A DNA stretch of 64,000 nucleotides from Oceanicaulis sp. MMSF_3324 (GTDB taxonomy: Bacteria; Pseudomonadota; Alphaproteobacteria; Caulobacterales; Maricaulaceae). Below the pieces are notes generated by a model that did no database searches, was not told where the DNA came from, and worked only from the letters and a program-made list of their open reading frames with translations. Below, piece by piece: positions 1 to 64,000 of this stretch (positions are counted from its first letter, which is position 1; each line of letters opens with the position of its first letter). Made by a program: the position numbers and the translations under genes. The DNA lies in the NCBI RefSeq assembly GCF_030733545.1, contig NZ_JASHIU010000009.1, positions 1 to 64,000 on the forward strand. Reading direction: 5' to 3'.

Positions 1-176
1 CGGTCTGGGTCATGGCGATCAGATCGGCGCTCCGCCCATCTTATGCAAGTGTCTGGAGATGCGGACAGGCTGCGGTTTATCCGCGCAAGAGACGAGGCCG
101 GCCTGTCAGCGCGGCCTTTCCCGAATCGCCAGCCGGGTTAGACTTTGAACCAAATCCTCGTCCCAAGGAGACCGCC

Positions 177-1016
177 ATGGTGCTCGCCGACACCCCCAAG
201 CCTTACGCTGGCTCTCCCATTGAGCGCGCCTATCTCGACCTGCTGCACGAGATCATGGAAACCGGCGAGGATCAGACCGATCGCACAGGCACCGGGACGC
301 GCGGCGTGTTCGGTCGACAGATCCGGTGTGATCTCGGCGATGGTTTTCCGCTGCTGACCACCAAGAAGGTCCATTTCAAATCCATCGCGGTGGAGCTGTT
401 GTGGTTCATCAAGGGCATCACCAACGTCAAATGGCTTCAGGAGCGCGGCGTCACCATCTGGGACGAATGGGCGGACGAAAACGGCGAGCTTGGCCCGGTC
501 TACGGCAAACAATGGCGTCGCTGGGAAGGTCCGGACGGGCGGGAAATCGACCAACTGGCCGGTCTGATCGAGCAGATCAAGCAAAGCCCGGATAGCCGCC
601 GCCATGTCATCAGCGCCTGGAATCCGGCCGATGTGCCCTCCATGGCGCTGCCGCCCTGCCACACGCTCTTCCAGTTCAAGGTTTTGGGCGGGCGCCTGCA
701 TCTGCAGCTTTATCAACGCAGCGCGGACATGTTCCTGGGCGTGCCGTTCAATATCGCCAGCTATGCGCTCCTGCTCGCCATGGTCGCCCAGGCGACGGGC
801 TATGAGCCGGGCGAGTATGTGCACACCTTTGGCGACGCCCATATCTATTCGAACCATTTCGATCAGGTGCGCGAACAGCTTTCGCGCGATCCGCGCGCCC
901 TGCCGACCCTGACGCTCAATCCGGATGTGACCGATCTGTTCGCCTTCGAATACGAGGACATTACGCTGGAGGGCTATGATCCTCATGCGCGCATTTCCGC
1001 ACCGGTGGCGGTGTAG
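177..1016 (+). CDS. thyA: Thymidylate synthase ThyA
   Basis: Converts dUMP to dTMP using methylene-tetrahydrofolate, in the cytoplasm. The product of 279 aa carries the family signature around the nucleophile, PPCHTLFQF, with Cys161, and the substrate-binding [18 protein letters not shown] segment. The ATG at 177 is chosen because AAGGAG lies 6 nt upstream. The in-frame extension to position 12 has no homology-like content. With this start the protein is about 15 residues longer at the N-terminus than the 264-aa E. coli enzyme (Cys146 there), which is common. It sits 2 nt from folA, the usual thymidylate/folate pair that recycles the dihydrofolate made here. Confidence 0.96.
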
Positions 1017-1018
1017 GC

Positions 1019-1540
1019 ATGACCCAGATCAAGCTCGCCATCGTGGTCGCGGTCGCCCGAAACGGCGTGATTGGCCGAGACGGTGATCTGCCCTGGCGCA
1101 TTCCGTCTGACCTCAAGCGGTTCAAGGCCGCCACACTGGGCAAGCCGGTGGTGATGGGGCGCAAGACCTGGGACAGCTTGCCGCGCAAGCCCTTGCCGGG
1201 ACGCGCCAACTTCGTGATCAGCCGATCCGTGACCGCGGCGGCGGGCGCTTATGTCTTCGCCGATGTGGACGCCTGCCTGGAAGAAGCGTGCGGCGCGGCC
1301 GTGGAGGCGGGTGTGGATGAGGTCTGCCTGATCGGCGGAGCGCAGCTTTACGCCGACCTTCTGCCCCGTGTGGACCGGATCTACCTGACCGAAGTCGATC
1401 TGGAGCCTGAGGGGGATGCGCATTTCCCGACACTGGACCCGGAGGCGTGGCGAGAGGTCCGCAGCGAGCGGGTCGAGGCGTCTGAGGGTGATGATGCGGG
1501 CTTCACCGTAAAGGTTCTTGATCGCATCGCGGCGTCCTAG
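1019..1540 (+). CDS. folA: Dihydrofolate reductase FolA
   Basis: Reduces dihydrofolate to tetrahydrofolate with NADPH. The 173-aa sequence shows the N-terminal AVARNGVIGRDGDLPWRIPSDLKRF block (substrate-binding Asp region and Trp) and the NADPH-binding VVMGRKTWDSLP motif, followed by ISR and the IGGAQLYA segment typical of DHFRs. Length is normal for the family. It begins 2 nt after the thyA stop, so the two are almost certainly translated from one mRNA and work as a cycle. A short CCGGTT/AACCGG hairpin at 1556-1574 follows the stop, but it lacks a T-run, so I do not call it a terminator. Confidence 0.96.
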   Translation: MTQIKLAIVVAVARNGVIGRDGDLPWRIPSDLKRFKAATLGKPVVMGRKTWDSLPRKPLPGRANFVISRSVTAAAGAYVFADVDACLEEACGAAVEAGVDEVCLIGGAQLYADLLPRVDRIYLTEVDLEPEGDAHFPTLDPEAWREVRSERVEASEGDDAGFTVKVLDRIAAS

Positions 1541-1642
1541 CGCAGCATCCCGATACCGGTTTTACTTGAACCGGAGGCGCGGACCCGCCAAATACTCGTA
1601 TACCGAATAAAACACGAAACCCTATAACCAGCGGGGAGATTC

Positions 1643-2797
1643 ATGCCCTGGAACGACAATGCAGGCGGCGGCGGCCCTTGGGGCTCCGGCGGCGGCGGTC
1701 AGAATAACAACAACCCCTGGGGCCGCGGCCCCAACGGTCCGGGCCGCGGCCCGAACGGTGGGGGGCAGGAACCTGATCTTGAGGAACTGGTGCGCCGGTT
1801 CCAGCAATGGCTGGGCGGCAAAGGGCCGCGCGGCGGCGGTCGCGGGGGTTCCGGCAAAGGCGGATCCGGCGGCGGCATCGTTGGCATTGTGGGCGCCCTG
1901 ATCGTTGTGGGCGTGATCACTGCAGCCTCGGTCTATCAGGTCGGCCCCGGTGAAGCGGGCGTCGTGCAGCGCTTTGGCGAGTATGTCCGCACCACGGGCG
2001 CGGGCCTGCGCGTGAAGCTGCCCTATCCGATCGAGTCGGTGGAAACGGTCAATGTCACCGAGATCCGCTCGATCACGATCGGCACCACGCCGCAAGAAGC
2101 CTTGATGGTCACCCGCGACGAGAACATCGTGGACCTGTCCTTCACGGTTCAGTGGCAGGTGGATCCGACCCGCGTGCGCGATTACGTGTTCAACGTGCGC
2201 GACCAGCGCGCCATGGTTCAGGCGGTGTCTGAAAGCGCCATGCGCGAAGTGGTCGGCACCTCCGATCTGCAGCCGATCATCGGTACAGGCCGGGGCGAGG
2301 TCGCTCAGCGCGCCGAAGTGATCATCCAGGACACGCTGAACCTTTATGAAGCCGGCATCCAGGTCGTGGGTCTGCAGCTGCAGGAATCCGCTCCGCCGGA
2401 AGACGTGATCGCGGCCTTCCAGGACGTCATCAGCGCCGAACAGGATGCTGAAGCCAACGCCCTGCAAGCCACCGCTTACGCCAACCGGATTGTTCCCGAA
2501 GCGCGTGGTGACGCTGTGCGCCTTCTGGAAGAAGCCCGCGGTTATCGCGATCAGGTGGTGGCCGAGGCCCAGGGTCAGGCCGACCGCTTCAACGCCATCT
2601 ATGACGAATACGCCCAGGCGCCGGATGTCACCCGTGAACGGATGTATCTGGAAACCATGGAGCGGGTGCTCGGACGTTCGGATCTCCTGATCCTGGATCA
2701 GGAAGGCAATGGCGCGGTGCCTTATCTGCCCCTCGACCAGCTCGGTCGGAACCGGGGCGATGTCAATCGCGCCGCAGGCTCGGGTCAGGGAGGCTAA
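1643..2797 (+). CDS. hflK: HflK, membrane protease modulator subunit
   Basis: SPFH/band-7 protein that, with HflC, forms a large membrane assembly controlling the FtsH protease. The 384-aa product has a Gly/Asn-rich cytoplasmic N-terminus (residues 1-75), one transmembrane helix at about residues 76-95 (IVGIVGALIVVGVITA), then the band-7 domain starting VGPGEAGVVQRFGEYV and a C-terminal Ala/Glu-rich coiled coil. The start ATG has GGGGAG upstream. hflC begins 3 nt after the stop, the standard operon. The glycine-rich head is low complexity but normal for HflK. Confidence 0.95.
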   Translation: MPWNDNAGGGGPWGSGGGGQNNNNPWGRGPNGPGRGPNGGGQEPDLEELVRRFQQWLGGKGPRGGGRGGSGKGGSGGGIVGIVGALIVVGVITAASVYQVGPGEAGVVQRFGEYVRTTGAGLRVKLPYPIESVETVNVTEIRSITIGTTPQEALMVTRDENIVDLSFTVQWQVDPTRVRDYVFNVRDQRAMVQAVSESAMREVVGTSDLQPIIGTGRGEVAQRAEVIIQDTLNLYEAGIQVVGLQLQESAPPEDVIAAFQDVISAEQDAEANALQATAYANRIVPEARGDAVRLLEEARGYRDQVVAEAQGQADRFNAIYDEYAQAPDVTRERMYLETMERVLGRSDLLILDQEGNGAVPYLPLDQLGRNRGDVNRAAGSGQGG

Positions 2798-2800
2798 ACC

Positions 2801-3682
2801 ATGAGAGTTCTCACGATCGCCCTTGTGGTCATTCTGGGCGCGGCGCTGATCGCGCTCGCCACAGCCACCTACACCGTCAACGAGCGTCGCTCCGCCCTGG
2901 TGCTGCGGTTCGGTGATCCGGTCCGCGTCATCAACGAGATCGGCGACGACGAGGCCGGCCTTCACTTCAAGCTGCCCTGGGAAGAGGTCCTGCTGTTTGA
3001 TCGTCGCAATGTCGAATTCGACATGCGTCCGCAACAATTGCAGGCCGGCGACCAGGAACGTCTCGAAGTGGACGCCTTCCTGCGCTACCGGATCGTCAAT
3101 CCGCTGCGTTACTACCAGACGGTGCGTAACGAGGCGGGGGCCAATGCCCGACTGGGTTCGATCATGGAAGACGCCCTGCGCGCCGTGGTCGGCTCCATCT
3201 CCTCCCAGGACGTCATCTCCGGCCAGCGCGCCGAGCTGATGGACCGCGTGGAGCGCTCGGTGGATGCTGCGGTGACCCGCGCCGATCTCGGCATCGAGGT
3301 CATCGATGTGCGCATCCTGCGCGCCGATCTGCCCAATGAGGTCGAAGAGCGCGTGTTCCAACGCATGCGGTCCGAGCGTCAGCAGGAAGCCTCGCGCATC
3401 CGCGCTGAAGGTGAGGAACGCGCCCGCGAAATCCGCGCCTCTGCGGATCGCGAGCAGACGGTGATCCTGGCCAACGCCCGCGCCGATGCGGACCGCATCC
3501 GCGGTGAAGGCGACGCCCAGCGGAACGCCATCTATGCAGCGGCCTATGGCCGGGACGCGGAATTCTTCCGCTTCTATCGCTCCATGATCGCCTATGAGAC
3601 GGCCCTGCGGGACGGCACGCCCATCGTGGTGGGCCCGGACAGCGCCTTCTTTGACTATTTCGAATCCCAGAATGGGCGTTAA
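2801..3682 (+). CDS. hflC: HflC, membrane protease modulator subunit
   Basis: Partner of HflK in the FtsH-associated SPFH complex. The 293-aa protein starts with a signal-anchor helix (residues 1-24) followed by YTVNERRSALVLRFGDPVRV, the HflC band-7 start. It ends in a helical region rich in Arg/Glu/Ala (roughly residues 185-250) of the kind that packs into the cage. It is directly downstream of hflK with 3 nt between them and ends before a strong hairpin, so it closes the operon. Confidence 0.95.
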   Translation: MRVLTIALVVILGAALIALATATYTVNERRSALVLRFGDPVRVINEIGDDEAGLHFKLPWEEVLLFDRRNVEFDMRPQQLQAGDQERLEVDAFLRYRIVNPLRYYQTVRNEAGANARLGSIMEDALRAVVGSISSQDVISGQRAELMDRVERSVDAAVTRADLGIEVIDVRILRADLPNEVEERVFQRMRSERQQEASRIRAEGEERAREIRASADREQTVILANARADADRIRGEGDAQRNAIYAAAYGRDAEFFRFYRSMIAYETALRDGTPIVVGPDSAFFDYFESQNGR

Positions 3683-3710
3683 GCGCCGGTTCTGAGTTTG
3701 GAAAAACGGG

Positions 3711-3748
3711 ACGGCCGGGCGCAAAACGCCCGGCCGTTTCACTTTTTG
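3711..3748 (+). terminator. Rho-independent terminator after hflC
   Basis: An 11-bp GC-rich stem ACGGCCGGGCG / CGCCCGGCCGT (3711-3721 and 3727-3737) with a CAAAA loop is followed by TTCACTTTTT. It lies 28 nt after the hflC stop and before the protease gene. Confidence 0.8.
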
Positions 3749-3841
3749 GACCTCAATAACAGGTCTGTGCTTGGCGTCGCCGGGGCGGCGCCGTTAAGAG
3801 TTGTGGCCACAGAACACAGACTTCGACCACGGGGAATGCTC

Positions 3842-5242
3842 ATGCGCGTGCTTGCTGCTGCGATCTTTGCCTTGGCCCTGGCGCTTGCGTCGGCGGCGAC
3901 CGCCGCAGCGCAGCCCAATGATGGCTTCGCCGACCTTAATGACCGGCTGAGCCCGGCCGTGGTCAATATCGCCACCGCTCAGCGGGTGGGGGATGACGAA
4001 GGCTCTCCCCTGTTTGCGCCAGGCACGCCGCTCGAGCGTTATAATGACTTGTCCGGCAATCGCTTGCGCATGCAGCGTTCGCTGGGCTCGGGTTTCATCA
4101 TAGACGCCGAGGGCGTGGTCATCACCAACCACCACGTGATCACCGGCGCGGACGAGATCGAGGTGGTGCTTCAGAATGGGCGCGTGCTGGATGCGCAGAT
4201 CGTGGGCAGTGATCCTGCTACGGATATCGCTGTTCTGCGCGTGGAGCCTGATGAGCCGCTTCCGGTCGTGCAGTTTGGCGACAGCGAGGCGGCGCGCGTG
4301 GGCGAATGGGTGGTGGCCATCGGCAATCCGTTCGGTCTGGGCGGGTCGCTGACGGCAGGCGTCATTTCGGCGCGCGGGCGTGAGATCGGCGGCGCCTATG
4401 ACGATTATCTGCAGACCGATGTGGCCATCAACCGGGGCAATTCCGGCGGTCCGCTGTTCAATATGGATGGGGATGTGATCGGGGTGAACACGGCGATCTT
4501 CTCGCCCACCGGCACATCGGTCGGCATTTCCTTCTCTGTGCCCAGCGCCATTGCCGTGCCGGTCATCGATCAGCTGATCGAGTATGGCGAAACGCGGCGG
4601 GGCTGGATCGGCGTCAATGTGCTCGAAGTGACGCGGGACATGGCGCAGGCCATGGGCTTGAACGAGCCGCGCGGCGCTCTGCTGACCCGCATCGACCCTG
4701 AAGGCCCGGCGGCTGACAGCGGATTGCAGGAAGGTGATGTGATCCTGGCGTTCAATGGACGGCCAGTCGCCGATGACCGGGTGCTGCCGCGCATCGTGGC
4801 GGAAACAGAGCCCGGTTCGCGCGTGGATGTGGAAGTGTTCCGTCGGGGGGAATCCCTGACCCTGCCGTTGGATGTGGAGCGGCTGGAAGAGGACAATCGT
4901 CCGACACCGCCGGCGGGCGCCGAGCTGGACGAAGATGGGGCCGGCCCTGCGGTTGAGGGGGATCTGTTCGGCATGACGCTGGAGCCGATCTCCGACGCCT
5001 TGCGTCGCCGTTATCGCATCCCCACCGACGCCAGCGGCCTTGTGGTCACCGAGATCGACCCCAATAGCGACGCCGCCGGCAAGGTGCGCCCCGGTGATGT
5101 GGTCGAGGAGATCGCCTGGACCAGGGTTGAAGGGCTTGAACAGGCGCGCGAGCTTGTCGCTCGGGCCGGCGCGGAAGATGCGCCCGTCTTGTTCAGCCTC
5201 AATCGCCAGGGCCAGTATGTGCTTGAAACCCTGCGCCGCTAG
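3842..5242 (+). CDS. DegP/HtrA-family periplasmic serine protease (Do)
   Basis: Periplasmic quality-control protease/chaperone. The product of 466 aa has a signal peptide (residues about 1-24, cleavage near AAAQP), a trypsin-like domain with triad His98 (TNHHVI), Asp128 (ATDIAVLRV) and Ser201 (NRGNSGGPLF), then two PDZ domains (about residues 255-345 and 375-460). ATG 3842 is preferred over ATG 3836 because GGGGA at 3831-3835 is then correctly spaced. It has its own upstream terminator and a leader of about 100 nt, so it is probably transcribed independently of hflKC. miaA begins 9 nt downstream. It could equally be named DegQ or Do; the family is certain, the paralog is not. Confidence 0.93.
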   Translation: MRVLAAAIFALALALASAATAAAQPNDGFADLNDRLSPAVVNIATAQRVGDDEGSPLFAPGTPLERYNDLSGNRLRMQRSLGSGFIIDAEGVVITNHHVITGADEIEVVLQNGRVLDAQIVGSDPATDIAVLRVEPDEPLPVVQFGDSEAARVGEWVVAIGNPFGLGGSLTAGVISARGREIGGAYDDYLQTDVAINRGNSGGPLFNMDGDVIGVNTAIFSPTGTSVGISFSVPSAIAVPVIDQLIEYGETRRGWIGVNVLEVTRDMAQAMGLNEPRGALLTRIDPEGPAADSGLQEGDVILAFNGRPVADDRVLPRIVAETEPGSRVDVEVFRRGESLTLPLDVERLEEDNRPTPPAGAELDEDGAGPAVEGDLFGMTLEPISDALRRRYRIPTDASGLVVTEIDPNSDAAGKVRPGDVVEEIAWTRVEGLEQARELVARAGAEDAPVLFSLNRQGQYVLETLRR

Positions 5243-5251
5243 AGCGTTTTG

Positions 5252-6196
5252 ATGGGGGCCAAGCCCGATATTCTTTTCCTGGCCGGGCCGACCGCTTCGG
5301 GCAAGAGCGCACTGTCCCTTCACGCTGCGCGGGCGCTGGACGGCGAAGTGATCAATGCGGACTCTATGCAGGTCTATGACGGGCTGGGCGTTATCACAGC
5401 CCGGCCGCAGGCTGAGGACATGGAGGGCGTGCCCCACCATCTGTTCGGCGTTATCGATCCGTCTGAACGCTGCTCGGTCGGTCAATGGGCCAGGTTGGCG
5501 CTTGCGGCGATCAAGGATGTGACGGGCCGGGGACGCCGCGCCATACTGGTCGGCGGCACAGGATTGTATTTCAAGGCGCTTGTAGAGGGGCTCGCCCCCA
5601 CGCCGGACATTCCCCAGTCTGTCATTGCAGAGGTCAATGCGCTCTACGATACAGGCGGGATTGAAGCATTGCGGGCGGCAGCCGAGCAGCTTGATCCGGT
5701 CGCCTCGGCGCGCATCGAGTCCGGAGACCGTCAACGCCTGATGCGCGTGATTGCAGTTGCGAAGGTTGCGGGTCGTCCACTGTCCGACCTCCAGGCGGAG
5801 ACTCGCCCTCTGGTCGCGCCGGAGCGGACGCTGGGCGTTGTCATCGCGCCGGATCGGGAGGCGCTCTATGCGCGGATCGAGGCCCGGTTTGACCAGATGG
5901 TCTCCCAGGGCGCTCTTGAAGAAGCGCGCGCCTTCGCCGAACGCGGCCTGGCTGCGGACCTGCCCGCAATGAAAGCAGTGGGGCTGCCGCCCTTGATGGC
6001 GCATGTGCTGGGGCGGCTTGAACTGGATGAGGCGATTGATCTCGCCAAGCGCGACACGCGCCGTTACGCCAAGCGTCAGTTCACCTGGTTCTCCAACCAG
6101 CATTCAGATTGGGCCCGAGTCAGCTCCCTGGACCCGGTGACGGCCCGCGCCGAGCTTGACCGGATTTTACTCACGCCTTTCTTCGGAGCCGCATGA
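5252..6196 (+). CDS. miaA: tRNA dimethylallyltransferase MiaA
   Basis: Adds the dimethylallyl group to A37 of tRNAs reading codons that begin with U. The 314-aa protein has the P-loop GPTASGKS at residues 12-19, then NADSMQVYDGLGVITARP (substrate-recognition segment) and the VGGTGLYFKAL motif. It also has the conserved C-terminal RYAKRQFTWF block that contacts tRNA. ATG 5252 is preceded by a possible TTG at 5249, and neither has a good ribosome-binding site. The start lies 10 nt from the protease stop, which suggests coupling. The last codons overlap the ilvC-like start (ATGA). Confidence 0.95.
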   Translation: MGAKPDILFLAGPTASGKSALSLHAARALDGEVINADSMQVYDGLGVITARPQAEDMEGVPHHLFGVIDPSERCSVGQWARLALAAIKDVTGRGRRAILVGGTGLYFKALVEGLAPTPDIPQSVIAEVNALYDTGGIEALRAAAEQLDPVASARIESGDRQRLMRVIAVAKVAGRPLSDLQAETRPLVAPERTLGVVIAPDREALYARIEARFDQMVSQGALEEARAFAERGLAADLPAMKAVGLPPLMAHVLGRLELDEAIDLAKRDTRRYAKRQFTWFSNQHSDWARVSSLDPVTARAELDRILLTPFFGAA

Positions 6197-7185
6197 TGGC
6201 CGAACCGCTTTACCAGGCCGATCTCGACCTGAGCCTTCTGGAAACCGAAACCATCGCCATCATCGGCTATGGCAATCATGGACGCGCCCACGCGCTTAAT
6301 CTGCGCGATATGGGGGCGCGCACCATCCTGATCGCCTTGCGCGATGGGTCGCCCTCGCGAGCCAAGGCGGAAGCGGACGGATTTGAGGTCGTGTCCATGG
6401 CCGAAGCGGCGCAACGCGCGGACATGTTGTCGGTGCTGGCGGCGGATGAAGCCCATGGCGAGATCTGGCGTGAGCACATCGCGCCGCATTACCGCCCCGG
6501 CATGACGCTTCTGTTGTGCCACGGCTTTTCCATCGAATACGGCGTCATCGAACCGGCGGACGATATCGACGTGGTGCTGGCGGCGGCCAAGGGGCCGGGC
6601 GGGGCGGTGCGCTCGAGCTTTGAAAAGGGGGGCTCGCTGATCGGTTTCTGGGCTATCCATCAGGATGTGACCGGCCAGGCGGAAGCGCGGGCGAAAGCCT
6701 ATCTGGGCGGGCTTGGCTGCGGACGCGCCGGGGTCTACTCCACCACGTTCGGCGAGGAGGCTTTGGCCGACATCCTGGGTGAACAGGCGGTGCTGGTGGG
6801 CGGCGTCTGCGCGCTGGCGCGTGAAGGCTATGAACAGCTGGTCGCCGCCGGGATCAGCCCGGTCATGGCCTATATCGATACCGTTCACGAGATCAAATAC
6901 ATCGCCGATCTGATCCAGTCTCGCGGTATTGCGGGCATGTATGAAGCCATTTCCGATACGGCCGAATTTGGGGCGCACGAGGTTGAAGGCCCGATCCGCG
7001 AGGCTGTGCGTCCGGTGTTCGAAGCCATCGTCAAGGACGTCACCAAAGGCGATTTCGCACGGCGCTGGGTGGCCGATTACGAAAAAGGCCGGTCCGGTCT
7101 CAAGGCCATGCGAGACAAGGCGGCTGAGCATCCCCTCGAAGAGACGGGGCGGTTGATCCGCCGCGCATCCTCGTTCGGAGACTAG
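6193..7185 (+). CDS. ilvC: Ketol-acid reductoisomerase (IlvC) homolog
   Basis: IlvC catalyses the isomerisation/NADPH reduction step of branched-chain amino-acid synthesis. The 330-aa protein has a Rossmann domain (GYGNHGRAHALNLRDMG) and the KARI C-terminal helical domain. Metal ligands Asp and Glu in DILGEQ are present, and the second Glu pair reads YIDTVHE where the family has YFECLHE, so one ligand is Glu to Asp. The usual C-terminal MMPWI is missing. It overlaps the miaA stop and no ilvB/ilvH lies nearby. It may be the main enzyme or a diverged paralog. Confidence 0.85.
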   Translation: MMAEPLYQADLDLSLLETETIAIIGYGNHGRAHALNLRDMGARTILIALRDGSPSRAKAEADGFEVVSMAEAAQRADMLSVLAADEAHGEIWREHIAPHYRPGMTLLLCHGFSIEYGVIEPADDIDVVLAAAKGPGGAVRSSFEKGGSLIGFWAIHQDVTGQAEARAKAYLGGLGCGRAGVYSTTFGEEALADILGEQAVLVGGVCALAREGYEQLVAAGISPVMAYIDTVHEIKYIADLIQSRGIAGMYEAISDTAEFGAHEVEGPIREAVRPVFEAIVKDVTKGDFARRWVADYEKGRSGLKAMRDKAAEHPLEETGRLIRRASSFGD

Positions 7186-7303
7186 ACGGCCGGGCAAATT
7201 CATTGCGGCGCCCGATTGCCAGCCGTGTAAAAAAGCGTATGCGTACCGCCGCTATGCTTCGGAGCGTTTTCGCGCCGGAGGTCAGAGGCTCTTGTTGCCG
7301 GAT

Positions 7304-8104
7304 ATGACCGTCATGAACCCGCTTATTCGTTTCTTCACTCGCATGGACGCGCGCGCCGCTCGCGCGGTCTACATCTCGCTGGCGCTGTTCGCGCTGGTGT
7401 TCGCGATCTTCCTGACCGGCAAGTTCGTGCTCGATATCGAGCCGGGCCAGATCGGGGCCTGGTTCGAGCGCGCTGCGGACCAATGGTACGCCCTGCCGGT
7501 GACCATTCTCATCTTCACTGTGCTGGCGTTCGTCGGAGCGCCCCAGTTCGCCTTGATAGGCGCGGCGGTCTTTGCGTTCGGCCCGGTGCAGGGCTTCTTC
7601 TATTCCTGGGTGGCGACCATCGTTTCGGCGACCGTGACCTTCTATGCCGGACGGATTGCAGGGGCCGACGCGGTGCGCCGCTATGGCGGACAGACGGTCA
7701 ATCGCATTTCGGAATTCGTCGGGCGCAATGGCTTCTTCGCCTCAATGATCGTGCGAATCGTTCCAAGCGCGCCCTTCATCGTGGTCAATATGGCGGCCGG
7801 CGTGTCGCGCATGAGCTTTTTCGCCTTCATTGGCGGGTTGGCCGTGGGCGTGCTGCCCAAAACCGCGCTCATCGTCTTTGCGGGCGGCGGTTTGATGTCA
7901 CTTCTGTCCGGAGGCGGATGGCCTGCAATCCTAGCGCTCATTGGCATTGTGGGCGTCTGGATCGTGTTCATGCTGATGGCGCGACGCTGGCTGCGCGGCC
8001 CCGAAACAGAGTTAAAAAATACCGTGGAAGACTCAGCTGAGGCTGATGCTGAGGGGGGCGAGCGGCTTGCAATCAGTGACGCGCCATCGCACAAGGAGTC
8101 ATGA
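7304..8104 (+). CDS. TVP38/TMEM64 (DedA-like) inner-membrane protein
   Basis: Polytopic membrane protein of the VTT/SNARE-associated domain family, whose bacterial members are proposed lipid or ion transporters. The 266-aa product has about six hydrophobic helices. It also has the family core (LIGAAVFAFGPVQGFFYSWVA..., then RNGFFASMIVRIVPSAPFIVVN with the conserved R-x-x-P and N), and a hydrophilic acidic C-terminal tail. ATG 7304 is used, but TTG 7292/7295 directly after AGAGG are plausible alternative starts. Its substrate cannot be told from sequence. It precedes mreB by 56 nt and may be separately transcribed. Confidence 0.85.
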   Translation: MTVMNPLIRFFTRMDARAARAVYISLALFALVFAIFLTGKFVLDIEPGQIGAWFERAADQWYALPVTILIFTVLAFVGAPQFALIGAAVFAFGPVQGFFYSWVATIVSATVTFYAGRIAGADAVRRYGGQTVNRISEFVGRNGFFASMIVRIVPSAPFIVVNMAAGVSRMSFFAFIGGLAVGVLPKTALIVFAGGGLMSLLSGGGWPAILALIGIVGVWIVFMLMARRWLRGPETELKNTVEDSAEADAEGGERLAISDAPSHKES

Positions 8105-8142
8105 TACTTGCCCTAGCGCAGCGACTCGCCTGCTGCGCCTGA

Positions 8143-9201
<1,059 letters not shown>

Positions 9202-9237
9202 TTAGCGAAAGTCAGCCTGCCAGGGGGGACGTCCTAC

Positions 9238-10125
9238 GTGGCTCAACGGCGGAGTTCCAGACGGCGAAATGACGAGGGCGTGCGGTTTCCGCCGCTCCTG
9301 TTCATCGTCTGCATCCTCGTCAGCTGTATTCTCGTCTATCTCGACCGTCCCGAAACCCGGCCCCAGGCGCTGACCGGATTGCGCGCCGGGTTCAATGATC
9401 TGGCGACCCCGGTGCTGGATCTCGGCGTCAGGCCCTTTCGCGGCTTCGCCAATATCGGCCCGTGGTGGAAGCGCCAGTTCGAATTGGCCGAAGAAAACCG
9501 CGCCCTGCGCATGCAAGCGGCTGAAATGCGGGCCTGGCGTGACGCCGCCCTGTCCCTGCAAGAGCGCAATGCGCGTTACCGTGAAGCCCTGAATCTGCAG
9601 GCGGACGCCGCCGAGGACCGCATCAGCGCCTGGACCGTGGCGGATCGCTCGAACGCCTTTGTACGTTCGCGTCTGATCGATGCCGGGTCCGAAGACGGCG
9701 TGCGTCCGGGCTATCCGGCGGTAAATGTCTATGGCCTTGTGGGCCGGACCGTGGAAGTGGGGCGCAGCTCCACGCGCATTCTCTTGCTGACCGATATCAA
9801 CTCACGCGTTGCGGTGATGGCGGACCGGTCCAATGCACGCGCGCTTCTGGTCGGTGACAACACCGAATTTCCCCGGCTTGAATATCTGGGCGCCGAGCCG
9901 GACCTGCGCGAGGGCGACCGCATCGTCACCTCGGGCGATGACAATGTCATGCCGCGCGGCGTGCCGGTGGGCCAGGCTGTGCGCGACAGGGACGGCCGCT
10001 GGCGCGTGGCGCTGTTCAGCCGCACCGCGCCGATTGACCTGATCTGGGTCTGGCCGTTCGAGCCGGTTGCGGCGCCGGAGACCGACCCGGTTCCCGAAGA
10101 GCTCTTCAATGAGGGAGCGGAGTGA
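9238..10125 (+). CDS. mreC: Rod-shape protein MreC
   Basis: Bitopic periplasmic protein that links MreB/MreD to PBP2. The 295-aa product has a basic N-terminus, one transmembrane helix (about residues 18-35), a coiled coil (about residues 78-115, ELAEENRALRMQAAEMRAW) and the beta-barrel-like MreC domain (DAGSEDGVRPGYPAVN..., GDRIVTSGDDNVMPRGVPVG). It starts at GTG 9238 with AGGGGGGAC 7 nt upstream. The stop TGA overlaps the mreD start (TGATG). Confidence 0.95.
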   Translation: MAQRRSSRRRNDEGVRFPPLLFIVCILVSCILVYLDRPETRPQALTGLRAGFNDLATPVLDLGVRPFRGFANIGPWWKRQFELAEENRALRMQAAEMRAWRDAALSLQERNARYREALNLQADAAEDRISAWTVADRSNAFVRSRLIDAGSEDGVRPGYPAVNVYGLVGRTVEVGRSSTRILLLTDINSRVAVMADRSNARALLVGDNTEFPRLEYLGAEPDLREGDRIVTSGDDNVMPRGVPVGQAVRDRDGRWRVALFSRTAPIDLIWVWPFEPVAAPETDPVPEELFNEGAE

Positions 10126-10631
10126 TGCGGCCATCGGTGGAACGCAGCAATGGCGGCGCTGATCTGGTGCTCTTCATCGTGACCATGCTGGTCGCGCTTG
10201 TTCTGCACGCCCTGCCCAGCCGACTGGGCAGCGGTCCGGATCTGGCTCCGGCCTTTCCCTTGATCGCCCTGTTCATCTGGTCCGTGCGTCAGCCCTGGTT
10301 CATCTCGCCGCCCGTTCTATTATTGGTGGGCGTGGTTCAGGATTTGCTGGCCGGGGCGCCCATGGGGGTGTGGGCCCTGGCGTTTCTGGTCGCGTTCAGC
10401 GTCATGCGCCTGCGAGAGCCGGAAGGGGCAGGTGAAGTCGGGCCGCTCGCCCTGCGCTTCGCGTTGACGGCCGGCGCGGCATTCGCCGTCGCCTGGGGGG
10501 CGGGATCGTTCGCAATTGGCGCCCCTGTGGCGCCAGGGCCGTTGATTACTGAAGCGGTTCTGAGCATCCTTCTGTTTCCGATATTCGCCTGGTTGTTCGC
10601 CCGGCGTAAGGAACGCAGCACATTTTCCTAA
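10125..10631 (+). CDS. mreD: Rod-shape membrane protein MreD
   Basis: Small integral membrane component of the elongasome. The 168-aa protein has about five hydrophobic segments and an MreD-like aromatic/Pro pattern (FPLIALFIWSVRQPWFISPPVLLLVGVVQDLLAGAPMGVWAL). Primary sequence is poorly conserved, as usual for MreD, so the call leans on position between mreC and PBP2. ATG 10125 overlaps the mreC stop; GTG 10122 is an alternative. Confidence 0.88.
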   Translation: MRPSVERSNGGADLVLFIVTMLVALVLHALPSRLGSGPDLAPAFPLIALFIWSVRQPWFISPPVLLLVGVVQDLLAGAPMGVWALAFLVAFSVMRLREPEGAGEVGPLALRFALTAGAAFAVAWGAGSFAIGAPVAPGPLITEAVLSILLFPIFAWLFARRKERSTFS

Positions 10632-10657
10632 CGCAGCAGAGCTGAGAAAGAGCGCGA

Positions 10658-12535
10658 ATGCGTCGCGACAAGCAGGAAGCCCAAGCCCAGTTCAATCGCC
10701 GTTCGCTTCTGTTGTCGGGCCTGGGCGCGGGTGCGTTCGCGGCTTTGGGCGCGCGCATGTACGGGCTGCAAGTGCTTGAGCAGGATGCCTATCGCCTGCT
10801 GTCCGAACAGAACCAGTTCAATTTCCGCCTGCAGCCGCCAGCGCGAGGACGTCTGCTGGACCGGTTCGGAGAGCCGCTTGCGGAGAACCGCGAAAGCTAT
10901 CGCCTGATGATCGTTCGTGATCAGGCGGGCGATCCGCGCGCCGCGCTTGAGCGTCTGTCGCGCTACATGCCGCTGAGCGAAGCCCGGATCGAACGCATCT
11001 TGCGCGCCGTGTCGCGCACTTCGCGGTTCACCCCGGTCACCGTGGCCGAGGATCTCGATTGGGAGACCTTCGCCCGGATCAATCTGCACCTGCCCGATCT
11101 GCCGGGCATCACGCCAGATGTGGGTGAAGTGCGCACCTATCCGCGTCCGTACGATTTCGCCCATGTGACCGGATATGTGCAGGCGGCGCCGCCCGAAGCG
11201 GCCAATGATGATCCCTTGCTGCTGCATCCCGGTTTCCGGATCGGGCGCACCGGGGCCGAGCTTCAGCATGAAGACCGGCTGCGCGGCTCCGCAGGTCAGC
11301 TCAAGGTCGAGGTGAACGCCACGGGCCGCGTCATGCGCGAGATTCCCGAGCAGTCCATTCCCTCGGTGCCCGGCCAGGATGTGACCCTGACCCTGGATGC
11401 GCGCGCCCAGCGCACCGCCATGGAAGCCTTGGGCGATCAGAGCGCGGCGGCGGTTGGCATTGACGTGATCACCGGTGAGATCCTGGTGCTGGCCTCCACC
11501 CCCAGCTTTGATCCCAACGCGTTTGTTCTGGGGATCGGCCAGGAGGCGTTCGCTGCGCTGAACAACAACCCCTACCGTCCGCTTTTCAACAAGGCGACCA
11601 CGGGTTTGTACGCGCCCGCCTCCACCGTGAAGGTCATGTCCTCGCTGGCTGCGCTGGAGCACGGCGTCGTGGATCCCGACGAGACGATCTATTGCGGCGG
11701 GCATACACGCTTGGGCAATCGCAACTTCCACTGTTGGAGACGAGAGGGCCATGGCCGGGTCAATCTGCATGAAGCCCTGAAAGGCTCCTGCGACGTTTAT
11801 TATTACGAAATGGCCCACCGACTGGGCATCGAACGCTATAACGAGATGCTCGAAAGCTGCGGGCTGGGCCAGTTCTTCGAGATCGGCCTGCCTTATCCGC
11901 GCCGCGCCGAAGGCCTGGTGCCCGGACCGGCCTGGAAACGCTCCCGGCGCAATGAACCCTGGACCACGGGCGACACCTATAATGTGGGAATCGGGCAGGG
12001 CGCGCTCCTGAGTTCGCCGCTCCAGCTGGCGGTGATGACCGCACGCATCGCCACCGGACGCCGCGTCATGCCGACCCTGTCCCGCATGGAGGGCGCGCAG
12101 CCTGATTTCGGCCCGATGGGCTGGACGGATGAACACATCAATCTGGTTCGGCAGGCCATGTCGGGGGTCGTGAACGAGCCCGGCGGGTCGGCCTACTGGC
12201 CTCTGGGTACGCGGGGCATTGATCTTGAAGGGCTGGAGATGGCGGGCAAGACCGGCACCTCCCAGGTCTATTCGATCACCACCGAAGAGCGCGCCGCCGG
12301 CGTGCGCGACCAGGATGACCTGCCCTGGCGTTTGCGCAATCACGGCCTGTTCGTGTCCTATGCGCCCGTCGCAGCGCCGCGCTATGCGGTGACGGTGGTC
12401 ATCGAACATGGCGGCGGCGGCACGCGCGCCGCCGTCCCGGCCCAGGCGATCCTGCGCGATCTGGTGCGGCGCGATCCGTCCAATACCCGGCCGGACATGT
12501 TTGCGTCCGCAGCCCGTCCCGTGACGGAGGGATAG
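10658..12535 (+). CDS. mrdA: Penicillin-binding protein 2 (elongasome transpeptidase)
   Basis: Class B PBP that crosslinks peptidoglycan during elongation, partnered with RodA. The 625-aa protein has an N-terminal membrane anchor (about residues 18-38, LLLSGLGAGAFAALGARMYG), the PBP dimerisation domain, and a transpeptidase domain with Ser322 in STVK, S377-C-D and K531-T-G. The S-C-D variant of the SxN motif is characteristic of PBP2. It lies 26 nt after mreD and rodA follows 3 nt downstream, the canonical mrdA-mrdB order. Confidence 0.96.
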   Translation: MRRDKQEAQAQFNRRSLLLSGLGAGAFAALGARMYGLQVLEQDAYRLLSEQNQFNFRLQPPARGRLLDRFGEPLAENRESYRLMIVRDQAGDPRAALERLSRYMPLSEARIERILRAVSRTSRFTPVTVAEDLDWETFARINLHLPDLPGITPDVGEVRTYPRPYDFAHVTGYVQAAPPEAANDDPLLLHPGFRIGRTGAELQHEDRLRGSAGQLKVEVNATGRVMREIPEQSIPSVPGQDVTLTLDARAQRTAMEALGDQSAAAVGIDVITGEILVLASTPSFDPNAFVLGIGQEAFAALNNNPYRPLFNKATTGLYAPASTVKVMSSLAALEHGVVDPDETIYCGGHTRLGNRNFHCWRREGHGRVNLHEALKGSCDVYYYEMAHRLGIERYNEMLESCGLGQFFEIGLPYPRRAEGLVPGPAWKRSRRNEPWTTGDTYNVGIGQGALLSSPLQLAVMTARIATGRRVMPTLSRMEGAQPDFGPMGWTDEHINLVRQAMSGVVNEPGGSAYWPLGTRGIDLEGLEMAGKTGTSQVYSITTEERAAGVRDQDDLPWRLRNHGLFVSYAPVAAPRYAVTVVIEHGGGGTRAAVPAQAILRDLVRRDPSNTRPDMFASAARPVTEG

Positions 12536-12538
12536 GAC

Positions 12539-13684
12539 ATGGGCGTTTTCACCCAGTCAGCGCCACGCGGGTTCCGCGGCAAGCTGTTCGAGATCAACTG
12601 GGCCTTCGTGCTCTTGATCCTGCTCGTCGGGCTGATCGGCGTGGGCATGCTCTATTCGGTGGAGGGCGGCGCCTGGAACCCCTATGCCTCGCGCCATGCC
12701 GCGCGTCTGGGCGTGGGCCTGATGGCCATGGTGGTGATCGCGCTTTTCCCGCCGCGCTTCTGGATGGGGATCGCCTATCCCGCCTTCCTGGGCGCGCTGG
12801 TTCTGCTGATCGGGGTGGAGCTGATCGGCGCCACCGCCATGGGCGCGCAGCGCTGGATCGATATCGGCCCGATCCGCATGCAGCCATCAGAAATCATGAA
12901 GATCGCGCTCGTTCTGGCTCTGGCGCGCTATTACCACGACCTGCCCGAAGAGAAGGTCTCGTCGCTGGGCGGTCTCATCATTCCCGCCCTGATGATCGCG
13001 GTGCCCATGGGGCTGATCATCAAACAGCCCGATCTGGGCACGTCGCTGCTGCTGGCGGCGACCGGAGTTGTGATCGTCTTCCTGGCGGGGCTGAGCTGGA
13101 AAGTGATCATCGGCGCGGGCGTCATGGGCGGCATTGGCGGCGGATTCTTCTTCCAGTACGGGCTGCAGGATTATCAGCGCCGCCGCATCATGACCTTCAT
13201 CAATCCCGAAGATGACCCCATGGGCGCGGGCTATCACATCCTGCAGTCCAAGATCGCGCTGGGATCGGGCGGCATGACCGGCAAGGGCTATATGGAAGGC
13301 ACCCAGGCGCACCTGAACTTCCTGCCGGAAAAACAGACCGACTTCATTTTCACGATGCTGGGCGAGGAATTCGGCTTTATCGGCGGCCTCGTCGTGCTGG
13401 GGCTGTATGCGCTGATCCTGGCCAATTGCATCATGATCGCCACCTCCTGCCGCTCGGTCTTCCTGCGGCTTGTGGTGATGGGCGTGGCGACCACGTTCTC
13501 GCTCTACGTCTTCATCAATGTGGGCATGGTGATGGGCATGCTGCCCGTGGTGGGCGTGCCGCTGCCGATGATCTCCTATGGCGGCACCGTGATGATGACG
13601 GTGCTGATCGGGCTGGGCCTGATCCTGGGCGCGCACGTGCACCGCGACACCGAACCGCCCAAAGGCGCAGGATTGTTCGGTTAA
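12539..13684 (+). CDS. rodA: Peptidoglycan polymerase RodA (SEDS family)
   Basis: SEDS glycosyltransferase that polymerises lipid II in complex with PBP2. The 381-aa protein has about ten transmembrane helices. The conserved blocks are GAQRWIDIGPIRMQPSEIMKIALVLALARY, KQPDLGTSLLL, LPEKQTDFIFTMLGEEFGFIG and the C-terminal GVPLPMISYGGTVMM. The start is 3 nt after the PBP2 stop. It closes the rod-shape cluster. Confidence 0.96.
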   Translation: MGVFTQSAPRGFRGKLFEINWAFVLLILLVGLIGVGMLYSVEGGAWNPYASRHAARLGVGLMAMVVIALFPPRFWMGIAYPAFLGALVLLIGVELIGATAMGAQRWIDIGPIRMQPSEIMKIALVLALARYYHDLPEEKVSSLGGLIIPALMIAVPMGLIIKQPDLGTSLLLAATGVVIVFLAGLSWKVIIGAGVMGGIGGGFFFQYGLQDYQRRRIMTFINPEDDPMGAGYHILQSKIALGSGGMTGKGYMEGTQAHLNFLPEKQTDFIFTMLGEEFGFIGGLVVLGLYALILANCIMIATSCRSVFLRLVVMGVATTFSLYVFINVGMVMGMLPVVGVPLPMISYGGTVMMTVLIGLGLILGAHVHRDTEPPKGAGLFG

Positions 13685-13770
13685 CGCCGCATTGCCCAAC
13701 TTGACCACAGGGCGCGGATCGACCAACCTCCCGCGCCAAACCGTCGCAGGGCGGTATCGGATTTATAGCG

Positions 13771-13786
13771 CGCGCCCCGGGGCGCG
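13771..13786. repeat. Perfect 16-bp GC palindrome between rodA and the NSS transporter
   Basis: CGCGCCCCGGGGCGCG is perfectly self-complementary and sits 23 nt before the transporter start, in a 125-nt gap with no gene. It has no T-run and overlaps the likely leader of the next gene, so its role (protein site, leader hairpin or weak terminator) is open. Confidence 0.5.
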
Positions 13787-13809
13787 GCTGAGGGGAGGAG
13801 ACTGCATCT

Positions 13810-15165
13810 ATGGCGATGGGCGGCGCGAGCGCGCACGGGACTTGGAGTAGCCGGTTCGGCTTTCTCATGGCGGCGATCGGCTCGTCCGTCGGGCTGGGGA
13901 ATTTCTGGCGTTTTCCCTATACGGCGGGAGAAAACGGCGGTGCAGCCTTTGTGTTGATCTATCTGGTCTGCGTGGCGCTGATCGGGTTCCCGATCCTGAT
14001 GGCCGAACTGAGCGTGGGGCGTCATGCCCGCCGCTCGGCCGTGGGCTCGACCCGCAAGATGGCGTTTGACGCCGGCGCTTCCGAAATGTGGTCCATCGCC
14101 GGCTGGGTCGGCATGGCCGGCGGCGTGATGATCCTGTGTTTCTACTCCGTCGTGGCCGGCTGGGTCGCCTCTTACGTCTACAAGATGTTCACCGGCGCCA
14201 TGGTGGGCCTTGACCCGACGGAAGTCTCCAACGTCTTCGGCGAGCTGGTGGGCGACACCGGCACCGTGCTGCTGTGGCATACCGGCTTCATGGCGGTGAC
14301 CATCGGCATTGTCTGCTTCGGCGTTATCAAGGGAATTGAACGCACGGTGTCGATCCTGATGCCGTTGTTCTTCCTGATGCTCGTGGGCATGGTGATCTAT
14401 GCAGGCCTGACCGCGGATATGGGCGCGGCGATCAGCTATCTGTTCGCGCCGGACTTCTCCAAGATCACTGCGCAGACCTTCCTGGAAGCGCTGGGTCAGG
14501 CCTTCTTCTCCATGAGCGTGGGGTCGGCCATCATGATCACCTATGGCTCCTATCTGTCGCGCGACGACAACCTGCCGCAATCGGCCGGCATCATTGCGGG
14601 GTCGGATACCCTGGTGGCGATCATCGCCGGCCTGGCGATCTTTCCGTTCGTGTTCGCCTTCGGCCTCAGCCCTGATGCGGGTCCGGGCCTGTTCTTCCAG
14701 ACCCTGCCGGCGGCCTTCTCGCAAATGCCGGGCGGCCAGTGGGTGGGCGCAGCCTTCTTCTTCCTGGCCCTGATCGCGGCGCTGACGAGCTCGATCTCGC
14801 TGCTGCAGGTGATCGTGGCCTTTGGTGAGGAACACACCGATTTCGGGCGTGTGGGCTCGGCGCTGTTCTTTGGCGCAATCATCTACATGTTCGGCGTCGC
14901 CGCTGCGTTCTCGGGCGACTTCTTCGACGTTCTCGACAAGGTGTCCGGCACGATCCTTCTGCCGCTGGGCGGCCTGTTGATTGCGCTCTTCACCGGCTGG
15001 GTCGTCTCCAAGGCGCTCATGCAGAAAGAGCTGCCGCATGCGGGCGAGAAGTTCTTCGCCTACTGGCGCTTCACCATCCGCTGGCTGGCGCCGGTGGCGG
15101 TGGGCCTGATCATCGTGACGGGTCTGGCCAGCATGTTCGGCATCAGCCTGCCGTTCATCGGCTAG
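13810..15165 (+). CDS. Sodium-dependent transporter, NSS/SNF family
   Basis: Na+-coupled symporter of the LeuT/NSS fold, usually for amino acids or related amines, in the inner membrane. The 451-aa product begins with WSSRFGFLMAAIGSSVGLGNFWRFPYTAGENGGAAFVLIYL, the sodium and substrate site of TM1, followed by about eleven hydrophobic helices. Motif order and length match bacterial NSS proteins (LeuT, MhsT, TnaT type). A ribosome-binding GGGAGGAG lies about 9 nt upstream. It is followed by a strong terminator and appears monocistronic. The substrate cannot be assigned. Confidence 0.92.
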   Translation: MAMGGASAHGTWSSRFGFLMAAIGSSVGLGNFWRFPYTAGENGGAAFVLIYLVCVALIGFPILMAELSVGRHARRSAVGSTRKMAFDAGASEMWSIAGWVGMAGGVMILCFYSVVAGWVASYVYKMFTGAMVGLDPTEVSNVFGELVGDTGTVLLWHTGFMAVTIGIVCFGVIKGIERTVSILMPLFFLMLVGMVIYAGLTADMGAAISYLFAPDFSKITAQTFLEALGQAFFSMSVGSAIMITYGSYLSRDDNLPQSAGIIAGSDTLVAIIAGLAIFPFVFAFGLSPDAGPGLFFQTLPAAFSQMPGGQWVGAAFFFLALIAALTSSISLLQVIVAFGEEHTDFGRVGSALFFGAIIYMFGVAAAFSGDFFDVLDKVSGTILLPLGGLLIALFTGWVVSKALMQKELPHAGEKFFAYWRFTIRWLAPVAVGLIIVTGLASMFGISLPFIG

Positions 15166-15185
15166 CGGCGGATCTCGTCCACATG

Positions 15186-15215
15186 AAAAGCCCCGGTCGA
15201 TGACCGGGGCTTTTT
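15186..15215. terminator. Bidirectional terminator between transporter and prolyl aminopeptidase
   Basis: The stem GCCCCGGT / ACCGGGGC is flanked by AAAA on the left and TTTTT on the right, so it can end both convergent transcripts. Confidence 0.88.
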
Positions 15216-15234
15216 CTTTGCGGTAAAGCAAATG

Positions 15235-16209
15235 TCAGCCGAAGCGCCGGGCGAACATGTCGGTGGCGCGCACCAGGCCGTCGACAATGCCCGGTTCGCC
15301 GGCGGCATGACCGGCGTCGGCGACAAAATTCAGCTGGACGCCCGGCCAGACGCGGGACAATTCCCAAGCGGTGCGCGGCGGCGTGACCATGTCATAGCGC
15401 CCCTGAACGATGACTCCGGGAATCTCCTTGAGATGGCGGGTGTCCTCCAGCAGGACGCCCTCGCGCTCGAAAAAGCCGCCATGATGGAAGTAATGGGACT
15501 CAATTCGCGCCAGCGCGTCGGAGCGATGCGGATCAGGGTTCACATGCTCGGGCACCGTGCTCATGGAGATCAGAGCGCTTTCCCAGCTTGACCAGGCCAG
15601 CGCGTCATCGCGGCGCTGGTCCATGCTCGCTCCTGAGGTCAGCCGCTTATAATAGGCCGCGATGACATCCTCGCGCTCATCCGGCGCCAGCCGGTCGGCC
15701 AGGCGCGCCCAGGCGTCCGGAAACAGGCGGTTGGCGCCATCGCGGTAGAACCAGTCCAGCTCATGGCGCGTGCAGGCGAAGACCCCGCGCAGGATCATGC
15801 CGAGCACGCGATCAGGGCAGGCGCGTGCATAGGCCAGCGCCAATGTGGCGCCCCAGGAGCCGCCGAACGCGACCCATTTGTCGATCCCCAGATGCGTGCG
15901 CAACTGCTCGATATCATTCACCAGATGGGCGGTGGTGTTGTGTTCGAGCGAGGAATAGGGCCGCGACCGCCCGCAGCCGCGCTGATCGAACACGATGATG
16001 CGATAGCGCCGCGGATCAAAGAAGCGTCGCATGGCCGGCGCCGCGCCGCCGCCCGGCCCGCCATGCAGGGTGATGACAGGCACGCCGTCCGGCCGTCCGC
16101 AGTCCTCGTAGTACAGCGTGTGGCCTTGACCCACGTCCAGAAACCCCGATCGGACCGGGGTGAGGGGCGGATACAGGCCGAGGCGGCGATGGGATCGAGC
16201 GGTGTCCAT
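15235..16209 (-). CDS. pip: Prolyl aminopeptidase (proline iminopeptidase)
   Basis: Cytoplasmic alpha/beta-hydrolase (peptidase S33) that removes N-terminal proline. The 324-aa protein shows the oxyanion HGGPGGG motif, the nucleophile elbow GGSWGATLAL, the Asp in GRYDMVTPP and the catalytic His in ADAGHAAGEPG. ATG at 16209 is chosen because the coding strand reads AGGA 4 nt upstream of it. An upstream in-frame ATG at 16242 lacks such a site. It is convergent with the NSS gene and divergent from the lipoprotein gene. Confidence 0.93.
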   Translation of the reverse strand: MDTARSHRRLGLYPPLTPVRSGFLDVGQGHTLYYEDCGRPDGVPVITLHGGPGGGAAPAMRRFFDPRRYRIIVFDQRGCGRSRPYSSLEHNTTAHLVNDIEQLRTHLGIDKWVAFGGSWGATLALAYARACPDRVLGMILRGVFACTRHELDWFYRDGANRLFPDAWARLADRLAPDEREDVIAAYYKRLTSGASMDQRRDDALAWSSWESALISMSTVPEHVNPDPHRSDALARIESHYFHHGGFFEREGVLLEDTRHLKEIPGVIVQGRYDMVTPPRTAWELSRVWPGVQLNFVADAGHAAGEPGIVDGLVRATDMFARRFG

Positions 16210-16315
16210 TTTTCCTGTGCTAATCAGCCGATTAACTTTCAAGTCTGTTTACCGTGAGACTATGTCGTTTTATCACTATGTGGAACCAGCTTCGCGAGGG
16301 GGAGTTGGTCTCTGT

Positions 16316-16972
16316 ATGAAGGATCGCTTCGACATGCACATGGTCATCAGGACTTTGGGCCTGGTTGTCGGATTATGCACGTGCACCGCTGTAACAGGAT
16401 GCGCCAGCCAACCGATAGCCCTGGGTACAGAGTCCCAGGTTGATATCGAGGCGGAGGCTCGCTTGCGCGCCCAGGCGTCGAGACTGAGCGCGCTTGTGGA
16501 TGATCGGGGCTGGACCCTGAGCGCCGGACCCGCCGACGCCGCCCGCGAATTCTTCAGCCGCCTCGTGAATGGCGGCGGCGCGGAAGAGACGGCGGACGAT
16601 CCGGTGAGCGTCTACATGGAAGCCCAGGGAGGGAATGCGGCCTTGGCCTTTCACGAGGACATCGCGCAATTGTCGACGCTGGCCCAGAGTGTGGCCGACG
16701 CGGCCCAGCAGATCAGCAACAGTGAGCAGGGGCTGGGCCAGGCGACCCTGACCCGGGATCTCGCTTCCGCGGAAAATGCGCTGGGCGCGGTGCGTCGCGC
16801 CGAGGAATTCTTCATCGCCGTCTCCGAAGAGCTTGATGCTGCGGCGGATGGCGATCAGGTCATTCAATCTCTGCAAGGTCTGGCGGATCAGAAGGCTCGC
16901 CTCGCCGATGCGGCTGACGCCCTGGCCGAGCGCCGCTGGGCGGTGCAATCCAATCAAGGCCTATCCAGCTGA
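16316..16972 (+). CDS. Putative lipoprotein, coiled-coil rich, unknown function
   Basis: Not a family I recognise. The 218-aa product has a basic start, a hydrophobic stretch (VIRTLGLVVGLCTCTAVTGC) ending in a lipobox-like VTGC with Cys followed by Ala-Ser, then a soluble helical Ala/Glu/Gln-rich domain (residues about 45-215). It is predicted to be a lipoprotein facing the periplasm. The start is uncertain: ATG 16316 follows GGGGGAG, while ATG 16334 follows AAGGA. Its stop overlaps the following methyltransferase start (TGATG), so the two genes are coupled. Confidence 0.7.
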   Translation: MKDRFDMHMVIRTLGLVVGLCTCTAVTGCASQPIALGTESQVDIEAEARLRAQASRLSALVDDRGWTLSAGPADAAREFFSRLVNGGGAEETADDPVSVYMEAQGGNAALAFHEDIAQLSTLAQSVADAAQQISNSEQGLGQATLTRDLASAENALGAVRRAEEFFIAVSEELDAAADGDQVIQSLQGLADQKARLADAADALAERRWAVQSNQGLSS

Positions 16973-17604
16973 TGACACAGACTGTTCCGGGCGACGCGCT
17001 CGACCCGCAATCCGTCAAGGGCTTCCTCGCCGATGACGAGGGTCAGGCTCTGGCGCGACATGCGCTCAAGGCGGCCGAGGCGTTGCCGGGCGCATTTGTC
17101 GAGATTGGCAGCTGGTGCGGCCGCTCCAGCGTCTATCTGGGCCGCGCAGCGCGAGACGCGGGCCGGGTCCTGTTCGCGATTGACCACCATCGGGGCTCTG
17201 AAGAGCATCAACCGGGCGAGGGGTATCATGACCCCGACCTGTTTGACGCCGAGCTGGGCCGGGTCGACACCCTGCCGGCGCTACGGCGCACGATCGCCCT
17301 GGCGGATCTGGAACAGCATGTGGTTCCCGTGGTCGGACCGTCCGCCGTGATCGGTGCAAGCTGGTCGGCGCCGCTGAGCTTTGTCTTCATTGATGGCGGG
17401 CACGCCATGGATACGGCGCTGGCCGATTATCGCGCCTGGGCCGGCCATGTGGCGCGGGGCGGATTGTTGGCCATTCACGATGTCTTTCCCGATCCCAAGG
17501 ATGGAGGGCGCCCGCCCTACGAAATCTGGAAACTGGCTGTGGCCTCGGGCCTGTTCGAGCCGGTGGAGCGGATCAATACGCTCGAGATTCTGCGCCGTCT
17601 GTAA
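16972..17604 (+). CDS. Class I SAM-dependent methyltransferase (Methyltransf_24-like)
   Basis: Predicted S-adenosylmethionine-dependent methyltransferase of unknown substrate. The 210-aa protein has GAFVEIGSWCGRSSVYLG as motif I, an acidic end of beta-2 (LFAIDHHRGSEEH) and the FVFIDGGHAMDTALADYRAW block found in the Methyltransf_24 group, many of which act on sugars or natural products. It is coupled to the lipoprotein gene. Its last 32 nt overlap the 3' end of the convergent toroid-protein gene, so both C-termini share DNA. Confidence 0.82.
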   Translation: MTQTVPGDALDPQSVKGFLADDEGQALARHALKAAEALPGAFVEIGSWCGRSSVYLGRAARDAGRVLFAIDHHRGSEEHQPGEGYHDPDLFDAELGRVDTLPALRRTIALADLEQHVVPVVGPSAVIGASWSAPLSFVFIDGGHAMDTALADYRAWAGHVARGGLLAIHDVFPDPKDGGRPPYEIWKLAVASGLFEPVERINTLEILRRL

Positions 17605-18676
17605 GCCAGGCATCGGGGCGCGCATGCCGGATCAGAAGCTCTGATCCATTGCTGAGACCATACAGCGCATCCGCCGCCAGCACGACCGCGCCCGCCGTCC
17701 AGCTGGGGCGTTCCTTGGGCCAGACCTGGCCCAGCTCGAACTGCCAGCCCATCCAGTAGCCTTCGCCATCGCGCGCCAGGGGCGCCAGCGCGTCCAGCAG
17801 GCGCTGCGCCCGAACCGTCTCTCCAATGCTCAGACAGGCCAGCGCCAGTTCGGCGGTTTCCGCGGCAGTGATCCAGGGCTCTTCGCTGACACAGCGGCAG
17901 CCCAGATCCTCGACCACGAAGGCGTCCCATCCCGCATGCAGGTGGGCCTTGGCGCTCAGCCCCGTGTAAACGCCCGACAGGACCGGATAATACCAGTCCA
18001 TGGCGTAGCGGGAGCGATCCTCGCCGAGCCGGTCAAACCGATGGGGTTTGTCGGTGAAGGTTCGTGCGATCTGCTGACGCGCCCGCGCCCAGTCCGGGCG
18101 CGACTGGTCCAGTGCGTCGGCGATCCGCAATCCGCATTCCAGACTCTTGTAGAGCGAGGCGTTCCCGGCCCGCAGCGAATCCACGCCTTCCAGCGGCTGC
18201 CCGTCATCGGGCTTGCGCCAGACCACATCGCCATGGGGCGTCTGATGGTTGACCACCCAGTCGAGCGCCTTGGTGATCATGCCGGCATGGCGGGCGATCA
18301 GGCGCGGCTCATCCAGCGCCAGCGCGCAACGCAGGACGGTGACAGCGGCATAGCCGGTGAAATTGGTGTCGTGGGCGGTGACCGGGTTGTCCGGCGGGGC
18401 GATCCGGTCTCCGCTCTCGTCCATGGGCACGCCCGCGCCCAGCTCGCCCAGCCAGGAGCCGTCTTCATGCTGGCGCTCGGCCAGCGCGTCGAGTGCGGCG
18501 TGAACCGCCGTTTCGCGCCCCGCGACCGCCAGCGCCATCGCGCTCTCGCCATGGTTCCAGGGATCCCAGACGCCGGTCTCGATCCACGGAATCGACCCGT
18601 CGCGGTGCTGCAGATCCTCGATCCGGTCTGCGCAGGCGGCGATGTCGACGCCAATGGCTTGCGGACGATGGCTCAT
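17573..18676 (-). CDS. Alpha/alpha-toroid (prenyltransferase/squalene-cyclase-like) protein
   Basis: The 367-aa product carries repeated helical units with Gly-Ser-W/I motifs (HRDGSIPWIETGVWDPWNHGESAMAL, HEDGSWLGELGAG, VGDV-type turns), resembling terpenoid cyclase/prenyltransferase or glycosidase alpha-toroids. No DxDD cyclase motif is visible, so catalysis as a cyclase is unlikely. It is the last gene of a minus-strand trio with a GT4 glycosyltransferase and a methyltransferase. The start ATG 18676 overlaps the stop of the methyltransferase. A carbohydrate- or lipid-processing role is inferred from neighbours only. Confidence 0.72.
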   Translation of the reverse strand: MSHRPQAIGVDIAACADRIEDLQHRDGSIPWIETGVWDPWNHGESAMALAVAGRETAVHAALDALAERQHEDGSWLGELGAGVPMDESGDRIAPPDNPVTAHDTNFTGYAAVTVLRCALALDEPRLIARHAGMITKALDWVVNHQTPHGDVVWRKPDDGQPLEGVDSLRAGNASLYKSLECGLRIADALDQSRPDWARARQQIARTFTDKPHRFDRLGEDRSRYAMDWYYPVLSGVYTGLSAKAHLHAGWDAFVVEDLGCRCVSEEPWITAAETAELALACLSIGETVRAQRLLDALAPLARDGEGYWMGWQFELGQVWPKERPSWTAGAVVLAADALYGLSNGSELLIRHARPDAWLTDGAESRAY

Positions 18677-19395
18677 GCCGCGTCCTTCTGGAAATAGAGC
18701 GCGACGGACTTGCCCATGACCGGGTTGAGCGCGGCCTCGGTCCAGCGGGTCAGACGCGGCTTTTCCATCAAGTCCCATTCCAGGAGCTTGCGGAAGGCGT
18801 TCACGGAACGACTGTCTTCCTGACGTTCCCATTTCGCGCAGCGCAACCACCAATAGGGCGAGTGCAGGGCGTGGGCCCAATGGCGCTTGTAGGGACGATA
18901 CCCACGGCTCGCGACCCGCTCGCGAAGCTCATGATCCTTGAAGATTCGCACATGCCCGCCCGGCGTATTCTGATAGCCCTCAGACAGCGCCCAGCAGATC
19001 TTCTCAGGCCAGTAGCGCGGCACGGATAGCGCAAAGCGTCCGCCCGGCTTGACGATGCGGGTGATCTCATCGAGCGCGGCGTCCACATCGGGCAGGTGCT
19101 CGAGCACTTCTGAACAGATCACCACATCAAAGCTGTGATCGGGGAAGGGCAGACGACCGGCATCGCCCACGCACCAGACTGCGCTGCGCGGCGGGGTCTG
19201 CGGGGGCGGCGGCAATTCGAAAAAGCCGTCGACCGCGCCCTTGAGATCTTCCAGGCTGAGATCGAGCATGGTCACGTCGAGCGCCTTGTCATGCCAGTAG
19301 AAGGCATGGCTGTGGCGGCCACGGCCACAGCCCAGGTCAAGCACGCGCTGGCCGTCCTGAAGGTCCAGCGCATCAAGGTCCAGCGTCACCATCAT
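18673..19395 (-). CDS. Class I SAM-dependent methyltransferase (UbiE/Methyltransf_11-like)
   Basis: The 240-aa protein has a complete SAM site: VLDLGCGRGRHSHAF (motif I), VTMLDLSLEDL, GDAGRLPFPDHSFDVVICSEVLEHLPDVDAALDEITRIVKPGGRFALSVP. The C-terminal region (residues about 150-240), with W-rich HWAHALHSPYWWLRC, is specific and probably binds the acceptor. It overlaps its neighbours by 4 nt on each side, so it belongs to one operon with the glycosyltransferase and the toroid protein. The substrate is unknown; a glycolipid or sugar is the best guess. Confidence 0.85.
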   Translation of the reverse strand: MMVTLDLDALDLQDGQRVLDLGCGRGRHSHAFYWHDKALDVTMLDLSLEDLKGAVDGFFELPPPPQTPPRSAVWCVGDAGRLPFPDHSFDVVICSEVLEHLPDVDAALDEITRIVKPGGRFALSVPRYWPEKICWALSEGYQNTPGGHVRIFKDHELRERVASRGYRPYKRHWAHALHSPYWWLRCAKWERQEDSRSVNAFRKLLEWDLMEKPRLTRWTEAALNPVMGKSVALYFQKDAA

Positions 19396-20693
19396 TGGGC
19401 GGCAAGCTCCGTCACATCCGGCAGGCGTCCGCGCTCTGTCAGCGCGTCATAATAAAGGTCGATGCTGGCGCGGGCATGCTCGTCCCAGCGGAAGGCGCTG
19501 TGCGCCCGGGCGGCGCAGGCCGCGCTCATCTGCTGTTGCAGTTCCGGATCCGACAGCACGCGTTCGAGCGCATCCGCGAGCCCGTTTGCATCTTCGACTT
19601 CGGTGACCATTCCGGCATCGCCCGCCACTTCCGGTAGTGCGCCGCCGCGCGAGACGATGACCGGCGCGCCGCACGCCATGGCTTCGGCCGCGGGAAAGCC
19701 GAAGCCTTCAAAGCGGGAGGCCGAGACGAATACGGTCGCCTTGCGATAGAGCGCCACGATCTCATCCAGGCTCAAACCGGAGACAAATTCGACGCTGTCG
19801 AGCAAGCCAGTCTCGACAAGCGCCCGTTTGGTCGGTCCGTCACGCAGCTGGCCGATGACCGTCAGACGCGGCGTGCGGCCGCGGGCCTTGAGCTGGGCCA
19901 TCGCGTCGATCAGCACGTCCAGACCCTTAATGGGCACATCCGCGCTGGCGAGAGCGAGGACATGGTCGGCGTCGCGCGGCACGCTCGGATCGGGCTTGAA
20001 GCTATCCAGATCAAGCCCGTTGAACGCCACGCGCACCGTGTCCGGGTTCACGCCGCAGCGCTCGGCATAGGACTGGCGCGCCGCGTCGGACACCGCCAGG
20101 AAGCGCGGCAGGGCGCGGGCGGCCCTGGCCTGATGCTCGACAAAGGAATGCCAGCGCCGGGTCAGGGCGCGGCGCCACCAGTTCGCAGCGCCCGCGACGG
20201 CGAAGTCGCGGTCAATCGCGATGGGGTGGTGCAAGGTGGTGATCACCGGCAGGTATTGATCCACCGCGGCCATGGGCAGGGCCAGGGTCTGATTGTCATG
20301 GATGACGTCAAACTGATCGCCATGTTCAGCCACCCAGGCTTCCAGCCGCATGGCGTAGCTGATCATTTCAGCGAAGGCGCCGGTATTGTGCGCCAGCCAT
20401 TCGGTGCGGTCGGCGCGATCAAACAGCGTCTTCCAGCGCAGGGCCAGAAAGGCGTTGTCCTCGCTGAACAGGTCCATGGACGGCAGTTTGATCAGGCCGA
20501 TATCCGGATCGAGATCAGGGTAGGGCGGGCCGGAAATCACCGACACGTCACAGCCCTGATAGGCCAGGGCGCGCGACAATGCGCGCACATAGACGCCCTG
20601 CCCACCCACATGAGGCGCGGAGCGATAACTGGAGACCAGCACACGCAAGCGCGCGCAGCGAGTCTGGGGCGGATCAAGGACGGCGTCTTTCAT
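19392..20693 (-). CDS. GT4-family glycosyltransferase
   Basis: Retaining GT-B glycosyltransferase using a nucleotide sugar. The 433-aa sequence has the N-terminal acceptor domain with HVGGQGVYVRALSRALAYQG and VIHDNQ. The C-terminal donor domain follows, with VAFNGLDLDSFKPD, VIGQLRDGPTKR and the diagnostic SRFEGFGFPAAEAMACGAPVIVSRGGALPEVAGDAG (EX7E region). It is the first gene of the trio running leftward. Divergent from the MFS gene at 20801 across a 107-nt gap, which should hold both promoters. The donor and acceptor are not evident. Confidence 0.9.
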   Translation of the reverse strand: MKDAVLDPPQTRCARLRVLVSSYRSAPHVGGQGVYVRALSRALAYQGCDVSVISGPPYPDLDPDIGLIKLPSMDLFSEDNAFLALRWKTLFDRADRTEWLAHNTGAFAEMISYAMRLEAWVAEHGDQFDVIHDNQTLALPMAAVDQYLPVITTLHHPIAIDRDFAVAGAANWWRRALTRRWHSFVEHQARAARALPRFLAVSDAARQSYAERCGVNPDTVRVAFNGLDLDSFKPDPSVPRDADHVLALASADVPIKGLDVLIDAMAQLKARGRTPRLTVIGQLRDGPTKRALVETGLLDSVEFVSGLSLDEIVALYRKATVFVSASRFEGFGFPAAEAMACGAPVIVSRGGALPEVAGDAGMVTEVEDANGLADALERVLSDPELQQQMSAACAARAHSAFRWDEHARASIDLYYDALTERGRLPDVTELAAQ

Positions 20694-20800
20694 GAAGGCG
20701 CGAAGCTATCGTCAGCCGCGCCGGAAACCAAGAGCAAACAGTGTTCACCGCACCGTGTTGGGTGCTTTCTTCTTGGGCGCGCTCAGGCTAAGCCAAGCCC

Positions 20801-21976
20801 ATGTTCGCATTGCCGGTCCAGATTCCGCGCCCTGTGCGCTTCGCGCTGTTCTACGGCGCTTTCTATCTGGGGTTCGGCGCGTACCTGCCTTACATGCCGG
20901 TCTGGTACGAAACACGCGGTCTGAGCCCGGAAATGATCGGCGCTGCGGCGGCGGCCTCCATGGCCGGTCGGATGATCGCCGCGCCGCTGGGCGCCATGCT
21001 GGCGGATCGGGCGCCGAAAAAGCGTTGGGCGCTGCTGACCTACTCCCTGGTGTCCTTCTTCGCTTTCGCCGCTTTCATTCCGGCGACCCATCCCTGGGCG
21101 ATCATCGTGCTGGCCGGTATCGCGGGCGGCGCCTTCACCGGCATCATGCCAATCGTCGACGCCTTTGCGATCCAGGAATCCACCCGCAAGAAATTCGCTT
21201 TCGGGCCACCGCGCGCATTCGGCTCGGCCACCTTCATTCTGGGCAATGTGGGCGCGGGTGGGCTGATCGGCTGGCTGGGCGGAGAAGCGGCTCTGGCCTG
21301 GACCCTGATCGGGGCGGCGCTGGCGGTGCTGACGGCGCTGATGCTGCCCGAGGGGCGCAACCGACCGCAGGACCGCAAGCCCCAGGCTGATGCGCAGGGC
21401 GGTGTAGTGCGCGCCATGGTGTCAAACGGATTGCCGCTGGCCTTTGCGGCGTCGGCGCTGATTCAGGGCGCGCATGGCTTTTATTACGGCTTTTCCGCGG
21501 TCGCCTGGCGCGCCGAGGGCGTGCCGTCCAGCGCGGTCGGTCTGCTCTGGGCGACCGGCGTCGGCGCCGAGATCGTCTTCCTGACCTTCTCCGGGCGCCT
21601 TTTGAACCGGGTGAGTCCGGCGATGATGCTGTCGCTGGGCGGGGCGGCGTCCATCCTGCGCTGGCTGGCCCTTTCGGTTTCGCCGCCGCTCTGGCTGCTG
21701 TTTCCGTTTCAGCTGCTTCATGCGTTGACATTCAGCGCCACCTATCTGGGTTTCCTGCGCTATGCGGCGGATAACAGTCCTCAGCGGTTCGCCTCGATGG
21801 CCCAGGCGATCAATTCCGCGTTTTCAGGCGGGCTGATCCTGGCGCTGGCGGCCTATGCGTCCGGCTTTGCGTTCAAGGCGTTCGGCGCTGGCGGGTTCGC
21901 CGTTATGGCCCTGCCATCAGGATTGGGCTTGATCTTCGCACTCTGGCTCGTGCAATCGTCGCGAACACAGACATAA
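20801..21976 (+). CDS. MFS transporter (MFS_1-like/HcaT-type)
   Basis: Twelve-helix carrier of the major facilitator superfamily. The 391-aa product starts FALFYGAFYLGFGAYLPYMPVWYETRGLSPEMIG, typical of the nucleoside/phenylpropionate-permease-like (PF12832) group, with MAGRMIAAPLGAMLADRAPKKRW as the loop 2-3 motif. The substrate is unknown. Its stop codon TAA overlaps an ATG (21976) of the following Mla permease reading frame, so read-through transcription into the lipid transporter is likely. Confidence 0.88.
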   Translation: MFALPVQIPRPVRFALFYGAFYLGFGAYLPYMPVWYETRGLSPEMIGAAAAASMAGRMIAAPLGAMLADRAPKKRWALLTYSLVSFFAFAAFIPATHPWAIIVLAGIAGGAFTGIMPIVDAFAIQESTRKKFAFGPPRAFGSATFILGNVGAGGLIGWLGGEAALAWTLIGAALAVLTALMLPEGRNRPQDRKPQADAQGGVVRAMVSNGLPLAFAASALIQGAHGFYYGFSAVAWRAEGVPSSAVGLLWATGVGAEIVFLTFSGRLLNRVSPAMMLSLGGAASILRWLALSVSPPLWLLFPFQLLHALTFSATYLGFLRYAADNSPQRFASMAQAINSAFSGGLILALAAYASGFAFKAFGAGGFAVMALPSGLGLIFALWLVQSSRTQT

Positions 21977-22026
21977 TGGAGCCATACTCCCGGTTATCGT
22001 CAGGGACGCAGGGGAAGACGGGGACC

Positions 22027-23181
22027 ATGACAACAGCGATCGCCCAAGAGCGCCAAGCGGCGGAGCTGACCACGCGTCAGGACGGTGCCCGTGTGATCGT
22101 GGAGCCCAAGGGCGACTGGGTGATGGAAGCGGTGGGTCGCTTTGATCGCCGACTCAGGCGCATCGAGAGCGAAACCGATCCCAAGGACCTCGTGATAGAC
22201 CTGTCTGGGCTCGGTCGGATCGACACCGCTGGCGCCTATCTGCTGGGACGTACCCTGAGCCGCTGTAACGAGCCCGCCTCTGACAGCCATTTCATAGGTG
22301 AGCACCAGACCGCGCGCCGGATGATGGGGGAGATGCGCGAGCGTCTGGCCGATTGTCCTGAAGACGAGGTGAAGCCGCGCGGCGTGATCTCGACGCTGGC
22401 GCGCATTGGCGAGGGCGTGGAAGACGGCCTCAAGGAAACCGTTGAATCCTTCGCCTTCTTCGGTCGCACCTTCACCACAGGCCTGAGTGTGTTGATGGTG
22501 CCGACGCGCATGCGCTGGACCTCGACCATCCACCTGATGGAGACGGCGGGCGTGGACGCCCTGCCGATCATCTCCGTGCTCAGCTTCTTCATCGGCGCGG
22601 TCGTGGCCTTCATGGGCGCGAGCCTGTTGGAGACCTTTGGCGCATCGGTGTTCACGGTGGATCTCGTCGGGATCGCCGTCTTGCGTGAGTTCGGGGTGCT
22701 GATCACCGCGATCCTGCTTGCAGGGCGTTCGGACTCGTCTTTCACGGCCGCGATCGGCTCGATGAAGATGCAGCAGGAAATCGACGCCATGAAAGTCATG
22801 GGGCTGGACCCCTATGAAGTCCTGGTCCTGCCGCGGGTCATCGCCTGCGTGGTGATGGCGCCGCTCCTGACCCTGTCCGCCATGGTGGCGGGGGTGTTCG
22901 GCGGCATGCTGGTGAGCTGGTGGACGCTTGATATCTCGCCCAATTTCTTCCTGACGCGCCTGAACGACACCATCGATCTCAAACACTTCCTGGTGGGCAT
23001 GTCCAAGGCGCCGGTGTTCGGCCTCGTCATCGCCATTGTGGGCTGCCGTCATGGCCTGCAGGTGGGCGGGGATGTGGAAAGTCTGGGGCGGCGCGTAACG
23101 ACCTCGGTGGTGCAGGCGATCTTCGCCGTCATCGTGATCGATGCCCTGTTCGCCATGATGTATCTGGAGCTCGACATATGA
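22027..23181 (+). CDS. mlaE: MlaE-type permease with N-terminal STAS domain
   Basis: Permease of an MCE-type ABC lipid transporter in the inner membrane. The 384-aa product joins an N-terminal STAS/MlaB-like domain (residues about 20-110, DLVIDLSGLGRIDTAGAYLLGR) to the MlaE permease domain. That domain shows FIGAVVAFMGASLLETFGA, LLAGRSDSSFTAAIGSMKMQQEIDAMKVMGLDPYEVLVLPRV. Fusion replaces the separate MlaB of enterobacteria. ATG 22027 follows GACGGGGA; an alternative ATG 21976 overlaps the MFS stop. The 3' end overlaps mlaF by 4 nt. Confidence 0.9.
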   Translation: MTTAIAQERQAAELTTRQDGARVIVEPKGDWVMEAVGRFDRRLRRIESETDPKDLVIDLSGLGRIDTAGAYLLGRTLSRCNEPASDSHFIGEHQTARRMMGEMRERLADCPEDEVKPRGVISTLARIGEGVEDGLKETVESFAFFGRTFTTGLSVLMVPTRMRWTSTIHLMETAGVDALPIISVLSFFIGAVVAFMGASLLETFGASVFTVDLVGIAVLREFGVLITAILLAGRSDSSFTAAIGSMKMQQEIDAMKVMGLDPYEVLVLPRVIACVVMAPLLTLSAMVAGVFGGMLVSWWTLDISPNFFLTRLNDTIDLKHFLVGMSKAPVFGLVIAIVGCRHGLQVGGDVESLGRRVTTSVVQAIFAVIVIDALFAMMYLELDI

Positions 23182-23954
23182 CCGAGGCTCCCCTGATCGA
23201 AGTGCGCGGTCTGCGCAGCCAGTTCGGCTCCCACGTGGTCCATGACGATCTCGACTTTGAAGTGCGCCAGGGCGAGATCCTGGGCATTGTGGGCGGATCG
23301 GGCACGGGCAAGTCGGTGCTGGTGAACACCATTCTGGGTCTGAAACAGCCCGATGCCGGTGAGGTCTATTTCCGCGGCCAGGCCATGTCGGGCCTGACCG
23401 GCAAGGACCGGCTGGCGCTTGAAAAGCGCTGGGGCGTCCTGTTCCAGTCCGGCGCGCTGTTCTCGGCCTTGACGGTCCAGGAAAACGTCATGGCCCCGAT
23501 GCGCGAGCACATGCGGATGAGCGCGCGGCTGATGAAGGAGCTGGCCGATCTCAAGATCGGGCTGGTCGGCTTGTCGGGGGAGGCCGGGAGCAAGTTTCCC
23601 GCCGAGCTGTCGGGCGGCATGAAAAAGCGCGCCGGCCTGGCCCGAGCCCTGGCGCTGGATCCCGATATCCTGTTCCTGGATGAGCCGACAGCCGGGCTTG
23701 ATCCCATTGGCGCGAGCGCTTTTGACAAGCTGATCAAGGAGCTGTCGGACACGCTCGATCTGACCGTGGTGATGATCACCCATGATCTCGACAGCCTGCA
23801 TGCGATCTGCGATCGGGTGGCGGTCATTGCCGACAAACGTGTGATCGCGAATGCGCCCTTGTCCGAGCTGACGCACAATGAGCATCCCTGGATCCAGGAA
23901 TATTTTGGCGGTCCGCGTGGACGCGCCGTGTTAAGACAAGCGGCCGAGGACTAG
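23178..23954 (+). CDS. mlaF: MlaF-type ABC ATPase
   Basis: ATP-binding subunit of the MCE lipid transporter. The 258-aa sequence has Walker A GGSGTGKS, signature LSGGMKKRAGLARALALDPDI, Walker B ILFLDEPTAGLDPIG and the H-loop MITHDLDSL. The M-K-K-R after LSGG is typical of MlaF-like ATPases. The start ATG is within ATATGA at the mlaE stop. mlaD follows 8 nt after its stop. Confidence 0.94.
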   Translation: MTEAPLIEVRGLRSQFGSHVVHDDLDFEVRQGEILGIVGGSGTGKSVLVNTILGLKQPDAGEVYFRGQAMSGLTGKDRLALEKRWGVLFQSGALFSALTVQENVMAPMREHMRMSARLMKELADLKIGLVGLSGEAGSKFPAELSGGMKKRAGLARALALDPDILFLDEPTAGLDPIGASAFDKLIKELSDTLDLTVVMITHDLDSLHAICDRVAVIADKRVIANAPLSELTHNEHPWIQEYFGGPRGRAVLRQAAED

Positions 23955-23962
23955 GACAGGTC

Positions 23963-24919
23963 ATGGAAACCAAAGCCCATCACGCCATTGTCGGATTCTT
24001 CGTTGTCTTCCTGACGGTCTCCGGCGTCATGCTGACGCTCTGGCTGTCGGGCGCGTCGCTCGACAAGGAGTTTCGCGAATACGATGTCGTCTTTGACGGC
24101 GCCGTGCGTGGATTGCGACCCGCCTCCGAGGTGCGGTTCAACGGCATTCAGGTGGGCGAGGTCACGGATCTGGGCCTGAATCCGGACAATCCCGGGCAGG
24201 TGATCGCGCGCATTCGGGTGAATGTGGAAACGCCGGTCAAGTCGGACTCCGAAGCCCAGCTCGAGCCTCAGGGCCTGACCGGTCTGTCCTACATCCAGAT
24301 ATCGGCCGGATCGCCGGACGCCGCCCGGCTGGAAAGTCGACAGGGCGACCGCGCGCCGCGCATTTACGCCAACCAGGCCCAGATCGACCAGCTAGTGGAA
24401 GGCGGGGAGAGCCTTCTGGAATCCGCCCAGCTCAGCTTTGTGCGTGTCAGCCGCCTCTTGAGCGATGAGAACCTCGAAAGCCTGACCAACACTTTGAACA
24501 ATATCGAGACGATCACGGGCAATCTGGCCGAGCGCGAGCGACTGATCACCGAAGCGCGTGAAGCGCTGAGCAGCATTCGCAGGGCGGGCGATGACGTGTC
24601 TGTGGCGGCCCAGGCCATGCAGCAATTCGCCGAGGTGACGGAACGCTATGTGGTGGACGATCTGACCCCGGCCACGCTGGATACGGCAGCGGCGGCCCAG
24701 GAAGTGGATCGTACGGCGCAGGAGACCTATGACGCGCTGGTCACCATTCGACCCGGCGTCGAGGAATTCTCTGAGGATGGTCTGACCCAGCTGACGGCGA
24801 CCTTGCGCGATTTGCGCTCTCTGGTCGCCGCGCTTGAACGCGTTGCGCTGGAGCTCGAGGCCGACCCGGCCGGATTTATCGCCGAACCCGAAGGCGCTGA
24901 AGTGGAGGTGCCGCAATGA
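23963..24919 (+). CDS. mlaD: MlaD/MCE-domain substrate-binding protein
   Basis: Membrane-anchored periplasmic MCE protein that forms the lipid-carrying ring. The 318-aa protein has one N-terminal transmembrane helix (residues about 8-30), an MCE domain (FDGAVRGLRPASEVRFNGIQVGEV ... GLTGLSYIQISAGSPDA, residues about 40-118), and a long helical C-terminal region (about 130-300) of MCE type. The 3' end overlaps the lipoprotein gene by 4 nt. Confidence 0.92.
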   Translation: METKAHHAIVGFFVVFLTVSGVMLTLWLSGASLDKEFREYDVVFDGAVRGLRPASEVRFNGIQVGEVTDLGLNPDNPGQVIARIRVNVETPVKSDSEAQLEPQGLTGLSYIQISAGSPDAARLESRQGDRAPRIYANQAQIDQLVEGGESLLESAQLSFVRVSRLLSDENLESLTNTLNNIETITGNLAERERLITEAREALSSIRRAGDDVSVAAQAMQQFAEVTERYVVDDLTPATLDTAAAAQEVDRTAQETYDALVTIRPGVEEFSEDGLTQLTATLRDLRSLVAALERVALELEADPAGFIAEPEGAEVEVPQ

Positions 24920-25551
24920 GCACGATGAGCCAATACGCACTCGGCGCGCTTGCCGCTGTAACCCTGATGGCGACCCCGGGCTGCATTTCGCTCCTGCCTG
25001 AAAGCGAGCCGGTCTCGCTGTATCGCCTGAACGGGCTTGTCGAGGACGAGCAGGCGCCGTCCGCGAACGCCCAGACGATCGTGATCGAACGGATCACCGC
25101 GCCGCGCGGCCTGGCCGTGGACAAGGTGGCGCTGCTGCGAGAGGGCGAACTGGCCTACATGGCGGGCGCGGCGTGGATTTCTCCGGCCCCTGTGCTGGTC
25201 CAGGATCGTATCCTGGATGTCCTGCAAAGCGAGACGCCCGAGCTGACCCCGGCCCGGACCGAGGATGGCGTGGATGCGCGCTATCGCCTGCAGATCGAAT
25301 TGCGCCGGTTCGAGGCCGAATATGATCAGGGCGCCAGCAATGCGCCGCTGATCCAGATGCGGGTCATGGCGCGTCTGATCGACCGTGAAACCCGGACACT
25401 GGCGGCCGCCCGCCGCTTTGATACCAGCGTCCGCGCCAGCGATAACCGACAGAGCGCGCTTGTGGCGGCGTTCAGCGAAGCGACCAATGACACGGCGCGT
25501 GCACTGGCCCACTGGTCCGCCGAAACCGTATGCGCTGAAAGCGGCTGCTAG
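24916..25551 (+). CDS. ABC-type transport auxiliary lipoprotein (PqiC/ABC_trans_aux family)
   Basis: Predicted outer-membrane or periplasmic lipoprotein partner of the MCE transporter. The 211-aa product has a signal with lipobox ATPGC (Cys near residue 23) and the family pattern SLYRLNGL ... IVIERITAPRGLAVDKVALLREGELAYMAGAAWISPAPVLVQDRILDVLQ. It is translationally coupled to mlaD (4-nt overlap) and is followed by a bidirectional terminator. The four genes form a complete inner-to-outer-membrane lipid transport unit. Confidence 0.87.
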   Translation: MSTMSQYALGALAAVTLMATPGCISLLPESEPVSLYRLNGLVEDEQAPSANAQTIVIERITAPRGLAVDKVALLREGELAYMAGAAWISPAPVLVQDRILDVLQSETPELTPARTEDGVDARYRLQIELRRFEAEYDQGASNAPLIQMRVMARLIDRETRTLAAARRFDTSVRASDNRQSALVAAFSEATNDTARALAHWSAETVCAESGC

Positions 25552-25575
25552 CGCGCCAGGACGTTCCAGACAGTA

Positions 25576-25607
25576 AAAAGGCCGGCGCCATGGGCGGCCG
25601 GCCTTTT
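25576..25607. terminator. Bidirectional terminator (lipoprotein gene / TipN-like gene)
   Basis: AAAAGGCCGGC pairs with GCCGGCCTTTT around a 10-nt loop, giving T-runs for both convergent genes. Confidence 0.85.
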
Positions 25608-25626
25608 AGTTGAGTCTGAGCGGAGC

Positions 25627-27729
25627 CTAGCTGTCCCGGCCGCCGCGATTGCGTTTGTCGTCATTCTTGTTGGCGGGCGGGGTGTCGCTGGAATCGGAAT
25701 CCATGTTCGCCAGAAGGTCGCGCCAGCGCCAGCTGGCTTCCTTGCGGGCCTTGGTGACCCCGTCCCGGATGCTGTCGCGGACCGGATCCTCTTCGTCATC
25801 GACGAAGTCGGCCTCGTCCTCATCCTCGTCGCGGGCGCGTGTCGGTTCAACCGCGCGCAGAGCCGGTTTGGACTCTTCCTTGCGCCGAGCGCGTTCCGCC
25901 TTGCGTTCCTCAACCTTGGAGGCTTCGCGATCGTCATCGCGTTTCTCTCGGGACAGGCGCTTGGACGCCGGCTTGTCGGAGTCAGCGTCGGTTGCCGGGG
26001 CGTCCTCGCTTTTGTGCCGGGCGCTCAGCGGATCGGGCAGCTCATTGAGGTTCAGATCCATCGGCTTGTGCCCGCCGGCGACAGCGCCCATGCGCAGGAT
26101 GAAGTCGCTGAGCAATTCATAATTCTGCCGGATGCGGGACTGGAACAGCGCATCAATATCGCGCGCCTGATCAGAAGCGGTCTGAGCCGTTTCATTCAGT
26201 TGGGTGAGACCGTCTTCCAGCGTGCGCTGCATGGCGCGGGCGGCGTCGCGCGCAGCGTCGGGCGCATCATCGAGCTTGCTGCGCAGGCCCGACAGTTCGT
26301 CCTCGATCCGGCGACTTTCGCGACGCGCGGCGTCCAAGGTTTCAGAGAGTTGTTTGCGAACCGCTTCGGCAGCTTCCTCGGCGGCCTTCTCGGCGCGGGC
26401 GGTCAGATCCTCGGCTTCCTTCAGGCGCGCCTGATAGGCTTCATCGGACCGACGGGCGACTTCAAAGCCGCGCTCACTGACCCGTTCGAGCGACTCCTCG
26501 GCGTCGTCGGCCTGTTTCTTGAGGCTTTCACCCGCTTGCTCGGCCGCCTCACGCGCGGCGCGAGCAGCATCGCGCATGCGATCAAGCGCGCGTTCCTGAG
26601 CCCGGGCGGCTTCCTCGCTGCGCTCCGACAGGGAGTTGGCGAGATCCTTGGCCTGCCCCAAAGCCTTGTCGACGGCATCCAGGAAGACTTCGCCGGAATT
26701 CTTGGCGGTGCTTTCGAGGACTTCAGCCCCGTCGCGCGCCTTGCGCGTCATGGTTTCCAGCTCGGCCTTGTGGAAGTCGAGCGCGGCGCCGATCTTTTCC
26801 TGCTCCTTGCGCAGGGTCTCGGTGACCTCCTGCAAGCGATCACGATGCTTGAGATAGGCGTCTTCCAGACCATCGGTGCGGTTGCGCAGCATGTCGGAGA
26901 AGTCGCGCAGCTCGGTCGCGCGGGCATCCAGCGACAGGGCCACACGGTCGCCCGCTTCCTCGGCGGCCTGACCGGCGGCGCTGAGGCGTTCCGCGCCCGA
27001 TTTGATCAGACGTTCGCCGGCCGCGGCCTTGGCGTCCGCCAGTTCGGCGGCGGCGGCGACCATCTTGGACTGGTCCTGAATGGCGGCGGCGATCATGGCG
27101 GCCTTGTCATCAAGGCCTTCGGACACGTCGTTGAGGCGCAAGCGCTCCTCGCGCAGTTCGCGGGTCAGTTGCTCGGCGCGTTCGCGGGCGCGGGTCGATC
27201 CGTCCTCAAGGCTTTCGAAATGGTGCGTAATGACCTCTTCCATGGCGGCCAGGCGCGCCAGGGCGCTTTCCATGGCCTTGTTGACGCGATCAACCTGCAT
27301 GGTGATGGCGTCAGCCAGGCGCGAGGCATCTTCCTCGGCATGCTCGGTGGGTGTGGCCAGACGCAAAACAGCGGCGTCCAGACGACGTGCGCGCGATCCG
27401 GCGCGAGAGACTTCACGGCCCAGAAGGCCAGCCAAAACAAACAGAAGGGCCGGAGCCGCCGCAAAGACCGACAGACCCGCAAGCTGGGCCGGGCTGAGCG
27501 AGGTCAGGTCCGTATATCCCGCCAGATAGGCCGCCGCGCCGCCAAACCACAACAGACCGAAGGCTGCGCCGCCGAACGCCAGCCATCCGCCGCCTTCGGT
27601 TTTGGGGGCCGGTGCGTCCATCAGGGGGGCGAGAGGTTTGCGGTTTACCGTGTCCAGCATGCCGCCGGAGGCTTCGGTGATGACGCTTTCCTCAAGTTTT
27701 TCAGTCTCTTTGGAGTCGTTGGCAGCCAT
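25627..27729 (-). CDS. TipN-like membrane-anchored coiled-coil protein (candidate polarity factor)
   Basis: The 700-aa product has two hydrophobic helices near the N-terminus (about residues 48-71 and 83-105) and an R-rich linker. A very long Ala/Glu/Arg coiled coil follows (about 150-560), then an acidic/basic low-complexity tail (about 575-700) ending near RWRDLLANMD. This architecture matches the Caulobacter birth-scar polarity protein TipN, and the inferred lineage fits. Primary sequence of such coiled coils is a weak guide, so the name is a proposal. Alternatives are an unrelated coiled-coil membrane scaffold. It is monocistronic, convergent with the Mla operon. Confidence 0.6.
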   Translation of the reverse strand: MAANDSKETEKLEESVITEASGGMLDTVNRKPLAPLMDAPAPKTEGGGWLAFGGAAFGLLWFGGAAAYLAGYTDLTSLSPAQLAGLSVFAAAPALLFVLAGLLGREVSRAGSRARRLDAAVLRLATPTEHAEEDASRLADAITMQVDRVNKAMESALARLAAMEEVITHHFESLEDGSTRARERAEQLTRELREERLRLNDVSEGLDDKAAMIAAAIQDQSKMVAAAAELADAKAAAGERLIKSGAERLSAAGQAAEEAGDRVALSLDARATELRDFSDMLRNRTDGLEDAYLKHRDRLQEVTETLRKEQEKIGAALDFHKAELETMTRKARDGAEVLESTAKNSGEVFLDAVDKALGQAKDLANSLSERSEEAARAQERALDRMRDAARAAREAAEQAGESLKKQADDAEESLERVSERGFEVARRSDEAYQARLKEAEDLTARAEKAAEEAAEAVRKQLSETLDAARRESRRIEDELSGLRSKLDDAPDAARDAARAMQRTLEDGLTQLNETAQTASDQARDIDALFQSRIRQNYELLSDFILRMGAVAGGHKPMDLNLNELPDPLSARHKSEDAPATDADSDKPASKRLSREKRDDDREASKVEERKAERARRKEESKPALRAVEPTRARDEDEDEADFVDDEEDPVRDSIRDGVTKARKEASWRWRDLLANMDSDSSDTPPANKNDDKRNRGGRDS

Positions 27730-27857
27730 GACGTCTCGTCTGGTTTGGCGCGTTCGCCGATGCGGATCCCGCCGTGAATTGGCTATCCTAACAGAAACGC
27801 GCAGCTCTGCAGGCCTGTTTGTTCAGACCTCTTGTTTAATGCCAGACAGTGAGTCGT

Positions 27858-28178
27858 TCAAAGCGTGGGAAGCGCCGGGCGGTTCGGTATGGTTTCACAA
27901 TCATTAAGAATAATGATTTGCGCCGTGGCGACGGGGCCCTGACCCTCGGAAGAGACGACGCTGGCCTGCGTGACGAGGTTGGGGCTGCACAGGCTATGCG
28001 CATTCCGGACCGGGACAGACAGGGTCGCCGGCGTCAGCAAGGCGCCGTCCATCGACTGACGGATTTCCTGAGGAGCGACATGGATCGCATGGGGTTCCTG
28101 CTCGCGCTCATAGCCCAGTCCCAGGAAGGACAGGGTGGCGGCCAGGATCATGTGAGCGATGTCGATCAGGAGCGTCAT
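27858..28178 (-). CDS. Small hypothetical protein with one N-terminal hydrophobic helix
   Basis: A possible 106-aa protein that I do not recognise. It starts with a hydrophobic helix (residues about 2-22, LLIDIAHMILAATLSFLGL) and continues as a soluble segment without an obvious motif. There are two Cys residues (in HSLCSP and ILNDCE). No good ribosome-binding site is visible. It is supported only by being the longest open frame in the gap between the TipN-like gene and the divergent DUF418 gene. Confidence 0.35.
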   Translation of the reverse strand: MTLLIDIAHMILAATLSFLGLGYEREQEPHAIHVAPQEIRQSMDGALLTPATLSVPVRNAHSLCSPNLVTQASVVSSEGQGPVATAQIIILNDCETIPNRPALPTL

Positions 28179-28354
28179 GTCGGAACCGAGTGTGTATCGG
28201 GAAAATCTATGCGCCTGCAGGCCGGATGAGACAAGTTGCCCGGCCGCGATTTTTCATGAACTCTTGGTAAGGCGCCCCGGAGGCGGACACAGACAGTCTT
28301 GCGCATTCGGCGAAATCCGGTGAGCTTGCACGGGACTGGAATGAGGACGGGGGC

Positions 28355-29572
28355 ATGATGAACCAGCATACGGCGCCAGTGGCGGCAAAGGACCGCTTCG
28401 TGAGTCTGGATGTTTTGCGCGGCATTGCCGTACTGGGCATTCTCATGGTGAACGCACCGACCTTCTTCATTTACTGGGGCGCGATGGAATATCCGCCCGC
28501 CCACATGGATGTGACCGGCGCCAATGCTGACGCCTGGCGCATCATGACAGTGTTTTTCGAGCAGAAATTCATCACCCTGTTCTCCGCCCTGTTCGGCGCG
28601 GGCATCATGCTGATCGTGGGCGAGGCCGAGGACGCCAGTCTGAAGCTGCACTATCGCCGCATGATCTGGCTCCTGGTGTTCGGCCTGGTGCACGGTTTCG
28701 TGTTCTGGTTCGGCGACATCCTGACCGCCTATGCCCTGATCGGCATGCTGGCGGTGCTGTTCCGGCGCATGTCGGCCATCAAGCTCGTATTGTGGGGGCT
28801 GGCGCTGATCGCCCTGACGAACCTGATGCTGGTCCTGAACGAGGTGTCCATGGCGCAGAACCCCGCCATGATGGAGCCGACCACCTTTGGCGTCGTACCC
28901 GATCAGGAAAGCCTGGACATGTGGGTGAACGCCTATCAGTCCGGCTTCTGGCCGAGCCGGCTTTACAATGTGATCGGCAATGCGGTCGCCCAGTTGTCCG
29001 GCATCATCTTCTTCGGTCCGCGGGTCTTGGGGGTCATGCTGGTCGGCATGGCGCTGTTCAAGACCGGTTTCCTGCTGGCGCGCTGGGGCGTGGGCCTGTA
29101 CGCCGGGCTGGCGACGCTCTGCCTGGGCGTGGGTCTGCCTTCCCTGTGGTGGGCCAGTAGCCAGGTTGTTCAGTCCGGTTTCGCGCACGAGACCTTGTGG
29201 ATCGTCGGCACGCTCAACGCCTTCGCCAGCCTGGTCGTGGCGTTTGGCTATGCCAGCCTGGTGATGCTGATCAGCAAGATAGACCTGCTCAGGCTGGTGC
29301 GCCTTCCGTTTGCGGCGGCGGGCCGCATGGCCTTCACCAATTACCTGACCCAGACCTTCGTGATGACTGCGCTGGCGACCGGCATATTCGGCGCGCCGCT
29401 TTATGGCGCGATCGAGCGTCACGAGATCGTGTATGTGGTGCTCACGGTCTGGGCGGTTCAGCTGATCATCTCGCCGATCTGGCTGAGCGTGTTCCGCTTC
29501 GGCCCGTTTGAATGGCTGTGGCGCAGCCTCAGCTATGGCAAGCTGCAACCCTTCCTGAAAGCCAAGGCGTGA
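28355..29572 (+). CDS. DUF418-family membrane protein (YeiB-like)
   Basis: Polytopic inner-membrane protein of unknown biochemical function. The 405-aa product begins RFVSLDVLRGIAVLGILMVNAPTFF (heparan-alpha-glucosaminide acetyltransferase-like N-terminal region). It ends with the DUF418 domain (GRMAFTNYLTQTFVMTAL ... WLSVFRFGPFEWLWRSLSYGKLQPF). It has about nine to ten hydrophobic helices. GGACGGGGG precedes the start. The gene's last codons overlap the GTG start of the next gene. Members are suspected to act as acyltransferases or transporters, which is not provable here. Confidence 0.87.
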   Translation: MMNQHTAPVAAKDRFVSLDVLRGIAVLGILMVNAPTFFIYWGAMEYPPAHMDVTGANADAWRIMTVFFEQKFITLFSALFGAGIMLIVGEAEDASLKLHYRRMIWLLVFGLVHGFVFWFGDILTAYALIGMLAVLFRRMSAIKLVLWGLALIALTNLMLVLNEVSMAQNPAMMEPTTFGVVPDQESLDMWVNAYQSGFWPSRLYNVIGNAVAQLSGIIFFGPRVLGVMLVGMALFKTGFLLARWGVGLYAGLATLCLGVGLPSLWWASSQVVQSGFAHETLWIVGTLNAFASLVVAFGYASLVMLISKIDLLRLVRLPFAAAGRMAFTNYLTQTFVMTALATGIFGAPLYGAIERHEIVYVVLTVWAVQLIISPIWLSVFRFGPFEWLWRSLSYGKLQPFLKAKA

Positions 29573-29958
29573 CAGAGGTCAGGGCCGGAGAGGCGTTTGC
29601 CGTCTATGGCCTGTTGCGGGCGGGAGAAAGCGGTTTCGCCCAGTTCGGGCTGGAGCACGCCTTCGCGCCGCTCGGGCCCTGCGTGCTGCCGGGACAGCTT
29701 TATGATCTTGGGGCCTATCCCGGTCTCGTCGATGCGCCCGGTGAGGTGATCGGCGAATTGTTCGAAGTGCGCGACGCTTCGGTCATGCCCAGGGTGGATG
29801 CGTTCGAGGATTACTGGCCCGAGGATCGGGCTCGCTCCCGCTATGAACGGCGCAAGGTCCGGCTCATCGAGCCGGACCGGGACGCCTGGGTCTATATCTG
29901 GATCCTGGGCGTTGAGGACGCCCGGCTGATCGAGAGCGGGGACTGGTTCCGGCGCTAG
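29569..29958 (+). CDS. Gamma-glutamylcyclotransferase-like (AIG2) family protein
   Basis: The 129-aa product has the cyclotransferase fold signature FAVYGLLRAGESGFAQFG near the N-terminus, then PGQLYDLGAYPGLV, GELFEV and a central acidic FEDYWPED. The family catalyses cyclisation of gamma-glutamyl compounds or acts on glutathione breakdown products; the substrate is unknown here. The start is GTG 29569 within GTGA at the DUF418 stop, so translation is coupled. The 3' end overlaps that of the convergent maiA gene by 4 nt. Confidence 0.75.
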   Translation: MTEVRAGEAFAVYGLLRAGESGFAQFGLEHAFAPLGPCVLPGQLYDLGAYPGLVDAPGEVIGELFEVRDASVMPRVDAFEDYWPEDRARSRYERRKVRLIEPDRDAWVYIWILGVEDARLIESGDWFRR

Positions 29959-30599
29959 ACCGCGTCGGGCTGGTTTTCCGGCGCGGCGCGTTCAAATTCG
30001 GGCAGGGCGCGGGCGGCCTCATCCGCCGCCACAAGCCGGGGGTAGGGCGCGAGGTCCACGCCGAACCGCCGGGCGTTGAACATTTGCGGCAGCAGATAGA
30101 TTTCCGCCAGTGTCGGGCCGTCTCCAAATACAAAGCCGTTCCGCCCGTCCGCCTGCTCGGCCAGGGTTTCCAGCGCATCAAAGCCGGTTGCGATCCAGTG
30201 GCGAGCCCAGGCCGGACCGGCTTCGGGATCATCGCCCGAGATCTCGCGGGCCTTTTTCAGGATGCGCAGATTCTGCAGCGGATGGATGTCACACCCGATG
30301 GCGGCGGCGAACGCTCGCACGCGGGCGCGCTGGATCGGATCGGCGGGGAGGAGCGGGCGGTCTGGGAAGGTCTCCTCGATCCATTCCAGAATGGCGACGG
30401 ACTGGGTCAGCATGACTCCATCCACCTCCAGCGCCGGCACCAGGCCCTGCGGGTTCTTGGCCTTGTAGGCGTCTGAATGCTGCTCGCCCTCAACCAGGTT
30501 CACGCCCACATATTCGAAGGGAACACCTTTCCAGTTGAGCGCCAGGCGCGTGCGATAGCTGGTGCCGGAGCGAAAATAACCGTGCAGGACCAGTTTCAT
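29955..30599 (-). CDS. maiA: Maleylacetoacetate isomerase (zeta-class GST)
   Basis: Isomerises maleylacetoacetate to fumarylacetoacetate in tyrosine breakdown, using glutathione. The 214-aa protein starts LHGYFRSGTSYRTRLALNWKGVPFEYVGVNL, with the S-G-T-S-Y-R active-site motif of zeta GSTs. The thioredoxin-like domain continues NPQGLVPALEVDG, and a helical C-terminal domain with GDGPTLAEIYLLPQ follows. ATG 30599 has GGAGA 8 nt upstream on its strand. It is divergent from hpd, with a palindromic candidate operator between the two genes of the same pathway. Confidence 0.92.
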   Translation of the reverse strand: MKLVLHGYFRSGTSYRTRLALNWKGVPFEYVGVNLVEGEQHSDAYKAKNPQGLVPALEVDGVMLTQSVAILEWIEETFPDRPLLPADPIQRARVRAFAAAIGCDIHPLQNLRILKKAREISGDDPEAGPAWARHWIATGFDALETLAEQADGRNGFVFGDGPTLAEIYLLPQMFNARRFGVDLAPYPRLVAADEAARALPEFERAAPENQPDAV

Positions 30600-30650
30600 G
30601 GAACAATTCTCCGCAGTTTGAGGGGCGTTCGCTGAGATAGGGGGTGAAAT

Positions 30651-30668
30651 TAGTTGCAAATGATACTA
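30651..30668. promoter_or_regulatory. Candidate MarR-type operator between maiA and hpd
   Basis: TAGTTGCAAATGATACTA is an imperfect inverted repeat (TAGTtgCA-AA-TGatACTA) in the 151-nt gap between divergent maiA and hpd. The MarR gene right after hpd is the natural candidate to bind it. Confidence 0.55.
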
Positions 30669-30750
30669 TCTTCCGCCACATGACGATGCGCGCCGAAACC
30701 GAGCGGATCAAGCCTTTCGGCGCATCACCATTGCTTTAAGGGAGCGCTCC

Positions 30751-31815
30751 ATGGCCGATCTGTTTGAGAACCCGCTGGGCACCGACGGCTTCGAGTTCGT
30801 CGAGTATACGAGCCCGGAACCGGAAAAAATCGAAGCGCTGTTTGAAAGCCTCGGCTTCACCGCTGTCGCCAAGCACAAGACCAAGAACATCATCCGCTAC
30901 AAGCAGGGCGACATCACCTTCCTGGTGAACAAGGAAGAGACCGGCCAGGCGGCGGATTTCCGCAAGGAGCATGGCCCGAGCGCGAACGCCATGGCGTTCC
31001 GCGTGCAGGACGCCAAGAAGGCCTATGCCGACGCCATCGAGCGCGGCGCCGAGCCGTTCGGCGAGGGCGTGTGGACCGATGAGATCCCGGCCATCAAGGG
31101 CATTGGCGGTTCGGCTCTGTATCTGGTCGACACCTATGGCGAAAAGACCATCTACGACGATCTGTTCGAGCCGATCCCGGGCGCTGAGGACAAGGGCGGC
31201 GTGGGCCTTGAGGTGCTTGATCACCTGACCCACAACGTCATCAACGGCAATATGAACAAGTGGGCGAGCTTCTACGAGAACGTCTTCAACTTCCGCGAAA
31301 TCCGCTATTTCGACATCAAGGGCCAGCACACCGGCCTGTTGTCGCGCGCCATGACCGGCCCGTGCGGCAAGCTGAAGATCCCGCTGAACGAAAGCTCCGA
31401 CGACCAGTCCCAGATTTCCGAATATCTGCGTGAGTATAATGGCGAAGGCATCCAGCACATCGCCCTGACCACGCCGAACATCTATGAGACGGTCGAGAAG
31501 CTGCGCGAGAACGGCGTGATCTTCCAGTCCACGCCGGAGACCTATTACGAGCTCGTGGACGAGCGCGTGCCGAACCATGGCGAGGATCTTGATCGCCTGA
31601 AGAAGAACTCCATTCTGGTGGACGGCAATCCGGAAACCGGCGATGGCCTGCTGCTGCAGATCTTCACCACGACCAATATCGGTCCGATCTTCTTCGAGAT
31701 CATTCAGCGCAAGGGCAATGAGGGCTTCGGCGAGGGCAACTTCAAGGCCCTGTTCGAATCCATCGAGCTCGATCAAATCCGCCGCGGCGTGATCAAGACC
31801 GAGCCGGCGCAATAA
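30751..31815 (+). CDS. hpd: 4-Hydroxyphenylpyruvate dioxygenase
   Basis: Fe(II) dioxygenase converting 4-hydroxyphenylpyruvate to homogentisate in tyrosine catabolism. The 354-aa product has two vicinal-oxygen-chelate domains. Iron ligands are His158 (LDHLTHNV), His236 (IQHIALTT) and Glu316 (FFEIIQRKG), all present. Residue spacing and length match the bacterial type. GGGAGCG is a ribosome-binding site 7 nt upstream. It is divergent from maiA and followed 4 nt later by a MarR regulator gene. Confidence 0.97.
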   Translation: MADLFENPLGTDGFEFVEYTSPEPEKIEALFESLGFTAVAKHKTKNIIRYKQGDITFLVNKEETGQAADFRKEHGPSANAMAFRVQDAKKAYADAIERGAEPFGEGVWTDEIPAIKGIGGSALYLVDTYGEKTIYDDLFEPIPGAEDKGGVGLEVLDHLTHNVINGNMNKWASFYENVFNFREIRYFDIKGQHTGLLSRAMTGPCGKLKIPLNESSDDQSQISEYLREYNGEGIQHIALTTPNIYETVEKLRENGVIFQSTPETYYELVDERVPNHGEDLDRLKKNSILVDGNPETGDGLLLQIFTTTNIGPIFFEIIQRKGNEGFGEGNFKALFESIELDQIRRGVIKTEPAQ

Positions 31816-31819
31816 GCCC

Positions 31820-32314
31820 TTGGCGGACGACGCCCGCATATCATCGGACGCAGGCGAGGGCGCGAGCCTTCGCCTGCCGTCCTATGTGCCCTACCGCCTG
31901 TCCGTCACGTCCAACAAGGCGTCGAGCCTGATCGCCAAGGCCTATCAGGCGCGATTTGGACTGACGATCTGGGAATGGCGGGTGATTGCGGTGCTGGGCG
32001 AAGGCGCGGCTATGACAGCGCAAGCGGTGTGCGAAGCGACCGCCATGGACAAGGTCAGCGTCAGCCGGGCCATCCGGGCGCTGGATGAGCGTGGACTGGT
32101 GGCCCGCATCCGCAACAAGCAGGACCGTCGCGCCAGCGATGTGTCGCTGACGCCTGAAGGTCAGGCGATCTATGCCGATGTCGCGCCGCTGGCGCTGGAC
32201 TATGAACAGAAACTACTGGCGGGGTTCAGTCCCGAAGAGCGCGACCAGCTCATGAGTTTGCTCGACAAGCTGGAAGCGCAACTGGATGAGGTGGGACAGG
32301 CGTTCGAACGCTAA
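31820..32314 (+). CDS. MarR-family transcriptional regulator
   Basis: Winged-helix repressor-type regulator of 164 aa. The DNA-binding part is MTAQAVCEATAMDKVSVSRAIRALDERGLVARIRNKQDRRASDVSLTPEGQAIY, a complete MarR wing with the D-x-R-A sequence. It starts at TTG 31820, four nt after the hpd stop. No ATG/GTG fits better, and the leading residues are MADDARI. Its place behind hpd, plus the operator palindrome at 30651-30668, suggests that it controls hpd, maiA and itself. Confidence 0.88.
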   Translation: MADDARISSDAGEGASLRLPSYVPYRLSVTSNKASSLIAKAYQARFGLTIWEWRVIAVLGEGAAMTAQAVCEATAMDKVSVSRAIRALDERGLVARIRNKQDRRASDVSLTPEGQAIYADVAPLALDYEQKLLAGFSPEERDQLMSLLDKLEAQLDEVGQAFER

Positions 32315-32344
32315 AGCTGTTTCCCACCTTCGCTGTAACAGGCC

Positions 32345-32797
32345 TTAGCCCTGGGCGACCAGGCTAAGCCATTGGGCGATCAGAGCCGGGCTCTCAGACC
32401 CTTCAATCTCCACAACGGCGTCCTGAACCAGCTGAAGCTGGCCGGGCTTGCGTTCGGTCACGCTCGCGAGCGTGAACGTGCCGCGCACCTTTGATCCGAC
32501 CCGCACCGGGGTCAGGAACCGGACCTTCTCAAAGCCGTAATTGATGCCGATGACGCCTTCGGCGAAGGGCGGCAGCGCCTGCTCGGCGAAATGGCTGAGC
32601 ATGGACAGCGTCAGGAAGCCGTGGGCGATCGGGCCGCCAAAGGGGCTTTCCGTCCGGGCGCGTTCCGGATCAACGTGGATGAACTGGTGATCTTTGGTCA
32701 CGTCCGCAAAGGCATTGACCTGATCCTGAGTGACCTCAAACCAGTCCGACGAATGCGTTTGGCCGATACGGGCCTTGTAAGTGTCTAGCAAGCTCAT
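32345..32797 (-). CDS. MaoC-family (R)-specific enoyl-CoA hydratase
   Basis: Hot-dog-fold hydratase of 150 aa. The catalytic Asp and His are visible in FADVTKDHQFIHVDPERA, followed by PFGGPIAHGFLTLSML, the standard MaoC motifs. Such enzymes hydrate trans-2-enoyl-CoA, or sometimes act on thioesters in fatty-acid or side-chain metabolism. It is convergent with the MarR gene, and no pathway partner is visible beside it. Confidence 0.9.
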   Translation of the reverse strand: MSLLDTYKARIGQTHSSDWFEVTQDQVNAFADVTKDHQFIHVDPERARTESPFGGPIAHGFLTLSMLSHFAEQALPPFAEGVIGINYGFEKVRFLTPVRVGSKVRGTFTLASVTERKPGQLQLVQDAVVEIEGSESPALIAQWLSLVAQG

Positions 32798-32821
32798 GGC
32801 GTTACTTGAACGCTTTAGCGC

Positions 32822-33088
32822 TTAACGGTCAAGGGAGCGTTGGGCGCGACGGCGTTTGATCACCCATTTCACCAGCCCGAAAATAGAGATGGACAACCAG
32901 CAGATCTCGATCACGAAGCTTGCGAGGTTGAACGTCACCATCAAGGAGACGATCAGCAGCAAGGCGCCGCACAGATTGAGCAGCAGGTAGCCAAGACCGT
33001 CGCTTTTGACCTTCTCGATCTGCAGCAGGAAATAGCCTGACAGGACGCAGGCCACGCCCATCAGTCCGATGATGTCCGTCACGGTCAT
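32822..33088 (-). CDS. Small conserved membrane protein (CBU_0592-like)
   Basis: An 88-aa protein with three predicted membrane helices (MTVTDIIGLMGVACVLSGYF, then YLLLNLCGALLLIVSLMVT, then FVIEICWLSISIFGLV) and a basic tail. The pattern matches small uncharacterised CBU_0592-type membrane proteins. ATG 33088 is preferred to the upstream in-frame ATG at 33160, which adds an unlike, basic segment. It lies 24 nt downstream of the MaoC gene start on the same strand. Function is unknown. Confidence 0.65.
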   Translation of the reverse strand: MTVTDIIGLMGVACVLSGYFLLQIEKVKSDGLGYLLLNLCGALLLIVSLMVTFNLASFVIEICWLSISIFGLVKWVIKRRRAQRSLDR

Positions 33089-33233
33089 GTTCAGGGGCGT
33101 CCTTGTCTGGCGGCGGGTGCGCTCTGGCCATACTGGTCCTGCGCACAGGTCACAAGCCATGCGGCTGCGTGAAGGTCTGTTAACGGCCCCGCATCTATCG
33201 TCGAGCGCTCATCTGCAAGGAGGCTTCGCCGCG

Positions 33234-33548
33234 ATGAGCGCGCCCGTACTGGACCGAGACCATCTCGAACAATACACAGCCGGAGACGCTGCGCTGGAAG
33301 CGGAGCTGTTCGGCCTGCTGTCTTCCCAGATCGAGGCTTGCCTGAGCGCTTTGAAAGCCGCCCAAACCGACACCGAATGGAATAATGCGGCGCACACCCT
33401 CAAGGGCGCCTCGCGCGGCGTTGGCGCCATGGAGCTGGCGGAGGCTTGCGAGCTTGCGGAAGGGCGGTTTGGCGACGCCGAGGCGCTGCAGGCTGTCGAG
33501 ACGGCGGCGGGCCGAGCCAGCAACGCCATGGCGGCGGTGCGCGGCTAG
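33234..33548 (+). CDS. Orphan HPt (histidine phosphotransfer) domain protein
   Basis: Single-domain HPt protein of 104 aa. The phosphorylation site is in AAHTLKGASRGVGAMELAEAC, matching HxxKG-S with a following Gly and acidic helix. The second helix of the bundle (EAEGRF-type) follows. AAGGAGG lies upstream of ATG 33234. No kinase or response regulator lies beside it, so its partners are encoded elsewhere. The 3' end overlaps that of the chorismate mutase gene by 4 nt. Confidence 0.83.
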   Translation: MSAPVLDRDHLEQYTAGDAALEAELFGLLSSQIEACLSALKAAQTDTEWNNAAHTLKGASRGVGAMELAEACELAEGRFGDAEALQAVETAAGRASNAMAAVRG

Positions 33549-33889
33549 CGCGTCTTGTCCCAGACCTTGAACTCGTAGGCGATCGATTGTTCCACGAGCT
33601 CGCGCCAGACCGGTTCCGCGATCTCGGCGGGCAGGCCGGCGGCCTGGGCGGTCTTGAGCACCTTGGTCACGACGTCTTCGATCCGGTCTTCGTCGCGCAC
33701 CACGTCCCGGCTGGGTTTGATCCGCGCGGCGGCCTGCATGTAGCGCGAGCGTTCCGCAATCAGCGCCACGAGCGCCCGGTCCATCCGGTCCACCCCATCG
33801 CGAACCTCGACCATGGTTTCACAGGCCTCAGGCGCAGTGCGGGCATTGAGGTCATCAAGGTCGAAATGGTCGGGCGATTGAGAAGTCAT
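33545..33889 (-). CDS. Chorismate mutase (AroQ type)
   Basis: Rearranges chorismate to prephenate. The 114-aa product has the AroQ pattern VRDGVDRMDRALVALIAERSRYMQAAARIK then VVRDEDRIEDVVTKVLKTAQAAGLP and AEPVWRELVEQSIAYEF, matching the helical fold with Arg, Lys and Asp-Arg ligands. ATG 33889 (MTSQSPDHF) is used; an earlier in-frame ATG at 33943 is less likely. Its product feeds phenylalanine/tyrosine synthesis, and hpd/maiA nearby degrade tyrosine. Confidence 0.9.
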   Translation of the reverse strand: MTSQSPDHFDLDDLNARTAPEACETMVEVRDGVDRMDRALVALIAERSRYMQAAARIKPSRDVVRDEDRIEDVVTKVLKTAQAAGLPAEIAEPVWRELVEQSIAYEFKVWDKTR

Positions 33890-33990
33890 ATCGGCGTTAT
33901 AGGCTGAACTCGGAGTGCTCCAAACCCCTTCGTCGCATTGCATCGCGCCGGGGCGCAGCTAAAACGAAAAGAGGTACTCAGGAGAGCGTC

Positions 33991-34614
33991 ATGCAGCCCG
34001 TCACCCTTTATGGCAATATTGAAAGCGGCAACTGTCTGAAGACCCTTTGGGCGGCGAAAATCGCCAATGTCCCGCATGACTGGGTCGAGGTTGATATCTT
34101 TGGCGGAGAGACACGCAGCGATTCCTTCCTGGCGCTCAACCCCGCGGGACAGGTGCCGGTGCTGCGCCACGAAGATGGACGGACGCTGGCCCAGTCCAAC
34201 GCCATCTTGCTGTATCTGCTCGATGGCACGTCGCTGATCCCCTCAGATCCCTTTCAAAGCGCCCTGATGATGCAATGGCTGTTCTGGGAGCAGTATTCCC
34301 ACGAGCCTTATATCGCCGTGCGCCGCAGCGCCCTGCGCTTCAAGGGCGCGAACGAGGCTGATCTCGATCCGGAGCTTTACGCCAAGGGGCGTCGGGCGCT
34401 GGGCGTGATGGAGATGAACCTGCTGTCGCAGAGCTTCATGGTGGGTGAGGAGATGACCGCCGCCGATATTGCGCTGGTGGCCTATACCCGCGTCGCGGAC
34501 GAGGGCGGCTTCGACCTGTCAGAGTTTCCCGCCGTCAATGGCTGGGTGCGCCGGGTCGAAAGCGCGCTGGGCATCGAACACGGCCAGGCGGCCGTGCATG
34601 GAGACCCCGAATAG
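33991..34614 (+). CDS. Glutathione S-transferase family protein
   Basis: Cytoplasmic GST-fold protein of 207 aa. The N-terminal thioredoxin-like domain reads LYGNIESGNCLKTLWAAKIANVPHDWVEVDIFGGETRS, then NPAGQVPVLRHEDGRTLAQSNAILLYL, which is the G-site cis-Pro and Ser pattern. The C-terminal helical domain has EEMTAADIALVAYTRVA. The N-terminal Ser is the candidate catalytic residue. The substrate is unknown. A strong terminator lies 23 nt after the stop. Confidence 0.87.
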   Translation: MQPVTLYGNIESGNCLKTLWAAKIANVPHDWVEVDIFGGETRSDSFLALNPAGQVPVLRHEDGRTLAQSNAILLYLLDGTSLIPSDPFQSALMMQWLFWEQYSHEPYIAVRRSALRFKGANEADLDPELYAKGRRALGVMEMNLLSQSFMVGEEMTAADIALVAYTRVADEGGFDLSEFPAVNGWVRRVESALGIEHGQAAVHGDPE

Positions 34615-34637
34615 GGCGGCGACCCGCCGGAAACAGG

Positions 34638-34666
34638 AAGGGGCGGTTTCAGCGCCCCTTTTTTTT
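34638..34666. terminator. Terminator after the GST gene
   Basis: AAGGGGCG pairs with CGCCCCTT around a 7-nt loop and is followed by eight T residues in total. It can also serve the convergent VWA operon, which ends at 34669. Confidence 0.88.
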
Positions 34667-34668
34667 GT

Positions 34669-35856
34669 CTACCGCCGCTTGGCCAGTTCCTTCATGCCCT
34701 TGTCCACGCCGGACAGGGTGAGCGGGTACATCCGCTCCTCGCCGATGATCTCGCGCACCAGCTGCACCGAATAGGTGTGCGGCCACCAGCCCTCGGGCGT
34801 GGGGTTCAGCCAGATGAGATGGGGATAGGTCTCTTTCAGACGGCGCAGCCAGACCCCGCCCGCTTCCTCGTTCCAGTGCTCCACCGAGCCGCCCGGATGG
34901 GTGATTTCGGTCGGTGACATGGCGGCATCCCCCACGATCACCACCTTGTAGTCGCTGGGGTATTTGTGCAGCACATCCCACATGGACCGGGTTTCGGTGC
35001 GCCGGCGTAGATTGGACTTCCACACGCCTTCATAGATGCAGTTGTGGAAGTAGAAATATTCGAGATTCTTGAACACGCCGCGCGCCGCCGAAAACAGGCG
35101 TTCGGTCAGATCGATATAGGGATCCATGGACCCACCCACATCGAAAAAGACCAGCACCTTGACTGCATTGCGCCGCTCGGGCCGCATCTGGACGTCCAGA
35201 TAGCCCTTGTTGGCGGTGGACCGGATGGTGCCATCAAGATCCAGCTCTTCCTCGGCCCCGTCGCGGGCGAACTGGCGCAGGCGGCGCAGGGCCACCTTCA
35301 GATTGCGGGTGCCCAGCTCGCGTTCGGAATCAAGATCCTTGAACCGGCGGTTCTCCCAGACCTTGCTGGCTTTCTTGTTCTTGGACTTGCCGCCGATGCG
35401 GACCCCGTTCGGGCTCCAGCCCGAATTGCCATAGGGGCTGGTGCCGCCTGTCCCGATCCATTTATTGCCGCCCTCATGGCGTTTCTCCTGCTCCTTGAGA
35501 CGCTCTTGCAGCGTCTTCATGAGCTCGTCGAAATCCATTTCCTGAAGTGCGTCCATCTCTTCCTTGGTGAGGTGGCGCTTCATCTGCGCGGTCAGCCAGT
35601 CTTCGGGAATCTCGTCTGTCTTGAACAGGTCTCCCAACGCTTCAATGCCCTCGAAATGATGGGCGAAGACCTTGTCGAACTTGTCGAAATTGCGCTCGTC
35701 CTTGACGAGGGCCGCCCGGCTGACGGCATAGAAGCTGTCCACCTCCTGCTCGATCGCCCCCTTTTTCAGGGCTTCGAGCAGGGTGAGGTATTCCCGGGTC
35801 GAGACCGGGATCTTCGCTGCGCGCAGGTCCGTGAAGAAGCGGTGAAAGAGAGCCAT
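34669..35856 (-). CDS. VWA-domain protein (CoxE/YehP-like), partner of a MoxR ATPase
   Basis: Soluble protein of 395 aa with an N-terminal helical region (residues about 1-200) and a C-terminal von Willebrand A domain. The metal site is DVGGSMD (residues near 237), followed by FYFHNCIYEGVW and VIVGDAAMSP. MoxR/VWA pairs act as chaperones that load metals or mature complexes. It ends an operon that runs AAA ATPase (36737-37579), periplasmic-looking protein (35859-36683), VWA protein, all on the minus strand. The client is not known. Confidence 0.87.
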   Translation of the reverse strand: MALFHRFFTDLRAAKIPVSTREYLTLLEALKKGAIEQEVDSFYAVSRAALVKDERNFDKFDKVFAHHFEGIEALGDLFKTDEIPEDWLTAQMKRHLTKEEMDALQEMDFDELMKTLQERLKEQEKRHEGGNKWIGTGGTSPYGNSGWSPNGVRIGGKSKNKKASKVWENRRFKDLDSERELGTRNLKVALRRLRQFARDGAEEELDLDGTIRSTANKGYLDVQMRPERRNAVKVLVFFDVGGSMDPYIDLTERLFSAARGVFKNLEYFYFHNCIYEGVWKSNLRRRTETRSMWDVLHKYPSDYKVVIVGDAAMSPTEITHPGGSVEHWNEEAGGVWLRRLKETYPHLIWLNPTPEGWWPHTYSVQLVREIIGEERMYPLTLSGVDKGMKELAKRR

Positions 35857-35858
35857 GG

Positions 35859-36683
35859 CTACTCCGCTAGCAAGCTGTCCACCAGCGCGAACAGATCGGC
35901 GCGGGCCGCATCCTGTTCGTTCGCCGGATAGCGCATCATATAGGCTGTGAGCCCGCCGTCATGGGGGCGCGTGCCCAGAACGACCCGTTGCACGCCGGTC
36001 GGGGCGCGATGCTCGAAGACCCGCTCATTCGAAGTGACCCCATCCGCGCTCTCAATCTCGGTCCAGTTCTCCCGGCGTGCGGCCGGGATGGCGCTCAGGA
36101 GCGCGTCCATGGCCGCTGCGCTATTGTCCGCGTCAGAGATCTGTACGCGGAGGCCGAAATCATCGAGCGACCAGTACTGGCAGCCCGGCGCTTCGTAGAT
36201 GTCAAACAGCAAGAAGCCATCGTCCATCATGGCGCAGCTGAGCTGGTCATGGACGGCCCTATTGGCGTCGGCATGCCAGCCGGCGTTTTCAGGGTGCAGG
36301 CTGACAAACTGCTCGGTCAGCGCTGTCGCATCCTCGCCCGTCATGCTGACGCCGCGCCATTGCTCGGCGGCCAGGTGGGAGGGATTGGCGGCGAGCCCAG
36401 GCGGCAGTTCGCCCATGCCGCTCAGGATCTGCCGACCGGCCTCGGCATGCCGGGCCGCATCATCCCAATCGGACTGGCGCGCATTGATATCGGTCAGCAT
36501 ATGCCGGACCCGGTACTCCGATAGCGGATCAGGCGCCGCCTCCAGGGCCAGCAAGGCCTGGGCCTCCGCCTGATCGTACTCGCTGGCGAACATCGCCTGC
36601 AAGGCGCCGCGCAGGGGCTCCATGAAGCTCGGATCAGGCTGTGCGGACAGGCTCAGAGCGGCGGCGAGTACGAGGGTTTTCAT
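35859..36683 (-). CDS. Putative secreted protein of unknown function in the MoxR/VWA operon
   Basis: The 274-aa product begins MKTLVLAAALSLSAQPDP, a short signal-peptide-like stretch, so export is plausible. Residues about 25-110 form Ala-rich helices that could be TPR-like. The C-terminal half (about 150-270) has no recognised motif. It lies between the MoxR gene (stop codons about 50 nt away) and the VWA gene (2 nt gap) on one strand. This sandwich suggests a link with the MoxR/VWA machine, although the two proteins would be in different compartments if it is exported. Confidence 0.6.
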   Translation of the reverse strand: MKTLVLAAALSLSAQPDPSFMEPLRGALQAMFASEYDQAEAQALLALEAAPDPLSEYRVRHMLTDINARQSDWDDAARHAEAGRQILSGMGELPPGLAANPSHLAAEQWRGVSMTGEDATALTEQFVSLHPENAGWHADANRAVHDQLSCAMMDDGFLLFDIYEAPGCQYWSLDDFGLRVQISDADNSAAAMDALLSAIPAARRENWTEIESADGVTSNERVFEHRAPTGVQRVVLGTRPHDGGLTAYMMRYPANEQDAARADLFALVDSLLAE

Positions 36684-36736
36684 GAAGGCGCGTCCATTGA
36701 GTTTGGAAGGTGGAAAAGGCTAGATGAAACCTAGCC

Positions 36737-37579
36737 TTACCCTTCCCGGCGCGTCATGAAAGCCAAGCGTTCGAAGAGTTGAACATCCTGTTCGTTTTTT
36801 AACAGAGCGCCATGCAGCGGCGGGATCAGCTTGCGGGTGTCGCGTTCCCGCAGGATGGCGGGATCAATGTCTTCGGCCAGCAAGAGCTTGAGCCAGTCCA
36901 GAAGCTCGGACGTGGAGGGCTTCTTCTTCAGGCCGGGCGCGCTGCGCACCTCGAAGAACATTTCCAGCGCTTCGGCGAGCAGCTCTGACTTGATGCCCGG
37001 GAAGTGGACATTGACGATCTGCTCCATCGTCTCCTCGTCGGGAAAGGCGATGAAGTGGAAGAAGCAGCGACGCAGGAAGGCGTCCGGCAGTTCTTTCTCA
37101 TTGTTCGAGGAAATGATGACGATGGGGCGCTGCTCCGCCTTGATCGTCTCGCCGGTCTCGTAGACGTAGAATTCCATCCGGTCGAGCTCCTGCAGGAGGT
37201 CGTTGGGGAATTCGATATCGGCCTTGTCGATCTCGTCGATCAGCAGCACGGGGCGCACATCGGAGTCGAACGCCTCCCACAGCTTGCCCTTGCGGATGTA
37301 GTTCTTGACGTCGTGGACCTTGTCGTCGCCCAGCTGGGAATCGCGCAGGCGCGCCACGGCGTCATACTCGTACAGCCCCTGATGCGCCTTGGTCGTCGAC
37401 TTGATGTGCCATTCCAGCAAGGGCGCGTCCAATGAGCGTGCGACTTGGCGCGCCAACTCGGTCTTGCCGGTGCCGGGCTCACCCTTCACCAGCAGCGGAC
37501 GTTCCAGAATGATGGCGGCGTTTACCGCTGCGGCCAGCTCTTCGGTGGCCACATAATCCTTCGTGCCTTCAAAACGCAT
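36737..37579 (-). CDS. MoxR-family AAA+ ATPase
   Basis: The 280-aa protein has Walker A GEPGTGKTEL (residues near 36), Walker B VLLIDEIDKAD, sensor IISSNNEKELPDAFLRRC with the Arg finger, and a helical C-terminal domain. It fits the MoxR/CbbQ/NorQ group, which works with a VWA protein to mature a target. Its VWA partner lies at 34669-35856. A leader of about 75 nt separates it from the pseF operon on the same strand. Confidence 0.92.
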   Translation of the reverse strand: MRFEGTKDYVATEELAAAVNAAIILERPLLVKGEPGTGKTELARQVARSLDAPLLEWHIKSTTKAHQGLYEYDAVARLRDSQLGDDKVHDVKNYIRKGKLWEAFDSDVRPVLLIDEIDKADIEFPNDLLQELDRMEFYVYETGETIKAEQRPIVIISSNNEKELPDAFLRRCFFHFIAFPDEETMEQIVNVHFPGIKSELLAEALEMFFEVRSAPGLKKKPSTSELLDWLKLLLAEDIDPAILRERDTRKLIPPLHGALLKNEQDVQLFERLAFMTRREG

Positions 37580-37654
37580 GATCGGGTTTTTCCCTGTTTT
37601 TCTGTGCCTTACAGACGCTCCCCGACGCCCGGTTGCAGCGAATACAGCCGCAGT

Positions 37655-38380
37655 CTAGCGCTGCGCTGCGTCCGCGTCATCCGCGCGCAACGCCTGGAAC
37701 ATAAGCTCGGCGCGGCGCCAGTCATACTCGGTATCAATATCCTGAACGCGTTCAGGTGCAATTGTAATGGGTATGGAGCGGGGGGAGAAAACCGGCGCTT
37801 CAGCTTCCAAGGCCTTGGGGCGACACCAGAAAAACTGAGCCGCATCATGGAAGGCCTCTTCCAGGTCCTGCGACCGTGAACGGATGAATTCGGGATACAT
37901 GGGCGCCAATCCGGGCCCGGATTCGCTGTGGACAGCCTTCAGTGCGCGCTGCACCGGAAAGGCGAAGGGCGTGACGGAAATGGCGTAATCCTGCTGCGGC
38001 GCCGCGCGCAGGGCGTCATGGCCGCGCGCAATGTCGGCCGCGCTGAGGAAAGGGGCCGTCGCATAGATGGCGCAGACCAGCTCCGCCGGCGCTCCGGTCT
38101 CCGCCTCCATCGCCCTCATGGCGTGCTTGATCACGGGAATGACGCCGGTGAAGTCATCTGCCAGATCCGCGGGGCGCAGGAAGGGCGCTGTGGCCCCCGC
38201 CGCGATCGCGGTCTCGGCGATGTCCGGATCATCCGTGCTGACCACCACATGATCAAACAGGCCCGTCTCCAACGCCGCGGCGATGGGCCAAGCGATCATG
38301 GGTCGCCCATGAAAGGGCCGCACATTCTTGCGCGGAATGCGTTTGGAGCCGCCACGGGCCGGGATGACCGCGATCTTCAT
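37655..38380 (-). CDS. pseF: Pseudaminic acid cytidylyltransferase PseF
   Basis: Activates the nonulosonic acid as a CMP sugar for transfer. The 241-aa product has the CMP-sugar synthetase signature PARGGSKRIPRKNVRPFHGRPMIAWPI and later YATAPFLSAADIARGHDAL, FPVQRALK and a C-terminal DIDTEYDWRRAELMF. It is the third gene of a minus-strand operon with an N-acetyl sugar amidotransferase and a propeller protein (2-nt gap from the latter). Against KdsB or NeuA, the surrounding pse genes favour PseF. Confidence 0.87.
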   Translation of the reverse strand: MKIAVIPARGGSKRIPRKNVRPFHGRPMIAWPIAAALETGLFDHVVVSTDDPDIAETAIAAGATAPFLRPADLADDFTGVIPVIKHAMRAMEAETGAPAELVCAIYATAPFLSAADIARGHDALRAAPQQDYAISVTPFAFPVQRALKAVHSESGPGLAPMYPEFIRSRSQDLEEAFHDAAQFFWCRPKALEAEAPVFSPRSIPITIAPERVQDIDTEYDWRRAELMFQALRADDADAAQR

Positions 38381-38382
38381 GA

Positions 38383-39606
38383 TCAGCGCTTGGTGTTGAG
38401 CGCGATGCCGTGGATCTCCGACACCGTGGAAGGCAGGTGGAAGCTCTTGGACACCTTGGTGTGTTCATCAAACACGGTGATGGCGGTGTCGATGGCGATG
38501 TTCTGGCTCACACCCATGGCGGCGGAATAGTTTCGGTTCCGGCTCTGACCGATGAAGAAGCGTGCGCCGTCATGGGCCAGGCCGCGGGCGAAGCCGGGAA
38601 ATTGTCCGACGCTCTGTGCGTTGTTCTTCAAGAGACGACCGCGCAGGGAGTCGAGCACGACCAATGAGCCGTCCACAAAGTCGATGGAGTGCGGCATCCA
38701 AAGATCGGTGATCACCGGGCCGACCCAGCGTTTCTCCGCCAGGTCGTATTCCAGCACCACGCCGTCGAACACGTCGCGCTTCCAGTTGCCGGTAGCCGAA
38801 AACATGGACAGGTAGACGCTGTCGCCCAGCACCAGAATGTCATTGCAATGGTGCTGCGCCGCGCCGGTGCGCGCCTGTTTGGGGCTGATCGGGATGCGGT
38901 CGATCTCGTCACCGTCTTCGGAATAAACGAGGATCGCATCAAGATAGGAGCAGGCGATGAAGTATTGCCGCTTTTCCTCAGACCAGCTCACGCCATGACA
39001 GCGCGCGCCCTGGGGCAGGGCGAAGGCCTTGAGGATGTTGTAATCGCGGTCAAAGGTGATCAGGCCGCGCTCGTCATCAATGGCGATGAAATGCTCGCCA
39101 TGGGGGCGTAGTCCGTGAAAATTGCCTTTGAACACCTTGCGAAAACTGTGCTTTGCGCTGGCAATGGTCAGCTCATAGAGCCCGCCGCCCGCTTCGGGAT
39201 CATCAAGCGGCGGCAGGCCACAGGTGAACAGCACGGTTTCTTCCAGGCTCTCCATTTCCGCGATGATACGCAGATCGTTGAGCACGGGGCTGACGACAAA
39301 ATCCTGACCGGGGACAAGGCCCATCCCGGCCAGTTGTTCACCCACTTCCACAAAGGATGTGGTGCAAATCACCACAAACGGGCGGGGCGTCGCGTCTTTC
39401 AGGCTGTCCGGCTGTGCAATGGTTAGCCCGGCCTGGCTCTCGCCGTGAAGATTGGGATTGTTGTCGACAATGCCGGTCACGCCCTTGATCCGGCGCAGGG
39501 TCTTGTCGGCGATATTGCCCGCGCCCGCCAGCACGATAGGGCGGCCCCGGCCGCGCATATTCACATCGGCGAAGGTGGTGAACTCGGCTGTGGTCGTGCG
39601 GCTCAT
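38383..39606 (-). CDS. Rossmann-like plus beta-propeller protein (DUF4915-like), glycan locus
   Basis: A 407-aa protein I do not recognise fully. Residues about 18-110 look like a nucleotide- or CoA-binding Rossmann fold (IVLAGAGNIADKTLRRIKG ... VVDNNPNLHGES, with DSLKDATPRPFVVICTTSF). Residues about 125-405 form repeated blades (HGLRPHGEHFIAIDD, GARCHGVSWSEEKRQYFIAC, WMPHSIDFVDGSLVVLDS, GLAHDGARFFIG, EIHGIALN). It overlaps the amidotransferase gene by 4 nt, and pseF follows 2 nt after its stop. A role in handling or sensing the flagellin sugar is inferred only from the operon. Confidence 0.65.
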   Translation of the reverse strand: MSRTTTAEFTTFADVNMRGRGRPIVLAGAGNIADKTLRRIKGVTGIVDNNPNLHGESQAGLTIAQPDSLKDATPRPFVVICTTSFVEVGEQLAGMGLVPGQDFVVSPVLNDLRIIAEMESLEETVLFTCGLPPLDDPEAGGGLYELTIASAKHSFRKVFKGNFHGLRPHGEHFIAIDDERGLITFDRDYNILKAFALPQGARCHGVSWSEEKRQYFIACSYLDAILVYSEDGDEIDRIPISPKQARTGAAQHHCNDILVLGDSVYLSMFSATGNWKRDVFDGVVLEYDLAEKRWVGPVITDLWMPHSIDFVDGSLVVLDSLRGRLLKNNAQSVGQFPGFARGLAHDGARFFIGQSRNRNYSAAMGVSQNIAIDTAITVFDEHTKVSKSFHLPSTVSEIHGIALNTKR

Positions 39607-40835
39607 ACTTCAGCGCCCTTGACCTGATACTGCTCGCGACGCGGATCGTTTTTGTCCAGATGCACCGGGCCATAGCTGGATGCGCCGCCCCAGACATCAT
39701 CCTTGACCCATTGATCGTTCTCGATGCGCCAGACGCGCGGATCGCGGAAGGTGTCGCAGATCTGGTCGAACTCGGCTTCGCTCATATCGACATATTTGAG
39801 CCAGCGCTCGAGATCGCGTCGCGGTTTGACGTGGTCATGCTTTCTGACCATTTCGAGCCCGGTCTTGTAGTCCATCACCCCCAGCCGCACGTCCTGGCTG
39901 GCATGGTCGGTGGCGCGGCCATAGCCGAACTTGATGAATTTGAGATAGTCGTGAATTCCGTTCTCGTGCATGTCGTCGAGATTGGAGATTTTCCGATAGG
40001 TGCGCTCGAACGGGTATTCGGCTTTCTTCCAGCCATATTCGGCTTCGGCCACGGCGGCGCACTTGTTGCCGTTCCACTTCTCGTAAAAGCCCAGATACAC
40101 GCCGCGCACGCCGACCCGGTCGATCTCTTCGTCAGACGGGTAGACAGCGAAGTCGAGCTCTTTCTCGGTCAGGCCCATTTTCAGGTCCGGACGCCCATGG
40201 CGCTCCAATCCCTCATCAGTGAAATCATCCCAGTCCAGCCCGTGAAGGTCGTGTTCCTTGCGGGTCTTTGCGGTGAATTCGGGGAAGTCCGAGTAAGAGA
40301 ACATACCGCCCAGATCGACCCAGCCATGATCACCCCACAGCATCAGCGGGATGTCATGCAGGACGGCCTGCTTGATCGGATAGGTCTTGATGCCGGCATG
40401 ATTGTGCCAGTTCATGTCGCCATGCAGCTTGAACCCCAAAAGGTTCATCTTGATCAGCACGTCCAGGCCGGGGCGATAGATGATGTGATCCGCGCCGAAG
40501 GCCTCGCGCATGAGCTGGAGGTTATACTCGCCTTCGGGCAGGAAGTTGTTGCCGTGATAGGTCACGAGAAGCGGGCGCAGGCCCAGCTTTTTCACCGCCA
40601 GGTGGGTCTGGTAATAGCTGTCCTTGCCGCCGCCCACGGGAATGACGCAGTCATAGCCCTTGGGGTTGCGATAATCGTCGACCAGCTCTTCGAGCATTGT
40701 CCAGCGCTCGTCCCAGTCGATATCCACCGTCTGGCCGGCCACACGGCAGCCCGAGCACACCCCGTTTTCGTCAAAGGTCAGCGGCGCCGCTGACGAGCTG
40801 GGATAAAAACAGGTCTTGCAGAACTGGACACTCAT
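39603..40835 (-). CDS. N-acetyl sugar amidotransferase (WbuX/PseA-like)
   Basis: Predicted to change an N-acetyl group on a sugar into an acetamidino group using ammonia. The 410-aa protein has a Cys4 site (Cys6, Cys9, Cys27, Cys30), a PP-loop ATP motif GGGKDS (residues 68-73) and the AdoMet-independent ATP-pyrophosphatase fold seen in WbpG/LfnA, PseA and LegX-type enzymes. It works with HisH- and HisF-like partners, encoded at 42611-43243 and 41832-42617. It is first in the operon with the propeller gene and pseF. The exact sugar position is not provable from sequence. Confidence 0.85.
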   Translation of the reverse strand: MSVQFCKTCFYPSSSAAPLTFDENGVCSGCRVAGQTVDIDWDERWTMLEELVDDYRNPKGYDCVIPVGGGKDSYYQTHLAVKKLGLRPLLVTYHGNNFLPEGEYNLQLMREAFGADHIIYRPGLDVLIKMNLLGFKLHGDMNWHNHAGIKTYPIKQAVLHDIPLMLWGDHGWVDLGGMFSYSDFPEFTAKTRKEHDLHGLDWDDFTDEGLERHGRPDLKMGLTEKELDFAVYPSDEEIDRVGVRGVYLGFYEKWNGNKCAAVAEAEYGWKKAEYPFERTYRKISNLDDMHENGIHDYLKFIKFGYGRATDHASQDVRLGVMDYKTGLEMVRKHDHVKPRRDLERWLKYVDMSEAEFDQICDTFRDPRVWRIENDQWVKDDVWGGASSYGPVHLDKNDPRREQYQVKGAEV

Positions 40836-40955
40836 GGCGCTTCCCTCAGGCTGGAGCGTAGCGGAGACGAATCATCGCCGTGCTTAAGGCTAACAAAACG
40901 CCTCAATCGTTAAGTTTAGCCCAAGCGATGCACCACAAACGGGAAGGGTGGGCCC

Positions 40956-41681
40956 TTGCGAACCCTGAGCGCACACCAGCCGGTCTACCTGCCGGGGCTG
41001 ATCCTGTTTCACAAGATCGCCCTGAGCGATGTGTTTGTCCTACTGCCGGACGTGCAGTTCCAGCGTCATAGCTGGCAGCAGCGCAATCGCGTCCGGAATG
41101 GCAAGGACGCGATCTTCCTGTCCGTGCGGGTGAAGAAATCGGGCGATCTGCACCGTACGATCCGCCAGACCGAAATCGCCGATGAGCCCTGGCGGAAGAA
41201 GCATCTGACGACGCTAAGACAGGTCTATGGCAAGCGCCCGTTCTTTGACGCCTATTTCCCGGCCATCAAGGCGCTGATCGAAACCGAATACGCCAATCTG
41301 TCAGACCTCAATTGCGCCCTGATCCGTCATTTCTGCGAAGTGCTGGAGCTTGAAGCTCAAATCCTCGATAGCGCCGAGCTGGCTCATGAGGGCGAGAGCC
41401 AGGACCGGCTGATTTCCCTGTGCCACGCCGCTGGCGCCGACGCTTATATCTCCAATGTGGGAGCAGCGAGCTATGTGGATGAGGCGGGCTTTTCCGCCAA
41501 GGGCGTCACCCATTACTGGCAGGCGTTCACGCCGCCTGAATATAGCCAAGGCAGAGCCTTCCTTCCCAATCTCTCCATCGTCGACGCTCTGTTCAATCTG
41601 GGTCCGGACACGGCGAAGCTGGTGCGTGCGTGCGGAGAGATGACGCGCGATCTCGAGATCGCGCAGGCGGCTTTGGGATGA
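40956..41681 (+). CDS. WbqC-family protein
   Basis: The 241-aa product opens with HQPVYLPGLILFHKIALSDVFVLLPDVQFQRHSWQQRNRVR, the WbqC family start (HQPxYxPW then K/D and Q). The family occurs in polysaccharide loci and is proposed to be a hydrolase- or transferase-like enzyme with unknown reaction. It starts at TTG 40956, with GGGAAGGG 7 nt upstream. It stands alone on the plus strand between the two minus-strand glycan operons, so it may be regulated apart from them. Confidence 0.85.
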   Translation: MRTLSAHQPVYLPGLILFHKIALSDVFVLLPDVQFQRHSWQQRNRVRNGKDAIFLSVRVKKSGDLHRTIRQTEIADEPWRKKHLTTLRQVYGKRPFFDAYFPAIKALIETEYANLSDLNCALIRHFCEVLELEAQILDSAELAHEGESQDRLISLCHAAGADAYISNVGAASYVDEAGFSAKGVTHYWQAFTPPEYSQGRAFLPNLSIVDALFNLGPDTAKLVRACGEMTRDLEIAQAALG

Positions 41682-41696
41682 CGATAACAGCTGAAA

Positions 41697-41725
41697 CCCC
41701 GGCCAAGCGTAGCGCAGAGCCGGGG
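41697..41725. repeat. REP-like palindromic unit 1
   Basis: A 29-nt element with CCCCGG at its left end, the core AGCGTAGCG and CCGGGG at its right end. It shares core and stem with unit 2 in inverted orientation. It sits between the convergent 3' ends of the WbqC and HisF-like genes. Confidence 0.55.
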
Positions 41726-41761
41726 CCTCCATCAGGATTGGGCGCTTAAGTCAGAGAGAGG

Positions 41762-41790
41762 TCCCGGGTCGTCGCTACGCTCGCCCGGGA
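41762..41790. repeat. REP-like palindromic unit 2 (inverted to unit 1)
   Basis: A 29-nt element TCCCGGG...CCCGGGA with inner CGCTACGCT, the reverse complement of the unit 1 core (AGCGTAGCG). The pair is a short inverted repeat of palindromes separated by 36 nt. Confidence 0.55.
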
Positions 41791-41831
41791 ATTCATGAGT
41801 GTTCGAATAGAAGAACTTGGCCCGCCAGACC

Positions 41832-42617
41832 CTACATCCGCACATCGAACCCTGCCCGCTGCAGGGCGCGTTTGCCGCCCCGGTCAGCGAGTTCCTTGAA
41901 ATGCCAGATATTGGCGGCGGCGACGGCGTCGGCGCCAGCCTTCAGCCCCTTGGCGTAATGCTCGTACACCCCGACGCCCGAACAGGCGATCACAGGTATG
42001 GTCACGGCCTGTGAGACCTGTTCGATCAGGGCGACATCATAGCCTGTGCCGCGTCCGTCGCGGTTGAGGCTTTGCAAGAGGATTTCGCCCGCGCCGCGGT
42101 CTTCAGCCTCCTTCGCCCAGCTGACGGGATCGCGGCCCGTGGGCTCGCGTCCGCCCCGGGTCATGACCTCATAGCCATCCTCGGTCTGGCGGACATCAAT
42201 GCTGACCACCATGGCCTGGGCGCCGAAGCGTTTGGAGACCTGGGTGATCAACTCGGGCGTTTCAAAGGCGGCGGTATTGATCGCGACCTTGTCGGCGCCG
42301 CGCTTGAAGATGTCGCGCACCTGATCAAGCGAGGTGACGTGTCCGCCCCAGGTCAGCGGCATGAAGCAATGGCTCGCCACTGCCTCAAGCACCTCCATGG
42401 CGTCGGCATAGGCGCGATTGCCTGAATCCCGGCGGCCCTGGGCCAGCCCCGCGGTGCGCGAGATATCGAGATAGATCAGCTCGTCCACCTTCCACTCATT
42501 AAAGCGCGCCACTTCATGCAGCGGATCGCCAATGATCTGATGGGTGGTGAATGTCTCCGAGCGGACCAGCTGGCCGTTCATCAGCAGAAGGACCGGGATC
42601 AGGCGCGGCATCAGCAT
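41832..42617 (-). CDS. hisF: HisF-like ammonia-channel subunit (WbuZ type)
   Basis: TIM-barrel protein of 261 aa related to imidazole-glycerol-phosphate synthase. The N-terminus reads MLMPRLIPVLLLMNGQLVRS where HisF has IPCLDVKDG, so the catalytic Asp11 is Leu, as in the WbuZ group. The Asp in VSIDVR is retained. It should therefore not make histidine but pass ammonia to the sugar amidotransferase. It overlaps hisH by 7 nt and closes the operon pseI, DegT-like, pseG, hisH, hisF. Confidence 0.87.
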   Translation of the reverse strand: MLMPRLIPVLLLMNGQLVRSETFTTHQIIGDPLHEVARFNEWKVDELIYLDISRTAGLAQGRRDSGNRAYADAMEVLEAVASHCFMPLTWGGHVTSLDQVRDIFKRGADKVAINTAAFETPELITQVSKRFGAQAMVVSIDVRQTEDGYEVMTRGGREPTGRDPVSWAKEAEDRGAGEILLQSLNRDGRGTGYDVALIEQVSQAVTIPVIACSGVGVYEHYAKGLKAGADAVAAANIWHFKELADRGGKRALQRAGFDVRM

Positions 42618-43243
42618 GAGGCGACGAACTCCAGCCAGTTGGTCAGCAGGGCGAGGCCTGCCTTGTGACTCTTTTCGGGGTGGAACTGCGCCGCCCAGAC
42701 CGAGCCGTGCTCCAGCGCGCAGACAAAGCGCTCGCCATGCTCGCTCCAGCCTGCCGCGTCATCCGGGCGTTCAGGTTGGCAGACAAAGGAATGGACGAAG
42801 TAGAAGGCTTCATTCTCGGGCAGCCCCTTGAACAGGCCTTCCGTCTTCGACGCTTCCACATGGTTCCATCCCACATGCGGCACGCGATAGGGCGGATCAT
42901 GGGGCGGCGGAGCGAGGCGGCGGACCTTGCCGGGCACGATCCCCAATCCCTTGTGCTGACCATGCTCGGCGCTGTCGTCGAGCAGGAGCTGCATGCCCAG
43001 GCATATGCCCAGCAAGGGGCGGTGCTGACCGGCGATTTCGTCCTTGAGAAGCTGAGCCAGGCCCAGCTCCTGCAAGTGCGCCATGCCTTCGCCGAAGGCG
43101 CCGACACCGGGCAGGACCACGCCCTTCGCCGCGCGCAGCACGCCGGGATCATGGCTCACCACCACATCGGCGCCCAAATGGGCGAAGGCGTTTCTGACCG
43201 ACGTCAGATTACCCATCCCATAATCGATGATCGCGATTGTCAT
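42611..43243 (-). CDS. hisH: HisH-like glutaminase subunit (WbuY type)
   Basis: Class I glutamine amidotransferase of 210 aa releasing ammonia from glutamine. The nucleophile Cys81 is in LLGICLGMQLL and the His/Glu pair in QFHPEKS. The first residues IAIIDYGMGNLTSVRNAF are typical of HisH. With the HisF-like subunit (7 nt overlap) and the amidotransferase at 39603-40835 it forms the WbpG/HisH2/HisF2-type amidine-making module. It lies 11 nt after the pseG stop. Confidence 0.9.
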   Translation of the reverse strand: MTIAIIDYGMGNLTSVRNAFAHLGADVVVSHDPGVLRAAKGVVLPGVGAFGEGMAHLQELGLAQLLKDEIAGQHRPLLGICLGMQLLLDDSAEHGQHKGLGIVPGKVRRLAPPPHDPPYRVPHVGWNHVEASKTEGLFKGLPENEAFYFVHSFVCQPERPDDAAGWSEHGERFVCALEHGSVWAAQFHPEKSHKAGLALLTNWLEFVASC

Positions 43244-43254
43244 GAGGCCTTTGC

Positions 43255-44253
43255 CTACAGCTCGAGCACTTGGCTGATCGCCTCGGCGGCGCGGTTCATG
43301 CCCAGACCGTCAATGAGCTCGGGGCCTTTTTGACGGAGCGCCTGGGCCTTCTTGTCATTCTTGAGCAGGCCGTGAAGTTGGGCGGAAAGCTGCTTGAGGT
43401 CGTCCCCTGCATCATGGCCGAGATTGATCAGGGCCCCGTGCTCGGCGAACCATTCGATTTCAGGCTTGAGGTTCTCCAGCTGGGGAAAGACGAGGGCGGG
43501 CGTGCCGGCCGCCAGCGCCTCATAGACGACCATACCGCCGGTCATGATGGCCACAGGGGCGCGCGCGAGATGGCTGGCGATCTGGTGCGCGGGCACGGCC
43601 TGTTTGGCGATGCCGCCATTATAGACGGCCATTTGCCGAAGCGACTCAAAGTCAGGGAAGCTGGCGCCCACGATCAGGATGAAGGGATGGGGCTTGGCCA
43701 GCGCCGGTCCGTGCTCGGCCAGCATCATCGCCCAGTCGGCGGCGCGTTCGCCGCCGCCACATATGGCGACCACGGGGCCCTTGCGCGCCTCGTCATGGCG
43801 CGATTTGGCGAACACCGGCGCGATCAACGAATAATCGCCGCCACAAAGCGCCTGACCGCCCTCACGCAATCCCGGATAGACATGGTAGTCGCTGATGACC
43901 GTCCCGTTGATCACGAGGTCGGCGGGGGCGTCGGAGCCGAAATCATCGATCATGACGCGCTTGAGCTGGGGCATGGCCTCGAGCGCCTGCCAAAGGAGCG
44001 GGTCCGGCTTGGGTTCATCGACCAGAACCGCGTCGGCTTCGGTCTCGATCACCAAGGCCTTGAGAAAGACATCCACCGGCCCCTTGAGCGGGACGACCTT
44101 GTCGTGCGGGAAGAAATCCTTCAGCGACTCGCCCTGGCCCAGCACATGGACGGTCGGGCGCTGGGGCAACAGGTCGAGCAGACGCGAGCAGCGCGCGACA
44201 TGGGCGAGACCGGTCTCGTGCAGGGCGTCCACGCGGATGATTAGAGAAGTCAT
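43255..44253 (-). CDS. pseG: UDP-2,4-diacetamido-2,4,6-trideoxy-altropyranose hydrolase PseG
   Basis: Removes UDP before the PseI condensation. The 332-aa protein is a GT-B-like hydrolase: RVDALHETGLAHVARCSRLLDL contains the catalytic His18 and the GxGH-x-RC pattern (here GLAHVARC). MIDDFG and GAYLPGLA-type segments follow, with a C-terminal TGGMVVYEALAAGTPALVF. The usual first Gly of the GxGH is Leu here (GLAHV). It overlaps the DegT-like gene by 4 nt in the operon. Confidence 0.85.
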   Translation of the reverse strand: MTSLIIRVDALHETGLAHVARCSRLLDLLPQRPTVHVLGQGESLKDFFPHDKVVPLKGPVDVFLKALVIETEADAVLVDEPKPDPLLWQALEAMPQLKRVMIDDFGSDAPADLVINGTVISDYHVYPGLREGGQALCGGDYSLIAPVFAKSRHDEARKGPVVAICGGGERAADWAMMLAEHGPALAKPHPFILIVGASFPDFESLRQMAVYNGGIAKQAVPAHQIASHLARAPVAIMTGGMVVYEALAAGTPALVFPQLENLKPEIEWFAEHGALINLGHDAGDDLKQLSAQLHGLLKNDKKAQALRQKGPELIDGLGMNRAAEAISQVLEL

Positions 44254-45332
44254 GTCAGCGCCTCCAGTACGGGCTCCATCACGGTGCGCGCAGTATTGAT
44301 TCTGGCGTCATCATAGCGTGCATCGAGCCAGAGATTGATCACAGACCGGGACCAGGCGTCCGCATCGGCATGCGCGTCCGGTCCGGTCAGATTGGGAAAG
44401 GACTGGGTCAGGGCGGGATAGTTCGTTCCCGCATCAAGGCCGGCCTTGCGAAGGGCGTTGATCAGCGGATCGCGTAAGGGCTCATCCACTTTCACGATCA
44501 GGCGCCAGGGCGCAGTCTGGTTGTGGTCCAGAACCTGGACATGGGGGGCGAAACCGCTGAGCGCCTCTATCCAGTTCTCGCGCCGTTCACGGCGCTCCGC
44601 GAGCCTGACCGGTAGGCGGCCAAGCGCGTGCAGCAGCGCGTCTTCCACATCGGGATCGAACCCGAACCGCAACTGACGCACCTCTTCAAGCAGCGTGGCC
44701 TCGATCTGTTCGGACTGTCCGGCCTGGCGCAGGGCGCGACGCGCCAGCATCAGCTTGTCCTCATCGCGCTCCGCCCAGTCATCAAGCCTGGGATAACGGG
44801 CGGCGATCCGCTCCAGTTCGTCGGCGAGCCTGGCGTCGCGGGTGATGACGGCGCCGCCCGATCCGGCGTCGAGCACCTTGCCGGGCCCGAAGCTGACAAT
44901 ACGCGCGACATCTTCAAGTCGGGCCTTGGGGGAGAAACTGGAGACGTTGGCGTCGTTCTCGATGGTGATCCAGCCCAGCTCCTGCGCGGCCTTTCGGGTT
45001 TCGGTGAAGTCGAGCCGGAAGCCGTATAGATGGGTCAGTAGGACAGCGCCCCTGCGGCCGGGGCGGGAGAGCGTGCGGATCTGCTGGGCGAGGCGGGCAT
45101 CCTCGGTCACGCCGGTTTCCGCGCTCACGGGCGCCAGACGTATTTCCGCGCCGCTCGCCCAGGCGCAGGCCAGAAGGCTGGGGCAGACATTGGACGGGAT
45201 CAGGATGCATGAACGACCGTGAAGGCCGAGCGCTTCAAACAGTGCAAGATGGGCCGAGCGCGCGCGTCCGAACATCACGGCGCGGGTCCCGTCAAAGGCG
45301 TTGGCCAGAGCTGTCGCTGCGCGGTCCGTCAT
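44250..45332 (-). CDS. DegT/DnrJ-like PLP-dependent enzyme of unknown role
   Basis: A 360-aa fold-type I PLP protein of the sugar aminotransferase superfamily but well diverged. The Schiff-base Lys lies in SFGPGKVLDAGSGGAVIT, and the cofactor Asp is in ITIENDANVSSFSP. PseC is encoded separately at 55621-56796, so this copy is not needed for the core pathway. It may modify the sugar (a second amino group) or act as a sensory/scaffold version. It overlaps both neighbours by 4 nt (pseI, pseG). Confidence 0.7.
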   Translation of the reverse strand: MTDRAATALANAFDGTRAVMFGRARSAHLALFEALGLHGRSCILIPSNVCPSLLACAWASGAEIRLAPVSAETGVTEDARLAQQIRTLSRPGRRGAVLLTHLYGFRLDFTETRKAAQELGWITIENDANVSSFSPKARLEDVARIVSFGPGKVLDAGSGGAVITRDARLADELERIAARYPRLDDWAERDEDKLMLARRALRQAGQSEQIEATLLEEVRQLRFGFDPDVEDALLHALGRLPVRLAERRERRENWIEALSGFAPHVQVLDHNQTAPWRLIVKVDEPLRDPLINALRKAGLDAGTNYPALTQSFPNLTGPDAHADADAWSRSVINLWLDARYDDARINTARTVMEPVLEALT

Positions 45333-46390
45333 GCCTTCCCGTCAGAGATCATCGACCAGTCCAGCGGCTCGCCGAAACTGAGATCGCGGGCTGCCGTCCG
45401 GCCCAGAACCCTGGTCCATTCGCGCGGATGCAGGCCGCCGCCCGGACGTACCGAGCGCACATTGTCTTCGGTCAAGGCTTCGCCCGCCTTGATGTCGCGC
45501 GTGACATAGAGCGATCGGCGCACTGTGCGCGAGCCGAGTTCGGATTGCGCCAGGCCCTGGCGCACGCCGCCCAGGGCGGCATGGGCGTTCCGGGTTTCCC
45601 GGACAAGGCTCGCCAGCTCATCGGGCTCGAGCGAGAACGCCGCGTCCGGCCCGCCATCAGAGCGGCGCAAGGTGACATGCTTTTCAATCATGCGCGCGCC
45701 CAGGGCGGTTGCGGCGACCGGCGCCGCAATGCCTGGCGTATGGTCGCTCAATCCGATGGGAAGCTGCAGCCGGGTGATCAGGTCGGGAATGGAGTTGAGG
45801 TCCGCCTGCTCGATCGGGGTCGGATAGCCCGAGGTGCAATGCAGGATGCACAAGCGGTCGCAGCCCGCCTGCCGGGCGGTCAGAACCGCTTCGATGACTT
45901 CGTCCCAGCTGGCCATGCCGGTGGACATGATCAGCGGTCGGCCGGTTTGCGCGGCATAGGTGATCAGAGGCAGGTCGATCAGCTCAAAAGACGCGATCTT
46001 GTAGGCAGGCGGTTCGAACTGTTCGAGAAAATCGACGGCGGTGAAATCGAACGGGGAGGAGAAGACCTCCATGCCGTGATTGCGGCCGCGCTCGAACAGG
46101 GCGGCGTGCCAGTCCCAGGGCGTGTGCGCTTCCTCATAGAGGTCGTGCAGCTTGCGCCCATCCCAGAGCCCGCCTTCGAGCACAAAGCCCGGCCCGTCAT
46201 GATCCAGCGTGATGGTGTCGGCGGTGTAGGTCTGCAGCTTCAGCGCATCTGCCCCGGCCTCGGCGCAGGCGTCGATGATCTCCAGGGCGCGCGACAGGTC
46301 TCCGCTGTGATTGGCCGACAGCTCCGCCACGATCACGGGCGGACGGCTCGGGTCCTCGATCTGGTCAAACACGGAAGAGGGGGCGGTCAT
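45329..46390 (-). CDS. pseI: Pseudaminic acid synthase PseI (NeuB family)
   Basis: Condenses the 6-deoxy-2,4-diacetamido hexose with phosphoenolpyruvate. The 353-aa product has ELSANHSGDLSRALEIIDACAEAGADALKLQTYTADTITLD, LWDGRKLHDLYEEAHTPWDWH, ILHCTSGYPTP, GLSDHTPGIAAPVAATALGARMIEKHVTLRR and an SAF domain at the C-terminus (residues about 290-350). The LWDGxxLxxLYxEAHTPWxWH segment points to PseI rather than LegI/NeuB. It heads the five-gene operon and is divergent from a methyltransferase gene. Confidence 0.92.
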   Translation of the reverse strand: MTAPSSVFDQIEDPSRPPVIVAELSANHSGDLSRALEIIDACAEAGADALKLQTYTADTITLDHDGPGFVLEGGLWDGRKLHDLYEEAHTPWDWHAALFERGRNHGMEVFSSPFDFTAVDFLEQFEPPAYKIASFELIDLPLITYAAQTGRPLIMSTGMASWDEVIEAVLTARQAGCDRLCILHCTSGYPTPIEQADLNSIPDLITRLQLPIGLSDHTPGIAAPVAATALGARMIEKHVTLRRSDGGPDAAFSLEPDELASLVRETRNAHAALGGVRQGLAQSELGSRTVRRSLYVTRDIKAGEALTEDNVRSVRPGGGLHPREWTRVLGRTAARDLSFGEPLDWSMISDGKA

Positions 46391-46480
46391 GACAACGCTC
46401 CTGCCGATTGCTTGGGCGAGTTTACTGTTATGGGGAGTCTTGGTTCATTAAGAATGAAGCCAGATGGAGATCGGCGTCAG

Positions 46481-47128
46481 ATGACACTGAGCGCGCACAA
46501 CGCCCGGCAATGGGATGAGTTCTATAAATCCTCCCAGACGCGCGTGCCTTACACCGATGCCACGGTGTTCGCCCTGATCGCGCTGGCGCGCAATCCCGAT
46601 GCGGTGGTGTTCGAGTTCGGCTGCGGAAACGGGCAGAATCTCGGCTTCCTGCGCGGGCTCTATCCCGAAGCCGTGCTGCTGGGCTGCGATGTCTCCGAAC
46701 AGGCTCTCATCAAGGGGCGCCAAAGCTATGACCGGCTGGGTCTCTTCGTCAGTGGCGATGCGCTGGGGCTCAAGCCCGGCGCGATCGATGTCATTGTCGA
46801 ACGCGCCACCTTGCAGCACATCCCCAAGCCGCTCGCGGCGGCCTATGTGGATGAGATGTATGAAGCGCTCAAGCCGGGAGGACGCGCCTTCTTCGAGGTC
46901 GCCAGCACCGATCACGGCTATGCGCAGATGGGAGACGGATCCGACGACCCGGTGTTCGGCCATCGCGTCTTCTATGATCTGGACGAACTCAAGGCGCTCT
47001 TCGCTCGCTTTGACGTCGATCAGGTCTTTGACCGTCGGCGCAAGCAGGTCGATGGCGACGCCGTGCGTGATGGCCGCCCCGTGTATGACGAGGCGGCCTT
47101 CCAGTTCTATCTCAGCAAGCCCGCCTAG
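46481..47128 (+). CDS. SAM-dependent methyltransferase, glycan locus
   Basis: The 215-aa product has motif I VFEFGCGNGQNLGFLRG, then AVLLGCDVSEQALIKGRQ, the VERATLQHIPKPLAAAYVDEMYEALKPGGRAFFEVAS block and LDELKALFARFDVDQVFDRR. ATG 46481 is preferred because GGAG lies upstream, and an earlier in-frame ATG at 46454 lacks a site. It lies between pseI and flmG in the opposite direction. Its TAG and the flmG stop share the palindromic CTAG. A role in methylating the flagellin sugar is inferred from context. Confidence 0.82.
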   Translation: MTLSAHNARQWDEFYKSSQTRVPYTDATVFALIALARNPDAVVFEFGCGNGQNLGFLRGLYPEAVLLGCDVSEQALIKGRQSYDRLGLFVSGDALGLKPGAIDVIVERATLQHIPKPLAAAYVDEMYEALKPGGRAFFEVASTDHGYAQMGDGSDDPVFGHRVFYDLDELKALFARFDVDQVFDRRRKQVDGDAVRDGRPVYDEAAFQFYLSKPA

Positions 47129-48927
47129 GCGGCCCTGGCGGCTTCAACCTCTTCCGCCAGCGCTTTGGCGACTTGCTTGAGGATGGAGATCCAGTCCGCA
47201 TATCCCTTGCCGAAGAAGGAGCGCGTCGTCGGGAACCAGGGCGAACGACCGGCGCCCATATGGCTCCAGATGCGCCCGTGGGGGTGGATGTACCAGATAT
47301 TGCCGCCGGCCGCCGCGCCCAGCGAGGTGGTGGCGTTGGTCGGACCGATGACGAGGTCGCAGGCTTTGGCCAGGGCCGTGACCTGATCCAGATCGTTTTT
47401 CAGATCAATGCCGTCGAGCGTGTGCACATCCACGCCGAATTTGGATTTGGCGAAGGCGATATCCTCTTCCGCATCGCCATATTGCAGGTTCACGAAGGTC
47501 ACGCCGGGCGTTTTCAGAACCGGCTTCCACAATTCGAACGCGGAGAAATGCTTGGAGCGTTTGGCGTCCATCTTCAGCGACTTCCACAAAATGCCCACCT
47601 TCAGGCCTTCGGGCAGTTCGCCGAGTTTCTCGCGCCAGTGGTCCACATCCGCCTGGGGCGGTTCGAGCGTGGGCGCCTTGGCGAAGGCATCCAGCGACGT
47701 GCGGAAGGCGCGCGCAGGTTGGGCGAAGGGCGTCCAGTAGTCGAACTCGATCCCGTCCTCGAAGCCGACAATGCCGCGCAGATCCTTGCCTTCCCGCTTG
47801 ACGGTGCGGTGCGTGCCGACAATCGCCTCGGGATACACCGCCTGCACCATCGCCATGAGGCGTTTCTCGACAGCGATGTAGAGCTGGCCTTCCGGTCCGA
47901 TGGCGTCGATCAGGTCCCGTCCCAGCTGCAGGAACAGGATCTCGTCGCCCAGCCCCTGTTCGCCAATCCACAGCACCTTCTTGCCGCGTATGGCGTCCAC
48001 ATCATCGCCATCCCAGCGCGGCGCATCGATCAGGAAATGCGTGACATTGGTGTATTCAGGCTCCAGACGGCTCTTGTAGAGATCCCAGCCGGCTTCCAGC
48101 TCGCCCAGCGCCAGCAGGGACTGGGACAGGCCATGGTTCATGATGATCACGTCCTTCTGGGACGCGGCGGTTTTCAGAGCCTCGCGGAAATGATGTGCGG
48201 ATTTCTCAGGCTCGCCTAGCAGCTCATAGGCGAACGCCGTATTGTGATGGGCGCGCGCAAAGTCTGGCTGAAGACGCAAGGCTTCGCTGTAAAAGGTCAG
48301 CGCCTGATCGGGTTCGCCCTTTTCCAGCAAGGTCGTACCCAGAGAGTTCCAGAAATCTTTCTCTTCGGGATTGGCGTAGATCGCCGCGCGCAGGATTTCG
48401 ATGGAATCCTCGAACTTGCCCTGATCGCGCAGCACGCCGGAGAGATTGATCACGCCTGCGGGATGGTTGGGCGAGAGCTGGAGAAACAGGCGCAGGAACT
48501 TTTCCGCCGCCGGCATCATGTCCAGCTTCCAGGCCAGCATGGCGAGGTTGAGATAGACTTCGGAATTGTGCGGGTTCAGCTTCCAAGCGCGCTCGTAGAA
48601 CTGAAGCGCTTTCGCCAGGCGTCCGAGACGCTCCAGGCAGATCGCCAGGGCATGGTTCGCCAACGAGCTCTGGGGGGCGATGTCCACAGCGTCGAGGCAA
48701 AGCTTGGCGGCCTTGGCGGCGGAGACGCGGTCGTCATCAACGATTTTCATCGCACGCTTGAGCAGGCCGATCGCCTTGGGCGAGAGATTGTCGTCCTTGC
48801 TTTTGGTCGAGGACAAGGCGCGCTGGACTTCAGATGAGGCGGACTCATCACGCCGGCCTCGAACCTCGCGAACGGCTTCTTCTTCACCCGCCGCCAGCTC
48901 CGCTTCAAGATCGAGCAATTCGCTCAT
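47125..48927 (-). CDS. flmG: FlmG-like flagellin glycosyltransferase (TPR plus GT domain)
   Basis: Predicted to glycosylate flagellin with the nonulosonic acid. The 600-aa protein has an N-terminal acidic segment, a TPR array (about residues 55-260: NHALAICLERLGRLAKALQFYERAW, WNSLGTTLLEKGEPDQALTFYSEAL) and a C-terminal GT-B-like region (about 300-590) with LKVGILWKSLKMDAKRSKHFSAFELW and VIGPTNATTSLGAAAGG. This architecture matches Caulobacter FlmG, where the TPR part binds flagellin. It ends at the methyltransferase 3' end and faces flbT. Confidence 0.8.
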   Translation of the reverse strand: MSELLDLEAELAAGEEEAVREVRGRRDESASSEVQRALSSTKSKDDNLSPKAIGLLKRAMKIVDDDRVSAAKAAKLCLDAVDIAPQSSLANHALAICLERLGRLAKALQFYERAWKLNPHNSEVYLNLAMLAWKLDMMPAAEKFLRLFLQLSPNHPAGVINLSGVLRDQGKFEDSIEILRAAIYANPEEKDFWNSLGTTLLEKGEPDQALTFYSEALRLQPDFARAHHNTAFAYELLGEPEKSAHHFREALKTAASQKDVIIMNHGLSQSLLALGELEAGWDLYKSRLEPEYTNVTHFLIDAPRWDGDDVDAIRGKKVLWIGEQGLGDEILFLQLGRDLIDAIGPEGQLYIAVEKRLMAMVQAVYPEAIVGTHRTVKREGKDLRGIVGFEDGIEFDYWTPFAQPARAFRTSLDAFAKAPTLEPPQADVDHWREKLGELPEGLKVGILWKSLKMDAKRSKHFSAFELWKPVLKTPGVTFVNLQYGDAEEDIAFAKSKFGVDVHTLDGIDLKNDLDQVTALAKACDLVIGPTNATTSLGAAAGGNIWYIHPHGRIWSHMGAGRSPWFPTTRSFFGKGYADWISILKQVAKALAEEVEAARAA

Positions 48928-49093
48928 CACGCTTTATCCCTTGCAGTTTATGAGGCCAGCAACGGATGCTTCGATTAAGGTTCCGCTAATAATGAGCGCC
49001 TGCGGCACAGAAACGGTTTCTTCACTCTGTCCTGATTGAGTGGGGCGGTCGGTTGCCCTCAGGCCGCACCGACGATGAAGGGTCAGACTAGCC

Positions 49094-49495
49094 ATGCCGC
49101 TTAAGCTTTCTTTGAAGCCGGGTGAGAAGTTCGTTCTGAACGGAGCCGTTGTGGAAAACGGGGATCGCCGGGCGACCCTGGTTTTGCAGAACAAGGCCAG
49201 CGTTCTGCGGGAAAAGGACATCATGCAGGAGCATGAAGTCGATACGCCCGCCAAGCGCATCTATTTCCCGGTCATGATGATGTACCTCTCATCAACCAGT
49301 CAGGACGGATTATATGACGAATTCGTTCTGCGTATGACAGAGTTCATGAACGCTGTGGGCTCTTCGGACGTCATGGCCGAGTGCGTATCGGTCAGCCGGG
49401 AAGTCATGGCGGGTGAGTTCTACAAGGCATTGCTGCGTTGCCGGAAGTTGATCCAATACGAAGCCAAGCTTCTTGCTGGACCGGACGAGGCGTAA
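49094..49495 (+). CDS. flbT: Flagellin translation regulator FlbT
   Basis: FlbT of 133 aa, which in Caulobacter binds the 5' UTR of flagellin mRNA and restrains its translation until the hook is complete. The sequence (PLKLSLKPGEKFVLNGAVVENGDRRATLVLQNKASVLREKDIM, then RIYFPVMMMYL, YDEFVLRM) is the FlbT family pattern. It is followed by flaF and the first flagellin in the same direction. The leader palindromes before the flagellins are natural candidate target sites. Confidence 0.94.
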   Translation: MPLKLSLKPGEKFVLNGAVVENGDRRATLVLQNKASVLREKDIMQEHEVDTPAKRIYFPVMMMYLSSTSQDGLYDEFVLRMTEFMNAVGSSDVMAECVSVSREVMAGEFYKALLRCRKLIQYEAKLLAGPDEA

Positions 49496-49510
49496 AGAGG
49501 CGAAGCGTTC

Positions 49511-49861
49511 ATGTCGTATCAGGCCTATAAAACTGCGTCGTCACGCACCGAAGATCCCCGTCAGACCGAGTATCGATTGCTCGGCGAGGTGACGCGCGGT
49601 CTTATGGAAGTGCGCGATGCGCCGAAGAGCGAAATCCGTCAGCGTGCGGCGGCGCTGGACCGCAACCGCCGTGTCTGGTCCGCCTTTGCGGCCGATTGCG
49701 CCAGCGAGCACAACAATCTGCCCGAAGCGCTGCGGGCGGGGATCATCTCTTTGTCGATTTTCGTCTCCAAGGAGACGAGCGCGGCCATGCGTGGAGAGAG
49801 TGATCTCGAGGCGCTGATCGATATCAACCGTACGATCATGCAGGGCCTCTCACCCTCCTGA
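49511..49861 (+). CDS. flaF: Flagellar protein FlaF
   Basis: FlaF of 116 aa, a small protein that in Caulobacter is needed for flagellin synthesis/secretion and opposes FlbT. It begins AYKTASSRTEDPRQTEYRLLGEVTRGLMEV, then RRVWSAFAADCASEHNNLPEALRAGIISLSIFV, all family-typical. It starts 15 nt after flbT with GAGGCGAA upstream and precedes the first flagellin by 227 nt. Confidence 0.94.
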   Translation: MSYQAYKTASSRTEDPRQTEYRLLGEVTRGLMEVRDAPKSEIRQRAAALDRNRRVWSAFAADCASEHNNLPEALRAGIISLSIFVSKETSAAMRGESDLEALIDINRTIMQGLSPS

Positions 49862-49891
49862 CGCAGCGGGTTTGTCGGCAAAACCGCCCTG

Positions 49892-49908
49892 CCGGTCGAA
49901 ATTGCCGG
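49892..49908. promoter_or_regulatory. ftr-like (FlbD enhancer) candidate upstream of flagellin 1
   Basis: CCGGTCGAAATTGCCGG is palindromic in its outer part and has the right half TGCCGG of the Caulobacter ftr element. A second half-site CGGCAAAA lies at 49876-49883. They are about 93-125 bp upstream of the -24 element at 50001. Confidence 0.5.
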
Positions 49909-50000
49909 GCAGGTCGTGCTGCGCATCGTTGGCGGTGCGCTGGGAATTTTTCAAAACATTGAAACATATAGTGTAATTCTTGCTGCGTATGCGTGATGTG

Positions 50001-50016
50001 CGGCACGGGGATTGCT
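50001..50016 (+). promoter_or_regulatory. Sigma-54 promoter of flagellin 1
   Basis: CGGCACGGGGATTGCT matches the -24/-12 consensus TGGCACG-N4-TTGC in all but the first base, with 10 nt between GG and GC. The predicted start is near 50027, about 60 nt before the flagellin ATG. Confidence 0.82.
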
Positions 50017-50020
50017 GTGT

Positions 50021-50051
50021 CTTGGCCGGGACAAAATGTCCGCCGGCCAAG
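50021..50051. promoter_or_regulatory. Nested palindrome at the flagellin 1 transcription start
   Basis: CTTGGCCGG pairs with CCGGCCAAG, and inside lies GACA-AAA-TGTC. It straddles the predicted start, so it is more likely a protein-binding site (FlbD-type) than an RNA hairpin. A second smaller stem, CCGTTC / GAACGG (50058-50076), lies next to the ribosome-binding site AACGGAGGAA. Confidence 0.55.
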
Positions 50052-50088
50052 AACAGGCCGTTCGCTTCCAGAACGGAGGAACCCCACA

Positions 50089-50916
50089 ATGAACGTTTCT
50101 GTGAACACCAACTCAGGAGCCATGATCGCGCTCCAGAATCTGAACAAGACCAACATGGAACTGCAAACCACACAGAACCGGATCAACACCGGTCTGGAAG
50201 TGTCTAGCGCAAAGGACAATGGCGGCGTGTACGCCATCGCCCAGCGCATGCGCTCCCAGGTTTCAGGCTATGGGGTTGTCGGACAGATCCTGGACCGGGG
50301 CGAGGCGACGCTCGACGTTGCACTTGCCGCCGGTGAAGCGATCTCGGATCTGATGGTCGAAATGAATGAGAAGGCCTTGGCGGCGTCTGACGCATCATTG
50401 GATACGGCTAGCCGGAGCGCTCTGAATGAAGATTTCAAAGCGCTGCGCGACCAGATCTCAACGATCGTCAACAATGCCGAGTTCAATGGCGTGAACCTCA
50501 TCGATGGTTCAACCAACGCCTTTGTTGCGCTGGCCAACCAGGACGGCTCGAACACGATTACCGTGAGTTCCGAGAACATGTCGCTCTCGGGCTCCATCGT
50601 GTCCCTGACGTCCACGGCGTCGTTCGCGACCGCCACTCAGGCCAGCAATATTGCTTCTCAGATCAGCACTTCGCTGGATGCGGTGAACTCGTCGCTTGCG
50701 CGACTGGGCACCAAATCCAAAGCGTTGGAGATCCACTCCTCGTTTGTCACAAAACTTTCCGACGCTCTGGAAGTCGGTATCGGCAATCTGGTCGATGCGG
50801 ATCTGGCCAAGGAGTCTGCCGAGTTGCAGGCCCTGCAGGTCAAGCAGCAGCTGGGCACGCAGGCGCTTTCGATCGCCAACCAGCAGCCGCAATCGATCCT
50901 GTCGTATTTCGGCTAG
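50089..50916 (+). CDS. Flagellin 1
   Basis: Filament subunit of 275 aa. ATG 50089 (MNVSVNTNSGAM) is used, with AACGGAGGA upstream. The N-terminal D0/D1 helices are MIALQNLNKTNMELQTTQNRINTGLEVSSAKDNGGVYAIAQRMRSQVSGY. The C-terminal D0 has LVDADLAKESAELQALQVKQQLGTQALSIANQQPQSIL. No large D2/D3 insert is present, giving the short alphaproteobacterial type. It is about 60-65% alike its neighbours by eye and differs from them in LEVSSAKDNGGVYAIA and the QQPQS end. A strong terminator follows. Confidence 0.96.
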   Translation: MNVSVNTNSGAMIALQNLNKTNMELQTTQNRINTGLEVSSAKDNGGVYAIAQRMRSQVSGYGVVGQILDRGEATLDVALAAGEAISDLMVEMNEKALAASDASLDTASRSALNEDFKALRDQISTIVNNAEFNGVNLIDGSTNAFVALANQDGSNTITVSSENMSLSGSIVSLTSTASFATATQASNIASQISTSLDAVNSSLARLGTKSKALEIHSSFVTKLSDALEVGIGNLVDADLAKESAELQALQVKQQLGTQALSIANQQPQSILSYFG

Positions 50917-50930
50917 GGCGTGCGGTTCGG

Positions 50931-50970
50931 GCCGGGATTGCAATTGCAATCCCGGCTTTCCTTTTTCTTT
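50931..50970 (+). terminator. Terminator after flagellin 1
   Basis: A perfect 26-bp palindrome beginning GCCGGGATTGCA (50931-50956) is followed by TTTCCTTTTTCTTT. It makes the flagellin 1 mRNA monocistronic or ends the flbT-flaF transcript. Confidence 0.88.
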
Positions 50971-51015
50971 CAAGCTTTCATTAACCAAATCAACCAGCTG
51001 GCCGTGCTGCCTGCT

Positions 51016-51072
51016 CGGCAAAAAGTGCCGCGCCCGGCAATTCCTGCCGGGTCTAGGCGGCAAGAATTGCCC
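51016..51072. promoter_or_regulatory. Three tandem ftr-like palindromes (FlbD enhancer candidates)
   Basis: CGGCA-N5-TGCCG occurs at 51016-51030 and 51035-51049 (extended CCCGGCA ... TGCCGGG at 51033-51051). A near copy, CGGCA-N5-TGCCC, lies at 51058-51072. They start 90-146 bp upstream of the -24 element of flagellin 2, the expected enhancer range for FlbD. The Caulobacter ftr consensus is of this CGGCA...TGCCG kind. Confidence 0.75.
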
Positions 51073-51161
51073 GCTCCTCGTGACAAGGTAAACGAAACCG
51101 CATTCGGGCTGCGACGAACAATCAATGGCTTAGTGGTGGTTTCTTAGGCAAAGGGTGAATC

Positions 51162-51177
51162 TGGCCCCGGCCTTGCT
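51162..51177 (+). promoter_or_regulatory. Sigma-54 promoter of flagellin 2
   Basis: TGGCCCCGGCCTTGCT keeps TGG, the C at position 4, the TTGC and the 10-nt spacing. It gives a start near 51188, about 68 nt before the ATG. Confidence 0.78.
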
Positions 51178-51203
51178 CCTAGATGTGCGGACCAGAAGGT
51201 CTG

Positions 51204-51240
51204 ACGCGCAAAATGCACGTCACATCAAACGTAGAAACGT
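51204..51240 (+). promoter_or_regulatory. Flagellin 2 leader stems
   Basis: ACGCGCA-AAA-TGCACGT (one mismatch) at 51204-51220 and ACGT-AGAA-ACGT at 51229-51240. Matching elements with different bases occur before flagellins 3 and 4. Followed by ACAGGAGCC, the ribosome-binding site. Confidence 0.6.
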
Positions 51241-51255
51241 GACAGGAGCCAAGAA

Positions 51256-52080
51256 ATGGCGACGATCAATACCAATCCGGGCGCAATGATCGCCCTGCAA
51301 AACCTGAATCAGACCAACAAGGATCTGCAGCAGGTTCAACAACGCATCAACACCGGTCTGGCGATCAGCTCGGCCAAGGATAATGGTGGCGTGTTCGCCA
51401 TCGCTCAATCCATGCGCGCTGACGTGGCTGGCTATAATGCCGTGTCCCAGTCGCTTGACCTGGCCCAATCCACTGTGGACGTCGCCCTGGCGGCGGGTGA
51501 AGCCATCTCCGACTTGATGGTCGAGATGAAGGAAAAAGCGCTCGCATCCACCGATTCCTCGCTGGATACCGCGTCCCGCAATGCGTTGAACGAAGATTTT
51601 GTCGCCCTGCGCGACCAGATTTCGACCATCGTGGAGAATGCCGAGTTCAACGGCACCAATCTCATCTCCAACGGCGCGTCCGATATCACGGCGCTCGCCA
51701 ATGCAGATGGCTCGAACACCATCACCATCGGTGCTGAAGACCTGAGCCTGACGGGCGGTACGCTGTCCATCGGCGCCGGCAGCACGATCTCGACGGTGGC
51801 CGCCGCCAGCACGGCTGTGGCTGCGATCGAAGCGGGTCTGGACAACCTGAACTCCGCGCTGGCCCGTCTGGGCACCGGCTCGAAGTCCCTGGAAATCCAC
51901 TCCACCTTCGTCACCAAGCTGTCTGATGCCCTGGAGAAAGGCATCGGCAACCTGGTCGACGCGGATCTGGCCAAAGAGTCGGCTCGTCTCCAGTCGCTGC
52001 AGGTCAAGCAGCAGCTGGGTACGCAGGCGCTCTCGATCGCGAACTCCGCACCGAGCTCAATCCTGAGTTACTTCCGGTAA
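51256..52080 (+). CDS. Flagellin 2
   Basis: Filament subunit of 274 aa, start ATINTNPGAMIALQNLNQTNKDLQQVQQRINTGLAISSAKDNGGVF. End LVDADLAKESARLQSLQVKQQLGTQALSIANSAPSSILSYFR. The D0/D1 regions are nearly identical to flagellins 3 and 4, while the central part (about residues 135-200) differs. GGAGCCAAGAA precedes the ATG, and the same leader is used in all three. It is the first cistron of the tandem triple and is driven by the sigma-54 promoter at 51162. Confidence 0.96.
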   Translation: MATINTNPGAMIALQNLNQTNKDLQQVQQRINTGLAISSAKDNGGVFAIAQSMRADVAGYNAVSQSLDLAQSTVDVALAAGEAISDLMVEMKEKALASTDSSLDTASRNALNEDFVALRDQISTIVENAEFNGTNLISNGASDITALANADGSNTITIGAEDLSLTGGTLSIGAGSTISTVAAASTAVAAIEAGLDNLNSALARLGTGSKSLEIHSTFVTKLSDALEKGIGNLVDADLAKESARLQSLQVKQQLGTQALSIANSAPSSILSYFR

Positions 52081-52095
52081 TTCAAGCCCAGTTTC

Positions 52096-52128
52096 GGCGA
52101 TGGCGTCATAGAACATGGCGTCGTCGCC
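52096..52128 (+). promoter_or_regulatory. Intercistronic hairpin between flagellins 2 and 3
   Basis: A 14-bp stem with three G-U pairs (GGCGATGGCGTCAT / ATGGCGTCGTCGCC) closes on AGAAC, 15 nt after the flagellin 2 stop. The tip CAT-AGAA-C-ATG recurs in the next gap (53029-53062). No T-run follows, so it could protect or process the mRNA rather than end it. Confidence 0.6.
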
Positions 52129-52138
52129 GGATCCCTGG

Positions 52139-52171
52139 CGCGCAAAAAGCGCGTCTCAACCGTAGAAACGG
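52139..52171 (+). promoter_or_regulatory. Flagellin 3 leader stems
   Basis: CGCGC-AAAAA-GCGCG (52139-52153) and CCGT-AGAA-ACGG (52160-52171), 20-53 nt before the ATG. The first also resembles a weak -24/-12 element (TGGCGCGCAAAAAGC). Confidence 0.6.
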
Positions 52172-52191
52172 ATCTTTGAAGGAGCCAAGAA

Positions 52192-53016
52192 ATGGCGACG
52201 ATCAATACCAACCCCGGGGCGATGATCGCCCTTCAGAACCTGAATCAGACCAACAAGGATCTGCAGCAGGTTCAGCAGCGCATCAACACCGGCCTGGCGA
52301 TCAGCTCGGCCAAGGACAATGGCGGCGTGTTCGCGATTGCCCAGTCGATGCGTGCGGACGTGGCCGGCTACAAAGCCGTCAACCAATCGCTGGATCTGGC
52401 TCAGTCCACCGTGGACGTGGCCCTGGCGGCGGGTGAAGCCATCTCCGACCTGATGGTCGAGATGAAAGAGAAGGCGCTGGCGTCCACGGACACCTCGCTG
52501 GACACCGCGTCCCGCAATGCCCTGAACGAGGATTTCACCGCGCTGCGTGACCAGATCGGCACCATCGTGGCGAACGCCGAATTCAACGGCACCAACCTGA
52601 TCAATAACGGCGCGACCGATATCACGGCGCTGGCCAACGCTGACGGCTCCAACACCATCACCATTGGTGCGGAAGATCTCAGCCTGACCGGCACCACGAT
52701 CACTCTGACCGCCGGTAGCGTGATCAACACCACGACCACCGCGAACGCCGCGGTGTCCGCCATCGAAACCTCGCTGGACAACCTGAACTCCGCGCTGGCT
52801 CGCCTCGGCACCGGCTCGAAGTCTTTGGAGATCCACGGGACCTTCGTGAACAAGCTGTCGGACGCTCTTGAAAAAGGCATCGGCAACCTGGTCGACGCGG
52901 ATCTGGCCAAAGAGTCGGCTCGTCTCCAGTCGCTGCAGGTCAAGCAGCAGCTGGGCACGCAGGCGCTCTCGATCGCGAACTCCGCGCCGAGCTCGATCCT
53001 GGGTTACTTCCGGTAA
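52192..53016 (+). CDS. Flagellin 3
   Basis: Filament subunit of 274 aa, nearly identical to flagellin 2 in its first 130 and last 70 residues (start MATINTNPGAMIALQNLNQ, end NSAPSSILGYFR). The variable centre has LSLTGTTITLTAGSVINTTTTANAAVSAIETSLDN. No clear sigma-54 promoter of its own is present, so it is probably co-transcribed with flagellin 2 by read-through. The gap after it carries the second hairpin with the same tip. Confidence 0.96.
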   Translation: MATINTNPGAMIALQNLNQTNKDLQQVQQRINTGLAISSAKDNGGVFAIAQSMRADVAGYKAVNQSLDLAQSTVDVALAAGEAISDLMVEMKEKALASTDTSLDTASRNALNEDFTALRDQIGTIVANAEFNGTNLINNGATDITALANADGSNTITIGAEDLSLTGTTITLTAGSVINTTTTANAAVSAIETSLDNLNSALARLGTGSKSLEIHGTFVNKLSDALEKGIGNLVDADLAKESARLQSLQVKQQLGTQALSIANSAPSSILGYFR

Positions 53017-53028
53017 TCCCTAAGACTT

Positions 53029-53062
53029 CGAAGGCGGGCTCATAGAAAATGGCTCGCCTTCG
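53029..53062 (+). promoter_or_regulatory. Intercistronic hairpin between flagellins 3 and 4
   Basis: A stem of at least 11 bp, CGAAGGCG ... CGCCTTCG, with a small bulge, closes on CAT-AGAAA-ATG. The tip matches the hairpin at 52096-52128 although the stems differ. Confidence 0.6.
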
Positions 53063-53069
53063 GGAGTGT

Positions 53070-53102
53070 CGCACAAAAAGTGCGTCGTAACCGTAGAAAC
53101 GG
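53070..53102 (+). promoter_or_regulatory. Flagellin 4 leader stems
   Basis: CGCAC-AAAAA-GTGCG (53070-53084) and CCGT-AGAA-ACGG (53091-53102). Compared with flagellin 3 the first stem has changed one G-C pair to A-T on both sides at once. Confidence 0.6.
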
Positions 53103-53123
53103 ATATTTTGAAGGAGCCAAGAA

Positions 53124-53951
53124 ATGGCGACGATCAATACGAACCCGGGCGCAATGGTCGCCCTTCAGAACCTGAACCAGACCAACAAGGATCTGCAGCA
53201 GGTTCAACAACGCATCAACACCGGCTTGGCGATCAGCTCGGCCAAGGACAATGGCGGCGTGTTCGCAATTGCCCAGTCGATGCGTGCGGACGTGGCGGGC
53301 TACAAGGCGGTGGGTCAGTCTCTTGACCTGGCGCAGTCCACCGTGGACGTGGCCCTGGCGGCCGGCGAGGCGATCTCTGATCTGCTGGTGGAAATGAAGG
53401 AAAAGGCGCTGGCTGGCTCCGATTCCTCTCTCGATACCGCATCGCGCAATGCTCTGAACGAAGACTTCAAGGCGCTGCGTGACCAGATCGGGACCATCGT
53501 GGCCAACGCCGAATTCAATGGCACCAACCTCATCAACGGCACGCAAACCGGCGGCATTTCGGCTCTGGCCAATGCTGACGGCTCCAACACCCTCAATGTG
53601 GGTCAGGAAGTGATGTCGCTGGGCGGCACCAACGTGACTGTGGCGGCGACCGCGTCGTTCACCACGGCGGCGGCGGCGTCCACCCTGGTGGCCACCATTG
53701 AAACCTCGCTGGACAACCTCAACACGGCTCTGGCCAAGTTGGGCACCGGCTCGAAGTCTCTGGAAGTCCACAAGTCCTTCGTGGGCAAACTGTCTGACTC
53801 TCTGGAAAAAGGCATCGGCAACCTGGTCGATGCGGATCTGGCGAAAGAGTCCGCTCGTCTTCAGTCGCTGCAGGTCAAGCAGCAGCTGGGTACGCAGGCG
53901 CTCTCGATCGCGAACTCCGCACCGAGCAACATCCTGGGTTACTTCCGGTAA
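53124..53951 (+). CDS. Flagellin 4
   Basis: Filament subunit of 275 aa, again with the shared start (MATINTNPGAMVALQNLNQ, Ile to Val at residue 12) and end (NSAPSNILGYFR). The central part differs (NGTQTGGISALANADGSNTLNVGQEVMSLGGTNVTVAAT). It closes the tandem triple and is followed by a GC-rich hairpin. Confidence 0.96.
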   Translation: MATINTNPGAMVALQNLNQTNKDLQQVQQRINTGLAISSAKDNGGVFAIAQSMRADVAGYKAVGQSLDLAQSTVDVALAAGEAISDLLVEMKEKALAGSDSSLDTASRNALNEDFKALRDQIGTIVANAEFNGTNLINGTQTGGISALANADGSNTLNVGQEVMSLGGTNVTVAATASFTTAAAASTLVATIETSLDNLNTALAKLGTGSKSLEVHKSFVGKLSDSLEKGIGNLVDADLAKESARLQSLQVKQQLGTQALSIANSAPSNILGYFR

Positions 53952-53963
53952 TCCATAGTGAAA

Positions 53964-54000
53964 TCGGCCGGGGCGTTACGTGGGGTTCCTCCCCGGCCGA
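53964..54000 (+). terminator. Terminator-like hairpin after flagellin 4
   Basis: TCGGCCGGGG at 53964-53973 pairs with CCCCGGCCGA at 53991-54000 around a 17-nt loop, followed by CTTTCCC. The T-run is weak, so termination may be partial before the flaG gene. Confidence 0.55.
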
Positions 54001-54078
54001 CTTTCCCAGGTGACATGTCAGAGAGCATAGGGAGAAAGTAGGAGGCGCCGACGCCGCCAAAGCGTGGACGAAGCAAAC

Positions 54079-54462
54079 ATGAATATCGGCAATATAGTAC
54101 CGGTTACAAACGCCCAGGGCGTCGCCCCTGAAGCCGACCCGTCTGAAAAAGCCGCCGCTTCCCTGTCGAAGCGTGGCCAGGTGGGAGGCGAGGAAACAGA
54201 CAAGGCGGTCGCCGAAAAAGGCTCGGCTGTCGTTCAGAAGTCTGCGGACCTTGAGCGGATTGAATCACTGCGCGATCGCGTGAACGCCAGTTTGCGGACC
54301 CGTTTGCAAATCGATCGGGAAGAGGAGAGCGGCAAGTTCATCTACCGCCTGTTCGACCCGGAGACCGGCGAGGTCATGCGGCGCTGGCCGCCCGAGAAGT
54401 ATCTCGACCTGATCGCTTTCCTGAAGGATCAGCAGGGCGGCGTGGTCGATGAGCGGGTCTGA
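54079..54462 (+). CDS. flaG: FlaG-family flagellar protein
   Basis: Small flagellar protein of 127 aa. The central part RLQIDREEESGKFIYRLFDPETGEVMRRWPPEKYLDLIAFL is the FlaG domain pattern (VxDxxTGEVxRxxP). The first 55 residues are low-complexity. ATG 54079 (MNIGNIVPV) is used, and GTG 54064 in frame is an alternative. Ribosome-binding is weak. It lies between flagellins 4 and 5 and probably affects filament length, as FlaG does in other species. Confidence 0.85.
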   Translation: MNIGNIVPVTNAQGVAPEADPSEKAAASLSKRGQVGGEETDKAVAEKGSAVVQKSADLERIESLRDRVNASLRTRLQIDREEESGKFIYRLFDPETGEVMRRWPPEKYLDLIAFLKDQQGGVVDERV

Positions 54463-54489
54463 CCTGTCGGCAGATTTGATCTGGCGCAT

Positions 54490-54500
54490 CGGCAAAAATT
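54490..54500. promoter_or_regulatory. ftr-like half-site upstream of flagellin 5
   Basis: CGGCAAAAATT matches the left half and spacer of the ftr-like element, about 92 bp upstream of the -24 element at 54592. No clear right half is seen, so confidence is low. Confidence 0.35.
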
Positions 54501-54591
54501 AACCATGCGTCCCGCTGACGGCCCCATGCCGTTCGGCGTCAAAATGATTCAATATACTGATTTACAACAAGATTGAGCGTTCTGGCCAAAT

Positions 54592-54607
54592 TGGCCCATG
54601 GATTGCT
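54592..54607 (+). promoter_or_regulatory. Sigma-54 promoter of flagellin 5
   Basis: TGGCCCATGGATTGCT has the TGG, TTGC and 10-nt spacing of sigma-54 promoters. It places the start near 54618, about 48 nt before the ATG. Confidence 0.78.
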
Positions 54608-54665
54608 CCTGTATGCGATGAGCGGCCGTCGAATGCGGCGCAGAATTGCAATCGGGAGAAGACCA

Positions 54666-55499
54666 ATGGCGCTCAGCGTCCACACGAACACCTCGGCGAT
54701 GATCGCCCTGCAAAACCTCAACAAGACCAATGAGGACATTCAGGGCGTCCAGAACAGAATCAATACCGGCCTGAAGGTCGCCGGCGCAAAAGACAATTCC
54801 TCGGTCTACGCGGTGGCCCAGGGAATGCGCTCCGACATCGGCGCCTACGGCTCGGTCAGCTCCTCTCTTGATCGCGCCGTCTCGATCGGCGACGTGGCCA
54901 TGGCGGCCGGCGAGTCCATTTCGGACCTGCTGATCCAGATGCGCGAGAAGGCGACTGCTGCGCTCGACCCGTCCATCGATACCTTCTCCCGCCAGGCCTA
55001 TGACAGTGATTTCAAACAATTGCTGGATCAGGTCCGGGTGGTCCTGAATAATGCCGAATTTGACGGCGCCAATCTGCTGGATGGCTCCCAGACCAATGGC
55101 ATCGCCTTCCTGGCGGATGCGGACGCGACGCGCTCGGTCACGCTGGGCGGTCAGAACATGTCCATCTCCGGCTCCATCGTCACGCTGGCCAACAATGCCA
55201 GCCTGGGCACAGTGACGCTGTCCGCCAACGTGCTGACCGCGATCCAGACCAGCCTCGACAATGTGAACCAGGCGCTCGCCAATCTGGGCTCTGACCTGAA
55301 GAAGATCGAGGCCCACCGCACCTTTGTCGGCAAGCTGACCGACAGCCTGACCAAAGGGGTGGGCAATCTGGTCGATGCCGACCTCGCCAAGGAATCCGCA
55401 CGCTTGCAGGCCCTGCAGGTCAAGCAACAGCTCGGCGTCCAGGCGCTTTCGATCGCCAACTCCGAGCCGCAGATCATCCTCAATCTCTTCGGCGGTTAA
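54666..55499 (+). CDS. Flagellin 5
   Basis: Filament subunit of 277 aa, start ATG 54666 (MALSVHTNTSAMIALQNLNKTNEDIQGVQNRINTGLKVAGAKDNSSVYAVAQGMRSDIGAY) with GGGAGAAG upstream. End LVDADLAKESARLQALQVKQQLGVQALSIANSEPQIILNLFGG. It is the most divergent member (LKVAGAKDNSSVY, NLFGG) and has its own sigma-54 promoter. An upstream in-frame ATG at 54573 is rejected, as it overlaps the promoter. Confidence 0.95.
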   Translation: MALSVHTNTSAMIALQNLNKTNEDIQGVQNRINTGLKVAGAKDNSSVYAVAQGMRSDIGAYGSVSSSLDRAVSIGDVAMAAGESISDLLIQMREKATAALDPSIDTFSRQAYDSDFKQLLDQVRVVLNNAEFDGANLLDGSQTNGIAFLADADATRSVTLGGQNMSISGSIVTLANNASLGTVTLSANVLTAIQTSLDNVNQALANLGSDLKKIEAHRTFVGKLTDSLTKGVGNLVDADLAKESARLQALQVKQQLGVQALSIANSEPQIILNLFGG

Positions 55500-55527
55500 A
55501 GCCGGTCCTGACTTCACCACAACGGCG

Positions 55528-55570
55528 AACCGTCCGACTTCTCCCGATGTCGGGCGGTTTGTTGTTTTCA
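55528..55570 (+). terminator. Terminator after flagellin 5
   Basis: AACCGTCCGAC pairs with GTCGGGCGGTT (one G-U pair) around a 10-nt loop and is followed by TGTTGTTTT. Confidence 0.65.
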
Positions 55571-55620
55571 GGGAGGCGTGGACTCAGCACACTCTGGGCT
55601 GAGCCTCAGGGAGCAGATGC

Positions 55621-56796
55621 ATGAGCGATTGCTTTATACCGTATGGGCGTCAGTGGATTGATGATGCGGACATCGCTGCGGTCACAGCCTGTCTGCAATC
55701 GGATTATCTGACGACCGGGCCTGCCGTTTCCGCCTTTGAGGCAGCCTTCGCCCAAACGGTTCAGGCGTCGCATGCGCTCAGTTGCCATTCGGCGACCGCG
55801 GGGCTGCATCTCGCTTATGACGGACTGGGCCTGAAACCGGGCCAGTGCGCGATTGTGCCGTCCATCACCTTTGTCGCGACCGCCAACGCGGCGCGGTATT
55901 GCGGCGCCGATGTGATCCTGGCCGATGTGGACCCGCACAGCGGGTTGATGACGCCGCAAACACTGCAGGCCGCACTCGCCGAGCTTCAGGGGCGGAGCGG
56001 CCTTGTCGCGCCCGTGCATTTGGCGGGGGTGCCCTGTGACATGCCTGCGCTGAGCGCGCTGGCGAAAGAACAGGGACTGGCCGTGGTCGAGGACGCCTCC
56101 CATGCCGTTGGCAGTCTGGATGAAAGCGGCGCGCCGACCGGTGCTTGCGCGCATTCGGATGCGGCCGTGTTTTCCTTCCACCCTGTCAAGACACTGGCCT
56201 GCGGGGAGGGGGGTATGGTCACAACCCAAGACGCCGAGCTGGCGGACATCCTTTCCCGGACGCGCTCACATGGCGTGGTGCGTGATGCGGCGCAGTTCGA
56301 GCGCGCTGAAGGCGCGGACGAACCCTGGTGGTATGAGATGCAGACGCTGGGCTGGAACTATCGCATGCCGGACATCAACGCCGCTCTGGGTCTGTCGCAG
56401 CTGAACAAGCTGGACCGGTTCGCCGGACGTCGTCGGCAGCTCTCGCAAAACTATGACGAGTTGCTTGTGGAGCTGGCGCCCCATGTCCTGGCGCCGGCCG
56501 GGCGGCCGGGCGTTGATCCGTGTCGCCACCTTTACAATGTACAGATCGATTTCGCGGCGTTCGGATTATCCCGGTCACAGGTCATGACCGGCTTGCGCGA
56601 GTACGGCGTGGGAACCCAGGTTCACTACATCCCGGTTCACCAGCATCCCTATTACAAGGCGCTGTACGGTGAGAAGGCATTGCCGGGCGCCGAGCTCTAT
56701 TACGAACGGACCCTGTCACTGCCGCTTTACCCGTTGATGGCGGATGAGGATCCCGAACGGGTGGTGCGTGCGCTCGGAAGGGTGCTGGGGCTCTAG
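55621..56796 (+). CDS. pseC: UDP-4-amino-4,6-dideoxy-N-acetyl-altrosamine transaminase PseC
   Basis: PLP-dependent transaminase for the second step of pseudaminic acid synthesis, acting on the PseB product. The 391-aa sequence has FIPYGRQWIDDADIAAVTACLQSDYLTTGPAVSAFE, NADVILADVD-type segments, VVEDASHAVGSL with the PLP Asp, and the Schiff-base Lys190 in SFHPVKTLACGEGG. C-terminal VGTQVHYIPVHQHPYYK is the PseC/FlmB signature. The start has CAGGGAGCAGATGC upstream. It is convergent with the methylase gene (4-nt overlap). Confidence 0.93.
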   Translation: MSDCFIPYGRQWIDDADIAAVTACLQSDYLTTGPAVSAFEAAFAQTVQASHALSCHSATAGLHLAYDGLGLKPGQCAIVPSITFVATANAARYCGADVILADVDPHSGLMTPQTLQAALAELQGRSGLVAPVHLAGVPCDMPALSALAKEQGLAVVEDASHAVGSLDESGAPTGACAHSDAAVFSFHPVKTLACGEGGMVTTQDAELADILSRTRSHGVVRDAAQFERAEGADEPWWYEMQTLGWNYRMPDINAALGLSQLNKLDRFAGRRRQLSQNYDELLVELAPHVLAPAGRPGVDPCRHLYNVQIDFAAFGLSRSQVMTGLREYGVGTQVHYIPVHQHPYYKALYGEKALPGAELYYERTLSLPLYPLMADEDPERVVRALGRVLGL

Positions 56797-57422
56797 GCCG
56801 GTCGCTTTTCCATCAGGGCCCAGGTGGGATTGTCGAGACCGCTTGTGCGCTTCCACGCAAAGCCGTCCGCCACGACTTCAAGATCGGAAAAGCGATCCAT
56901 GAAGAAGCCCGCGAAGTCGCGCTTCCACAAATGGTCCGTCATGCCGCGATAAACCAGCTCGACCGGATCGGGATTGAAGTATTCCGACACCAGAATGAAG
57001 CGCTTGGACACGCGATACATTTCGTCCGCGACCTGGCCCAGATTGTCCGGATGGACGTGGATAAGCACCCCATTGGTGAAGACCAGATCCATGCTGGCGT
57101 CATCAAAGGGCAAATCCTCGCCGCGACCGGCGCGGATATGGCTCCCGGGCAGGACGCCGTCCTTGATTACGGTTTCACGGGCGCTGTCATTGGGTTCAAT
57201 CGCAAACAGCTCGGCGTCGACCAGCCGTTGAAGCGCGCGCTGGTTCAGGCCCAGATTGCAGCCGACTTCGCAAATGGTCTGCGGCTCGCGCGTGCCGAAA
57301 GCGTCCAGCCAGCGCGCCCAGAGGCGTGTCCGCGCACGAATGCGGAACTCTTCGGGGCTGCAGCGTTGAGTGTATTCGTCGCCAAACTCGCCTGACCAGG
57401 TGTTCACAGGATCATGGGTCAT
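56793..57422 (-). CDS. Pseudaminic acid biosynthesis-associated methylase
   Basis: SAM-dependent methyltransferase of 209 aa. WSGEFGDEYTQRC at the start, ICEVGCNLGLNQRAL as motif I, and the segment VSEYFNPDPVELVYRGMTDHLWKRDFAGFFMDRF are specific to the pseudaminic-acid-associated methylase group. It likely methylates a sugar intermediate. It lies 3 nt after the pseB stop on the same strand, so it is part of the pseB transcript. An overlap of 4 nt with pseC at the 3' end is convergent. Confidence 0.87.
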   Translation of the reverse strand: MTHDPVNTWSGEFGDEYTQRCSPEEFRIRARTRLWARWLDAFGTREPQTICEVGCNLGLNQRALQRLVDAELFAIEPNDSARETVIKDGVLPGSHIRAGRGEDLPFDDASMDLVFTNGVLIHVHPDNLGQVADEMYRVSKRFILVSEYFNPDPVELVYRGMTDHLWKRDFAGFFMDRFSDLEVVADGFAWKRTSGLDNPTWALMEKRPA

Positions 57423-57425
57423 GAA

Positions 57426-58541
57426 TCAGGCCTTCAGAGCGAGTTTTTCATTGAGAATGGTCTGGAGCGCCCGGGCGTCGAGACGCTCGGGATTGGAGTC
57501 AGACTGATATTCAAAGCCTTCCGCCACCGGAACGGCGCCGTCGGCGAACCATTCCGCGCGCAGGCGTTCGGAATTGTGCGGCAGGATCACATAGCGATCC
57601 TCCAGCTCAACCGTGGCGCGGGAATCGTCGGCGGGCACCATGACTTCGTGCAGCTTTTCGCCCGGGCGGATGCCAACCATCTTGTGCGGCAGGTTCGGTG
57701 CGATCGAGCGCGCCAGATCTACTGTGCTCATGGAGGGGATTTTCGGCACGAAGACTTCGCCGCCCTTCGCCATTTCCAATGCGGAAAGCACGAAGTTCAC
57801 ACCCTGCTCGAGCGTGATCCAGAACCGGGTCATGCGCTCATCGGTGATGGGCAGATGGTCCGCGCCTTCAGCCACGAGCTTCTTGAAGAAGGGCACGACC
57901 GAGCCGCGCGAGCCGACCACATTGCCGTACCGCACGACGGAAAAGGTGGGGCCGTCCTCACCGCCCATGTGCTGGGCGGCGGTGAAGATCTTGTCGGACG
58001 CCAGCTTGGAGGCGCCATAAAGATTGATCGGGCTGGCCGCCTTGTCGGTCGACAGGGCGCAGACATGCTGGACGCCGCGCTTGATTGCTGCGCGCACCAC
58101 ATTCTCGGCGCCGAAGACATTGGTGCGCATGCATTCGAACGGATTGTATTCTGCGATCGGCACATGTTTCAGCGCCGCGGCGTGCACAACCACGTCAACG
58201 CCGCGCATGGCCATATCGAGCCGGCCTTCATCGCGCACATCGCCGATAAAGTAGCGCATGAAGCGGTATTCTTCAGGGCTGAAGCGCTGCGCCATCTCGT
58301 ACTGCTTCAGCTCGTCGCGCGAGAACACGATCAGCTTCTTGGGCTTGTACTCATTGATCACGGTCTGGACGAAATGGTGCCCGAAGGATCCGGTCCCGCC
58401 CGTGATCAGGATGGTCTTGCCATTCAGGTCGATACGGGGCGTGCGGAAGTCGCGGCCCAGAAACAGGCGATCCACGTCTTCGGACGCGCGGTTCGAGTTG
58501 TTCGGCGGCTGGCTCATCGACAACGACTTTCCATAATTCAT
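57426..58541 (-). CDS. pseB: UDP-N-acetylglucosamine 4,6-dehydratase (inverting) PseB
   Basis: First enzyme of pseudaminic acid synthesis. The 371-aa protein has the Rossmann ILITGGTGSFGHHFVQTVIN, the EYKPKKLIVFSRDELKQYEMAQ segment, the catalytic Tyr-Lys in NLYGASKLASDKIF and PFFKKLVAEGADHLPITDERMTRFWITLEQG, the PseB pattern. The first 37 residues are an extension not needed for the fold; M at 58517 (MSQPPNNS) is an alternative start. Equivalent to Caulobacter FlmA. It is divergent from the SpsF-like gene. Confidence 0.92.
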   Translation of the reverse strand: MNYGKSLSMSQPPNNSNRASEDVDRLFLGRDFRTPRIDLNGKTILITGGTGSFGHHFVQTVINEYKPKKLIVFSRDELKQYEMAQRFSPEEYRFMRYFIGDVRDEGRLDMAMRGVDVVVHAAALKHVPIAEYNPFECMRTNVFGAENVVRAAIKRGVQHVCALSTDKAASPINLYGASKLASDKIFTAAQHMGGEDGPTFSVVRYGNVVGSRGSVVPFFKKLVAEGADHLPITDERMTRFWITLEQGVNFVLSALEMAKGGEVFVPKIPSMSTVDLARSIAPNLPHKMVGIRPGEKLHEVMVPADDSRATVELEDRYVILPHNSERLRAEWFADGAVPVAEGFEYQSDSNPERLDARALQTILNEKLALKA

Positions 58542-58652
58542 GGATCACAATTCAGGCCACGATCAGGGGCGTCGGTTAACGGCCCGTTAGGCGGGTAAAA
58601 CTGATACTCGGATTCGAAGGAAGCGACAGCTTTCCAGCCTTTGGGGGATAAG

Positions 58653-59438
58653 ATGGGCGCGACGGTGATCGTACAGGCGGGAGGCGGGCTCAACGCTCTG
58701 CCCGATCGCGAGCTCATCTTTCTGGGTGCAAGCTCGGCCCTGAGCCATGTTCTGGATCGGGCGCGTCGCATTCCAGGCGCCGACCTGGTGGTTTGCGCTG
58801 TTCCCGATGACCGCGAGCATGATCTGGTGGCTGAAGAGGCGGCCGATTGCGCGGTCATGGTGGTGCGTGGTCCCGCAGCGGATCCGTTGGGGTTGATGGC
58901 CCAGGCGGCGCGTGAAGCCGGCGCTGAAACAGTGGTGCGCGTCACAAGCCAGTGTCCGGTGATCGATCCGGTGATCGCCGGCGGCGTGCTGGGGCTGCTG
59001 ACCGACGCCAAGGCGGATTACGCCTCCAACACCATGCCGGCGCGTTTCCCGCATGGGCTCGATTGTGAAGCCTTTCCGGCGCTGCTTCTGGATGAGGCGG
59101 ACCGCAAGGCGGATACCCTGGCCGAGCGACGGTCCGTGACCGGCTGGATGCGTCGTCATCCGGGGTTGACCCGGGCCAACCTTACCGGGCCGGGCGGCGG
59201 GCTGGAGCATTTGCGCTGGATGCTTGAAACGCCCGAAGACGCCGATTTCCTGCAGGCGCTGTTTGATGCGCTGGGCTCTAAGGCCGCCTCGGCGACAGCG
59301 GCGGAAATGGCGGCTCTGTGCCTGCGTCGGCCCGATCTGAGCGAGATGAATGCGGATCGCGTCGATTATGCCCGTCTCGTGTCGCCGGAGCGGGCCAGCG
59401 TCGAGACGCGTCCGATGCGGTTTCCCTTCGCCGCATAA
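58653..59438 (+). CDS. SpsF-like cytidylyltransferase-family protein with altered signature
   Basis: A 261-aa member of the CMP-sugar synthetase-like (SpsF) family. It begins VIVQAGGGLNALPDRELIFLG where SpsF has QARxxSxRLPGK, so the nucleotide-binding Arg and Lys are changed. It continues SSALSHVLDRARRIPGADLVVCAVPDDREHD, VMVVRGPAADPLGLMAQAAREAGAETVVRVTSQCPVIDPV. ATG 58653 follows GGGGGATA. It may have lost catalysis or have another role, since pseF exists at 37655-38380. It corresponds in position to the FlmC-type genes. Confidence 0.72.
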   Translation: MGATVIVQAGGGLNALPDRELIFLGASSALSHVLDRARRIPGADLVVCAVPDDREHDLVAEEAADCAVMVVRGPAADPLGLMAQAAREAGAETVVRVTSQCPVIDPVIAGGVLGLLTDAKADYASNTMPARFPHGLDCEAFPALLLDEADRKADTLAERRSVTGWMRRHPGLTRANLTGPGGGLEHLRWMLETPEDADFLQALFDALGSKAASATAAEMAALCLRRPDLSEMNADRVDYARLVSPERASVETRPMRFPFAA

Positions 59439-59486
59439 AAGCTTGCCGTCCTGTTTACGCTAAATCCTAACGATTTGTTTGCTCGC

Positions 59487-59502
59487 CGGGCCGTATTCTG
59501 CG
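59487..59502 (+). promoter_or_regulatory. Weak sigma-54-like element before the FlaEY-like gene
   Basis: CGGGCCGTATTCTGCG has GG and GC spaced by 10 nt but differs from the consensus at several positions. It lies 48 nt before ATG 59551. Confidence 0.35.
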
Positions 59503-59550
59503 TTGCGATGCAATAGGTGCGTCGTTTGTTTGGGTTTCGGGCTTACGGCT

Positions 59551-62319
59551 ATGGTCATTTCGTCCAACCTTCTTGGCGCCTGGTATGGCGCGCAAAGTGC
59601 GGTGGCGCTGTCGCGGACGACAGCGGTCAGCACCTCTGCGAGCAACGCCCAAAGCGCCAGCCAGTCCCGCAACTCCGATGTCCTGCCGCCCTGGGATGCC
59701 CGCGGCGAGATCGTCGCGCTGGACGTGCTCAAGCGCAGCGCCCTCGGCAATGGGGTGTTTTTCGACAAGAAGCTGGGTGATTTCGCCGATCTCGATGTGG
59801 GCGATGACGAGAAGCAACTCTTCGCCATGTATCAGGGCCTGCGCCGCTTGCAGGCTTTGGGCGCGGAAGCGGCTGAAAAATCCACTCTCGATACCCGCCG
59901 CGATTTTCTGGACCGTCGCTTCCAGGAAGGCCTGGATCAGCTGAGCAGCTTCTTTGCGGATCTCGATCTTGAGGGCGTCAGCGTTCTCAAGGGCGAGGAA
60001 TTATCGAAGGCGGAAAGCTCGCTCGCCATTTCACGCGGGACCTCTGAATACACGACGCCGATCATTCACTCAGGCGCGTTTGACGCCGAGGTGGCGAATT
60101 TCCAGGGTGATATCTCGTTCACGATCAACGTCAAGAAGTCCGGGGTGAATACGCCGATCGCCATTGATCTGGCGAATATGGGCGCAACCCCGCGCACACT
60201 CGACAACGTCGCCGACCACATCAACACCGAGCTTGAGGCGGCGGGCATGCTCAGCCGCGTCGAACGCGTGAAGATCGGCGAGAAGGACGAGAACGGGATC
60301 ATCCCGGGCGATAATTTCGGCTTCAAGATCAAGGGTATCCTTACCGAGACCGTGAGCTTTGAGCCGTCGGCGGGCAATCCGGCTGTTTATATGGCGGGCG
60401 TGTCCGGCGATCGGGAAGGCGCGGGCGGCCAGCTGACCAAATATGTCGATATCGCTGGCGGCGGCACAGCCGCGTTCATGCGCCGGATCGAGGCGGATGG
60501 CAGCGTCACCGAATCCACCGTCGCTGTGCCAGGCGGCGAAGAGGGGGAAACCGAAACGCGCACCTCCACCGACTCCAATCCGCTGCGCATCCTGGATTCG
60601 GTCCAGGGCCCGGACGGGGGGCTGTACATGGTCGGTTATGCCGAGAATGGCGTGGCCGGTCAGTCCATCAAGGGCGAGCAGGATCTGATCCTGATGCGCT
60701 ATGACACCACTGGCAAACAGGTCTGGGCGCGTACGCTCGGGGCAGCCGGCAGTGCGGAAGGCGCCTCGATCGCCCTGGATGCGAACGGCAATGTCGTGGT
60801 CGCCGGCTCGGTCGAAGGCGCTCTGGGCGATACGACCGAACTGGGCGGCTCGGACTCCCTCGTTTCGAAATTCTCCGCAGACGGCGTCGAGCAATGGACC
60901 AAGCGCTTCGGCGGCAACAAGGATGACAGCGCGACGGCGGTCAGCGTCGGCGCAGACGGCACGATCTATGTAGCCGGGCAGACCAATGCGCCTCTGGGCG
61001 GGGTCACCAATGCAGGCGGCACGGATGGCTATGTGCGCGCCATCGATGGCGACGGCAATGTGGTCTACACCCGCGCCGCGGGCGCCAGCGCCGGCACCGA
61101 CAGGGCCCAGTCCATCGCCCAGGCATCGGATGGCGGCCTGATCATCGCCAGCGAGGTGGAGGGTCGCGCTGTGCTGACAAAATACGCCGCCGGTGATGAC
61201 GGTACGGGCGCTGCGGTCTGGTCCATGGATCTGGGCGATCTTGAAGGCGGTCGGATCGGCGAAGTCACCGTGGGCGATGACGGGGCCATCTATCTGGCCG
61301 GGTCGGCGGGCGGCGCCTTTGCGCCATCCGCTCCGCTCACCGCCAATTCGGGCGGGCGTGACGCCTTCCTGATGAAGATCACCGACGGGCCCACGGCGAA
61401 TGTGGATTTCACCACCTTCCTGGGCTCGGCCGAAGACAATTCCGCCAGCTCCGTGACGGTCAATAACGGCGTGGCCTATATCTCGGGCAAGACCTCAGGC
61501 GCGTTGCCGGGCCAGACCCAGACCGGTGACCGCAATGCCTTCGTGGCCGGCTTTGACACCACGAGCGGGGCCGTCACCTTCACCCAGCAGCTGTCTGGCC
61601 GGGGCGGTCTGGCCGAGGCGAATGCGGTGGTGGTCGATCCCACAGGGGACAATTCGCTGGACAAGCTGGGCTTCCCGACCGGTGAAGTGCGTTACGCCGA
61701 CAGCCGTGTGATCACAGCGCGCTCGAGTGTGCGCGAAGGCGACCATTTTTATATCTCTGTCGATGGCGGCCGTAAGAAGAAAATCTCCATCGACGCCGAC
61801 GAGACCATGCGGTCGCTGACCTTCAAGCTGAACGCTGTCCTGGTGCTGGATGGCACGTCTGATGTGCGCCGCTCGTCCAATGGCGACATGCTGCGCATCA
61901 AGCCGCGCGAAGGCGTGAAGGTTGAACTCTTTGCGGGCGATGACGGTCGGGACGCGCTGTCCGGGCTTGGCTTGCCCGAAGGGTCGATCATCGGCAAGGC
62001 GTCGCTGCTGGACAAGGAAGAGAGCACGTCCGATGCGCCGGAGATCTTCGCCATGGAGCTGCCCGCTTCCATGTCCATTTCTTCCAAGGAGGGCGCAGCC
62101 AAGGCGCTGGAAGCGCTGAGCAAGGCCCAGTCCGTCATTCAGCGCGCCTATCGCGACCTGACGACGGACCCGGCGCTGAAGGCGCTGCTGGAGGGCCCGC
62201 AAGCGGGCAAGCGCGGCGGGACCGCGCCGGCCTATCTCACCGCGCAGGTGGCGAATTACCAGGCGGGTCTGGATCGTCTTCTGGGCGGCAGCGGCAGCAC
62301 CACGCTGGGCCTGTTCTAG
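59551..62319 (+). CDS. flaEY: FlaEY-like flagellar protein with 57-residue beta-propeller-type repeats
   Basis: A 922-aa protein resembling the Caulobacter regulatory protein FlaEY. ATG 59551 begins MVISSNLLGAWYGAQSAVALS. Residues about 350-650 contain six repeats of the type (G/A)xIYVAGxxxG, centred near 356, 413, 470, 528, 578 and 640. The first three are exactly 57 aa apart (171 nt), as in SBBP-like propellers. The flanks are flagellin/hook-like alpha-helical (SIQRAYRDLTTDPALKALLEG at the C-terminus). It stands alone before a terminator, facing flbY-flgJ-flgI. The family name is inferred. Confidence 0.6.
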   Translation: MVISSNLLGAWYGAQSAVALSRTTAVSTSASNAQSASQSRNSDVLPPWDARGEIVALDVLKRSALGNGVFFDKKLGDFADLDVGDDEKQLFAMYQGLRRLQALGAEAAEKSTLDTRRDFLDRRFQEGLDQLSSFFADLDLEGVSVLKGEELSKAESSLAISRGTSEYTTPIIHSGAFDAEVANFQGDISFTINVKKSGVNTPIAIDLANMGATPRTLDNVADHINTELEAAGMLSRVERVKIGEKDENGIIPGDNFGFKIKGILTETVSFEPSAGNPAVYMAGVSGDREGAGGQLTKYVDIAGGGTAAFMRRIEADGSVTESTVAVPGGEEGETETRTSTDSNPLRILDSVQGPDGGLYMVGYAENGVAGQSIKGEQDLILMRYDTTGKQVWARTLGAAGSAEGASIALDANGNVVVAGSVEGALGDTTELGGSDSLVSKFSADGVEQWTKRFGGNKDDSATAVSVGADGTIYVAGQTNAPLGGVTNAGGTDGYVRAIDGDGNVVYTRAAGASAGTDRAQSIAQASDGGLIIASEVEGRAVLTKYAAGDDGTGAAVWSMDLGDLEGGRIGEVTVGDDGAIYLAGSAGGAFAPSAPLTANSGGRDAFLMKITDGPTANVDFTTFLGSAEDNSASSVTVNNGVAYISGKTSGALPGQTQTGDRNAFVAGFDTTSGAVTFTQQLSGRGGLAEANAVVVDPTGDNSLDKLGFPTGEVRYADSRVITARSSVREGDHFYISVDGGRKKKISIDADETMRSLTFKLNAVLVLDGTSDVRRSSNGDMLRIKPREGVKVELFAGDDGRDALSGLGLPEGSIIGKASLLDKEESTSDAPEIFAMELPASMSISSKEGAAKALEALSKAQSVIQRAYRDLTTDPALKALLEGPQAGKRGGTAPAYLTAQVANYQAGLDRLLGGSGSTTLGLF

Positions 62320-62338
62320 AGAGCCAGCATTGCGATAC

Positions 62339-62373
62339 AAAAAAGCCCCGGAGCTTGGCTCCGGGGCTTTTTT
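62339..62373. terminator. Bidirectional terminator after the FlaEY-like gene
   Basis: GCCCCGGAGC pairs with GCTCCGGGGC around a 2-3 nt tip, with an A-run before and a T-run after, so it can end both convergent transcripts. Confidence 0.92.
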
Positions 62374-62387
62374 GATAAGTCGTCCGC

Positions 62388-62828
62388 TCAGACCGTCTGA
62401 TTATAGGCGAGGGCGGAGACGCTGGCGCTGGCGGCGCCCGGGCCATACCCGACCTGGGATTGTTTCTGGCGCGCGGCTTCATCCGCAATCGCCTTCACAA
62501 GCCCTTCGGTCAGGGTCTTCAGCGCTTCCACCGCATCCCCATTCCGCGCCAGGGCCGCCTCGAACGTCCGGGTGGAGGCCTTCAGGCGCGCCTTGAGCTC
62601 GGGATCCAGGCCGCCCAGACGTGAGCGATCCTTGCTGGCGAGCTTGGTTTCGGTGCGATACAGCGTGGCGAGCTTGGTCTTCTCGGCCTGGAAATCGACG
62701 GCCTTGTGCGGCATGTGCGCTTCAAACAGCTCGGTTTCCTGGTCCAGCAGCTCGGTCAGGCGACCGGTCAGCTGGATCAGCGCCTTGGCGCGTTCAGTCG
62801 GATTGGCGGCGGCCAGTTCGGTCATCAT
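62388..62828 (-). CDS. flbY: FlbY/FlgN-like flagellar protein
   Basis: A 146-aa helical protein in the position and of the kind of Caulobacter FlbY, related to FlgN-type flagellar export chaperones. The middle has ALIQLTGRLTELLDQETELFEAHMPHKAVDFQAEKTKLATLYRTETKLASKDRSRLGGL, the FlgN-like pattern. It overlaps the FlgJ-like gene by 4 nt and is the last gene of the flgI-flgJ-flbY set. The name flbY is by synteny and length. Confidence 0.65.
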   Translation of the reverse strand: MMTELAAANPTERAKALIQLTGRLTELLDQETELFEAHMPHKAVDFQAEKTKLATLYRTETKLASKDRSRLGGLDPELKARLKASTRTFEAALARNGDAVEALKTLTEGLVKAIADEAARQKQSQVGYGPGAASASVSALAYNQTV

Positions 62829-63148
62829 TCGCCTCCTTCTTGCAGGGCGAGCATTTCACGCATCACGGAGTCGGCCAGGCCGATGCCGCCTGCCTTCGCC
62901 ATCACCTTGGCGTATTCTTCATTGAGCATGGACTTGAAGGCGCTTTCACCCGGCCCGCCGCCAAAGGTGGACTCGGTGGTCTCCCCCAGCATGTGCTCCA
63001 TCATCTGCGCCAGGAAGACCGCTTCGAAATCCTCCGCGGTCTTGCGCATCTGTTCGGGCGTCTGCGCGCCGTTCGGCCGTGATGTCGATCCCGGCCCGCG
63101 GGCTGCGAGCAGGGCGTTCTGCATCTGGGCGTCCAGCATTCCGTCCAT
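62825..63148 (-). CDS. flgJ: FlgJ-like rod-binding protein (N-terminal domain only)
   Basis: A 107-aa protein with the rod-binding domain only: TPEQMRKTAEDFEAVFLAQMMEHMLGETTESTFGGGPGESAFKSMLNEEYAKVMAKAGGIGLADSVMREML. The C-terminal muramidase domain of E. coli FlgJ is absent, as is usual in alphaproteobacteria. It is coupled to flgI and flbY on both sides by 1-4 nt. Confidence 0.88.
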   Translation of the reverse strand: MDGMLDAQMQNALLAARGPGSTSRPNGAQTPEQMRKTAEDFEAVFLAQMMEHMLGETTESTFGGGPGESAFKSMLNEEYAKVMAKAGGIGLADSVMREMLALQEGGE

Positions 63149-64000
63149 TACAGCACCTCGATCTCAGCTTGCAGCGCGCCGGCCGCCTTGATGCTTTGCA
63201 GGATGGTGATCATGTCGCGCGGGCTGACTCCGAGGGCGTTCAGGCCGTCCACGAGTTCACGCAGGCTGACCGTGCCATCGAGGACGCCGAACTCACGCAG
63301 CTCTTCCTCGGCGGTGATGTTGGTGCGCGGCACTTCAATGGCCTCGCCGCCTTCTGCGAAGGGCAGAGGCTGGCTCACTTCCGGGCTTTCGGTGACGGTG
63401 ATTGTCAGGCCGCCCTGGGCGATGGCCACGGTGGAGACACGGACATCCTCGCCCATCACGATCGTGCCGGTGGATTCGTCGATCACCACCCGGGCGCGCA
63501 TATCCGTCTCGACGCGCAGCTGCTCGACTTCGGCCAGCAGCGCGACCATGTCGCCCTCAAAATAGAGCGGGCGGGTCAGCGCAACGGTGGAGGGGTTCTG
63601 CGCCGCAGCCGCTTCCGCGCCCAGATAGGCGTTGATCGCCTGGGCCATGCGGCGGGCCGTCGTGAAATCGGGGTTGCGCAGGGCTAGCCGGATCTGCGCC
63701 TGACCGGCCAGATCCCATTCCAGTTCGCGCTCGATCACGCCGCCATTGGCGATCCGGCCATTGGTGGGCACGCCGCGGGTGATGGAAGCGCCATCGCCTT
63801 CAGCCGCAAAACCGCCGACCGCCAGCGAGCCCTGGGCCACGGCGTACACATCGCCATTGGCGGCCATGAGCGGGGTCGCGATCAGCACGCCGCCCTGCAG
63901 GCTGTCTGCGTCGCCCAGTGCCGAGACGGTCACGTCAACGCGAGAGCCCTGCATGGCGAAGGGCGGCAGTTCGGCAGTAACGATTACGGCGGCGACATTG
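63148..64000 (-). CDS. flgI: Flagellar P-ring protein FlgI (partial, 5' end outside window)
   Basis: Forms the periplasmic P-ring around the rod. Only the C-terminal part (about 283 residues) lies in the window: GSRVDVTVSALGDADSLQGGVLIATPLMAANGDVYAVAQGSLAVGGFAAEG, then NGRIANGGVIERE, VVIDESTGTIVMGEDVRVSTVAIAQGGLTITVTESPEVSQP and LRELVDGLNALGVSPRDMITILQSIKAAGALQAEIEVL, all FlgI blocks. The signal peptide and N-terminus are beyond 64000. It heads flgI-flgJ-flbY. Confidence 0.95.
   Translation of the reverse strand, partial: NVAAVIVTAELPPFAMQGSRVDVTVSALGDADSLQGGVLIATPLMAANGDVYAVAQGSLAVGGFAAEGDGASITRGVPTNGRIANGGVIERELEWDLAGQAQIRLALRNPDFTTARRMAQAINAYLGAEAAAAQNPSTVALTRPLYFEGDMVALLAEVEQLRVETDMRARVVIDESTGTIVMGEDVRVSTVAIAQGGLTITVTESPEVSQPLPFAEGGEAIEVPRTNITAEEELREFGVLDGTVSLRELVDGLNALGVSPRDMITILQSIKAAGALQAEIEVL

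Follow-up and report, generated by a model that had tools for sequence, protein, structure and literature searches.

The gene for flagellin 2 (274 amino acids; 51256..52080, plus strand; assigned by homology to the neighboring flagellins) is preceded by three tandem dyads of the form CGGCA-N5-TGCCG. Judged from the sequence and from its relatives, these dyads are very probably docking sites for the flagellar activator FlbD, and the near-constant spacing of the three sites in related genomes points to DNA-bound assembly of the activator ring. The explanation that we favor, and in which we place considerable confidence, is that the array is an ftr-like FlbD enhancer serving flagellin 2, on which three bound dimers would favor a hexamer that loops to the sigma-54 polymerase and activates the gene.

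A motif scan of the window, by which we mean the whole 64,000-nucleotide stretch analyzed, placed the dyads at 51016, 51035, and 51058, with start-to-start spacings of 19 and 23 bp. The distal dyad (site 3; CGGCAAAAAGTGCCG, 51016..51030) and the middle dyad (site 2; CGGCAATTCCTGCCG, 51035..51049) match the motif exactly, and the promoter-proximal dyad (site 1; CGGCAAGAATTGCCC, 51058..51072) departs from it by one mismatch, a C for G at the last base; no strand was assigned to any of the three. The sigma-54 promoter core that membership in the FlbD-ftr class of enhancers calls for was found by pattern match at 51162..51176 on the plus strand (TGGCCCCGGCCTTGC). Counted from the first base of this core (51162), the dyads stand at -146, -127, and -104, the far end of the array lying 146 bp and its near end 90 bp upstream. 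The original prediction of two perfect copies and one near-perfect copy at these coordinates and spacings, 90 to 146 bp upstream of a sigma-54 promoter, was borne out by the scan.

In dinucleotide shuffles of the window, three sites with at most one mismatch fell within 60 bp in 0 of 1,000 cases and two exact dyads fell within 45 bp in 1 of 1,000. Across the whole genome (2,975,023 bases), the only exact dyads were the two at 51016 and 51035, 19 bp apart, so that exact copies, which a flagellar enhancer motif should not have equally often in nonflagellar regions, are confined to this array. Lone near matches are uninformative, because the window contains 8 dyads with at most one mismatch against a shuffle mean of 8.1 and the genome contains 165, fewer than the 477 found with the reversed pattern. 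Nor is the sigma-54 core informative by itself, as it had 28 matches in the genome versus 22 for the reversed pattern. Dyads scoring at least 8 were found within 400 bp of only 3 of these 28 cores, namely, that of flagellin 2 (scores of 20.2, 20.8, and 18.8) and those with flgK and flgF/flgG as downstream genes (weak scores of 9.5 to 12.4).

The window also holds flbT (49094-49495), flaF (49511-49861), flagellin 1 (50083-50916), flagellin 3 (52192-53016), flagellin 4 (53124-53951), flaG (54064-54462), and flagellin 5 (about 54663-55499). Flagellin 5 has a good sigma-54 core (54592..54606, plus strand) preceded by degenerate dyads at 54490 (-102, three mismatches) and 54468 (-124, four mismatches), whose geometry is weakly suggestive of activator sites. 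Flagellin 1 has a weak sigma-54-like core with one mismatch (50001..50015, plus strand) and a single weak, degenerate dyad at 49893 (-108, two mismatches). The scan of the window detected neither a dyad nor a sigma-54 core upstream of flagellin 3 or flagellin 4, and these genes may be either cotranscribed with flagellin 2 or driven from other promoters. Downstream of the flagellin cluster, an open frame of 946 amino acids (59479-62319) had no Pfam match at an E value of ≤0.001.

The geometry of the array in relatives was read from the sequence following flagellin 1 in 30 genomes, the best scoring of the 70 genomes with a match. Three dyads with at most three mismatches were present in 18 of these 30 host-family loci, and most of the 30 had a sigma-54 core in the equivalent position. 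The common family layout puts the dyads at about -154, -136, and -103 from the first base of the core, with gaps of 18 and 33 or 34 bp. The host genome, like its two nearest relatives (G272 and G339), has sites at -146, -127, and -104, with gaps of 19 and 23 bp, and genome G183 has gaps of 18 and 23 bp; thus, one gap in the host genome is a helical turn shorter than in the family layout. Nine further loci had two sites, 33 to 35 bp apart. The deviating loci were one with gaps of 14 and 31 bp (L100) and one with a single site (L096), and one locus (L087, in genome G173) had no site directly after flagellin 1 because its array sits farther off, with flagellin 2. Three sites are therefore the rule in the host's family and also occur in the Caulobacteraceae, and the array of three that the original prediction singled out is not special to this genome.

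In 27 family promoters, the distance from the proximal dyad to the sigma-54 core averaged 103.6 bp (range, 99 to 106; standard deviation, 1.7), whereas in the same promoters its distance to the end of flagellin 1 had a standard deviation of 20.3 bp. The dyads are thus fixed in distance to the promoter and not to flagellin 1, and they therefore behave as an enhancer array and unlike a terminator or a repeat. This bears on the idea that the dyads belong to the 3′ end of flagellin 1, beyond which they lie, as repeat elements or as RNA hairpins, for which stems of 5 bp would be possible. We consider this extremely improbable, since a distinct hairpin (50931..50956, plus strand) of a likely intrinsic terminator, with a T-rich run after it, lies between flagellin 1 and the array and since, in G173, the array accompanies flagellin 2, at -104 and -138, although it is about 1.6 kb away from flagellin 1. 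An additional site in G173 (one mismatch, found by eye on the sequence) lies about 18 bp upstream of the one at -138.

The two-site loci raise the question of whether all three dyads matter, as FlbD might bind them all the same while the third is only a vestige or a spare of little effect. Consistent with this, the distal site is degenerate (two to four mismatches) in 9 of the 27 family promoters of standard geometry, several Caulobacteraceae loci (L033 to L035, L037, and L038) have only two good sites, and, according to the accessible part of one report, CbrB of Pseudomonas tolerates the loss of some subsites (PMC6296734). However, when 31 offsets were scored in the nine two-site family promoters, the top 15-mer was in every case 17 or 18 bp farther upstream than the middle site. 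The weight matrix used here had many of the scored sites in its training set; the nine sites under test (two to four mismatches) were not among these, although further sites from those promoters were. Because the top 15-mer sits at this offset, the third site in the nine promoters is a remnant rather than absent. With a remnant at the same offset in every such promoter and triads recurrent in several families, we regard a mere pair of functional sites as unlikely and prefer a scaffold of three.

Caulobacteraceae arrays stand at about -140, -119, and -89 (gaps of 21 or 22 and 29 to 31 bp) or at -132, -110, and -89 (gaps of 22 and 21 bp), with the exception of one locus with gaps of 26 and 29 bp and several with only a pair 29 to 30 bp apart. 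In both groups, then, the inner gap takes one of two lengths that differ by about a helical turn (33 or 34 versus 23 bp in the host's family and 29 to 31 versus 21 bp in the Caulobacteraceae). The outer dyads are about five turns (51 to 52 bp) or four turns (42 bp) apart. An 18-bp gap does not correspond to an integral number of turns, which speaks against the favored model, and it would leave the middle dimer rotated with respect to the outer ones.

Surveys of the order and class gave counts that are not independent, because the genomes are related. Among 299 genomes of the order, 34 had two exact dyads in tandem, separated by 0 to 30 bp, compared with 1 for the reversed control, and 27 of the 30 paired loci that were fetched adjoin a flagellin homologue. 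Of the other three, L044 precedes flgK, and L020 and L021 are repeat-like and had no flagellin match. In the latter two (from genomes G286 and G077), dyad-like palindromes occur in repeated copies away from flagellins and are probably unrelated repeat elements. When spacings were counted, 7 of the 47 forward pairs were left out as repeats or low-complexity sequence (four from G286, two from G077, and one from G236:C36), and 39 of the remaining 40 had spacings of 18 to 23 or 29 to 34 bp, with none at 24 to 28 bp; the P value for this distribution takes uniform spacing as its null and related genomes as its sample and should not be read literally. Three dyads with GGCA-N5-TGCC cores were found in 21 of the 299 genomes (reversed control, 0), and a scripted check placed a flagellin start 100 to 400 bp away from 18 of the 21 three-site loci. 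The other three comprised L306, which falls outside the position filter and is the array of G208, L289, which lies at a contig end, and L291, which is a repeat. Triads thus recur in several families.

Across the class, a dyad 79 to 109 bp before a sigma-54 core was present in 54 of 385 genomes (reversed control, 0). The host genome falls outside the 54: its proximal dyad carries a mismatch, and its two exact ones stand at a greater distance from the core. An FlbD match (E ≤ 1e-80) was found in 45 of the 54 genomes with a dyad plus sigma-54 core, as opposed to 149 of the 331 others (Fisher P = 1.1e-7), the remaining 9 of the 54 having no FlbD match at this cutoff. The gene downstream of 30 fetched class loci encoded flagellin, FlgE, FlgF/G, FlgK, or FliK in 21 cases and a DUF1217 protein in 1, and in 8 it was unrecognized, unrelated, or absent. 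In other genomes of the class, a dyad plus sigma-54 core lies upstream of genes for a GGDEF protein (L245) and an EF-hand protein (L246), which may be nonstructural targets or chance matches. The association of the dyad with flagellar promoters of the sigma-54 type and with FlbD-encoding genomes lends support to the predicted identity of the array as a putative FlbD/ftr-type enhancer. Points that speak against it are the 9 genomes lacking an FlbD match, the 8 class loci with no recognized flagellar gene, the missing or degenerate sites of the other four flagellins, and the two family loci of deviating geometry (L096 and L100).

FlbD of the host genome is encoded at C10:34201-35562 (454 amino acids) and has HTH_8 and GAFTGA, with a receiver domain that falls below the Pfam cutoff. 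The protein is about 70% identical to its match in Caulobacteraceae genomes G002, G007, and G012, and the core of its helix-turn-helix, NRTHAANILGISIRTLRNKL, was identical in all eight sequences compared, which fits one dyad serving the whole class. FliX was found just past the window end (PF10768 at C24:64485-64895, E = 3.5e-38). The genome also encodes other sigma-54 activators, with five PF00158 matches, three of them strong (L046, L047, and L048), so another Fis-type activator, such as the L046 protein, which we take to be TacA-like, might bind the dyads instead of FlbD. We infer that FlbD is the binder and rate such a substitute as very unlikely, since the dyads track flagellar genes and the presence of FlbD and since flbD sits between what are presumably fliN-like and flhA-like genes, as named by recognition of their translations.

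In the mechanism that we infer for FlbD, one dimer would bind each dyad through the Fis-type helix-turn-helix, and three dimers at set spacings would favor an FlbD hexamer on the DNA. This single hexamer would touch the sigma-54 polymerase at 51162 by DNA looping, which is plausible, with an IHF-consensus site in between, and licensing of FlbD by FliX would then switch flagellin 2 on. The IHF site (WATCAANNNNTTR, 51120..51132, plus strand) has no mismatch to what we take to be the IHF consensus. As a conserved element it gained no support beyond the host's own clade, as a consensus with at most one mismatch occurred in 8 of 29 host-family loci versus 2.2 expected, with the exact match in the host genome.

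Two accessible accounts of Caulobacter describe FlbD as acting from ftr sites to activate middle and late genes and as requiring FliX rather than phosphorylation (PMC3930126, PMC3096577); a third, in the part available, states to the contrary that an unknown kinase phosphorylates FlbD (PMC6180460). FlbD is also described as repressing fliF through ftr4 in Caulobacter (PMC3930126), and it might likewise act mainly as a repressor here. We think this highly improbable, given that the array lies 90 to 146 bp upstream of a good sigma-54 core, in enhancer territory, and that middle and late genes are stimulated by FlbD according to the same account (PMC3930126). Activation of flagellin 2 by FlbD would be the expected outcome.

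FlbD-ftr enhancers are already known. The array resembles the FlbD/ftr system of Caulobacter crescentus in its sigma-54 flagellin promoter, its upstream dyads, and the presence of flbD and fliX in the genome but differs in having three sites with conserved gaps. The dyad fits the presumed ftr consensus, and its identification as an ftr motif is drawn from that consensus and from comparison. Sigma-54 activators work as hexamers and are usually dimers on DNA, which is established knowledge and is stated in the introductions of two papers (PMC2941729, PMC6296734). By extension from the NorR and CbrB systems, we would regard three dyads for three dimers as the simplest scaffold for one hexamer. 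At norVW of Escherichia coli, NorR has three sites upstream of a sigma-54 promoter, and the accessible part of the report describes these enhancer sites as essential and as scaffolding higher-order oligomers, with ring-shaped, hexamer-like particles (PMC2941729). The present array shares with that scaffold three spaced sites conserved together, but the activator, signal, and site sequence differ, the proposed activator being FlbD, with its receiver-like N terminus, and not NorR; the array would work like the NorR system without being a member of it. CbrB promoters of Pseudomonas putida likewise have three subsites and sigma-54, with IHF between, and the subsites are described in the portion available as lying on one helical face, with little dependence on phosphorylation (PMC6296734). 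Unlike the dyads, the CbrB subsites are described there as nonpalindromic, with centers 20 to 25 bp apart.

The transcript that starts at this promoter would open with a structured 5′ leader RNA (51177..51260, plus strand), predicted from covariation to form four hairpins with AGAA or AAAA loops, the start codon of flagellin 2 lying within the last. Its match to the leader model scored 73.7 bits, the sequence being part of the training set. The alignment comprised 29 of the 30 family sequences, with L087 left out and five leaders shortened by hand to the common length. Over these 29 sequences, 87.5% of cells paired versus 79.0% in shuffles, 39 cells had changed on both sides versus 12.8, and covariation was 0.253 versus 0.127, and 0 of 500 shuffles were as high on these three measures; further pair types, at 22 versus 20.3 in shuffles, were not above expectation. 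Variation is compensated in helices 1 and 2 and almost lacking in helix 4, and helix 3 pairs in only 56%. The model, applied to sequences outside its training set, also found leader elements before flagellin 3 (52117..52196, plus strand; 47.4 bits, E = 1.9e-13) and flagellin 4 (53050..53128, plus strand; 38.3 bits, E = 1.8e-10), each running into the start codon and each with no sigma-54 core or dyad. Within the order, 69 of the 299 genomes gave matches; 42 belong to the host's family (many in the training set), and 27, with weaker scores, lie outside it. Rfam gave no match in 49800-55600 at an E value of ≤1. The leader of flagellin 1 (50016-50089) has another predicted fold, in which a long hairpin precedes a further one immediately ahead of the ribosome-binding site.

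FlbT is described as binding flagellin leaders in Caulobacter in the accessible part of one paper (PMC3930126), and a 2015 review, in the part available, leaves the motif that it recognizes blank and calls its mechanism unresolved (PMC4347634). We propose that the leader hairpins are a candidate FlbT target. For the three-site rule and the leader, the literature searched gave no earlier description, which is weak evidence of absence, as key older papers lay outside its scope. A tentative generalization, possible though open to considerable doubt, is that Caulobacterales flagellin promoters carry a fixed three-dyad scaffold on which degenerate-receiver FlbD would form a hexamer from three dimers, the inner gap being free to shift by about one turn while the distance to the promoter is kept, and that the leader of the same transcript would be the FlbT target, coupling the transcription and translation checkpoints.

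Taken together, these results extend the few ftr sites of Caulobacter to a comparative rule, with a class-wide dyad at sigma-54 flagellar promoters and a triad of fixed geometry at the flagellin promoter. The idea that DNA serves as the template on which an activator with a degenerate receiver is put together would thereby become testable by half-turn or whole-turn shifts of single sites, and the leader adjoining the array offers a concrete candidate for the RNA element that FlbT may read.

Follow-up and report, generated by a model that had tools for sequence, protein, structure and literature searches.

The window analysed here, a 64,000-nt stretch of DNA from an alphaproteobacterium of the Maricaulaceae whose nearest named relative is Oceanicaulis sp. 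HTCC2633 (FlbT 97% identical), carries flbT and flaF next to five flagellin genes, which we call F1–F5 in the order of their starts. The flbT product scores above the cut-off of the NF001995 equivalog 'flagellar biosynthesis repressor FlbT'. The genes and the sigma-54 promoters predicted for them are as follows.

49094–49495, forward strand: flbT, flagellin repressor gene and proposed reader of the hairpins (PF07378, E 5.4e-45)
49511–49861, forward strand: flaF, flagellin secretion chaperone (PF07309, E 4.2e-36)
50001–50016, forward strand: F1 sigma-54 promoter CGGCACGGGGATTGCT (consensus score; position conserved in relatives)
50089–50916, forward strand: flagellin F1 (reading frame; NCBIfam flagellin models match below their cut-offs)
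51162–51177, forward strand: F2 sigma-54 promoter TGGCCCCGGCCTTGCT, 5' of every stem (consensus)
51256, 52192 and 53124: starts of flagellins F2, F3 and F4
54592–54607, forward strand: F5 sigma-54 promoter TGGCCCATGGATTGCT (consensus)
54666–55499, forward strand: flagellin F5, FljJ-like regulatory paralog (Caulobacter FljJ-like genes match F5 better than FljK)

About 110–150 bp upstream of the F2 promoter, at 51014–51051, lie two adjoining palindromes, CTCGGCAAAAAGTGCCG and CCCGGCAATTCCTGCCGGG, which we take to resemble FlbD (ftr) enhancer sites.

The leaders of F1–F4 each contain three to four short hairpins that share the loop A(A/G)AA(N) and are mostly spaced 16–22 nt.

50029–50041, forward strand: F1 hairpin 1, GGAC-AAAAT-GTCC, at the predicted mRNA 5' end
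50044–50060, forward strand: F1 hairpin 2, CGGCC-AAGAACA-GGCCG
50065–50079, forward strand: F1 hairpin 3, CTTCC-AGAAC-GGAGG, with the Shine-Dalgarno (SD) sequence as its 3' arm
51188–51203, forward strand: F2 hairpin 1, CGGACC-AGAA-GGTCTG (98.2% of cells paired in relatives)
51204–51220, forward strand: F2 hairpin 2, ACGCGC-AAAAT-GCACGT, with one C·A mismatch; first stem of the first-pass annotation
51229–51240, forward strand: F2 hairpin 3, ACGT-AGAA-ACGT, directly 5' of the SD sequence GGAG (51245–51248); second stem of the first-pass annotation
51248–51260, forward strand: F2 hairpin 4, GCCA-AGAAA-TGGC, around the start codon ATG (51256–51258)
52093–52131, forward strand: F3 hairpin 1, long intergenic stem with cap TCAT-AGAAC-ATGG
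52137–52155, forward strand: F3 hairpin 2, GGCGCGC-AAAAA-GCGCGTC
52160–52171, forward strand: F3 hairpin 3, CCGT-AGAA-ACGG
52184–52196, forward strand: F3 hairpin 4, GCCA-AGAAA-TGGC, around the start codon
53025–53067, forward strand: F4 hairpin 1, long intergenic stem with loop AGAAA
53070–53084, forward strand: F4 hairpin 2, CGCAC-AAAAA-GTGCG
53091–53102, forward strand: F4 hairpin 3, CCGT-AGAA-ACGG
53116–53128, forward strand: F4 hairpin 4, GCCA-AGAAA-TGGC, around the start codon

The first-pass annotation of this DNA had described two stems before each of F2, F3 and F4. Both are present at the positions it gave and are contained in the minimum free energy (MFE) folds of the three leaders (z −3.2, −5.2 and −5.5, respectively), where they correspond to hairpins 2 and 3; the description was incomplete, however, as each leader has three to four hairpins. 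Its constant AGAA loop in the second stem also held up, but the loop of the first stem is constant too (AAAAN), and both stems are therefore instances of one motif. By the same MFE criterion the F1 leader is not notably more stable than its composition predicts (z −0.6), which counts against the explanation we favor below, and the F5 leader is likewise of ordinary stability (z −0.7). The F2/F3 and F3/F4 intergenic hairpins (52093–52131 and 53025–53067) are unusually long, with 13–17 bp, and retain the AGAA cap, in the shared form TCAT-AGAAM-ATGG. No clear promoter of their own is evident in the intergenic leaders of F3 and F4, another point against the favored explanation, and because of this the long hairpins may in addition be points of mRNA processing that generate new 5' ends.

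Compensatory change had been claimed for both stems from the paralogs of the window. For the second stem this was only partly borne out, since F3 and F4 are identical there (CCGT/ACGG) and only F2 differs from them, so that the evidence for covariation comes from relatives. We analyzed three alignments of leaders from related genomes, and covariation, the check that the first-pass annotation had proposed, was found in all of them. Among 33 F2-type leaders (alignment A6), 96.7% of cells in hairpins 1 and 2 were paired, compared with 20–41% in slid structures, and 37 cells showed double changes against 9.5 ± 2.7 after shuffling; hairpin 2 by itself was paired in 95.2% of cells, with double changes at four of its five pairs. 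The 14 intergenic leaders of F3/F4 type (A7) gave 92.7% paired cells and 21 double-change cells against 7.2, and the 32 F1-type leaders (A5) gave 87.2% and 24 against 8.0. Stems are thus kept by paired changes, while loop positions in the same alignments are invariant or nearly so. These shuffles leave the relatedness of the leaders in place, and the number of distinct stems therefore matters as well: 51 different 5-nt stem arms bear the same loops. Among Caulobacteraceae, loop sequences have drifted (TGAAA, AAAAT) and bulges interrupt some of the stems, which we count against the favored explanation.

The hairpins also occur far more often than expected by chance. In 288 distinct flagellin leaders, drawn from the whole genomes of 61 relatives and from 80 named FlbT loci, hairpins with a stem of at least 4 bp and an ARAA loop in a 90-nt leader numbered 1.27 per leader, against 0.06 per 90 nt in dinucleotide shuffles, 0.00 on the reverse strand, 0.00 across the first 90 bases of coding sequence and 0.08 in the region from −200 to −111. 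At least two such hairpins were present in 41% of leaders but in 0.1% of shuffles. Separated into classes F1–F4, in which the labels F2–F4 beyond the genus are best-match labels that do not imply orthology, the leaders carried 1.0–1.8 ARAA hairpins each, and their reverse strands 0.00–0.05.

Paired variation could also arise if the stems were palindromic DNA sites, an alternative that the first-pass annotation had raised together with sigma-54-like bases in the first stem; a symmetric transcription regulator such as FlbD, sigma-54 or a similar protein would then contact them. Some features agree with it: perfect palindromes do occur, the first stem of F3 shows GG-N10-GC, and the FlbD-like palindromes at 51014–51051 are nearby. 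The sigma-54-like bases are there but weak, the promoters of relatives mostly lie further upstream, and strong sigma-54 promoters precede the hairpins in F1 and F2 (TGGCCCCGGCCTTGCT at 51162–51177 in the latter), likewise in most relatives. With transcription starts predicted from the consensus alone, hairpin 1 begins at a median of 1–2 nt past +1 in classes F1–F4 (+1 to +3) and is therefore positioned at the mRNA 5' end; by this prediction, transcription does not begin 3' of the stems. Sites for sigma-54 or FlbD would lie at or upstream of the promoter and act independently of orientation, but the hairpins lie downstream and their asymmetric loops invariably occur on the mRNA strand (1.27 vs 0.00 per leader). 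Among stems with a single non-Watson-Crick pair in five, G·U exceeds A·C by 53 to 21 (P = 2.6e-4), and this counts against DNA because a DNA palindrome would not show such an excess. A free stem sequence combined with a fixed loop is also the opposite of a DNA site, and a further stem reaches across the start codon and changes together with codons 2–3, as described next. The leader stems are structured RNA elements rather than palindromic DNA, given the excess of G·U over A·C and the location of the site downstream of the promoter, and we consider the DNA-site explanation extremely improbable.

An ARAA hairpin around the ATG was present in 97 of 147 F2–F4-type leaders, in none of 67 F5-type leaders and in 7 of 74 F1-type leaders. 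About 15 different start-codon stems were seen, e.g., GGCCA-AGAAA-UGGCU, GAUCA-AGAA-UGAUC, UCGCU-AAAAU-GGCGA and GAGCA-AGAAA-UGCUU, and codons 1–3 make up their 3' arm. Of 83 non-redundant sites whose loop falls at the start codon, 56 (67%) form the hairpin with the leader's own coding sequence, but 3.4% of combinations do when the coding start comes from a gene that differs in its second residue, and the leader therefore follows the codons: start-codon stems covary with codons 2–3. F1-type leaders hide the SD sequence in place of the start codon, with a [CU]C-AGAAN-GG pattern near the start in 52 of 74 F1-type leaders versus 1 of 67 F5-type leaders.

This last hairpin, which covers the SD sequence in F1 and the AUG in F2–F4, is also what speaks for control that requires no protein, in which the hairpins themselves would slow initiation, as an RNA thermometer or self-sequestering leader, or shield the transcript, and the A-rich loops would simply be stable and unstructured. 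UUCG and GNRA loops are more stable than ARAA, and the identity of the ARAA loop is conserved beyond what stability needs; moreover, 4-bp stems such as ACGT/ACGT are too weak to act alone, and most of the hairpins are at a distance from where initiation takes place. We give such protein-independent control very little weight.

The array is specific to flagellin genes. Covariance models built from F2-type leaders (R1) and F1-type leaders (R2) were run on whole genomes. Within the genome of the window, R1 found the leaders of F2, F3 and F4 only before reaching chance level, and R2 found F1 only. Across 61 genomes, every match of either model at E ≤ 1e-4 lay at a flagellin start when compared with flagellin positions, including two contig-end cases that were confirmed, while matches above E of ~5e-4 include chance sites upstream of unrelated genes. 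No Rfam family matched the leaders at its gathering score.

Among the flagellins, the array is restricted to the structural genes, and the FljJ-like F5 is largely without it. F5-type leaders (n = 67) contain 0.21 ARAA hairpins each, and the F5 leader of the window has none, with one CGAAT hairpin at 54625–54639; some F5 leaders retain one NRAA hairpin, which we count against the favored explanation. The same division is seen in a Caulobacter genome, where the FljJ-like gene is 59% identical to F5 and 48% to FljK and its leader lacks the array except for one hairpin, CGGC-AAAAUC-GCCG. In published work, FljJ and other flagellins are 49% identical, FlbT and FljJ repress other flagellins, and fljJ is under CtrA control (PMC7591256). 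The exemption of F5 and FljJ-like genes fits co-repression by FlbT and FljJ because the mRNA of the co-repressor itself must escape. The motif TTAACCAT upstream of the Caulobacter FljJ-like gene is in line with CtrA control of fljJ (PMC7591256). FljJ-like genes of Caulobacteraceae and Ponticaulis (loci L070, L072, L073, L075, L145, L148 and others) have CtrA-type boxes, TTAACCAT or TTAA-N7-TTAA, and are mostly without a clear sigma-54 promoter; the F5 genes of Maricaulaceae have one.

The hairpin array is probably the recognition site of the flagellin repressor FlbT, the reader that the first-pass annotation had put forward for the stems. The structural flagellin leaders that carry it lie in a genome with FlbT, and a putative FlbT target is its best-supported reading because flbT and flaF adjoin the flagellin genes, because the array is confined to flagellin leaders and largely missing from the FljJ-like gene, and because it is commoner in genomes with FlbT and present on Caulobacter fljK. 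In the wider alphaproteobacteria, 14 of 29 flagellin leaders from FlbT-containing genomes have an ARAA hairpin against 3 of 30 from genomes without FlbT (P = 0.0015), and with NRAA loops the counts are 19 of 29 and 5 of 30 (P = 0.0002), both comparisons being confounded by kinship. About half of the distant leaders with FlbT thus have no ARAA hairpin, which counts against FlbT. In a genome that we presume to be Caulobacter, the array precedes a gene whose product is 100% identical to the sequence used as C. crescentus FljK: its leader has CGAGC-AAAAT-GCUC, GCC-AAAAU-GGC and CCU-UGAAA-AGG, and other structural flagellins of that genome have similar hairpins. Binding of FlbT to the fljK leader is reported in published work, and FlbT is described as binding flagellin 5' UTRs (PMC3930126, PMC4347634), but in Brucella it is reported as an activator (PMC4347634, PMC8781033), which we count against the favored explanation.

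Another protein could instead read the conserved RNA element, e.g., Hfq, FlaF, a ribosomal protein or a ribonuclease, and control the stability or initiation of these abundant flagellin mRNAs. The A-rich loops resemble the ARN sites of Hfq, which is listed with an ARN preference (PMC4347634), hairpin 1 occupies the 5' end, a typical mRNA-stabilising position, and FlbT is a putative ligand. A global protein, however, would leave unexplained why the array is restricted to structural flagellins, why the FljJ-like paralog nearly lacks it and why it is more frequent in genomes with FlbT, and we find a reader other than FlbT unlikely.

We propose, with reasonable though not full confidence, that the array is a multi-site translational operator of FlbT, which would probably act with the co-repressor FljJ (here F5); FlbT as the reader, joint action of the sites and a block on translation initiation are what we infer. 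Hairpin 1 would form where the sigma-54 transcript begins or close to it, and the last hairpin would enclose the SD sequence (F1) or the start codon (F2–F4). FlbT, encoded nearby and probably joined by FljJ, would bind the ARAA loops in series and keep the initiation region closed, leaving the ribosome blocked and the mRNA open to decay. On completion of the hook-basal body, FljJ would be exported and FlbT released, ending repression, and the FljJ-type gene, largely without the array, could be translated while other flagellins are silent. We lean slightly toward the broader proposal that FlbT founded a separate class of loop-reading RNA repressors, recognizing A(A/G)AA loops in an evenly spaced ladder of hairpins that ends on the start codon, with leader and first codons coevolving and FljJ serving as both co-repressor and export sensor, as an independent counterpart of CsrA-FliW. 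The FlbT question becomes directly testable with an element whose loop is fixed, whose stems vary freely and whose copies can be counted, and for which the FljJ-type leader is a natural negative control; codons 2–3 of a gene coevolving with its own 5' UTR are an unusual case.

The closest known system is the C. crescentus fljK leader, which is the same in its genes, adjoining flbT and flaF, sigma-54 promoters, leaders of ~60–70 nt and presence of the array. Action of FlbT on flagellin leaders has reportedly been known since 2000, from the primary paper by Anderson and Gober. The repeated-loop array, the start-codon hairpin and the exemption of FljJ were not found in the literature searched, which did not include that study, and the primary FlbT papers may already describe some of the Caulobacter leader structure. 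A 2015 review of bacterial RNA-binding proteins gives no recognition motif for FlbT and treats its mechanism as unresolved (PMC4347634).

Two other RNA elements bear comparison with the array. ANTAR target RNAs likewise place hairpins in tandem, two of them, in which loop bases are conserved and stems vary freely, but they belong to an antitermination system, and the flagellin leaders have no terminator or link to an ANTAR protein. The flg-Rhizobiales RNA (RF01736) is an alphaproteobacterial cis-acting RNA upstream of flagellar genes. Neither the window nor the distant leaders examined matched it, and of 289 genomes of the class only 2 gave weak matches, below its gathering score; it is listed as a candidate structured RNA (PMC2864571). 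Alphaproteobacteria that lack FlbT (L242, L247, L251, L256, L261, L262 and L263) share another element where the ribosome binds their flagellin mRNAs, TCCAAGTAGGAG or TCCATGTAGGAG, which is perhaps a site for another regulator.

The predicted fold of FlbT has four N-terminal strands and a C-terminal four-helix bundle (residues 50–133), and no solved relative was found. We rejected a FliS-like assignment of the bundle (1ory and 1orj, Z 7.4–7.5), as these scores fall within the background of helical bundles. Homology of the N-domain to CsrA was also considered, as the segment LKPGE...LREKDI looks alike by eye, and was not adopted: hhalign, Foldseek and VIA-align gave no significant match, hhalign reaching E 0.23 over 11–14 columns against a CsrA comparison set assembled by hand. 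Foldseek returned no match for the N-domain model, a monomer that cannot show a CsrA-type intertwined dimer, and no CsrA chain was among the structural matches of the whole FlbT model. We keep the likeness of the N-domain to CsrA as an unproven lead.

The array nevertheless shares its architecture with CsrA/RsmA operators, such as those of B. subtilis hag and C. jejuni flaA, which also have several short hairpins with one fixed loop, one of them at the SD sequence or AUG. They differ in the loop, which is ANGGA there and ARAA(N) throughout here, with no ANGGA loops in the flagellin leaders. In both cases flagellin is repressed, by CsrA and putatively by FlbT, with a signal tied to flagellin export that is CsrA-FliW there and would be FlbT-FljJ here. 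If the proposal is true, FlbT and FljJ provide another way, besides CsrA-FliW, of linking the translation of flagellin to its export.
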